Shown here: piece after piece, positions 1 to 36,362 of the stretch
Layout: each line of letters starts with the position of its first letter
Position numbering within the stretch: the first letter of the stretch is position 1
IMG/VR virus record: IMGVR_UViG_3300049043_000030
Coordinates: 1-36,362 of that record
Length of the DNA stretch: 36,362 bases
Source: a virus
Reading direction: 5' to 3' (one strand)
The notes under the pieces: model-generated
The model's database searches: none
What the model was told of the DNA's origin: nothing
What the model saw: the letters and a program-made list of their open reading frames with translations, nothing else
Program-made: the position numbers and the translations under genes

Positions 1-36
1 TTTTTGTCAATATTCTTCGTTCAGTTACGTATTGCT
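1..36 (+). other. Nanopore sequencing adapter (artefact)
   Basis: A T-rich leader is followed at 15-36 by the 22-base 3' end of the Oxford Nanopore ligation adapter top strand (ends CAGTTACGTATTGCT). It is not biological sequence. The identical 22 bases recur at 36341-36362, so the window appears to have a direct terminal repeat that is really adapter. Confidence 0.95.
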
Positions 37-848
37 TTCGCTTTTGCTCTTTAAAAACGAATTGCACTTAACATCTACGCTTGCGCTTTCGTTCGCTGAT
101 TCGCAATAACACGGTGCCGACCATGATCCTTCTATCCCCGGAAGTGTATGGTGCGGCGTCTAGTACCCTCAATAATAATACCTCTCACTTGTACCTGGAC
201 ATCATCTTTTTTCAAAGTATGTTAATTTCATGCCATCGGCAGTCATATCACGACGTACCAGAAGAGCATGCAACGCTCCGTTGCTAATTTCGGTAAAATG
301 CCAATCCAACATACAACTTGCCCTCGATGAAGAACGAATACAAGCCGGATCGGTCGCGTAACACTTGCAACACCTTGCCGACACTTGCACCGTCTGCCGC
401 TTGATCAGTACCTAACTCGGCATCGATAGCTTCAGGCGGAACGGATCTTTCGGATAGCATTTTCTTTACAGACTCCTGCAAGTTGACCGACTTGTAACTC
501 ATGTTGGGTGCAATTGCCTGTTGATAAAAACATTTCATCCTCGCATAGCAATTCAATAGGCACGTTGTTGTTGATTTTGGCAATGTAACCCGTGAATATA
601 ACCGTTTGGTTTGGATGGTATGCCGCAGTAATTATAATCTTATCACCTCTACGCATGATTGGATTTTCGCCCTCATACACGTTGCGGTCATTGTACTTTA
701 TGTTTCTCGGTAGTATAACTGATGCCGTTTGCGTTTGCTTATCGTATGACCTTGCCAATGTAATAGTGTTGACCTTATCCCAATAGTAAGTGTCGCTTCT
801 ACCGTTGCCTTGTTGTTGTATTTCTACCTGGAAACGTAATCTAAACAT
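37..848 (-). CDS. Baseplate hub protein, late-control-D-like (3' end missing)
   Basis: The start is the ATG at 848 (MFRLRFQVEIQQ), which overlaps the stop of the preceding gene. The body has the pattern of gpD/gp27-like hubs: an early beta-rich part with WDKVNTITLARSYDKQ, then RRGDKIIITAAYHP, FTGYIAKINNNVPIELLCED, and later YKSVNLQESVKKML and DDVQVQVRGIII. At least three frameshifts occur (near 500, 290 and 235). The coding frame runs into the read end, so the C-terminus is missing. In contractile tails this trimeric hub sits under the tube and carries the spike. Its place after the tape measure and a DUF6046-like gene supports the call. The family is recognised from pattern only. Confidence 0.7.
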
Positions 849-1532
849 TTTTACGCTCAATTGTATAGTCAGTATCGGAAACCGCTTGCCATTGAAAGTA
901 TTGCACGTTACGCATACCCTGTTGTTGCGATAGTTGGCAACTTTCAACCACTATTTGCGTAATGCCTAAAATGTCATTCAAAAACGTGCTTGTTACCTTT
1001 AACGGCACGGGTGCGCTTGCATAGCTTTTAATCAACCTCGCATCAACATCGGGGTATTCATCGGGGTTCTTTGTCGCAACATAACCGCGTATAGTCAACT
1101 GAATATCCCCCATACTCGATGTACTCCTTAACCGTGCCTACTTTGTCAATCATAGCCGTTTTAATGATGTTTTTTTCGATTGTGGCATCTATGATTACCC
1201 CGTTCAAAAATAGTCCTTTAATTGCTTGCTGATTAGCGTTTGCATCCAACGGGTCACTCACTTGCTTGGTGTTGGTTGCAAGTGCATTTGATGTCTGCAC
1301 GTATTCATTTGTAAAATCATTAAACTCATACGTTGTGAATGTCGGCTGCTCAATTAACAACGTGTCATAAACAGGTGTGCCAAACAATGAAACCGCATCG
1401 GGTTTATCCGTTGTGATGTCAAATGTGTTGGCTAATATTGCACGTTGCACCAACGGCAGTCCGAACCCTTTTGATAGCGTTCTTGCGTTTGTTTTTGCAA
1501 CGGGTTGTGGTATGTAAAATTTTCAAACTCAT
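841..1532 (-). CDS. DUF6046-like tail/baseplate protein
   Basis: About 230 aa after joining three frames. The start at 1532 overlaps the tape-measure stop (ATGA). Landmarks are DAVSLFGTPVYDTLLIEQPT, LNGVIIDATIEKNIIKTA, GTVKEYIEYG, DIQLTIRGYVATKNPDEYPD and LSQQQGMRNVQYFQWQAVS. The order 'SLFGTP, IDAT..KNIVKT, GTVKEYI, IRG, QQ.GMRN' is one I associate with DUF6046 proteins of Bacteroidetes phages, found between tape measure and hub. A baseplate role is inferred from position. Frameshifts lie near 1455 and 1100. Confidence 0.65.
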
Positions 1533-2930
1533 TTTGTTGCCATTAAAGAAAAATCATTAACTGCTTCGATAAGTGCTTGTGCAACGATTTCTTTAATCTC
1601 GCCCGCACTTCTTTTATTTGTGTCGTTTCAACTTTTATCATTTCAACCAACTTGTCAATGCTGATGTTGAAATTCTGCACTCCTCTGCTTTCGAATATAT
1701 TCAAACCTGTACCGCCCTTGGCTTCGGCTTTGGTCTTTGCTTCGCCCATACCTTGCGCGGCTGCTTGGGTGGCTGATACGGGTGGTTAGTAATCCAAATT
1801 GACCTTTAACCTTTTCATAAGTGCCTAATATTGCAGCACGTTTTCTAAAAATTCAGTTTGGTCAATTTCTCCTAACCTTAATGCCTTTCTATTGTTTTGC
1901 AATAGATTGGTTAACTGCTGCATTTGTTCTGCCGCATCCTTGGCAGCTTTTGCAGGCGCATCAACATACATTGCTCTTAATGCACGTTCAAATTGTGTCT
2001 GTTCTTCGTATGCGCCTAATTCAAATACCCTTGCAGGTTTCCAAAATCCTCTAAATGCCTTTGCCCCAAATTTCGCAAAGTGTTCTTGTTGGTCTGCTAT
2101 TTCACCAAATCTTCTACTAAAATGGTCAACCATTTTGTTTAGAAACGATACCGTATTATTCAAAATACTTTGTTCATTTCTACCGATGTTCACTTTCAAC
2201 TGCTTCCAACTATCACCCAAGGCAGATATTTGACCGCCCGTTGTTTTGGCTTGTTGTTGCATCATATCGAAAAACATACCGCCCTCGGCAGTCATTGATT
2301 GGAACGCTTTTTCTACTTCTTTAAATCCAACCTTGCCACTTTCAACCAACTTCATCACCTCGCCATCTGCAACCTTGAACTGCTTTGCTAACTCTTTAAC
2401 AATCGGAATGCCGCGCCCTGTGAATTGAGATATGTCCTTGCTAAACGCCCTACCTTGTGTCTTAAGCGTTCCATACAAGTACGCAATATCGCCAAATGGT
2501 ATCTTCAATGCCGATGCAACATCACCAAGCATGCGAATATTCTCAACTACCTTTCCTGCGCTGAAACCATACGCTAACAATTGCTTCGTGGCATCTTGTA
2601 CCTCAACCAAACTGAACGGTGTTGTTTTTGCAGTTTCTACCAACTGATTTTCCAACGCCTTGGCAGCTTGTGCATCACCTAACATCAATGTGCGCAACGA
2701 TGCCGAAAAGTATTCCGTATCGAACCAAGCTATCTTTTACTGCGCTACCAAACGATACAAGACGCAGCAATGCCTAAACCAATGCCCATTGCACCCGCTA
2801 AACTTCCAAATGCACCTTGTGTTGCATTAACGGCCTTGTTTAGTTGCTCGGTTTTAGAAGTTGCCTCGCTTATTCCGTAGCTAAACTTATCCTTTAACGA
2901 GAGTATATATTCAACCGATGTGTTGCTCAT
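1529..2930 (-). CDS. Tail tape measure protein
   Basis: About 466 aa from ATG 2930 (MSNTSVEYILSLKD), which overlaps the chaperone stop. An N-terminal coiled-coil stretch is followed by a Gly/Ala-rich hydrophobic patch (GSLAGAMGIGLGIAAS). The conserved core includes RTLMLGDAQAAKALENQLVE, GFSAGKVVENIRMLGDVASA and GRGIPIVKELAKQF, typical of the Mu/TIGR02675-type tape measure N-domain. The C-terminus, EIKEIVAQALIEAVNDFSLM, is read after correcting a frameshift near 1605. Other frameshifts lie near 2735 and 1820. It is short for the family, which implies a short contractile tail. Confidence 0.85.
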
Positions 2931-3401
2931 TTCTTAACTTGTATTGTTCCGTTAAACTTCAAAACCCACAATATTTCTTCAATCGAACGCGCCCATTCAT
3001 CATCTGTTAGCGTGTTTGGGTCGGTATGGTAATAAAAACGGATGAGCGCATTCTGTCGTGCAAACTCATCCGTTTCCAATAACTGCTTTGCGGTGTCTAA
3101 TTTTTTTTTAACTCACCTGCTTCCGTGCTTAACATTGGTAGGATGGTCATTGCCGCGCTGCGTAGTGCTTTGAAGTCATTGATGATGGCCTCAACATCGC
3201 CCTCAACACATAACGTGCGCAGGAACGAACTCGACACCCATCAACTCATCTTTGGCAATCAACGCTGATACGGTCTTGTATGCCAATCTATCCATCTCGC
3301 GCAAGTGTACCGTTAGCGGTGCGCCTTGGCGGTTAGAAACGGTTCAGCGTGTAAATTTCAACACCGGGAAACTTTGCTTTTAATTGTTCGATATTTGTCA
3401 T
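2927..3401 (-). CDS. Tail assembly chaperone with A9 slippery run
   Basis: Starts at ATG 3401 (MTNIEQLKAKFPGVEIYTL) and lies between tail tube and tape measure, where tailed phages encode the G/GT-type chaperone that coats the tape measure. The first part runs to LSTEAGELKKK. A nine-adenine run on the coding strand (3101-3109) follows. In the frame as read it continues into LDTAKQLLETDEFARQ to the stop at 2927. A +1 shift on the run gives an immediate TAG. Two-product frameshifting is common in such genes, but a nanopore homopolymer count cannot settle it. Two further frameshifts in the first part (about 3345 and 3220) look like errors. Confidence 0.65.
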
Positions 3402-3423
3402 TGTGATTGATTTTAGTTTAGCG

Positions 3424-3431
3424 CAAATTTA
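3424..3431 (-). promoter_or_regulatory. Possible -7 box (TAAATTTG) for chaperone/tape-measure genes
   Basis: On the minus strand TAAATTTG fits the Bacteroidetes -7 consensus TAnnTTTG and lies 23 bases upstream of the chaperone ATG, just past the tube stop. No well-spaced -33 TTTG is clear, so this is tentative. Confidence 0.3.
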
Positions 3432-3860
3432 CTAAACAAATTCAATATGTGAAACAATCAAAGGCAATTCAATTGGAATTGAAGTGTCACCTGTTGCGGT
3501 TGAAATCATGTTGCTCATAAATCTGCAATTCCGAATTTTATGCACCACAGGAATAAGGATTTGCATCGGTGAAAGTAACAACAATATCAAATTCGGGAAT
3601 GTCTTGTATGCGGCCATTTGGTGCGGCTGATACAATGTTCATTACCTCATTCATCAATACTGTTATCTTTGCCGATGGGTAATCTGCCCAAACCCACGTG
3701 ATACAGGGTATCTGCCAGTTGCATAGATGTTTTCCATGCTATCTTCCTCACCGTATTCAATGGCAGTTACGCCTATGATTGGTGTTCCAAGTACGATGCA
3801 GCTTATATCTGCATATTCATACGCTTTTCCGTTGATTAACGGTAGTCCATTTTGTGCCAT
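3432..3860 (-). CDS. Tail tube protein
   Basis: About 142 aa from ATG 3860 (MAQNGLPLINGKAYEYADIS). Recognisable parts are VTAIEYGEEDSMENIYATGR, RGFGQI, AKITVLMNEVMNIVSAAPNG, IQDIPEFDIVVTFTDAN and the C-terminal PIELPLIVSHIEFV. Size and position directly after the sheath match contractile tail tubes. Two frameshifts (about 3665 and 3560) break the frame as read. Start and stop sit 4 bases and about 30 bases from the neighbouring genes, so it is translated as part of the tail operon. Confidence 0.75.
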
Positions 3861-3863
3861 TTT

Positions 3864-5420
3864 TTATACTGATTTTACAAATCCAACATTAATTTTAATA
3901 ATTCGTGCAACTCCAAGCGGTACATTCTGCAATGTCGACTCCAAGGTGCTTGTTGCAAGTACATCCTGCGCAGGGTTGATGATAACCTTGTGCGCTGATA
4001 ACTCGCCATCGGCTTTCCATTTGTACCAATGGGTTATTCGCCAATGTTTCAAAGTAACCTATCGTGGCAGCAGTCAAAGTGCCATCTGCATTCACTTTTA
4101 ACGGTGAACTCAAAGCAGGTAACATGTTAGCACGAACAACACGTGTTATCTTTTGATATACTCGGTTATTCTCAATGGTTGAATAATCGCTTGTCGGTGA
4201 TACCGTTGCTTCGCTATCGCTCCAATATGAGCCTGTGATGCCTGTTAACTTGCGCAGGAACACATAAGAATAGTTGTTTAAACTCTCAAATTGACTATCT
4301 GCAAGTGCTGTGTAAAGTTGACCGTTGCTGAATGCTATCGTGTCTAACTCGGCACCTAATGCCATGTTGAACTTACTCACCCATGCAATTGACTCACTCA
4401 CAACTGCTAATGATACTGCGCCTAACATAGCACCTATCGCACCAACTGATTTGTTTGTGGCTTTATAGATGTAATACCCATCGTTTGCGCCATCCTGTGC
4501 AATACATACCGATACATTCGGAGCAGTTGCAGTTGATAAGCTCAACCAATGATGCTACCGATGCCGTACCGCTTATCTCTGCGTTCAACATGATTTGCAA
4601 CGGCTTGTAAACCGCTTCGTTTTGCATTTGCGATACCTTGCAATGCCGATAGTTGAGCAGTTGTGAAAGCAACGCTTCTCTCGAATACCGATATTTGCTT
4701 GATTGCGCCCTGTGCGAAATTCTGCATCAATGTTATTGCGGCAAACGTGTAGGTAACTTCTTCCTCATATAAGCCAACATACAACTCGCCTTTTGGTTGG
4801 ATACGAAAATACTCACTGATGTGGTAGTACAAAGTATCAATCCAACTTGCAACACCTAACACGGTTAGAGCCGCTACCAGTTGGTTGTGTCCATGTTGTT
4901 GTAACACCGCCACCTGTAACTGTTGATGCAGTAAGGAGTGCCACTATTTGGGAATATACCCTCACCGCTTTTAGTTGTTACCAATAAGTTAGCAGTTGCA
5001 CTTGTAGCACTAAAGCCATGCGTTTGAGTTCCTGCGTTGATTGCTGCGGCTAATGCTGCGGCTGCGGTGTTTGCACTTACAGCATCGGCAGTTGTTAATG
5101 TATCAGTATCAAGTACAGTTTCCGTGCCTAAAATGCCTGTGTAGGTTATCTTAACAGTGTTTCCCGCAGCAGGAGTACCACCAATAACCGCCTTTGCAAC
5201 GGCTGCTGTTTCGCCTAAATGTTCGCCTGTGATGCCCAAGTTCTCGGCATCGGCAACGGAAAAAATCTTCTTTACCCTGTTTGAGGTAGCTGAAGCCAGT
5301 TGGTAACGCAGCACCACTTGCATAGTAGTGGCAAGCATCCCGCTCACGTAGTCAGTGCCGGGGTAATGCTTGGCCTAAACCGCTTGTTGATTTTACAAAA
5401 TTTATATTAGGTAATGCCAT
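3864..5420 (-). CDS. Contractile tail sheath protein
   Basis: About 518 aa from ATG 5420 (MALPNINFVKSTSGLGQALP). The N-terminal part is Ala/Thr-rich with GTPAAGNTVKITYTG. The middle has LVAALTVLGVASWIDTLYYH and YFRIQPKGELYVGLYEEEVT. The C-terminal part has AWVSKFNMALGAELDTIAFS and ENNRVYQKITRVVRANMLPA, ending VPLGVARIIKINVGFVKSV. The ending and the 'N-R-Y-KI-R--R--LP-L' stretch are characteristic of phage sheath proteins of the DUF2586-like group. At least five frameshifts occur, including about 5375, 4900, 4620, 4545 and 4030. It follows the terminator and precedes the tube gene, as expected. Confidence 0.8.
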
Positions 5421-5436
5421 TATTTTTTTAGTATTA

Positions 5437-5475
5437 AAAAAGGCCTACCTACATTGATAGCGGGTAGGCCTTTTT
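5437..5475. terminator. Strong bidirectional rho-independent terminator
   Basis: AAAAAGGCCTACC (5437-5449) pairs perfectly with GGTAGGCCTTTTT (5463-5475), a 13-bp stem with a 13-base loop and A and T tracts on the two sides. It separates the capsid gene from the sheath gene and should stop transcription from either side. Confidence 0.9.
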
Positions 5476-5494
5476 AGTTAAACGTTTTATTTTA

Positions 5495-6433
5495 TTAAGA
5501 TACCCAAGTTTGAACCAAGGCAGCAACACCTTTCATGTCAGCTCTTAAAATTGCAGAACCTAACATTACTTCCATGTTGTAAGATACTACCCAAGTATTC
5601 AGGTTTTCCGTTTCCATTTGAGCCACTATCATATAGCGGTGTCATGCTTCCAAGCGCACGAGCAACAGAGGTTGAATGGAAAGCAATACAAGCCAAGTTA
5701 TCACTTGTTGCAGTAGCAGCACCGAACGCCTTAGGAACAGTTGTGCTGTTAGCATACACAGATACAACTGGTCTCATGCATAATATCAAAGCCATACAAT
5801 TGTGCAATAGTGCCAGTTTGTAATACATTACCTTGATTTTGGAAACCATTGTAAGAAGCACGGATAACATCACTGATTTGGAATAACTCCCAAAACATAT
5901 CGGTTGACATTAACAACTTTCTGTTACCACGTGGTACATTGTCTTTATCAAGTTTAGATGCCAAAGCAGCAATGTCAGCAAGTGCTACCTGCTTACGTGT
6001 TCCAGTTGCACCAGGAGCAAGTGCAGTTGCAGCAGTTGAACCAGTTGTTCCAACGATGTTAGCAGCACCAGTAGCGGACCAACTGATAGCAACCTCATCA
6101 CCGATACGCTGTGTAAGTGTGCTGATTTGTTGTCCTAACACTGATTGACGTTTGTCATAACTGATTTGCAACTCATCCAAATTGGTAATCAATGTTGGCT
6201 CTAAAGCGAATTGATTAAGTGAATAAGTACGGTCAGTATCGGTTCTTTCGCTTATTGAAAGCGGGAACGTTGCAGGGTTCTTTAATACGGTTGGATTTGC
6301 GCCCGATTGCGGAACGTGTACGATACCAAATGCGATATACGCGAGAGTGATCAACGGAGTATGGTAAAAAGTCAGCATTTCTGTTCAATGCGTCTTGTAC
6401 GTCTTGTACCCAAATTTCTTTTATTAGTGCCAT
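5495..6433 (-). CDS. Major capsid protein
   Basis: About 312 aa from ATG 6433 (MALIKEIWVQDVQDALNRNA). Landmarks are GANPTVLKNPATFPLSISER, LNQFALEPTLITNLDELQIS, SVLGQQISTLTQRIGDEVAI, GNRKLLMSTDMFWELFQI and the C-terminal NMEVMLGSAILRADMKGVAA. The pattern (early YSLNQF region, DKR.SVL..HI.TL.QRI spine helix, late C-terminal strand) fits HK97-fold capsids of small Bacteroidetes phages. It lies downstream of the ClpP-like protease and a small candidate decoration gene and just upstream of a strong terminator. Frameshifts lie near 6370, 5780 and 5600. Confidence 0.8.
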
Positions 6434-6458
6434 TGTGTTATTGTGTTGTTTTTAGTTA

Positions 6459-6795
6459 TTAATCGATTTGAATTTTTGCGCCTGATGGTAAAAACACAGT
6501 TCCGTCAAACCAAAAAGATTGACACCATGTTTTACCTGCTACTCCTGTAACTACGGGAGCATCAATGCCTGTTCCGAATGTAAATGTTTCGGTCGCAGTT
6601 GTTTTTACTTTAATATGCAATGAAGCACCCGCTTTCAGTTCGCTTGAAATGGTCAAGTCAAGCGTTGCATTACCTGTAAGTGTTGTTAACGTGCTTACAA
6701 CGGTTTCGTTGTTAGTGATGGTTGCGGCAGTGGTGCCAGGTTGCAGCAATCGTTAACGTGCCTGCTGCGCCAAATGGGTTGTTGATTGTTGCCAT
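6459..6795 (-). CDS. Small structural protein, candidate capsid decoration protein
   Basis: About 110 aa from ATG 6795 (MATINNPFGAAGTLT) after one frameshift near 6750. It is rich in Thr, Ala, Gly and Val with alternating beta-like segments (NNETVVSTLTTLTGNATLDL, LHIKVKTTATETFTFGTG, WFDGTVFLPSGAKIQID). Small beta-rich proteins between protease and capsid genes are often decoration or head-fibre proteins. That role is inferred from position only. Confidence 0.5.
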
Positions 6796-6798
6796 TGT

Positions 6799-6987
6799 TT
6801 ATTTATTTGATTTTTTAGTTGGTTTAGTTTTTGTTTCTGTTTCCACAACTGGTCTGCTCACTTGCTTGTAGCTTTGACCTGTTGTCTTTGCGTAGCTTGC
6901 GGCATCGCTTAACTTCTCAAAGCAGTTGCCATCCTCAAAGCAGAATAGCATGTTAATAGTTGGGTTTGCGTTCCCAATTGCTTCCAT
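6799..6987 (-). CDS. Small unknown protein, capsid operon
   Basis: 62 aa, intact from ATG 6987 (MEAIGNANPTINMLFCFEDG) to a Lys/Thr-rich tail (TETKTKPTKKSNK). It sits between the protease/scaffold and the decoration-like gene with a 4-base gap to the latter. The FEDGNCFEKLSDAASYAK stretch suggests a compact alpha/beta domain. I do not recognise the family. Confidence 0.6.
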   Translation of the reverse strand: MEAIGNANPTINMLFCFEDGNCFEKLSDAASYAKTTGQSYKQVSRPVVETETKTKPTKKSNK

Positions 6988-7014
6988 GATTAGAATTTTT
7001 TATCCGTTGCGGGG

Positions 7015-8099
7015 TTATAATTTGGTGATAAGTTGCTTGGTAACTTGCTGATCAGAAGCATTGAATGATACCGCATCGTTTTCTTTCATTTCAAGTAAAC
7101 CTTTCGGGTTATTCTTTGACCAGTCATTGAATGTCCAGTTTCACGACCTGCAACCGCTTCGGGTTTCTTTGCATTGTCGAAGATTGGTGTGTATGCAGGC
7201 TTCAACTTGCCGATAAGGTCTTTCAATTCTGCATTTGACTTGTTGCTTGTCAAGTAAATTTCTTTTGTTGCAGCATCAATCTTGCCTTTCTTTAACGGCA
7301 TTTTCTCAATCAATTCTGCTTTGATTGCGTTTTCGGCTTCGGTAGCCGCTTCTTTCAATGCGTTCAATTCTGCTGTTTGCGCTTCGATGTTCGCTTCTAA
7401 TTCGGCAATCTTTGCATCTTTGGCCGATACTGCTTCAACGATAGCTTCTTCCGATGCTTCGTTTGATAGCTTTAATAAATCAGTTAATTTATTCATTTTG
7501 GTTTCTGTTTTGATTATTACTTTATTATATATAGCATGCAGTTCGCTCAATGTGGCGTTCATTGCAGGCTTTACTTTCTTTGTTTGTACTATCTCGTCAA
7601 TGATGCCCAAATTCATACACTCATCGGCAGTCATCCATGTTTCTTTCGCCATCAAATCCTTGCACTTATCAAGTGTTAGATTGGTATTTCTTTCGAATAT
7701 CTTTGCCAAACTGTTGGTTATTAAACTCAACACTTCCTCATCACTGCCACCGTTGGCATTGTGCATCATAAAAGTTCCGTAATCGGCCATGTATTTCTTT
7801 TGGCCGCATATCGCAATCACACCCGCCATTGAGTACGCCATGCCGTCAATATATGTGTTTACAGGTATCTTGCTGTTGAGTATTGCACTCACAATAGAAA
7901 GTCCATCGGCAACGCTACCACCAATTGAATTGATGCGCACGTTAATGCACTTCACTTGGTCGGCATAGTTATCATTCAACATCTGTATATCCTCTGCCAT
8001 CCATGCACCATTGATGCCCATGCCCATATCATCTAAATCGCCAATATGCTTGTAAATAAGCATGGTTGCGGTTTCGTTAGATATGTTTGTGATTTTCAT
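7015..8099 (-). CDS. Head maturation protease (ClpP-like) fused to scaffold
   Basis: About 361 aa from ATG 8099. Residues about 10-185 are a ClpP/S14-type domain: VRINSIGGSVADGLSIVSAI, a serine nucleophile in DGMAYSMAG, a histidine in TFMMHNANGG, and the following MTADECMNLGIIDEIV. Residues about 200-300 are a long Glu/Ala/Lys-rich coiled coil (KIAELEANIEAQTAELNALK), the expected internal scaffold. The C-terminus after a frameshift near 7135 reads WTFNDWSKNNPKGLLEM, a conserved tail of such fusions. The protease processes the prohead. It heads the capsid operon, divergent from the small plus-strand gene. Confidence 0.9.
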
Positions 8100-8139
8100 A
8101 ATGCAAAAGTGGTAACATATTTAGCGATACATTCAAATA

Positions 8140-8168
8140 AGTTACTAATTTTAAGCCGTTTAGTAACT
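8140..8168. promoter_or_regulatory. Candidate operator: 9-bp inverted repeat
   Basis: AGTTACTAA (8140-8148) and TTAGTAACT (8160-8168) are a perfect 9-bp inverted repeat with an 11-base spacer. It lies in the only divergent intergenic gap of the phage, between the protease operon (minus) and the small ribbon-helix-helix-like gene (plus, ATG 8180). Position and symmetry suggest an operator for that regulator. No binding data are visible. Confidence 0.5.
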
Positions 8169-8179
8169 AATATCTACCA

Positions 8180-8353
8180 ATGGCGAACCCAAAAAGCGAT
8201 ATAACAACAAAGAAACAAGCCGCAAAGGCACGTGTAACAGCACATTTGACAGGCGAATTGAAAAAGAAATTTTTTGATGAGGTCGAAAGGACTGGCACCA
8301 AAGAAGTCTTTATCTGCTCAAGAAATAATCTCGGAGCATTATGGAAAGCATAG
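8180..8353 (+). CDS. Small ribbon-helix-helix-like DNA-binding protein, only plus-strand phage gene
   Basis: 57 aa as read, from ATG 8180 (MANPKSDITTKKQAAKARVT). The basic N-terminus leads into VTAHLTGELKKKFFDEVERT, which resembles the beta strand and first helix of CopG/Arc-type ribbon-helix-helix proteins. Correcting one base near 8303 changes the C-terminus to KSLSAQEIISEHYGKHR, a better second helix, and extends it a little beyond 8353 to overlap the end of the convergent gene. It stands alone against an otherwise minus-strand genome and next to an inverted repeat, so a regulatory role is likely but inferred. Confidence 0.55.
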   Translation: MANPKSDITTKKQAAKARVTAHLTGELKKKFFDEVERTGTKEVFICSRNNLGALWKA

Positions 8354-8367
8354 GTTTTTAAACCAAT

Positions 8368-9169
8368 TCAGCGTATTATCTGCCCTTTAAGGTCTAATGT
8401 GTTTGTGTACGTTCCAAAGGATGAACCTATTTTTGTTAAACGAACATCACTTGTACTGCCAACTGCTTCGATTAACACCCATTCAGTTGTTCCTGTTGTG
8501 TTGAAGTAACCAAGGTTAAATGATGTCTGCTTGAAGTTAGATACACCAGTCAAAGTCATTGTTAACGTGTTATTGCCACCACCTGTTGAAGTGTTGTCTA
8601 CGTTGAATAGTATTGTTATTTTCTTCCCCTCAACCAATACACGTAAATCAACTGAACCAGTACCCAATGTCCATGTGTTCAAATTACCTGCCAATGTTGG
8701 TATAATTACATCAAAGGAATTTCTAAAATATAAATTATTATAATTTAAATTACCGCTACCACTTGTAGCATTGTACTCAAACTATCTTACGAATTTCATG
8801 AACGTTATTTAATGTGCTATCGCTGAACTCAACAGGGTCAGCATCACTTGCAGTTAAGTAGGTAGTTGTTACCGTACCCACTAACACTTGACCAAATGCA
8901 ACGGTTACTGTTTGCGGATCGCACCTAAACACTTCCGCATAGGTGTCTAACATTATCGCTCCTGCACTTATTATGTAAGTTGAACCTGTACCAGAATTGA
9001 TACAGCCATGTAATGCCATTGGTTGCGTTCCTGCCCTGTCTCCTGCCCAATACGCTTTATTAACGTCTTGCAATGTTTCAATGTATGCAGCCTGCAAATG
9101 GTCTAAACTGCCCTTTTTAATTGGCATTGCACTTGCACTTGTAATGTCTGTTGTTTTTATTTTTTTCAT
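8368..9169 (-). CDS. Phage structural protein, fibre/appendage-like
   Basis: About 267 aa from ATG 9169 (MKKIKTTDITSASAMPIKKG) joining two frames at one frameshift near 8780. The N-terminus, with MPIKKGSLDHLQAAYIETLQ, resembles the opening of small tail proteins seen beside baseplate genes in Bacteroidetes phages. The C-terminal half is beta-rich (NTSTGGGNNTLTMTLTGVSN, TKIGSSFGTYTNTLDLKGQI). It follows the I-like baseplate gene by three bases. A virion-surface role is inferred. Confidence 0.6.
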
Positions 9170-9172
9170 TTT

Positions 9173-9874
9173 CTAATATGTTATTACTTGATAATTAATT
9201 CCTGCATAGGCATATAAATCGGCTATTTGCCTGATGATATTCTCTCTGTTAGCACTAATACTCGGTGCGGTATCGGGTGCTTCATTTGTCAAGGCGTTGG
9301 CAACTGCAATAGGTACGTATATGTCAAATTCGCTCCAGTGTTTGTTATGTTTATCGCTTGCACAAATCTAAATGCTTCGCCATTCGCAAAAACAGCTTCA
9401 CTACTATCAATAGAGGTTAAACCAACGTAAAAAACATTGCTACCCGATGCGAAATTGTCAATATATATATCACTCGCACCCGGCACGTTTACAAAGGTTG
9501 TTCCAAACCACTCATTCAACGCCCATTCAAACAACAAGTGCTGTGCATTGTACTTGCATCGTGGCTCAATGCCAACGAACTTATCCTGTATCTTAAACCA
9601 AAAATCGGTATTGGTCGGCAACTCGCCTGTGTTCGCTACCCAACACTGATACACAGCTTTGTCGCTATACTTGACTTGGTCACCAACTGCATACGATGTG
9701 GCTGTAACCCAATCAACTGCAGTGTTTCCATCCTTAAACGTGCCAAACATCGTGTTGTAAAGCACTTGCAAAGGGTTTACTGAATGTTTTAACCCATGCT
9801 TTATAAATCGGCAATCGCTTCTTTGGTGGAAGAAAGTTGACCGCAAAGGAGTCGGTATTGATTATGCTGCTCAT
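9173..9874 (-). CDS. Baseplate protein, I-like, partner of gpJ
   Basis: About 233 aa from ATG 9874 (MSSIINTDSFAVNFLPPKKR), overlapping the gpJ stop by ATGA. Features are KTFSKPLQVLYNTMFGTFKD, DQVKYSDKAVYQCWVANTGE (a carbohydrate-binding-module-like strand) and the signature RCKYNAQHLLFEWALNEWFG. In Bacteroidetes contractile phages this protein follows gpJ. The C-terminus, RENIIRQIADLYAYAGINYQ, is read after a frameshift near 9300. Another frameshift lies near 9790. It is probably part of the baseplate wedge. Confidence 0.65.
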
Positions 9875-10712
9875 TGAACTATATAAGTTAATGTATCATC
9901 AAAAGTGTGATTGGTGGTGGTTTCCTCTACAACGTAACCCGAATAGGTATCATAAGTCACGCTATCAACACCAGTTGAAAGGTTATATAACGTAACACCT
10001 GCGCTGTACGATACTGTATCACGCCTTACTTTTATACGTGTTAACGATGCCGTAATCACTCCCTCTGCGCTTTGTATCGCATCAACAACCGCTTGCGTAG
10101 TTATGCGGCCATTAAAAGGTAAATTAGCCATGTAACTGTTTAATGCCGCTTTAACATTCGATTGAATGACTGCTGAATATTGACCGTTGTAATATACCGT
10201 TGCTGCCACTTCCATTTTATCGCTGTCCTCGTTGATTAACGTGAAAGCTATGCCTGCGGGGTTAAATGTTTCAACATACGTTTGCAACTCCGCCAATTCG
10301 CCACTTGATACCGGTGTTGGTGGGTCTGCTTCTGGCAACCTTAATCAATACCGTTCTATTTGGTGCTGTTACAACTGCGCATCGTGTTAGTATTTGATTA
10401 GCCACGTTAACGGTTGGGTATTCGATTACGAATGTCGATGTGTTCAACTCTGCAACATCGCCTGTTTGGAACTTCAATACCTTGTTACGTGTCCATTTGC
10501 GGTGTACTTGGTGCTGCCGTTGCTGCTATGTTTTCCAAATCAATCTTAAACAAGTCCTGCAACTGCTCAAACACAGCTATGCAACTCGCCACAATGAAGT
10601 AGTATAAGTTCCACTTTGCTGTTTGACTTGTTGAGGTCAATGCCGATAGTGTTGGGTCTGCATTCTTGGCATCCAACATCTGTTGTTTTATCTGTGCTAC
10701 TGTACGTGCCAT
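9871..10712 (-). CDS. Baseplate J-like protein
   Basis: About 280 aa from ATG 10712 (MARTVAQIKQQMLDAKNADP), overlapping the previous stop. The start SALTSTSQTAKWNLYYFIVA with AVFEQLQDLFKIDLENIAAT, the middle NQILTRCAVV, and the C-terminal AALNSYMANLPFNGRITTQA and AIQSAEGVITASLTRIKVRR match gpJ-type baseplate wedge proteins of Bacteroidetes phages. Frameshifts lie near 10490 and 10330. In P2 and Mu, gpJ forms the wedge that links hub to fibres. Here J and I sit upstream of the capsid operon, away from the rest of the baseplate genes. Confidence 0.75.
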
Positions 10713-10915
10713 TACGATATTGCGGTTATGATGCCGTTAACAACTGTGATGCTGGTAGGGTTGCTGAAAGTGCCACTAACACCATTGTTTAATGTATAGG
10801 TAACGATAGCATCAACATTGGTTATTGATGTTATACCATTTTGATTTACTGGTACTTTCTCGCTGCCATCAAGCGGTGTTGCGCTTGGTAATTCGCTTAT
10901 TTTTTGCTCTGCCAT
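10712..10915 (-). CDS. Short structural protein with ISELP motif
   Basis: 67 aa, intact from ATG 10915 (MAEQKISELPSATPLDGSEK), with TAATG coupling to gpJ. The ISELPSAT.L.GSEKVPV opening is a repeat-like motif found at the start of many phage fibre and collar proteins, and the fibre at 33941 has a similar start. The remainder is Thr/Asn/Val-rich (NGVSGTFSNPTSITVVNGI). It is probably a minor virion protein. Confidence 0.6.
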   Translation of the reverse strand: MAEQKISELPSATPLDGSEKVPVNQNGITSITNVDAIVTYTLNNGVSGTFSNPTSITVVNGIITAIS

Positions 10916-10917
10916 TT

Positions 10918-11493
10918 TTATTGTTGAATTATAAGTTTATATCCTGTTTCCGATAGTAATTCGTAACCCAATTCGCTTGATAACACAACCGAGTCGGGTA
11001 TTGCACCGCTTCGTATTACATCATCCTCTAATTGCGGTGCGTTGTTAGTGATTAACGTTGATACCAATGCTTCAGTTGTTGGTAAACTTGATGCGGTGTA
11101 ATCAAAGCCTTGTAACGTGTAGGTGATGATAAACTCCTGCACATTTGTATGGTTCACAGATTGTATTTCGCTTCTTCTTAAAAACCTGCTGTTGTACGGT
11201 GTTGACCAATTATGTACAAGTGCGTTGAGGTCTTGTTTCAGTTGCAGTATTGCCGTGTCCTCGGTTTTGTAACTTTCATAACCTAAATGCAATGCAATGC
11301 TCAATGTGCCTTGCTGCTGACCTTGTAAGTTTTCAATGTAATCAGCACTTGCAAACTCAATGAAGCAGCACGGATAATTAAACGGTACGTTCACATCCTC
11401 GCGCTCAAATTGATTATTCCACAATGCAACATATTTCAATGCCGCAAGTGTTTCAATTCGTGCTTTTAATAAGTTATAAATCGCTAACTGCAT
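10918..11493 (-). CDS. Unknown head-tail protein, possible tail terminator
   Basis: 191 aa, intact from ATG 11493 (MQLAIYNLLKARIETLAALK), with a four-base overlap with the gpG-like gene. Visible parts are YPCCFIEFASADYIENLQGQ, LSIALHLGYESYKTEDTAIL, FLRRSEIQSVNHTNVQEFII and a C-terminal VLSSELGYELLSETGYKLII. Size, position after a gpG-like gene and the beta-alpha-beta rhythm fit a tail terminator or neck protein. I do not recognise a named family. Confidence 0.6.
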   Translation of the reverse strand: MQLAIYNLLKARIETLAALKYVALWNNQFEREDVNVPFNYPCCFIEFASADYIENLQGQQQGTLSIALHLGYESYKTEDTAILQLKQDLNALVHNWSTPYNSRFLRRSEIQSVNHTNVQEFIITYTLQGFDYTASSLPTTEALVSTLITNNAPQLEDDVIRSGAIPDSVVLSSELGYELLSETGYKLIIQQ

Positions 11494-11950
11494 TATGTGA
11501 ATATTTTATCTAACCGTTTAATAATAACTTTCTTTACCTGCTCATTCAAGTTGTAACTATTCCCCATGAATTGGCGTTTGGGCATTTTAAAACCACTGCA
11601 CGACCTGCTCTTAACCCATCATTATGAACTTTCGCATACACTAAATCACTATGTATCCTAATACTCAACGCTGCTCTGTTTGCGGGTCGCGGATGATCGA
11701 ACGCCTTAAATCGCCTGTTTTAACCAATATCGCTCGTGTTGTATCATCAACCGTTTTGCCGCTTTTGGTCTTGTACGTTTTCTTCTCTTGGCTTCCACTT
11801 ATCAACTGACTTGTCATCCCATCCCTGCTTGCGGAATGATTGCGCAAAGAACACCTTGGCAGTATTACCAACGTCAACAATAGCCGCTTCCATTGCTTTA
11901 CGTGCTTTTTGCTCGGCCTGCTTCATATTAAACTTGTTGCTCTTTGCCAT
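11493..11950 (-). CDS. Virion morphogenesis protein, gpG-like
   Basis: About 152 aa from ATG 11950 (MAKSNKFNMKQAEQKARKAM), overlapping the end of the MuF gene. Conserved stretches are FFAQSFRKQGWDD, GDLRRSI, HSDLVYAKVHNDGLRAGR and FKMPKRQFMGNSYNLNEQVK, the usual layout of Mu gpG/phage virion morphogenesis proteins (GxLRxSI, Y.xxHNxG, PxRxFxG). Frameshifts lie near 11785, 11680 and 11600. It follows the MuF gene as in Mu-like head modules. Confidence 0.75.
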
Positions 11951-12741
11951 TTATGTTGGTATCGGTAAGTTCCAATTTTTTTGCCGCTTCCTTATCACCC
12001 TTTGCCACATCAAAGTAGGGTGCTTATCCTTTCCACGCTCTTTAAACACATAACCATCTATACCCGCATTCATCCTAAATAACGGTGGTACATCATCGGG
12101 TGGCGTAAAGTTGCTCATATCGGTCAACTTCCCTCGGATAGCTGTATTACGGTACAGCGGCAACGCCATCCATTTAGAGGATAGTATTGCTTCCAAAAGG
12201 GGTCGTTAATAGGTCGAATGATGTTGTCAAGTGCTTGATGTGTTGGCCTTACCCTGCCATCACCAACAGTTTGATATTGCAATAACGGCAACACATCGGC
12301 ATCCGCTTCAATTCGCTTCCAGTCCGAAGCCATCCGCGCGCTTGCCTTTGCCGTTTGGTATCTTGGCTTGTAAGTAATCCTCATTGTATAGCTTGAACAT
12401 CTGGCCGTAACCGCTTCCTTGAACTTGTAAAAGTTTGATTTCAATTCGGGGTCTGCCAACATCGCAGTCATAACTCGTGTCTGCTGATACGTTTTCGCTC
12501 CCGAAAATATGTAGATATTGTTTACCAAATCGGCAGTCAATACCTCATCAACAACTGGTGCTAAATCAATACCATCACGTAGGTATTTCGCTGTTTTCAA
12601 ATATATTCCTTCGGGTAACACTTGATTGTTTACCGCACCAATCCATACATCGTTGCTAAAGCGATTAAAATCGTTATCGTCAAACGGTGTTGGTGGGTCA
12701 ACCTCCTTATCAATATTCAATATGTCGCAGTACCCGCACAT
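11928..12741 (-). CDS. Minor head protein, MuF-like
   Basis: About 271 aa from ATG 12741 (MCGYCDILNIDKEVDPPTPF), TAATG-coupled to the portal. The MuF signature is clear: DGRVRPTHQALDNIIRPIND, then PFWKQYYPLNGWRCRCTVIQ, followed after frameshifts near 12125 and 12020 by DVPPLFRMNAGIDGYVFKER and AAKKLELTDTN. MuF proteins sit in the head with the portal and are thought to aid DNA injection or head assembly. Confidence 0.85.
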
Positions 12742-14006
12742 TAACTGTATATGTTCCTTAATCTTTTAGCAATGTTTTCAACTTCACTTTCGACATATAT
12801 CTTGCCATCGCTTGTTTCTTCACCGCCCATGTCCTCCGCTTGTTCGTGTGCCAATGTTTCCATCAATTCAATGCCGTATTTCTTTTCTAAATACTCATTG
12901 TCGAACTTCATGTAAGGCATAAAGGAAGCATCAATCTTGGCTTGGTCTGCAATCGATAAACTTTCGGTGTCATCATACTTGAATGTGCAGCCGTTGAGAT
13001 CAAAACCATTTCTAATCATCATCGGCACCAGTTGGTTTTCAATGATAAACTGCATCTTTAACGTGTCCTGTTTCGCTATCATAGCAGCAACGTTTTCGTG
13101 TACGTTTGCACTGCCTGAATACGCCTTTTCATCTGTTGTGCCTGTTTCGGCCCAAATAATCTTGCTAATTTCACTATTGCAACGCTCAACCATTTTATCA
13201 AACACCGCATAAGCATCTGTTCTGCTTGCTTGCATCAACTCAATGTTATCATTCAAATCTAATACCGCCCACGATGCAACACCCATGTTTTTTAGCATGT
13301 TTTCCATGTTTCTGCGGGTTTGTTCATCCCTCACATCGGTCTTGCCAACCCTTATTGGACTGCCGAACACCTCTGCAAACTCCGCCCACGCTGCCATTGC
13401 GTTTTTCTTCCAAATCACATAAGGTGCAAGGTACATCATCAAGCCAAGGTCTTTCTTTTCGCCAACTCCAATACACCAGTTGTTATACGGTGCTTCATCA
13501 AAGTGCTTGCCTTCCGTTACCGTTGCAGTATTGGTTCTAACCAAGCTAAATTCAGGAACTACGTATATTCTCGGTATCAACTCAACACTTGAATACTTAT
13601 CGTTAACTATCGCACCGAATTGAACGCAGGAAAAGCCCCAAAAGATGCTGTCTAAAGCTAAATTTTGGAAGTCATAAAACCATTTTTGGTTGAATAGGTT
13701 TGTTTTATCATCGTCAACTTCGCCATCAGGGCCACACACCATAAACTTCTTGCACAATACCTTACTCTTGCGCTGCAACATTGCCGATTGCACTTGACCA
13801 TCAAGCACTATCTGCTGATAGGTTTCGGATCAACAAAAAGCGGTTAGGGTACATCGGACTTTCTGCCGCTGTAATCGCTATGTTAAACTTTGTAGCATCC
13901 TGCCTTACCCTTTGCAGTTGTTGTCAAAATCAATCGTTTCGTTTTGCGAATGTTAGCCTTTTGCGGCTGTGGTTTATTAAAGTTGAATATATCGTAACTA
14001 AGCCAT
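12741..14006 (-). CDS. Portal protein, DUF935/Mu gp29-like
   Basis: About 421 aa. From 13808 the frame is intact to the stop at 12741. The N-terminus (YDIFNFNKPQPQKANIRKTK, FNIAITAAESPMYPNRFLL) is spread over two frames, and ATG 14006 is the likely start. Markers are LALDSIFWGFSCVQFG, ELIPRIYVVPE, FAEVFGSPIRVGKTD, MLKNMGVASWAVLDLNDNIE and CNSEISKIIWAETGTTDEKA, the layout of DUF935 portals. The ring forms the head vertex and DNA channel. Confidence 0.85.
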
Positions 14007-14009
14007 CAC

Positions 14010-14683
14010 TTAAAAATCATTATCTTGTTTGTCTAAACTGTTACCGGTTAACGGATGCTAAACCCCTCGCTGTCTGCCGTGTTGATGTTCAACACCTCTG
14101 CCGTGTCCGTGCCACTCGCCCATCTGTCCAACTGGTCTAATGCTTCACGATTGCGCTCAATTCTTAAATCGGGAATGTTGCGCGGGTTAATTCGGGCATG
14201 CAAGTTGTATAAGGTCATGTCCATGGCTAATTCAACGAACATCGGTATCGGTTATCGCCAACTGTCCAATACATTGCGTTACTTGTTACATAGCCAATCA
14301 TCGGTGTCCAAAATGCAGTTAATGTCAATGCCTTGTTTGTGTTGGCAGTCAAAGCTGTGTAAACATAGCCGTTGTCATCGGTAACAATATCATCCTTTGC
14401 ATATTCCGTTTTGTTGCTCCAACGGTTGAAGTCATTAACGTGTGTGATAACCTCACCTGCTATCACTCGGTCACGTGTGCGGTAATGCCTTGAATTTGAA
14501 TAGGCATCCATAGTACCCAATTCCGATGTCAACCATGTAACGCTGGACCAACTTTGTGCGCATACGTGAAATGGCCTTAACCTCGCTATCGTACAAGTTT
14601 TGCGGGTTGTTCTTGGTAATTTGATTGAGGTCAACGGTTTGGATAATTGAAAGATAGTCGGAGGTTTTTAGAAATCGTGCCAT
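14010..14683 (-). CDS. DUF1320/Mu gp36-like head protein
   Basis: About 224 aa from ATG 14683 (MARFLKTSDYLSIIQTVDLN). AISRMRTKLVQRYMVD, MFVELAMDMTLYNLHARINP and RNIPDLRIERNREALDQLDR give the DUF1320 pattern. The middle carries an insert (NRWSNKTEYAKDDIVTDDNG to AFWTPM) like a small carbohydrate-binding strand pair, unusual compared with Mu gp36. Several frameshifts occur (near 14545, 14235 and 14045). The last gives an ending of LDKQDNDF. It lies between terminase and portal, typical of Bacteroidetes phages. Confidence 0.7.
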
Positions 14684-14729
14684 GATGCGAAATAATATAA
14701 AAATATTCGCATATGACCTAAAAATGTAA

Positions 14730-16094
14730 CTAAAATCTTGATGAAGATTTGTATTCGGCATCTCTGCCAACCACAACAAGCGGTTTGATAATTCCTGTTT
14801 GAAACCGTGCGTATTGTGATGGAAACACGGAAGTTATAAGATACCGTGTCAAGTCAACCATGTGGCCATACGGTTGATAACTGACCTTTGTAACGGGGTC
14901 TTAATACGGTTTTTTTATCAACCTTGCCATTCTTATCTTCCTTGGTATTCTCAAAGTCAAGTATAGCTACTCGGCAGCTTTCATCAACCGTGAAAGATAT
15001 ACCCTGCTCATTGTAAGCTAAAATGGCATTGAAGAAATCGGCACTCGGTCGCACATTCGGGTTCGATTTCGATACTCGCCTGATAGGTTTAACCTCATCC
15101 AATTCGTTGATGATTAACCGAAACAAGTCAAATCCCTTTTCCTGCTTAACATCATCTTTCTGTGAGGTGCTATCACCGCAGATGTAAACATGCCCGGTAT
15201 GCTTCCAATGCCGTAACCGTTGCATGATTTCACGCCCCATTGCCTCTGACCGTGTTGTCAGGGTTCTTTAACGCAATGCAGTCAATCATTCTAATTTCGT
15301 TATCATCGCTCACTTGAAACACGCCACAAGGGAAGTAGGGGTTAACATTCTCATCAAACGAAAGCCAAATGGCCAATGACTGGGTCATAGTCTCAACTGC
15401 TGAACGTGCTTGACCGTTGACCAACTTTTCAAAAACTCACCCCCGAAATCAACCTTACCCCACTCGCCCAAAACATAAACTTTGTGCAAATTCGGGTTGG
15501 CTTTCACACGCTCCTGCAAATGATGAATGTAATCAGCATCAAGGAACGCATTATCTCGGTATGTGGTATGTAGCAAGTATGTTTCATCATTGGGATCATC
15601 AAAGAACCTGCGCTTTATCCAATGCTGCTCGCTTATCGGGTTGAATGTGATGATGAATTGCTTGTAATTGGCTGTTTCGCCCCTAACACGAAGTTCCAAC
15701 TGGTTGAAGTCCAACTCATCCAATTCGGTTGCTTCCTCGCACCATACCGAAGTTATACCTGCAATTGATTTGATTTTCTCGGGGTTATCCATACCGGCAC
15801 AAAGTATCTCATTGCCTGTTAAGGTATGCGTAAATCTCATTTCGGACTTGTTAATCGTAAACTCCGAATAAATATCGTATTCAAGTAGTTTATCAATCAA
15901 TAACTGATAGATGCTGTTACGTATCGTTGTGGCTACTTTACGAATGCACAATATACGATGATTGCGCTCGGTTGTTGTTCGCAGAATAATCTTTTGAATG
16001 GCTGCGATTGATTTGCCGTGCCGCGCTCGCCTTTTAAAACCAAGTATCTATGTTGGCTTTCTAAAGCGGGGCGATAGCAGTTATTTATTTTCAT
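14730..16094 (-). CDS. terL: Terminase large subunit
   Basis: About 454 aa from ATG 16094, overlapping the small-subunit gene. Walker A reads GERG-(S)GKS at residues about 22-29 but one base is missing there (near 16020), so the read breaks the P-loop. Walker B is TSVWCEEATELDELDF near residues 116-131. The coupling segment GETANYKQFIITFNPISEQH and the nuclease-domain motifs VYICGDST and LSFDENVNPYFPCGVFQV follow. Further frameshifts lie near 15950, 15420, 15245 and 14865. It cuts and pumps DNA into the prohead. The motif layout fits Terminase_3/PBSX-type enzymes. Confidence 0.9.
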
Positions 16095-16352
16095 TTTCAA
16101 CAAATTCAACTTTCCACATACGAATTTTATCGCCTTGCGTGGTCAAGTCGGCATTGACCTGATGTTGGTATTAATTTAGCAGCAAGTTTGTAAAATTCCG
16201 TTGTGTTTTCTTCTGCCGCAAGCAGCAAGGTTACATCTGTCATCGCCTTGCAGTTCATTGAACGCAATCTCAAACGCTTCTTTAACTGATTTAGTAAATT
16301 TGTTTTGCGCACCTTTTGGTTTTCCTGCGTTTCCTTTCTCAAATTTTGCCAT
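16081..16352 (-). CDS. terS: Terminase small subunit
   Basis: About 90 aa from ATG 16352 (MAKFEKGNAGKPKGAQNKFT). The basic 'GNAGKPKGAQNKFTKSVKEA' opening and AEENTTEFYKLAAKLIP are typical of small terminases of Bacteroidetes phages. The end reads LTTQGDKIRMWKVEF. Two frameshifts (about 16230 and 16150) break the frame. The gene immediately precedes and overlaps terL and lies 42 bases downstream of a good promoter. Confidence 0.75.
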
Positions 16353-16393
16353 AATTCGTAATTTTTCGTAAATTTCGACTACTTTTTACCCCA

Positions 16394-16423
16394 CAAAGAT
16401 ACAAATTATTTTAAAATTGCAAA
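16394..16423 (-). promoter_or_regulatory. Bacteroidetes-type promoter for late (terminase/head) operon
   Basis: On the minus strand a -33 TTTG (16420-16423) and a -7 TATCTTTG (16394-16401) are spaced by 18 bases, fitting the Bacteroidetes TTTG / TAnnTTTG consensus. It overlaps the 3' end of the nuclease gene and faces terS and terL. Confidence 0.75.
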
Positions 16424-16929
16424 TAAATCAGCTTGCAGTTGCTCAAAACTTTCAGCAATGATGTACACACCCCATCGGCTTCAAGTGCTGCTTTGCGTTT
16501 TAGTTGTTGGCACTTATCCTGTCCGTTGGTGATTTGACCTCGATGGCAATAAGTTTTCCTTTGATTATGGCTTGGATATCTTCCATGCCTTTGTTTAGTC
16601 CTTTTATGAAGCCGATACCTTTGCGATACCTACCTCGGATGATATACGCCTTGCCGAGTTGCAGTTGTGGACTAACTTCAAGTAGTCGATGATGAGGTCA
16701 GTAAATCGGTTAGTGTTGAACGCATCCTTGGTAACTTTGTGTTGCAGGACTTCATTTACAGGCAAATCTAAATGGTTTGTTTTCAATTCCGTTTTGCGGT
16801 TCTTAACGATTTTCTTCTTTACAAGGTTGTATCTTTCAATCGGTAAGTATTGAAAGCTGTGAGGTGAATGTTTTAAACGCTTTGCTTCGTGGTTTAAAGT
16901 TTCAAATTCGGGATGGTGAGGATTGTCAT
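16406..16929 (-). CDS. VRR-NUC domain nuclease
   Basis: About 174 aa from ATG 16929 (MTILTIPNLK). The C-terminal half has the VRR-NUC layout: GIGFIKGLNKGMEDIQAIIK with the metal-binding D, then GKLIAIEVKSPTDRISANN with the E-x-K pair, ending SFEQLQADLFAILK. The N-terminal half is basic (NHEAKRLKHSPHSFQYLP). VRR-NUC enzymes act on DNA junctions and flaps and are common in phage replication modules. Frameshifts lie near 16895, 16640, 16500 and 16470. The stop lies inside the next promoter. Confidence 0.75.
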
Positions 16930-16933
16930 GTGG

Positions 16934-17187
<254 letters not shown>

Positions 17188-17188
17188 A

Positions 17189-18765
17189 TTAGAATAAATC
17201 ATCATTAGTACCGCTTGATTTATTGGCTAAATATTCATTATAATCTTTATATGGGTTGGTAAAAATGAATGGCTGCCCTACCTTTTCAACTCCAATTCCG
17301 TTGCTATCTGGAAATCCTTTGTACCTTTTTAATTCGTCTTGGTATCATTTTCATTTCATCTTTAATAACTTTTCGAATGTAAGATACTGAATATTTGTTG
17401 TCGTGCATAAAAAATCGCTCTTTAATATCTTTTGCCGTTGCTTCAACAAAATATATTGCATCGTTATTGGCGAAGAAATCACAAAATAATATTTCAAGGT
17501 CTTTTCGTAAACCACTTTTTGACTCCTCTTTAACAATTTCAAGAGACTCGGTTCCAATTTCATCTTTTGTGAATACCATTCTTGATTTGCTGAAATCAAT
17601 ATCTTCAAGTTGCAACAGGTAGGTTAGAAAATTAGCAATTCGTTAAACAAATCAGTTTCGATGTTTGTATTTTTTTTGCCATTGATAGGTTTAATTTTTC
17701 GCACCCAAAAGCGTATTTCTTCTTCATCAATTCGCATAAAGTCTGACTCCTTATTAGTACAAAGTATAATTTTACCGAAAAAAGGCACGGAGTAATGGCT
17801 AACGAATTTTTGTGAAACTGATATTGTTTTTGCTGTGCAACGATTTAAGTTTTTCAATGGCATGCACTTTATCAATTGTTGTTTCATCAATCATAATGAT
17901 ATTCTTTGTAGCATAGGCATCATTAAAGTTTGATGTTAAATCACTTGGGTTAATTAGTGTTGAATTTTCCCCGAATAACATCTGTATCCAATTCAAAAAA
18001 GTTGTCTTTCCTGTTTCGCGCTCTGTTGATACGAGTGCCAATACCGGAGCAATTTGTTTTGGGTATTGATATAAAATTTTAAGATATTTTAAACCAAGTT
18101 CCCATTGTTCGCCAAAAATATGATTTATCAAACCAATCGTTACCGGTATATCATTAATGGTTACTTCGGTATTAATTGGCTTATGAGCAAATTTTGCATA
18201 AAGATTAAAGCAATTGTACACCACTGGCTTGTAGTCAATATTATTTGGCTCAATAGTGAAATCATCGAATTTGTAAATGAGTGCCAATAAATTCTTGCCA
18301 TGGTCTTGCTTGATTTCATCTTTCTTCCATGGTTTAAGCAAATTGTTTTCCGAATTGTATCGGTCTTTTTACTTAATCAATTTAAAATAATCAGTACCTA
18401 CTCTTATGTAAGGTATTTCGGATTTCATCAGTTCAAAATTAACATAAGACATTGCTGCGAATGTATCACCTTTGAATTTAACTGCCGTTAAAAGCATGAA
18501 TTTAGAAACTTTAATGCCTACCCCAATTCGATAATCGTTTTTCTTTAATACATCAATTGTATTAAGTTTATTCAATACAAATGTAGGCTTGTTTAACTCC
18601 TGCGGGTCTAACGTGATCGGGGTTAAGCAAACATACCTCTGTTTCCGATTTGATGTTACATTGTTTAATTCCTTCAAAAATTGACACGAATGAGCCAAAG
18701 AAGTTGAAGTAATCAACCGCGTTAAGTAGCGGATTTGACTTGGGTTTTTTAAATTTATCGCTCAT
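17189..18765 (-). CDS. Replicative helicase, SF3-like (primase-helicase C-terminal part)
   Basis: About 525 aa from ATG 18765 (MSDKFKKPKSNPLLNAVDYF), overlapping the BT4734-like gene stop. Walker A is STERETGKTTFLNWIQMLFG near residue 270. Walker B is KNIIMIDETT. A sensor-like stretch, PFFGKIILCTNKESDFMRID, and the arginine-rich RFWVRKIKPI follow. This is the layout of DUF5906/SF3-type phage helicases. The C-terminus, after correction, ends SSGTNDDLF. Frameshifts lie near 18650, 18365, 17820, 17620 and 17345. It is probably the replication motor, working with the upstream primase-like protein. Confidence 0.8.
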
Positions 18766-19628
18766 TTGCTTAAATATGTTGGTTGAAGAATACCTTTATT
18801 AATCATTGTATCACTTGTTTTTTTGTAAATTGATGCCTTTTGTGATAGGTAAGCATTGCCATCAATCATTTGGTGCATAATATTGATTGCTTCATGTTGG
18901 TCAATATACCCTGCACCAACATAACCACCCATTAAATATGCTGCCGCCCGTAATTGAGGATGCTCCGCATCAACTATTACGTTAATTTTTTTTGCAATAA
19001 TACGTTCAATAGTTGATGTTTTATCATTAATTACATATTGTTTTACTTGCGTAGGTACGATTTCAATATGTTTAGTTGTCCACGTTTGCGCATCCGTTCT
19101 ATGCAAGATTTCGGCATCGTAACTAATAAACATTGGCAATATACAGTTTTTGGGTGCTTTATCAAAACCATTATAACAGTTGAGGTGCTTTTCTATTCCG
19201 GCAAAATATTGTTTAAACTCATCAACAGAATGGCATATAGGTATTTTAACCAAGGCACGAACACCGTGTCTTGAAGCCGAAAGCCATGCGGTTATGATGA
19301 ATTTATACTCATTGAATAGATACTCTTTAAACTCCACGGCAATGTCGCTTTCTAAATGGTCAAAGTCAAGCACTAATAACCAGTCCAATGTTTTATGTTG
19401 AGTATTTTCTTGCTCCATCAACATAAACACATGGAGTAAATGAATACAGCTTTGATTTCAGTGCTTGTTTTGTAGCCATATCTTTACATTCCTCTGCTAT
19501 GCGTATCTGATCAAATATGTTCCTGATGTCCTTTTTGGTTGCCGTATCGCATTAATAAGATATTCCAGTGTAACCGTTCCCAATGGTATTGAGCGTTTTA
19601 TATCGGCTTCGTAGTAGTTGAATGTCAT
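18762..19628 (-). CDS. BT4734/VirE N-terminal-like primase protein
   Basis: About 288 aa from ATG 19628 (MTFNYYEADIKRSIPLGTVT). LDWLLVLDFDHLES gives the acidic DxD-type motif. IITAWLSASRHGVRALVKIP, DEFKQYFAGIEKHL and LPMFISYDAEILHR complete the BT4734-like/VirE_N fold found in Bacteroidetes mobile elements. The C-terminal part is helical (LMGGYVGAGYIDQHEAINIM). Two frameshifts (about 19545 and 19430) split the N-terminus. It is coupled to the helicase by ATGA overlap, so together they form the primase-helicase pair. Confidence 0.8.
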
Positions 19629-19629
19629 C

Positions 19630-19986
19630 TTAATAGAATATTTGACCTAATTCAAGTGCTTGTACTCTAATTTCTTTAAGTCGTTCGGCAAAATTTCTCA
19701 TATCTAAATTTAATACTTTTGAATTGTCATAAGTAAAATAATTTCTACCGCTTTCATCAAAAAGCATTATTTTTTCATCATAAATTCTACCAGCATGAAA
19801 TAATTGCCAAATACATACTTCATCTGTTTTTGTATCTTTTAAAAGTACATATTTTCTTTTTTTGTTTTTTTCATTCTTTACAAAATATCCTAAAACTTGA
19901 TATTGCCAAAGTTGATTAATTTTTGCATGCTGCATTTGTTTTAAAATACTTGCGGTAATTTTTGTTTTTTTAAGTAATACTTCCAT
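19630..19986 (-). CDS. Unknown protein of the replication operon
   Basis: 118 aa, intact from ATG 19986 (MEVLLKKTKITASILKQMQH). It is Lys-rich, with LWQYQVLGYFVKNEKNKKRK, DTKTDEVCIWQLFHAGRIYD and a helical end, AERLKEIRVQALELGQIFY. It lies two bases before the primase gene and just after a structured leader with a T-tract. The stem could end transcription before this gene. No family is recognised. Confidence 0.6.
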   Translation of the reverse strand: MEVLLKKTKITASILKQMQHAKINQLWQYQVLGYFVKNEKNKKRKYVLLKDTKTDEVCIWQLFHAGRIYDEKIMLFDESGRNYFTYDNSKVLNLDMRNFAERLKEIRVQALELGQIFY

Positions 19987-19998
19987 TGTATATTGTAT

Positions 19999-20086
19999 AA
20001 AAAAAGCCTGTAAAACTTTGCGCAGGATTCCACTTCTACGCTCGGTTCTACAGGCCAATAAGGTTATGTTTCTATAATGTGGAATC
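19999..20086 (-). ncRNA. Structured RNA leader / terminator-like element
   Basis: On the minus-strand RNA an outer stem (GCCTGTAGAAC, 20055-20045, with GTTTTACAGGC, 20016-20006; 10 of 11 pairs) encloses an inner hairpin (GCGTAG, 20041-20036, with CTGCGC, 20025-20020). Seven U residues (20005-19999) follow directly. The inner loop contains GTGGAATC (20033-20026), exactly complementary to the upstream GATTCCAC (20086-20079). The set could switch between terminator and kissing or pseudoknot forms ahead of the 118-aa gene. It may also be a plain terminator. Confidence 0.45.
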
Positions 20087-20111
20087 GAAACAATTCTGCA
20101 AATATACTAAA

Positions 20112-20459
20112 TCATTTCATTAAAACAAACCCATTATCGGTTAATTTATAGTAACTAACTGCTGTTTGTGGCTTGTATATTTCAAAGAAGTAATCGGCAA
20201 GCATCTTGGAAGTAAAGCGATACGCTCCTTCTTTTGGCTTGAAGTAAAATGCATCGGGTTCGTTATCAACTTTTATTTTAATGCACTTTTCGGCTTTATT
20301 GATACCAAACATCAACCCATCGTTACTTGTTGCGCCTATTGCGTTTAAAATGCCGTTACCGAGCATAAACCTGCCACCGATACGGCTGAATTTCAAAATC
20401 GGCTTCTCGTCAATTCGTGATTCACTTGCATGGCTGTTGCGTTTTATCCATTCGGTCAT
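20112..20459 (-). CDS. Unknown phage protein
   Basis: 115 aa, intact from ATG 20459 (MTEWIKRNSHASESRIDEKP). Notable parts are LKFSRIGGRFMLGNGILNAI, KCIKIKVDNEPDAFYFKPKE, RFTSKMLADYFFEI and SYYKLTDNGFVLMK. The middle looks like a small beta sandwich. The gene follows the Gp157-like gene by two bases in the DNA metabolism operon. The family is not recognised. Confidence 0.6.
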   Translation of the reverse strand: MTEWIKRNSHASESRIDEKPILKFSRIGGRFMLGNGILNAIGATSNDGLMFGINKAEKCIKIKVDNEPDAFYFKPKEGAYRFTSKMLADYFFEIYKPQTAVSYYKLTDNGFVLMK

Positions 20460-20461
20460 AA

Positions 20462-20951
20462 TCACTTAAATTGAATGTGTTTATGCTCAACGATACTGCA
20501 ACCTTTGATAGCTGCACCAGCTTCGAGTGCTGATTTGATAGCTGTTTTGTTTGCTGTTTCGGTTACCTTGATTGTTTTGTAATCTGTTGCCAAGGCATTA
20601 ACATCATCCACTTCTACCGTTTCCGATTTGCGAAACGATATACTCATTAATGGAGTGCTGATTTTATCCATCTCAAACAAGTTCATTGCTTCAGATACCT
20701 TTTCTTTTAGCTTATCAATTGCGGCTTCTCTGCGTTTTTATTTCCTGTAACCGCTTAATCTCGGCATCAATGATTGAGATTTCAGCATCAAGTGATTTGA
20801 CCACAAAGCCGTAGTTAACCGCTTTCTCTTGCAATTTCGCTTGTGTTATCTCCAATGCTTCCGAAAGTTCGGGGGATATTTCCCCCTCACTTTGGATAAG
20901 TTGTTGTACGATGCCAATATATGACTGTTGAATGTTAAATAGATTTTCCAT
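20462..20951 (-). CDS. Gp157-like protein
   Basis: About 163 aa from ATG 20951 (MENLFNIQQSYIGIVQQLIQ) joining two frames at about 20735. The long N-terminal coiled coil (PELSEALEITQAKLQEKAVN, KSLDAEISIIDAEIKRLQEI), the MNLFEMDKISTPLMSISFRK strand pair and the C-terminal ALEAGAAIKGCSIVEHKHIQ match the siphovirus Gp157 layout. These proteins accompany phage recombination genes, as here beside a RecT/Bet-like gene. Exact function is uncertain. Confidence 0.7.
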
Positions 20952-20952
20952 G

Positions 20953-21635
20953 TTACGCTGTTTTAGAAGTTAATTTGTTTTTCATTTCATCTTTGGCTGC
21001 AATAACTCGCAAATCAATCTTTACATCTTTGGCAATTTTGCTCCATGCAGATTTCAATTCTTCCTCATTAACGCATACTTGCAAATCATTAATAGCTTCA
21101 TCAACGGCATTAATAATGGTATGTTGTACATCCTCGGTTAAGTTTTGCATTTCTTCGGGTACATACACTGGACCGCTGAAAACATCTGGGCAATACCATT
21201 TAACACCATTTGATATAGCACGTGCCGAATAGCATGTTTTTTGGGAATTTGTCAATGTTTTTCGTCAATGCTTTTCTTGCATCCTCAATGGTAAATGTAC
21301 TCGTTTCAATTTCTACTTTTTACCTTGGTAAAAATCAATGCTACATATCTTATCCGACTGCTCGGTTTACACGGTAATCATATTTTCCGCTTCCTTTAAC
21401 ACGTGAAGCGATTAACCCTGCTCCTATTGTTGGCTTACCTTGTATGATGTGGATGCCTGTCATGGAAGCAAATGGGGGTATTCCGATTTCCTGCCCTGCT
21501 TGGATTTTAACAATCGCTTGCGCTGCTGATTTCACATCAGTAAACATGCCGCTTTCTGCAAATGCTTTCGGCAATGTTCATTAATTCGCCAATTGGTAAC
21601 TGTTGTACAGTTGATACTTGTGTGTTTGTGTTCAT
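20953..21635 (-). CDS. RecT/Bet-like recombination protein (putative)
   Basis: About 227 aa from ATG 21635 (MNTNTQVSTVQQLPIGELMN). The middle AAQAIVKIQAGQEIGIPPFA, MTGIHIIQGKPTIGAGLIAS and KGSGKYDYRV, and the C-terminal CYSARAISNGVKWYCPDVFS with GPVYVPEEM, resemble the core of a phage family usually placed beside single-strand annealing proteins and often labelled RecT/Bet-like. Position between DUF3127 (SSB-like) and Gp157 supports a recombination or annealing role. Frameshifts lie near 21570, 21355 and 21265. Confidence 0.55.
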
Positions 21636-21677
21636 AGGTTAGTTGTTTTTAGTGTAAATAAATTAGTTGATTAGTGA

Positions 21678-22006
21678 TTAAAAAAGATTATCATCGCTTA
21701 TCCCTTTCGCATCGGTCACAGGTACATTCTCTGTCCTTTCTATTTTCCACCCCTCGATGCTGTTAAAATACTTGATGCTGCCATCTTTGCCCTCGTATTG
21801 TTTGCCACGCAAATTGTACGATACGGTAACGTTATCGCCAACCATGTACTTGTCAAGCATTGCGCAACGGTCCTATGTGATTGCACCGTGATGTGTTGCG
21901 GATATTGACCTGCAACTGTTACTACTATCTCACGCTTTGCGAACTTGTCGCTTACTTGCTGCGTTTGGTAGATTTCTCTGATTGAGCCTTGAATTGTGTT
22001 TGTCAT
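21678..22006 (-). CDS. DUF3127-like SSB/OB-fold protein
   Basis: About 109 aa from ATG 22006 (MTNTIQGSIREIYQTQQVSD). FAKREIVVTVAGQYPQHITV, then MLDKYMVGDNVTVSYNLRGK and SIKYFNSIEGWKIER match DUF3127, a short OB-fold-like protein of Bacteroidetes that may replace SSB. The C-terminus, GISDDNLF, is acidic with a terminal Phe, like SSB tails that recruit partners. One frameshift lies near 21870. Confidence 0.75.
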
Positions 22007-22189
22007 TGTGTTTGGGGTTTTTAGTGTGATTACTTAAATCTAAAATTTTAATTTTTACTTTTTTCTTTACCGCTAATATATTCAATGTCGCATTGCATTC
22101 TTTTTCAAAATTACAGCAATGTCACTTATGCGATGCTTGTACTTTAATTCCTTAAGAAAATTGTCATTGCGGTATATCCAATTATTACC

Positions 22190-22351
22190 TTATTTATTTT
22201 CCAACTCAACGATAAATTCCTTTGTTTTCTTGTGAAAACATCTGTATTTATCTTCCTTTGATTCTTCGGGGAATAGTGAGCCAGTTAATTGTTGCAACAA
22301 TGATTGTTTCTGCTCATTAGTTAAATGCAGGATAATTTTAGTTAGTTCCAT
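22190..22351 (-). CDS. Small unknown protein
   Basis: 53 aa from ATG 22351 (MELTKIILHLTNEQKQSLLQ) to TAA. It is helical and charged (SKEDKYRCFHKKTKEFIVEL). The same frame continues past the TAA with GNNWIYRNDNFLKELKYKHR and ISDIAVILKK, to about 22085. That extension is either a second small gene or a continuation broken by a read error. It lies just upstream of the DUF3127 gene. Confidence 0.45.
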   Translation of the reverse strand: MELTKIILHLTNEQKQSLLQQLTGSLFPEESKEDKYRCFHKKTKEFIVELENK

Positions 22352-22371
22352 TTGTTTCACCGCTTTTAAGG

Positions 22372-22617
22372 TTAGTAATTATTAGTTAGTGTAAAAATAT
22401 CTTCAATAAATTTATCTTTTTGGCTGAAATGCGCTATTAAGTCAAGTGCAAAGTCGTGCGATATTGGCATCGGTGTACATAAGTATTCGATTTTAAAGTC
22501 AAATTCTGTAACATTCGAAAAGCAGTTGAATAGCTTATCTCTTAACTCTGTTGGTAACTGCTCAACATCTGGCGACCATTCTGTGATTTCAATAGTGCCA
22601 TCAGCATCTGTTGTCAT
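22372..22617 (-). CDS. Small unknown protein
   Basis: 81 aa from ATG 22617 (MTTDADGTIEITEWSPDVEQ). The end is DLIAHFSQKDKFIEDIFTLT. Acidic, intact, no family recognised. It lies in the same run of small genes as its neighbours and is probably co-transcribed with the recombination genes. Confidence 0.55.
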   Translation of the reverse strand: MTTDADGTIEITEWSPDVEQLPTELRDKLFNCFSNVTEFDFKIEYLCTPMPISHDFALDLIAHFSQKDKFIEDIFTLTNNY

Positions 22618-22632
22618 TGGCTTGCAAGTGTA

Positions 22633-22898
22633 TCATCTGCCCATCAAGGTATTAAACTCATTAATAGTCTTTCCACCAACATGTTCATTCGCATAACTTC
22701 GCGGTTACCAATTTGCGGATCCTCGATTGATGTGTGGCGTTGCGATTGCTTTGTAAAGAATGTTAGTCAACCTGCGTAACATTCGGTGCTTGTTGTACTC
22801 GATGAATGATTTGAGCGATGTTTTGGCTTGCTGCTCCTTGTACAGACTTTGCAGATGGTGATTGCCTGTTCGTATTCGGCATCAGTTATTTTATTCAT
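22633..22898 (-). CDS. Small unknown helical protein
   Basis: About 88 aa from ATG 22898 (MNKITDAEYEQAI), overlapping the previous stop (ATGA). Joining three frames gives SLYKEQQAKTSLKSFIEYNK, RMLRRLTNILYKAIATPHIN and IGNREVMRMNMLVERL, with a likely end at NEFNTLMGR. It is basic and alpha-helical. At least two frameshifts occur. The function is unknown. Confidence 0.45.
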
Positions 22899-23165
22899 TT
22901 GTTGTGCATTTTAAGCTCGTATAAAGTGTACGAAATGGGGTTATCAAATAATATCGTGTTTTGCAAATGTAAAACAGGTGCGACACCAGTACCGCATAGC
23001 TTGATGATGTCTGTACCGTTTTGCTTGTTTCCCAAGTTGCCGTCAATTCGCCATCCTTGTTAAAGTCGAAGTAAGTCATCAGTGTCGCTTTCGTACTGAA
23101 TTTTCTCGCCACTGTCGGCATTGCGCCAAGTGGTCAAGTGTTCTAATGTCTTTAGTTATGTTCAT
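22895..23165 (-). CDS. Small unknown protein
   Basis: About 90 aa from ATG 23165 (MNITKDIRTLDHLAQ). After frameshift correction it reads DSGEKIQYESDTDDLLRL, WRIDGNLGNKQNGTDIIKLC and NPISYTLYELKMHNK. It is coupled to the next gene by overlap. A single read frame is not preserved (frameshifts about 23120 and 23060). No family is recognised. Confidence 0.45.
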
Positions 23166-23278
23166 AGGTTTTAATTTTGTTTGTGCAAAGATGCTAATTA
23201 TTTTGATTGATTTGTGTTAAGATTTGTTAAAATTATTAATTTCTTTGCAGTCTATTAGTTGTAATTCAATCATTTTAT

Positions 23279-23451
23279 TCAATACTTAATTTTATGTATC
23301 TTCCCGCACTTCTCACAAATCAATATCTCTACCGTTTCGGAATGCCGTTTCGGTCATACCCAAGTGCCTTGACTTTTTGTTCCCACTCATAAACCTTTTT
23401 AGCGTGTGTTTTCCACCGGTGCTTGCAAAATAATTTGATTAATATTCCCAT
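23279..23451 (-). CDS. Small protein with possible zinc-binding C-terminus
   Basis: About 57 aa from ATG 23451 (MGILIKLFCKHRWKTHAKKV). After one frameshift near 23335 the end reads EILICEKCGKIHKIKY. The C-x(2)-C pair at the end and the CKH near the start could bind zinc together. Similar tiny proteins are common in phage DNA-metabolism operons. The function is unknown. Confidence 0.5.
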
Positions 23452-23487
23452 TGGTTAGTTATTCTAGTTAAACTTCACTCATTATAG

Positions 23488-23808
23488 TTACCACACTTCC
23501 CCCGATAGCACAGCCAGTTCAACATTGTGCCTGATGCGGTTACGGAATGCTTGCGCTCTTTCCACGCTTTCAAAATCATCATTGAAATCATCTTTTCGGC
23601 TAATCTTCAACCGCTCCACAATATCGCCAATAATTCCCACAACATCGTGTACCGTTGTTTCTGTTAATCATGGCTATCTCGGTGTTGGTCATGCCACCGT
23701 TATAATCTAACCACATCTTCCAATGTTCGGCACTGATAACGCTTGGTCGAATTGCATCTTGGTACGCATCGGAGATAATTCCGTTTGCGGTTTTCTTTGT
23801 TTACGCAT
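23488..23808 (-). CDS. Unknown phage protein with strong Shine-Dalgarno
   Basis: About 106 aa from ATG 23808, preceded by AAAGGAGGTACACA, an almost perfect Shine-Dalgarno, unusual in Bacteroidetes where most starts here lack one. Joined frames read MRKQRKP, ISAEHWKMWLDYNGGMTNTE, VHDVVGIIGDIVERLKISRK and VERAQAFRNRIRHNVELAVL. The helical central part could bind DNA. Frameshifts lie near 23785 and 23655. Confidence 0.5.
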
Positions 23809-23995
23809 TGTGTACCTCCTTTCTCCAGTTAATTAGATGATTGTGAATGTCATTGAATGAGCAGTTGTGACCTCTTTGTGTTAGTCTTGCTCCTGATTTC
23901 GGTTCTAATACCCGAAGCAGTTGGAATGTGGCAGAATATCGCCTGTACCCATTCCTTAAACTGAATTGCGCTTTGATTTCTTTTAGTAGTTTCAT
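23801..23995 (-). CDS. Small unknown basic protein
   Basis: 64 aa, intact from ATG 23995 (MKLLKEIKAQFSLRNGYRRY). RRYSATFQLLRVLEPKSGAR, LTQRGHNCSFNDIHNHLINW and the C-terminal RKEVHNA are basic and could bind nucleic acid. It overlaps the next start. No family is recognised. Confidence 0.55.
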   Translation of the reverse strand: MKLLKEIKAQFSLRNGYRRYSATFQLLRVLEPKSGARLTQRGHNCSFNDIHNHLINWRKEVHNA

Positions 23996-24039
23996 AGGGT
24001 TAAATTTTTTTATGTTGTATATGCGAAGATTTATAGCGG

Positions 24040-24355
24040 TTAGAAGTTAGTTATGCGTAATGCCTTGCTGACCGTTTCCAATTGAGTTCTCGTGAGGAAA
24101 AACAAAACGAAAAAAGCCACCGCACTATTTATGAATAACATCTTTATGTACCTCTTTTTCATACATTTCAAATAAGCTCTTGCATTGTGTAATGCGTATT
24201 GAGTTACTTTAGGAATAACGTACAAGTCTAAATCGCACCTGTTAAACTTATACTTTACCTTCTTTTTGTATAGCCAAATTCCAAATTTTATTGCTTTTGA
24301 TGATATGGAATTATATTGCCACTAACAATCCTTTTGATGTTGTTACTTTTGTCAT
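24040..24355 (-). CDS. Small membrane protein, accessory block
   Basis: About 105 aa from ATG 24355 (MTKVTTSKGLLV), with a frameshift near 24320. The body is FGIWLYKKKVKYKFNRCDLD and YVIPKVTQYALHNARAYLKC, followed by a C-terminal transmembrane helix (INSAVAFFVLFFL) and a short tail. The DNA encoding the helix (24090-24125) resembles part of the spacer at 25219-25318. Function unknown. Confidence 0.45.
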
Positions 24356-24386
24356 ATTTTCATATTTTGTATGATTTAGTAATCTA

Positions 24387-24598
24387 TTACATTCTGCAAG
24401 TCGGCTCAATCCCATCGTTTCTACAATGGATTTCCATTACTAATTCATCTGATACATGAAGATAGCCTAAACCGTTTTTTTGACAGTTCTAGTATACTCT
24501 AATTGCTTTGTAGGTGCTTCTATATTCTTGACCACAAAAGTAGTCATTACATTTGTTTCTGCACATTTAGCATAAATTAAAGTAGTCCAAATTTTCAT
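24387..24598 (-). CDS. Small unknown protein, accessory block
   Basis: About 70 aa from ATG 24598 (MKIWTTLIYAKCAETNVMTT). After removing one base in an A-run near 24480 it reads FVVKNIEAPTKQLEYTRTV, then KNGLGYLHVSDELVMEIHCR and GIEPTCRM. The region is AT-rich and loosely packed compared with the structural operon. Confidence 0.45.
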
Positions 24599-24654
24599 GT
24601 TTTTTTTATTTTAAGTTTACAATTTATTTGACAATCTGTTTTTGTTCTTTTAGT

Positions 24655-24845
24655 CTAAGTACAAAATTTATCTTCCAGTTCCACAATGATTATTTTCAAT
24701 AGCTTTTTTACTTCTTGTTCATCTACAGCCGATATTACCCCAAAGTAATGGCTACAGCTATAATCGTTCAAATCGTATTTTTTTTTCCTTCAGTAATCCA
24801 TTGGCGGTTGCTTTTCCTTAAAATTACTGCCAATTCGTTTCCCAT
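24655..24845 (-). CDS. Small unknown protein, accessory block
   Basis: About 62 aa from ATG 24845 (MGNELAVILRKSNRQWITEG), joined across an A-run frameshift near 24780 to YDLNDYSCSHYFGVISAVDE and VKKLLKIIIVELEDKFCT. A lysine-rich stretch (KQKNKKKK) precedes the ATG in another frame and may be an N-terminal extension. The function is unknown. Confidence 0.45.
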
Positions 24846-24913
24846 TGCTTTTTTTCTTTTTGTTTTTCTGTTTAGTGTTCCAATTGAACATTCTGCTTAA
24901 TAATTCGGCACGT

Positions 24914-24950
24914 GCGCATACAACCTATGCGCCATTAGAACGAGCGCATA
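24914..24950. repeat. GCGCATA / TATGCGC / GCGCATA alternating inverted repeats
   Basis: GCGCATA (24914-24920), TATGCGC (24926-24932) and GCGCATA (24944-24950) can form two mutually exclusive hairpins that share the middle copy. The outer pair extends to CTATGCGC/GCGCATAG. The element lies between two small accessory genes and is followed on the plus strand by CCGTTAG, the motif also seen at two other spacers. Confidence 0.6.
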
Positions 24951-24968
24951 GCTGCAATCCGTTAGCGG

Positions 24969-25199
24969 TCATTGGCTTTCTGAATTCACCAATCTGCCGC
25001 CCTTGAATGTAACATCAACTTTAATCCCATCCCATACCTCTATCGGATAAGCCAACGAATCGCTAACAACCGCTTGTAGCAATTGTCGTAATTTGGCTAT
25101 CTCATCCCTTGCCATCTTTACATCTCCTTGTGTTGGCAGGTCTTCATCCAACCATTCAGCTATACTTTCAAGCCTCATTTTAATTTCATCTACTGTCAT
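24969..25199 (-). CDS. Small unknown acidic protein, accessory block
   Basis: 76 aa, intact from ATG 25199 (MTVDEIKMRLESIAEWLDED). It is helical and acidic up to DEIAKLRQLLQAVVSDSLAY, then a short beta part (GIKVDVTFKGGRLV). It lies between two palindromic spacers, so it resembles a single-gene cassette. The family is not recognised. Confidence 0.55.
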   Translation of the reverse strand: MTVDEIKMRLESIAEWLDEDLPTQGDVKMARDEIAKLRQLLQAVVSDSLAYPIEVWDGIKVDVTFKGGRLVNSESQ

Positions 25200-25218
25200 A
25201 TATTTTTATTTTTAATTA

Positions 25219-25318
25219 ACAACTGCTACAAGCGGTGAACCGTTAGGTGCAATGGCAGTGCTACTAATAAACTTTCTCTATAACCTGAACGAGAAAAAAT
25301 AAAAATAAAACCGCCACC
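25219..25318. repeat. Cassette-boundary spacer B, inverted copy of spacer A
   Basis: The core GAAAAAATAAAAATAAAACC (25293-25312, plus a following G) is a perfect inverted match to 26259-26279. Similarity continues for about 75 bases through TTTAT.AGT, GCACTG and TGCACCTAAC on the minus strand (CCGTTAGGTGC at 25241-25251 on the plus strand). Together with spacer A it brackets the RNA ligase gene pair. Direct copies of ATTTAATGATTTAATT (25331 and 26232) lie just inside. Confidence 0.6.
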
Positions 25319-25332
25319 GCACATTGAATGAT

Positions 25333-25539
25333 TTAATGATTTAATTGCATTTCGTTTTGAAGTTTCTGTTTAAACATAACGGCTGTTTTTGAACCGATAT
25401 ATTTTGTTACTTCTCTGCTTTCAACTATTTCTCCTTTTGCTTCTCTGTAAATATCCTCTACCATTGCATCAATTACAAGTTTTGTGCTTTCAACATTTAT
25501 TCCTTGCGGTAATTTATCCAGCACATGCTTTAATCTCAT
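25333..25539 (-). CDS. Small unknown protein coupled to RNA ligase
   Basis: 68 aa, intact from ATG 25539 (MRLKHVLDKLPQGINVESTK), overlapping the ligase stop by ATGA. It continues LVIDAMVEDIYREAKGEIVE and YIGSKTAVMFKQKLQNEMQL. The tight coupling suggests it works with the ligase, perhaps as a helper. No family is recognised. Confidence 0.6.
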   Translation of the reverse strand: MRLKHVLDKLPQGINVESTKLVIDAMVEDIYREAKGEIVESREVTKYIGSKTAVMFKQKLQNEMQLNH

Positions 25540-26207
25540 TTTGCAGTTACCCACTCTTCTGCAATGGCTTTTGCATCTTCCAAAATTTTAAATTCTTCTG
25601 GGCTTACTTCTCTCGGTGTTTTTGTTTCCTTAAATTCATCTCGTTTGTGTTTAGCAATTACTCTGCTTCCATTGTTGGTTCTAAATTCAACCAACGGCTT
25701 TAAAACAACACCCTCTCTGATTTTATCTTCCAAAATTCCGTTTCGTTTTGCCTGTGTTGAGGGCTTATCTCTTTCTGCATTTAATACTTCCAAATCAGTT
25801 GAGCATTTTACATAATCAACAAACTCAATATTTAATGATTTGCAAACACTTTCAGCATTCGGCACATTCAGCCATAATTCACCAACTTGCACTTCAAAGC
25901 CGATAAACTTTAATTCTTTCCCGTAGGTATTACTCATTCCTTGTTGTTTCCCACCGTATGCCTCGCCATATATGGTAGCATTTGAAGTAACAAATAATTC
26001 AGCAAGTTTTGTTTCCAAGAACTCAACATCAAAAAGAGAAACAAATCTTTCATGGCTTTCTCCACCTGAAAAGAATTTTACTTTTTTAGCTTTAGCATCC
26101 CAGTTGATGTGTGCTGATGTGCCGTGAATTTTTTCCAACGCATAACATTCTTTGAATATTAAAATCGTTTGGTCTTTGTAAAGATTGTCAATGTGCATGT
26201 AACCCAT
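25536..26207 (-). CDS. RNA ligase (Rnl2-like nucleotidyltransferase)
   Basis: 223 aa, intact from ATG 26207. The adenylation motif I is EKIHGTSAHI (lysine in K-x-x-G near residue 26). Motif III/IIIa is TIYGEAYGG and FIGFEV, motif IV EGVVLKPL and motif V RVIAKHK, so the full set of ligase motifs is present. It most likely seals RNA or repairs nicked tRNA. No Pnkp or kinase partner is seen in the window. The flanking inverted repeats and AT-rich neighbours suggest it was acquired as a cassette. Confidence 0.85.
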   Translation of the reverse strand: MGYMHIDNLYKDQTILIFKECYALEKIHGTSAHINWDAKAKKVKFFSGGESHERFVSLFDVEFLETKLAELFVTSNATIYGEAYGGKQQGMSNTYGKELKFIGFEVQVGELWLNVPNAESVCKSLNIEFVDYVKCSTDLEVLNAERDKPSTQAKRNGILEDKIREGVVLKPLVEFRTNNGSRVIAKHKRDEFKETKTPREVSPEEFKILEDAKAIAEEWVTAK

Positions 26208-26258
26208 GATTTCTATTTTTTAATTGTTATTATTTAATGATTTAATTTTCCTACCCTT

Positions 26259-26437
26259 CGGTTTTATTTTTATTTTTTCTTCAGCTCAGTATCAAGTTTA
26301 GTGGAAGCCACTGCACCTAACACGGTATTTGCAAAATTGCCCATCAACATTTGTGCTTAATTTGGAGTTATCTGCACGGGCAACTTCGCAAATACCCAAC
26401 CGTTACCTGCAAGTGCTACGACCATTCTCCGTTAGAC
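26259..26437. repeat. Cassette-boundary spacer A, attC-like palindrome
   Basis: On the minus strand GTCTAAC (26437-26431) and GTTAGGT (26321-26315) fit the R-box consensus of integron attC sites (RYYYAAC, GTTRRRY). Between them TATTTGCGAAGTTGCCC (26394-26378) and GGGCAATTTTGCAAATA (26342-26326) pair at 15 of 17 bases. The methyltransferase stop codon lies inside the first box, as is frequent in gene cassettes. The left part (26259-26325) repeats spacer B inverted. A small ORF also crosses it, so the attC reading is tentative. Confidence 0.4.
26270..26425 (-). CDS. Possible tiny ORF with in-frame TAA
   Basis: From ATG 26425, preceded by GGAG, the frame reads MVVALAGNGWVFAKLPVQIT, meets TAA after 22 codons, then continues AQMLMGNFANTVLGAVAST and ends LKKK-TAA. 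It is one frame of 51 codons apart from that stop. It is either a small gene with one read error or chance coding across the palindrome. It overlaps the attC-like spacer, so only one reading may be right. Confidence 0.3.
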
Positions 26438-27879
26438 ACGTATGTGAGCAATAACATCAACAGTCCAGCCATTACCTAACATTCTATATCGCTGACTATC
26501 AGAAGCTACAATTGTATATCCATCTTTTACGGTTTGCAGTCTTTCACATTCTAAAGGCGTTAATCTTCTTATCTTTCTTTCGTGTTGTATGGCGTGTGTA
26601 CCACAACTCATTTGAGCCATTAAGGCGGGGCTAATTCCATCTGTATCATAAATTCTATTTTGTTGGTAAGGTTGGCATCCGTTACTTTCAGTTGATGGAT
26701 TCAACTGCATTACCAAGTTATCTTTTTGAACGCTTGTAAGTGTATTTGTTTTGCCGTCTGTTCGTGGTTCTAATTGCTGAATATTTTTGCGTAGCTCCTG
26801 CAATATTGCCAGCTTCATAATCTTTTCTAATCTGTTTGCCGTATTCTGTAGTTTTGGCGTTAATACTGCTTCTCTTCCCTCTCATTGCTACACATTGTAT
26901 TTCAATAGCGTTTGTGTTACCGGTCAAAGGCCATAAGTTTTACCATCAGTTACGGCTTAAATGTCCAGTTCCACCGTTACCATTTGTGAAGCTCAGTGGC
27001 ATTGTATTGTGTACCACATATTGCACATCGGTACGTATTTTATTATACCCAGCCAGTAAGCAATTGAACCTTGTTTCTTCATTTACATACGGCACACTTC
27101 TTTCGCTTTTTAGCATTGTTTCAATTCGTTGTTGGCTCAAGTAATATTTTGCATCAACTTCATCTTCCAATATATCTTTTAATCAAGTATGCCTTTGTCT
27201 TTTGGCTGTGGTCATTAATGCTTTCCATATCGCCAAATAATCCACATTGGTTGCATTCCTGATGTTGGTCCCAGTATAATCTTCTGTCGATTTTGAGCAG
27301 ATACCAAAGCTACTATTTATCATCAATTGGTTTTACTCCTATTGCCTTGCTCAGAATCCTTTCCCATTTTTCACCCATCATTACATTTTCAAGTAAAAAG
27401 TATTTAGGTTTAACTTCATTTAATAGTCTCATATATTCCCAAAATAAGTAAGATTGTCCTTCAAACTCATATTCCTGGCTCTTTAATTCAAGATAATGTT
27501 CTAAAGTTAGTATCTCTTGCTCATCTTTAGTACTCATTCCTTTTTCGTTTTCCAGCAAATGAGAAACTTTGGCAAGGGCTACCACCTATCAATAAATCAA
27601 TCTTTGGTAGTTTATACCCATCTACATCAACAACGCTACCTAATTGTATTGTATTAGGGTAATTATGTTGGGTTACTTCAATGGCGTGTTTGTCAATTTC
27701 ACTTGCGTAATATTCCAAAACATTTACACCAATTCTTTCAAGTGCTTGTTGCCCACGACCATTCCATCAAATAAGGAAAGTACTCGTAAACCAACCGCAC
27801 CAGCAGGTAACACGGGTTTGGCAAAAGCGGGGCTTCCGTTTTCCAATTGAACATTTGTGGTTGTATTATCTTCTGTCAT
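26432..27879 (-). CDS. DNA cytosine-C5 methyltransferase (orphan)
   Basis: About 482 aa from ATG 27879 (MTEDNTTTNVQLENGSPAFA). Motif I is LRVLSLFDGM near residue 35, with one base lost right after it. Motif IV is LLIGGSPCQSFSFAG with the catalytic Cys (about 104). Motif VI is YFLLENV. Motif VIII-like SAQNRRRLYWDQ lies in another frame. Motifs IX-X are PLECERLQTVKDGYT and RYRMLGNGWTVDVIAHI. The long variable region after motif VIII is the target recognition domain. There are about six frameshifts. No restriction enzyme is next to it, so it may protect phage DNA from host restriction. Confidence 0.85.
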
Positions 27880-27931
27880 TCTATTAAACTTTTGTGGTTA
27901 AATTCCCGCCTTCGCCAAGCCCTGTTCGTTA

Positions 27932-28184
27932 TCAATCCCCCTCCTCATCATTTATCCGTTTCACAACCGCCTTGTATTCATCAGTTGCTTTGAGTTGTTT
28001 TACATAGCTTTTAATCTGCTCTTGGAACATTACCGGTATGCGTATGCGTGTAGCAGCAGGTTCAGAGTTTGCGGCCTTGATTTCTGTCGGAGTGTGGTCT
28101 CGATTTCTTTGCGTTATTACGTTGTGTTGTTGCTGCCCAAGTGAGCGTGGCAGTTGTGAATATTAGAAGTAGTATTGTTGCCAT
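27932..28184 (-). CDS. Small protein with hydrophobic N-terminus
   Basis: About 81 aa from ATG 28184 (MATILLLIFTTATLTWAA), then after a frameshift near 28125 RNRDHTPTEIKAANSEPAAT, RIRIPVMFQEQIKSYVKQLK and TDEYKAVVKRINDEEGD. The first 18 residues form a signal peptide or membrane anchor. It is the first gene after a terminator, so it probably has its own promoter in 28190-28300. The function is unknown. Confidence 0.45.
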
Positions 28185-28268
28185 CGTTAGTTAGTTTTAG
28201 ATTGTTATAGTGGCACAAAAATCAAAATAATAATTTTAATCTGCAAATATTTTTACAAAATTTAACAA

Positions 28269-28299
28269 AAGCCCATAAAAAGCCCATAAAAAACCCATT
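28269..28299. repeat. Short tandem repeat, 11-bp period
   Basis: AAGCCCATAAA occurs twice head to tail, followed by a partial third copy (AAACCCAT), at 28269, 28280 and 28291. It sits between the lysis-region terminator and the next gene. It may be a binding site or chance. Confidence 0.5.
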
Positions 28300-28301
28300 G
28301 A

Positions 28302-28333
28302 CAAAAAAAACGCAGTCCCTTTCGAAACTGCGC
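28302..28333 (-). terminator. Rho-independent terminator of the lysis module
   Basis: On the minus strand GCAGTTTC and GGGACTGC (within 28333-28311) form a hairpin with a GAAA loop, and eight T residues follow. It lies 50 bases after the spanin-like stop and separates the lysis genes from the methyltransferase block. Confidence 0.8.
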
Positions 28334-28381
28334 TTACTATGAACAAACACCGCCTATGATAACGATGTGCAAATATACAAA

Positions 28382-28823
28382 TTATTTGATTACCGCCAAC
28401 ACCCCCAAAATAATTACACCCAACACCGCCATGCGCTTGTGTCTGCGTTGTTTTCTTATCTCTTTGGCTTGCGCTACAATCAGCGTGCTATCAGCCACTA
28501 TCACGCTATCCTTGAACCGCAATCTCAACCTCTTTGATTTGTATAATCGTGTCGCACTCGGCAACTACTAACTGAATAAACGTATCGCACTCGGCAGGCG
28601 CAATGGTGCGAATGTACTTCACTCGCTGGATGTATATCGTGTCACGCTCACGGCTCTTATTTTCCGCTATCCTTGCACGTTCCCGCAGCACTTCGGTTTG
28701 GGTGAGCAAACTATCAATGTTGTGACCGACATTAAACGGCTCTACGTTCGTGCGGTGGCAGGTTCGGTAAGTCATTGCTATTAATACCAATAACAATGCG
28801 GCTAACTGCAAGTAAATTCTCAT
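28382..28823 (-). CDS. Spanin-like protein with two membrane helices
   Basis: About 147 aa from ATG 28823. An N-terminal helix (LQLAALLLVLIAMTY) is followed by a charged, coiled-coil periplasmic part (TQTEVLRERARIAENKSRER, DSTLIVAQAKEIRKQRRHKR) and, after a frameshift near 28510, a C-terminal helix (MAVLGVIILGVLAVI). An N-anchored coiled coil beside lysis genes fits an inner-membrane spanin. The second helix at the end is unusual for i-spanins but I have seen it in Bacteroidetes phages. Confidence 0.55.
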
Positions 28824-29243
28824 ACTACAATAATATTTTTAACCTCAACTTCAAACGGCAACCTAACACCGGTATGGTCTCTGTTCTGCATACGCTCCTA
28901 ATGTATAGCCGATCGGCAACGTTCTACGGCTCGGGAACGTAAACCCTTGCGCTGTTTCGTTCACGATGCAATAGTATTCGTAACGGCTCATTTTTAGCGT
29001 TACGTGGCAAAGTTCGCCCACTTGCACCTCACAAATGTACTTGCTTATTTGCTTGCCGTTAAGGTAGGTATATAGAAACAATCTGCAAGTGCTTGTGTCC
29101 TCACTTCGGTTGATGCCTATGCGAACCGAGTTGATATGATGATGACCTCTGCTAAACCCCGCAATCTTTTGTATGCCCTCGCTTGGAAGCATATCGGGTA
29201 CGGTAAACTTAAAGGTCATTATTCGGGGGTTGCACACTAACAT
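28820..29243 (-). CDS. Unknown beta-rich protein of the lysis module
   Basis: About 141 aa from ATG 29243 (MLVCNPRIMTFKFTVPDMLP), overlapping the holin-like stop. It has GFSRGHHHINSVRIGINRSE, RLFLYTYLNGKQISKYICEV and TFPSRRTLPIGYTLGAYAEQ. After a frameshift near 28880 the end is GVRLPFEVEVKNIIVV. The sequence looks like a lectin-like or LamG-like beta sandwich. No clear family is recognised. Confidence 0.55.
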
Positions 29244-29500
29244 CCTGCGCCCTCCTCTCTACAGTTATCTACTTTCGGTTCGGTTGTGGTGTTGCTGCGT
29301 AAATTCACAATCTGCTCAACCGTAACTATCCCCATACACACCGCAGCGAATATCAGCCAAGCATACAACGCTTCTATTTGAGCGGCTGATGGTATCAATC
29401 GAGCGGTAATGTATATTGATGTTGCAACGGCTACGAATGCCGATAGTTTCCGAGCGGAGTAGTTGCCCTTGATGTTTTTAAAGGAGTCGAGTATTTTCAT
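29237..29500 (-). CDS. Holin-like two-helix membrane protein
   Basis: 87 aa, intact, from ATG 29500 (MKILDSFKNIKGNYSARKLS), overlapping the DUF3310 stop. Two hydrophobic helices (KLSAFVAVATSIYITARLI and LYAWLIFAAVCMGIVTVEQI) flank a short turn, and the C-terminus is polar. The size, helix layout and closeness to the endolysin fit a holin family common in Bacteroidetes phages. Confidence 0.65.
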   Translation of the reverse strand: MKILDSFKNIKGNYSARKLSAFVAVATSIYITARLIPSAAQIEALYAWLIFAAVCMGIVTVEQIVNLRSNTTTEPKVDNCREEGAGC

Positions 29501-29700
29501 TGCTTGTTTATTTCGTGCGTTAAATACCACAATGCTTTTTGTAGGTCTTGTTTTCGGTTGCCTTTTTTGTCCGACCTCAACACATATTTTATAACATTCG
29601 CCAACTCAAAATTCAAGTCGTAGTGGTTGATTATCTTTATCACTTCAAACGGATTGCCCTCGCCTCCGTAGTGCTTCGGGTGGTTGACTGCCTCACTCAT
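29497..29700 (-). CDS. DUF3310 (SaV-like) protein
   Basis: 67 aa, intact, from ATG 29700. The family hallmark VNHPKHYGGEGNPFEVIKII and ELANVIKYVLRSDKKGNRKQ with DLQKALWYLTHEI is complete. DUF3310 proteins are common in phages and may act in nucleotide metabolism, but this is not settled. Both ends overlap neighbours by ATGA. Confidence 0.9.
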   Translation of the reverse strand: MSEAVNHPKHYGGEGNPFEVIKIINHYDLNFELANVIKYVLRSDKKGNRKQDLQKALWYLTHEINKQ

Positions 29701-29876
29701 ATCACCTCCTGCAATTTCAACCGTTCAAACTCTTTGACGGTCATGTTGAACTTAGTTACCGCTTTCGGCAGTAAACTCCATGTGTGGCATCATGCTGACC
29801 GCCAATAGGTATTGTTATCATTCGTAAGTAGGTTATAACCTTACCTAAATAGTTGTATCGCTTTGCCTTTTATCAT
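29697..29876 (-). CDS. Small unknown protein, frameshifted
   Basis: About 60 aa from ATG 29876 (MIKGKAIQLFR), overlapping the endolysin stop and ending KFNMTVKEFERLKLQEVI at the DUF3310 start. The middle (NDNNTYWRSA, THGV) is spread over frames by at least two errors near 29840 and 29790. The ATGA couplings on both sides argue it is real. Confidence 0.4.
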
Positions 29877-30268
29877 ATTTTTGCCCTCCAATCTTTAAGT
29901 TCAAAATGTGGTGCATCTATGAAACGCACCCAATCGCCACCCCAAACAATATCATTTGATACCGTTTTTATGATGTCTGCGAATGCTTTAAAATACTTTG
30001 GCGTATAATCTACCTTTCTATTGCGAATAAACGCTATATCAAAGGCAAATGAAGGCAAGTAATTGTGCGGTATTGACCTGCCCTTGCATTGGTTATCTTT
30101 GGTCGCTTGTTGAAGTACAAGTCTTGCATTTGCATTGTTTCGGTAAGTGCAAGTTCTAATCACATTCACATCGGGGTGCTGCTCGTTAAACTTCTGTTCT
30201 GCTGCGAGGTATGCCACTTGTAACGTTTGGTGCAAGTCCTCTATCTTTCGGCTTTCGTATGGTTTCAT
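29873..30268 (-). CDS. Endolysin, M15-type peptidase
   Basis: 131 aa, intact, from ATG 30268 (MKPYESRKIEDLHQTLQVAY). Zinc and catalytic residues are in SIPHNYLPSFAFDIAF (His and Asp) and in VWGGDWVRFIDAPHFELKDW (Asp-x-x-His). This is the T5-like L-alanyl-D-glutamate peptidase layout, which cuts the stem peptide of peptidoglycan at lysis. There is no signal peptide, so a holin is needed for release. Confidence 0.88.
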   Translation of the reverse strand: MKPYESRKIEDLHQTLQVAYLAAEQKFNEQHPDVNVIRTCTYRNNANARLVLQQATKDNQCKGRSIPHNYLPSFAFDIAFIRNRKVDYTPKYFKAFADIIKTVSNDIVWGGDWVRFIDAPHFELKDWRAKI

Positions 30269-30482
30269 CACTTATACTCTTATACCAAGTGAATATTGTT
30301 ATCGGGAGTGTTGCAAGTATGCCGCTTAAAGTTAGACAACAAAAGGCGTGCCAATAAATGGCTTTCCATTGTTATAATCTCAACTGCAATGATTTTAATG
30401 TCATTAAGATAGCAATGTTCATCACTACTGACGTAACCGCAAACACGGTTGATTGGGATAATTGTTTTTGATTTCTGCTCAT
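30186..30482 (-). CDS. Small membrane protein, possible holin or spanin part
   Basis: 98 codons from ATG 30482 (MSRNQKQLSQSTVFAVTSVV) in one frame, broken by TAA at codon 37 (30372-30374). The first helix is TVFAVTSVVMNIAILMTL. The second, beyond the stop, is FCCLTLSGILATLPITIF, followed by a polar tail overlapping the endolysin start. A Shine-Dalgarno-like AGGAGGGGG precedes it. The TAA is probably a read error, or a 36-aa single-helix protein is real. Confidence 0.45.
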
Positions 30483-30484
30483 AA

Positions 30485-30794
30485 CTACCCCCTCCTTTTT
30501 TCAGCGTTTCTTTGCTGCGTTCTATAAGTCATTTTAGTATGCTTATACGGAATGTAAATTGGCGAAGGATAGGCCATCATTCTTGTGGTGCTGAAATCAA
30601 GGCCACTGTGTTCTGTCGGATATTTCAATGCCTTGATTTTTTCTTTGTCGGTTGATAGTTGCTTGTTTGTTTGCGCCTGCAACTTCATTCTGTGTTGTGG
30701 CTTCCATTGCTTTGGCTTGCTCCGGTGCTGACACCATACTCATTGCCGCCATAAATGCTGCAACAGTTTGCGTAAATCTTGATTTTTTTCTCAT
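30485..30794 (-). CDS. Secreted protein, lysis module
   Basis: About 103 aa from ATG 30794. An N-terminal signal peptide (RKKSRFTQTVAAFMAAMSMV then SAPEQAKA) is followed, after a frameshift near 30660, by LSTDKEKIKALKYPTEHSGL,DFSTTRMMAYPSPIYIPYKH and a basic end (RNAEKRRG). No lipobox cysteine is seen. It may be a periplasmic lysis helper. The promoter at 30817-30847 drives it. Confidence 0.55.
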
Positions 30795-30816
30795 AGGTTT
30801 TAGTTTTAGTTTGCCG

Positions 30817-30847
30817 CAAAGATAGTCTTTTTTTTCAATCTCGCAAA
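30817..30847 (-). promoter_or_regulatory. Bacteroidetes-type promoter for the lysis genes
   Basis: On the minus strand a -33 TTTG (30847-30844) and a -7 TATCTTTG (30824-30817) are 19 bases apart, a near-ideal Bacteroidetes promoter. It overlaps the end of the small membrane gene at 30835 and faces the secreted-protein gene start at 30794. Confidence 0.8.
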
Positions 30848-30984
30848 CCTAACCAAACTAATACCGCACCAAGCACCGTTTTAACGGCTTTGCGGTATTC
30901 GGCACGCATAAGAATAACAAAGGCTACCGCAATCAATAACGCTGCGGCAAATGGCTTAATTACGGTTAACGTTTCGTTGGTCAT
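30835..30984 (-). CDS. Small single-helix or two-helix membrane protein
   Basis: 49 aa from ATG 30984 (MTNETLTVIKPFAAALLIAV). FAAALLIAVAFVILM and VLGAVLVWLGL are hydrophobic. It overlaps the preceding gene by 29 bases in a different frame. The pair looks like holin/antiholin-type small membrane proteins, but this is inferred. Confidence 0.5.
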   Translation of the reverse strand: MTNETLTVIKPFAAALLIAVAFVILMRAEYRKAVKTVLGAVLVWLGLRD

Positions 30985-31234
30985 TTTGCAACCGTTCCAA
31001 TTCAATTTTATTCTTCTTGTACGCCATCCAACCGTTAACGATACCGAGTATAACCACAATTAATGAGCCAATTTTTATAGCCCACTTGGTAAATTCATCC
31101 ATATCAACTCCGCTTGTGTAAAGTTCAACAAATAATGTGGTAGTGCCGATGATAACTTGCATTATTGCACCCAATATAGTGCCGCCAAAGAAATCAGTTA
31201 TGGTATTGTGTGCTTGCGCTATGTCTTGGTTCAT
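30956..31234 (-). CDS. Membrane protein, holin-like candidate
   Basis: 92 aa, intact, from ATG 31234 (MNQDIAQAHNTITDFFGGTI). Helices GAIMQVIIGTTTLFVELY and WAIKIGSLIVVILGIVNGWM are separated by a short acidic loop. The tail is charged (KKNKIELERLQNDQRN). It overlaps genes at both ends. A holin role is plausible from position before the lysis promoter. Confidence 0.55.
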   Translation of the reverse strand: MNQDIAQAHNTITDFFGGTILGAIMQVIIGTTTLFVELYTSGVDMDEFTKWAIKIGSLIVVILGIVNGWMAYKKNKIELERLQNDQRNVNRN

Positions 31235-31475
31235 ATAAGATTAATATCGTTTATTTGTTCAGGTATTTTTACTATTTCTAAATTTTTTACCCATTGGCAA
31301 TTTGGATTTGTGCAATTGGCAATTTCTTCAATTGTAATTATCCATTCTTCATTAATCAAAATCGGGTTAAAATATGAGCATTCGTGTACATTGCGGCTGT
31401 CAATTCCCTTGCTTGTTCAAGAGTTAATATAGCACCGTATTGAGTATAATCTTCTTGTGTAATTCCTTTAAACAT
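31231..31475 (-). CDS. Small unknown protein between fibre and lysis genes
   Basis: About 81 aa from ATG 31475 (MFKGITQEDYTQYGAILTLE), overlapping the fibre stop. After one frameshift near 31375 it reads NPILINEEWIITIEEIANCT and WVKNLEIVKIPEQINDINLI. The small domain with paired Cys (NCTNPNC) might be a fibre chaperone or a minor virion protein. Unknown. Confidence 0.5.
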
Positions 31476-32316
31476 TTCTTCCTAATGTTGTTTGAAAAGT
31501 ATTTATTGCATTATAAAAATCTGCTCTTTCTCCTGCCGATAATGAGTTTCCCATTGATGCAAAAGCATATTGGCGAGAATTAAAGCCACTTGCTGTTCCC
31601 GATATGTTCACGCTACCAATAAAATATATTAAAAGCACAAGTGCCCGATGATGCTGTATGTATTACTTGTCATCAATCCGCCATTGCTTACATAAAACGC
31701 AGTTGCATTTGATGCTGTGCGTTGATATAGTTGTATTGCTCGTTGGAAAGGAATTAGTTGCTGTAAGTAAGTTTAAGTCGTTATTATACGCTTCAATACT
31801 TAGCCTACACCATTTTCTTGACCTAAACCCTAACACCCTTGTTCCTGTTACGGCAGTACCTATATCATAGTTGGCATTGGTTGCATTTGCTACGAATGTA
31901 AATTGATAAGTGATTATCATTTTGAGGTAGCACAGAGCCTAATAGATTAAGTATTGGCATAACCATTTGTACCATTGCCCTGAATACCATTAACAGAATG
32001 AGTTACACCACCAACGAATGTTATTTGATATTGCGCTGTATTTTTTAAATTATAAGAATGTGCTATTCATTTCCTCCCACAAATGGATAGATAGCAGTGC
32101 ACTTTGTCCATATACCTGCCATTTTTAAAGTTGTTACCGCAATTTGATAGATGAGCATCTTTTAATTTGATTTGCCTTGTAATGATGCCGTGTATAGAAA
32201 CAATTTAGCATCAAGGTCTGAATACTTGGTGTATATATTTTTGGTAATAACAATTCCGCTTGTAAGGTCTTATCAACCCACACAACAATACCTGTTTCAA
32301 TACCTGTTTTTATCAT
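31468..32316 (-). CDS. Tail appendage protein with LamG-like C-terminus
   Basis: About 283 aa from ATG 32316 (MIKTGIETGIVVWVDKTLQA). Joined frames give DLDAKLFLYTASLQGKSN, KMAGIWTKCTAIYPFVGGNE, HSYNLKNTAQYQITFVGGVT, HSVNGIQGNGTNGYANT and the C-terminal SRQYAFASMGNSLSAGERAD, NAINTFQTTLGRNV. The pattern 'AGIW-K--AIYPFVGG ... GV-HS-NG--GNG-NGYA-T' is shared by fibre-associated proteins of many Bacteroidetes phages and ends in a LamG-like sandwich. It probably binds host glycan. It is heavily frameshifted, with at least six breaks. Confidence 0.6.
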
Positions 32317-32753
32317 CGGTCAGTATATTGAGCTGATACATAACATATACCAGTCATAACCAATACAGCCACTACTTTAATGTTTCACTCGGGGCAAGTC
32401 GGATAATTCTTTTGCCATTTTGGTCAACTGTCATACCGTTTAATACTGTCGGATTTAAAACATCAACGTTTAGCACACCCGATACATTACCACTGCTTAA
32501 TGGTACGTTAACAAGTCCTAATGGTCTTACAGAAGTACCTGCCGAGTGAACGATTGACAATAGTAAATTAACTGCTGCGGTACTTGTAGTATTGGCAACC
32601 AATGAGTCGACAATACATCCATTTGCACCTGCTGTTAATATCTAACTGCGTTGGTTGTTGTTCCTAATGTTACCTCATTAACCGGTTTAAAGTGCCTACT
32701 GCTGTCTTTGGTGTTCTGCACTACACGGGAATTTGATTTGCGTTTAGTGCCAT
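32313..32753 (-). CDS. Fibre-associated protein
   Basis: About 146 aa from ATG 32753 (MALNANQIPV), overlapping the next start. It continues AVNLLLSIVHSAGTSVRPLG, VPLSSGNVSGVLNVDVLNPT and MTVDQNGKRIIRLAPSETLK, a beta-rich virion protein. A frameshift near 32380 alters the end to VAVLVMTGICYVSAQYTD. Similar small proteins follow fibres in Bacteroidetes phages, with function unknown. Confidence 0.6.
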
Positions 32754-32754
32754 A

Positions 32755-33941
32755 TTAATTGCCTGTTAAAAATCTTAAATGAACCTTTAAACTTAATTCT
32801 ATTTCTTTTCCAAATGTGCTTTGCCACAATGATGTTGAAGTGTTGTACATTAACACATCCCCATTTGCCGGTGTTTGTGCGCTCACATCGTGAAGCCATT
32901 CCATTTCATAACCATTCTGTATTCTTACATACATTCTGCCTGCTGAACCTGCACTTGCAGTTGTTCCGTGCCTACATAAACTAAATGATTGGGTGCATAA
33001 GGCTTTGTTCTTGTTATTGCCCCATTTTGTTGCACCGAGATAAACACTGTCCCCATCCACAAAAGGCGAACCTAATATCTTAACCCATCAATCAGTCCTT
33101 GCAATATAATTATTACCCCTTTATTGATTTGCGCCTATGCTTGATGGACAACACCCACCGTTCTTGCCGAAGTCGCATCGCTTTGTATTATTTGCTAACT
33201 TTACATCATTCTATCCCCTGTACCACCGAAAGCATAAACAACTTGACCTTTTGTGATTGATACACTATCAGCATTGGTAACGTATGCAAATAAGCTATTC
33301 GGCAAAGTTCCTATCAGCTGAAAGCCGTTGAGTGTTGAATTGTAAATCAATAGCATTTCAGCACCTGCCCATATATCGCCACCGATTATTGCACCATCGT
33401 TATTGCGGTACAATGTTCGTACCAAGCGTGTTTAATGTAATAGTTGAACCTGTTGTGTTGCCGTTCGGTTCAAGCGTATCAAGTAGGGTATCGCCATCGG
33501 TATAACTTAATACGCCTGATATTGTTGCTGTGTATGTATCCGGTACCCGATGCCGTTGCTTTGGTTTATCCGCCGCCACCACCAATATCTAGCTTTAACA
33601 TTGCGGAAGCTTGCGGAGTACTGTTAAGATTATCTGGCAATTGAAATTCAGTTTGTAGATGTTAAGTTTGGCGATGTTATTGTTGCATTCCCTCAAGCAT
33701 TGCTGATTAGATACTGCATCGTGTTTAATATCACGAGACTATCACTGCCACCATATGTCAATAGTTATCCTCTGATGCAACATTCCCCTCTGTTAATACT
33801 TGCTGCAAATCGGGTGTTGCCAAATCAGCAATATCTTGTGTCGTTGCTTTTTCCGTAACACCACCTTGCGCAATTGGCACTGGCTCCGAACCTGATAAGC
33901 GCGCCTGCGGATGTTAACGCACTTACTTTCTTGTCAGCCAT
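32755..33941 (-). CDS. Tail fibre protein
   Basis: About 395 aa from ATG 33941 (MADKKVSALTSAG). The N-terminus with SGSEPVPIAQGGVTEKATTQ is a fibre opening like the ISELP protein. DTYTATISGVLSYTDGDTLL, RTLYRNNDGAIIGGDIWAGA, FAYVTNADSVSITKGQVVYA and VRIQNGYEMEWLHDVSAQTP are typical of a widespread Bacteroidetes phage fibre repeat region. It probably mediates host recognition. Numerous frameshifts occur, the worst between 33090 and 33200 and around 33600-33770. Confidence 0.75.
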
Positions 33942-34446
33942 TATAATTCAATTTTAAAGTCATTTTCTTTGCAACAAATAAAAATTATCTTCTTGCAATA
34001 AATAATAAACAACAGGCGGTTCATCACTCCCCAGAACTGCGTTGCAGAATATAGTGTTAGTTGGTACGTTTGTGGCTACTTTAGTTACTTGAATTTCTTG
34101 ATTTTTCCGATTGCGAGTTCGATGATATGTTCAACCCCGTTAGTTGACAAAATTCGGCAACTCGGTCGCAAGGCCAATAACCGAATCAATGCCAAATCCC
34201 AAACGGACTGCACCTGCTTGATGAAGTATGTGTTGTCGGGTTGCTTTGGCGTGTTCTTTTGCTTGATGGCAGCCGCTTCAACTTTTTCGGTTTGATTGTT
34301 TCATCGTATATCAATGTCAACCCCACAATGCTATCGGTAATGGTCAATCCGTTGTCATTGCATAACTTAACCGAGTACTGCGCATCACCATAAAGTAACA
34401 CGGCCACATCGTATATCCCTTGCCCGTTTTTAACTGCGTATAGCAT
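33941..34446 (-). CDS. Baseplate protein with LysM-like domain
   Basis: About 168 aa from ATG 34446 (MLYAVKNGQGIYDVAVLLYG). The LysM-like pattern (YAVKNGQGIYDVAVLLYG, LTITDSIVGLTLIYDE) resembles gpX/gp53-type tail proteins. After frameshifts a second LysM-like unit starts with TYFIKQVQSVWDLAL. The end is PVVYYLLQEDNFYLLQ, running into the next start by TAATG. It probably sits at the tail tip. Frameshifts lie near 34275, 34190, 34085 and 33970. Confidence 0.6.
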
Positions 34447-34457
34447 GGACCTCAAAG

Positions 34458-34737
34458 TTAGTGGTGTTGTTGTCTGTTAAACGCTACCGATACGCTTGAA
34501 TAACCATCGGCAGTTAGTTGTTGCAATATCTGCTTGCGTAGTTGCTTTAACTGCGTACCCGAACTATTGAGGAAGTTGTCAATACCAACACCGCAAAAAA
34601 TGTACTCTTCCAATCACCTTGATTAGAGTTAATTATGTCGATGATATGGTCTTCATCACTATTGCCGATAACGAAATCATTATTTTGATCCAATTGCGCA
34701 GCCATCGTATACGATTATCCTTAGCCGTTCTTGCCAT
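34458..34737 (-). CDS. Baseplate wedge protein, gp25/W-like
   Basis: About 93 aa from ATG 34737 (MARTAKDNRIR). After correcting two frameshifts (about 34705 and 34590) it reads DQNNDFVIGNSDEDHIIDII, NQGDWKEYIFCGVGIDNFLN and SSGTQLKQLRKQILQQLTAD with GYSSVSVAF. The 'DFVIGxSDxxHI ... GVGI-NFLN ... L---I--QL--DGY' pattern is the gp25-type wedge protein. In the natural order it should follow the hub gene, which is at the other end of the window. Confidence 0.65.
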
Positions 34738-34744
34738 GTTTTAA

Positions 34745-34885
34745 TTACGTTATGTTATTAATTCTGTTTGTTGTGTCAAGATTTAATCGTGTCGCTTCTG
34801 GAGATGGTGCAGATGCAAATATTCCACTTGGCGCAAGCAACAACTTGACTTGAACACGCTATAATTAATGAATTTACTTTATTTT
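34745..34885 (-). CDS. C-terminal fragment of a hub/spike-like protein
   Basis: An open frame runs from the chimera boundary to TAA (34747-34745), with LLLAPSGIFASAPSPEATRL, NLDTTNRINNIT at the end. The 5' part is missing because the molecule ends here. It should belong to the gene just before gp25, probably the hub or the spike, but the fragment is too short to identify. Confidence 0.4.
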
Positions 34886-34935
34886 AGCAATACGTAACTG
34901 TTTTAGCAAATCTACTCGTTCAGTTTATTGTTGCT
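34886..34935. other. Internal nanopore adapter junction (chimeric read)
   Basis: AGCAATACGTAACTG (34886-34900) is the exact reverse complement of 22-36, the bottom strand of the ligation adapter. A noisy forward copy follows at 34912-34935 (CTACTCGTTCAGTTTATTG, then TTGCT). This is the signature of one read ending and the next beginning without being split. Sequence on either side should not be treated as linked. Confidence 0.93.
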
Positions 34936-34941
34936 AAATAA

Positions 34942-35700
34942 AGGAGACCAATTAAAGCGAACCCAGATCAGAAACGGTTGTTTGATGATTATGGTGATAG
35001 TTATGTTTCTGGGATCCTTCTGCTTCATTACAAGCTAAACCAAGCGAAGAAACTCAAACCCGCCAACCCGAAAGGAAGCACCAAGAAAACCACTGAAAAC
35101 ATCGCCATTAAGTATGCATATATTAGCAATGAGCTGGATCTTTCCAAAAACACCTTCAAAGAGGCGATTGCGAAGAAGCACTACCGCAAAAACGAATGCT
35201 GGATCAACACGCTCATGGACATTTACGGTGATACGCTTCTGTCCAAAGACAAACAACGATACCGTCTAACTCGTGAGAAGCTCTTGCAAATCATAGGCAG
35301 AACTGAAGAAACTATAGCAAACGGACTCACGATCCAAGAGATGGAGCCCTTCTTCGTCAAGTTCCGTCTTGCAAGTTCGGATCTTTGATGCATGTTATAA
35401 CTGCATTTATGAATACGACCCCCGTTCCGAAATCATCATAACAAGGTGCTCTACTGCTTAGCCAAAAACAATCACATTTACACCTTGAATTATAACATCA
35501 AGTCCCTTGAGCAAACCCGCAACGACATTGATGAGGAAGAGGAGGATGATGAACAAGCCATGACCGTAAGGGCATCCTCTGACTATAGGATTGTTGAAGA
35601 CCGCAACACGGAATACTGCAGAATGATCCAAAACATTGATGATATCTTGGAGGTGATCAAGGAGGAAGTTGCAAAGCACGGCGATACGTTAATTTTGTAA
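34942..35700 (+). CDS. Unknown partial gene on the second, unrelated molecule
   Basis: About 250 codons on the plus strand, open from the adapter junction, so the 5' end is missing. The first frame (34942-35388) has DDYGDSYVSGILLLHYKLNQ, KYAYISNELDLSKNTFKEAI and REKLLQIIGRTEETIANGL. After two frameshifts near 35375-35440 it continues with VRIFDACYNCIYEYDP, LYCLAKNNHIYTLNYNIKSL and, after an acidic stretch, MIQNIDDILEVIKEEVAKHG. I do not recognise the family. Its strand, codon use and spacing differ from the phage, and its source could be another virus or a eukaryote. Confidence 0.5.
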
Positions 35701-35862
35701 CAACTAGTACATATTTCTTACCTTTATATATATATTGTTAAGATTCATTGAATTTAACCGCTTAAATGATACTCAGATGTTAGATCGACTGTAAGAAATT
35801 ATGTAGCAGACAGACGTCAATACACAGGGTTAGTTTTTAAGGTCTTTTAGATATAAAATGCA

Positions 35863-35889
35863 ATCTATCCCACTATTAGTGGGATAGAT
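35863..35889. repeat. Perfect palindrome, 13-bp arms
   Basis: ATCTATCCCACTA and TAGTGGGATAGAT flank a single T. It can form a hairpin in RNA or a protein-binding dyad. There is no T-tract, and it lies about 160 bases after the plus-strand gene, so it could help define a 3' end. Confidence 0.85.
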
Positions 35890-35942
35890 GATATCAAAAT
35901 TTGAAAGAAATAAGATAACCTTAATGTTGTCAATGAATCCAA

Positions 35943-35964
35943 AATCTATTGAATTCAATAGATT
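35943..35964. repeat. Perfect palindrome, 22 bp
   Basis: AATCTATTGAA followed directly by TTCAATAGATT, fully self-complementary with an EcoRI-type centre GAATTC. It lies 53 bases after the first palindrome. Confidence 0.85.
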
Positions 35965-36114
35965 GAAATATACATTAACTGCCAAAGCTTTATATTATTA
36001 AATATCTATTTAGATTATAGAAAATATGTAATTTGGAAGAAGAGATTTCAACCAACTCTAAATACAATATTAGAAGAATAAATATATGTTCATACAAAGT
36101 GTCCTCGTAGGAAC

Positions 36115-36312
36115 TCACAGATAGTCAGATAATTGTCTTTCTGCAGTATGTGGATCCTGTGTATATTGTTGTCTCCAATTATCCATTTCATGAAGATATA
36201 TCTGTGAAAAATTTACAGCATTACTTGCATTGGAATTACTGGGATCAATTCCATGACTCTCCATATGCCGTCTAAAAGTGCGTTAGCTTGATTATTTCTA
36301 ACAGCTGGGTCT
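36115..36312 (-). CDS. C-terminal fragment on the second molecule
   Basis: On the minus strand a frame entering from the adapter boundary reads DPAVRNNQANALLDG and then, after one frameshift near 36270, RHMESHGIDPSNSNASNAVN, FSQIYLHEMDNWRQQYTQDP and HTAERQLSDYL-stop. The composition is coding-like. The N-terminus is missing and the family is not recognised. Confidence 0.4.
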
Positions 36313-36362
36313 AGCAATCGTAAGTAAATGTTTTTTGGGCCTTCGTTCAGTTACGTATTGCT
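36313..36362. other. Terminal nanopore adapters (artefact)
   Basis: AGCAATCGTAAGTAAATG (36313-36330) is a noisy reverse-complement adapter, the end of the second molecule. A T-run leader and an exact 22-base forward adapter end (36341-36362) follow, the start of a further read. The last 22 bases equal bases 15-36. Confidence 0.93.

Follow-up and report, generated by a model that had tools for sequence, protein, structure and literature searches.

ONT ligation adapters separate a phage genome from unrelated DNA within a single IMG/VR virus record

The window analysed here is an entire IMG/VR virus record (36,362 bases, classed linear), and the join that it contains between a phage genome and a short downstream tail is a sequencing artefact. 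The record is almost certainly ONT ligation-kit sequence, produced when at least two unrelated molecules followed each other rapidly through a single pore and were left unsplit. Adapters occur inside the record in the order end, then start, and the tail beyond them is absent from related phages. The join therefore represents nothing biologically novel, and the linkage should be discarded.

The published ligation Y-adapter has a top sequence (...AATGTACTTCGTTCAGTTACGTATTGCT) and a bottom sequence (GCAATACGTAACTGAACGAAGT) (PMC9965538), and the start and end adapter sequences are likewise printed in PMC7490894. At positions 34886-34900 the window reads AGCAATACGTAACTG, which matches the first 15 bases of the reverse-complement adapter without error. 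This is the top reverse-complement match in the whole window (score 30), and 12 Markov-shuffled versions of the entire window scored 23 at most. After a spacing of 8 nt, a noisy forward adapter is present at 34909-34930 (AATCTAC-TCGTTCAGTT---TATTG), carrying one substitution and two gaps and reaching a score of 32 over 34909-34937 under a lenient scheme. This arrangement agrees with the original prediction, made from the letters alone, of an exact 15-base reverse-complement adapter followed by a noisy forward adapter. Given the probability of each match in a given 50-nt stretch of Markov-generated sequence (Table 1), the occurrence of an end adapter and a start adapter in that order at 34,886-34,938 is far beyond chance.

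It is the ordered pair that stands out, since the noisy forward half alone is unremarkable across 36 kb. Its score of 27 falls within the maxima of the whole-window Markov shuffles (21-29), and to that extent a chance adapter resemblance at a real border of the phage with a host or an element, such as a prophage edge or a recent insertion, could account for this half of the junction. However, the end-adapter half is exact, and the forward half follows it immediately, in the expected order. In addition, the record closes with an exact copy of the same adapter and opens with a nearly exact one. The probability of a chance resemblance is consequently negligible.

Gene orientation switches at the junction as had been predicted, with long ORFs on the minus strand before it and on the plus strand after it, and AT skew changes sign. 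A change in base composition had been placed at the same point, but it is weak there. GC content is nearly flat across the junction (0.393 before versus 0.370 after), and its marked fall comes further on, at ~35.7 kb (from 0.45 to 0.29). Fold-back of the same molecule can be dismissed, since the two parts are not connected by any long inverted repeat.

When a ligation kit is used, a strand ends with the bottom sequence of the adapter, which is partly called while leaving the pore, and the next strand opens with a poly-T leader and the top adapter. Both the order of the adapters and the truncation observed at the junction fit successive strand reading of this kind. Molecule 1 (37-34,885) would have been read to its end, with the trailing adapter called for 15 bases, and the next molecule's leader and start adapter would have come at once (34,909-34,937). 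About 1.4 kb of unrelated DNA would have followed, and then a further pair of end and start adapters (36,313-36,362), where the record stops. Read splitting would have failed, allowing the product to enter the virus collection. The start adapter between the inserts leads us to infer that the join was made at pore reloading and in read splitting, and not earlier in the library tube.

A wet-lab origin would mean that end-to-end ligation of two molecules during library preparation had trapped the adapter between them, and chimeric reads of ligation libraries are a documented precedent (PMC5600009). Insert-to-insert ligation, however, would leave no end adapter followed by a start adapter. Furthermore, end adapters throughout metagenome 3300049043 are usually truncated at a similar length, the commonest forms being 12 and 15 bases, of which the window carries the 15-base form. 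We consider a wet-lab chimera very improbable on these grounds.

The window contains intact ORFs of up to 355 aa, which indicates fewer errors than in an early raw read. The record may be a fairly accurate read, or else a consensus that was corrected or built at low coverage. Were it a consensus, support across the join would in principle be conceivable, and this would count against the chimeric reading.

Table 1. Layout of the 36,362-base record
Feature	Position	Strand	Basis
Probable poly-T leader	1-8		mostly T
Forward ONT ligation Y-adapter, start of molecule 1	9-36	+	26/28 bases match; phage homology from base 37
Molecule 1: nearly complete, circularly permuted contractile-tailed phage genome, Flavobacterium-phage-related	37-34885	-	terminase, portal, head protease, sheath, tape measure; portal identities
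End adapter (reverse complement), first 15 bases exact, end of molecule 1	34886-34900	-	15/15; P ~5e-5 per 50 nt
Spacer between adapters, probably noisy leader signal	34901-34908	.	8 nt, inside the 2-29 nt range of 33 junctions in metagenome 3300049043
Noisy forward adapter, start of molecule 2	34909-34937	+	aligned at 34909-34930; adapter end estimated; P ~1.5e-4 per 50 nt
Molecule 2: partial function-unassigned gene, two frameshifts, element unrelated to phage	34938-35680	+	protein match to L119 3838-4490
Possible very noisy end adapter (candidate third junction)	35681-35712	-	score 26; P 0.003 per 80 nt, 0.07 over whole tail
A+T-rich tail remainder, same molecule as 34938-35680 or a third	35713-36312	.	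GC 0.22-0.37; reading frames
Apparent 3' end of gene within A+T-rich remainder	~36125-36312	-	reading frames
Noisy end adapter AGCAAT-CGTAAGTAAA, end of preceding molecule	36313-36328	-	score 21, P ~0.02 alone; directly upstream of exact start adapter
Forward adapter, exact, start of further molecule absent from record	36341-36362	+	22/22; ends on record's last base

The DNA preceding the junction has the features of a Flavobacterium-type myovirus. PHROG matches on the minus strand identify terminase, portal, head maturation protease, tail sheath, tape measure and RNA ligase genes, and the unit genome is ~35 kb in size, of which the window holds 34,849 nt and, when set against relatives, lacks ~0.55 kb. 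The portal protein has 105 relatives in IMG/VR, of which 80 were kept, and most of these are 77-89% identical to it. In one relative (G001), a single stretch of the window (~258-647 in query coordinates) finds matches close to each end of that relative's record, as expected if the map of ~34.7 kb is circular or terminally redundant. The order of matches in relatives likewise places the end of the window's phage portion (~34.69-34.74 kb) and its start (37 onward) close together on the map.

Five related phages share a conserved stretch that links the phage end to the phage start. This linking stretch spans ~0.75-1.1 kb (746 to 1086 bases as cut out), is 77-94% alike over its main aligned pieces and includes a gene of ~170 aa. 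Only ~200 + 142 bases of its equivalent are present in the window, so ~0.55 kb is missing and at most the 3' end of the ~170 aa gene is kept. Judged against these relatives, the genome of molecule 1 is nearly complete, and the point at which it breaks off, within a region conserved among the phages, coincides exactly with the start of the adapter. All five relatives continue via the conserved gene into sequence corresponding to the start of the window, without the tail. This result upholds the earlier claims that 34886-34935 is a chimeric junction of two molecules, to which the adapter order and the placement of the tail gene's relative in a different element also speak, and that any linkage of the phage to the 34.9-36.3 kb part is spurious. 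A search of the remaining adapter-bearing records, made without a positive control, returned no further copy of the phage.

The DNA that follows the junction amounts to 1,375 bases (34,938-36,312) and begins with a plus-strand gene that is broken by two frameshifts and extends to ~35.7 kb. Comparison with the related phages tested gave no convincing match to the tail, which is absent from all 10 related records examined for it. A 40-base match in L118 (BLASTN, E = 0.003) was judged to be due to chance. Searches for relatives of the tail in IMG/VR (three peptide queries), genome contigs, phages and plasmids (tblastn), phages (DNA), Pfam and PDB returned nothing convincing, and none were found for the A+T-rich remainder (35713-36312). 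A palindrome within this A+T-rich portion (ATCTATCCCACTATTAGTGGGATAGAT, ~35868-35894) lies between two convergent reading frames and by eye resembles a transcription-end hairpin.

The only relative detected for the tail gene came from a DNA search of adapter-bearing records. It is located at 3838-4490 of L119 (record 3300049043_000066, itself a concatenate) and matches with 55% identity over 76 aa and 46% over 69 aa. Genes for an SF1 helicase, an rve integrase and a P-loop ATPase lie within a few kb of this relative and, because of these neighbours, a polinton-like or virophage-like element is tentatively suggested as the source of the tail gene, as a lead rather than a classification. The tail gene matches no Pfam family. 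Its assignment as a family B DNA polymerase is unsupported, there being no Pfam match for either the tail gene or its longer relative.

As in the window, the relative in L119 directly follows a forward adapter. The two molecules thus carry related genes and both start just after an adapter, near the same gene position (L119 3838 and window 34938). This shared start point could be a coincidence or could reflect a natural genome end. A bolder proposal is that 34.9-35.7 kb derives from a polinton-like or virophage-like element not described before, with a Pfam-less gene family of which one other copy was detected (in 3300049043) and whose shared start might mark a natural genome end; we regard this as unlikely.

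The same L119 record contains a long inverted duplication around adapters (2-3771 versus 9974-13852; 95% identity over 3 kb), in which an adapter-bearing insert of ~130 nt is present in one copy only. The duplication probably arose from consecutive reading of complementary strands or of sister molecules. The adapter stretch at ~13010-13140 interrupts sequence that is continuous in the reverse-complement copy at 739, which demonstrates that an internal adapter is not always a border between unrelated DNA in 3300049043. This case is an argument for supposing that the adapter at 34.9 kb was inserted by basecalling or assembly into one continuous molecule, and that phage and tail are truly linked. 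For the window, however, the DNA beyond the adapter differs from the continuation seen in the five related phages, the relative of the tail gene lies in another kind of element, and the tail occurs in 0/10 of the related records tested. An adapter inserted into continuous DNA is therefore exceedingly improbable here, and successive reading of separate molecules is the explanation that we retain.

Besides the junction at 34.9 kb, the record has a second one at its end and possibly a third. The protein homology between the tail gene and L119 ends at ~35.67 kb, where GC content also falls, and the sequence immediately downstream (35681-35712) resembles a noisy reverse-complement adapter (Table 1). 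The odds of a third junction near 35.68 kb are roughly even, making it possible but unproven. A second junction of end and start adapters closes the record at 36313-36362, the end-adapter half of this pair being weak; neither this junction nor the forward adapter at 9-36 was part of the original prediction. The closing stretch resembles junctions in L016 and L024, both from metagenome 3300049043, at 84-85%, and the first 36 bases of the window are identical to a junction in L023. The record stops precisely on the last base of the adapter (36,362).

A direct repeat of 22 bases joins the two ends of the record (15-36 and 36341-36362). Because forward adapters occupy 9-36 and 36341-36362, this repeat is the adapter and not a terminal repeat of the genome, for which it could easily be mistaken.

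The adapter is widespread in metagenome 3300049043, from which the window very probably comes as well. An exact 22-mer of its sequence was found in 26 stretches in IMG/VR, all 26 from 3300049043, and at least 20 distinct records of this metagenome carry the adapter (one of them added via a paired pattern). When up to 3 mismatches were permitted, the adapter was present in 20/20 records and a reversed control pattern in 0/20. Among the analysed pieces of 3300049043, a truncated end adapter lies within 45 nt upstream of an internal start adapter in 33 of 50 cases, at spacings of 2-29 nt, compared with 197 of 10,800 random positions (1.8%). No source paper naming 3300049043 was found in the literature.

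Individual records of the metagenome (L005-L031) hold up to 11 adapter copies in 120,672 bases and 10 copies in 38,252 bases, and several of its apparent large phages are probably concatenates. The same adapter is also present in seven phage genomes deposited in GenBank (PP337211, OP583595, OP583592, OQ378339, OQ790081, PQ641084 and OQ790078). It is positioned at a record end in six of these and internally in PP337211 (58047-58078).

Claims that the phage carries the genes at 34.9-36.3 kb would be false, and the finding is useful as a data-quality warning. Since at least 20 records carry the adapter, many of them internally, any large phage, gained gene or host link that 3300049043 seems to offer needs adapter screening before use.

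Each part of the record can be compared with known systems. Molecule 1 resembles Flavobacterium phages such as vB_FspM_lotta8-2 and FPSV-S1 in genome size (34.6-35.2 kb) and in its homologous portal (32-36% identical), whereas its nearer kin are uncultivated IMG/VR phages with portals up to 89% identical (80 kept loci). Molecule 2 is compared tentatively with polinton-like viruses and virophages through the neighbours of its relative, namely the rve integrase, SF1 helicase and P-loop ATPase, which are located in L119 and not in the window. The tail itself holds only a gene fragment, with none of the hallmark genes of these elements (capsid, integrase, polymerase and packaging ATPase).

The record as a whole corresponds to the unsplit (‘in silico’) chimeric reads of nanopore sequencing. 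As in such reads, end-then-start adapters lie between unrelated inserts, here from different genomes as judged by the relatives that lack the tail and by the tail gene's relative elsewhere. Adapters also occupy the ends of the record, and the pattern recurs within one dataset. Unlike those reads, which reside in raw-read files, this sequence has been filed as one viral genome among the entries of a public virus collection.
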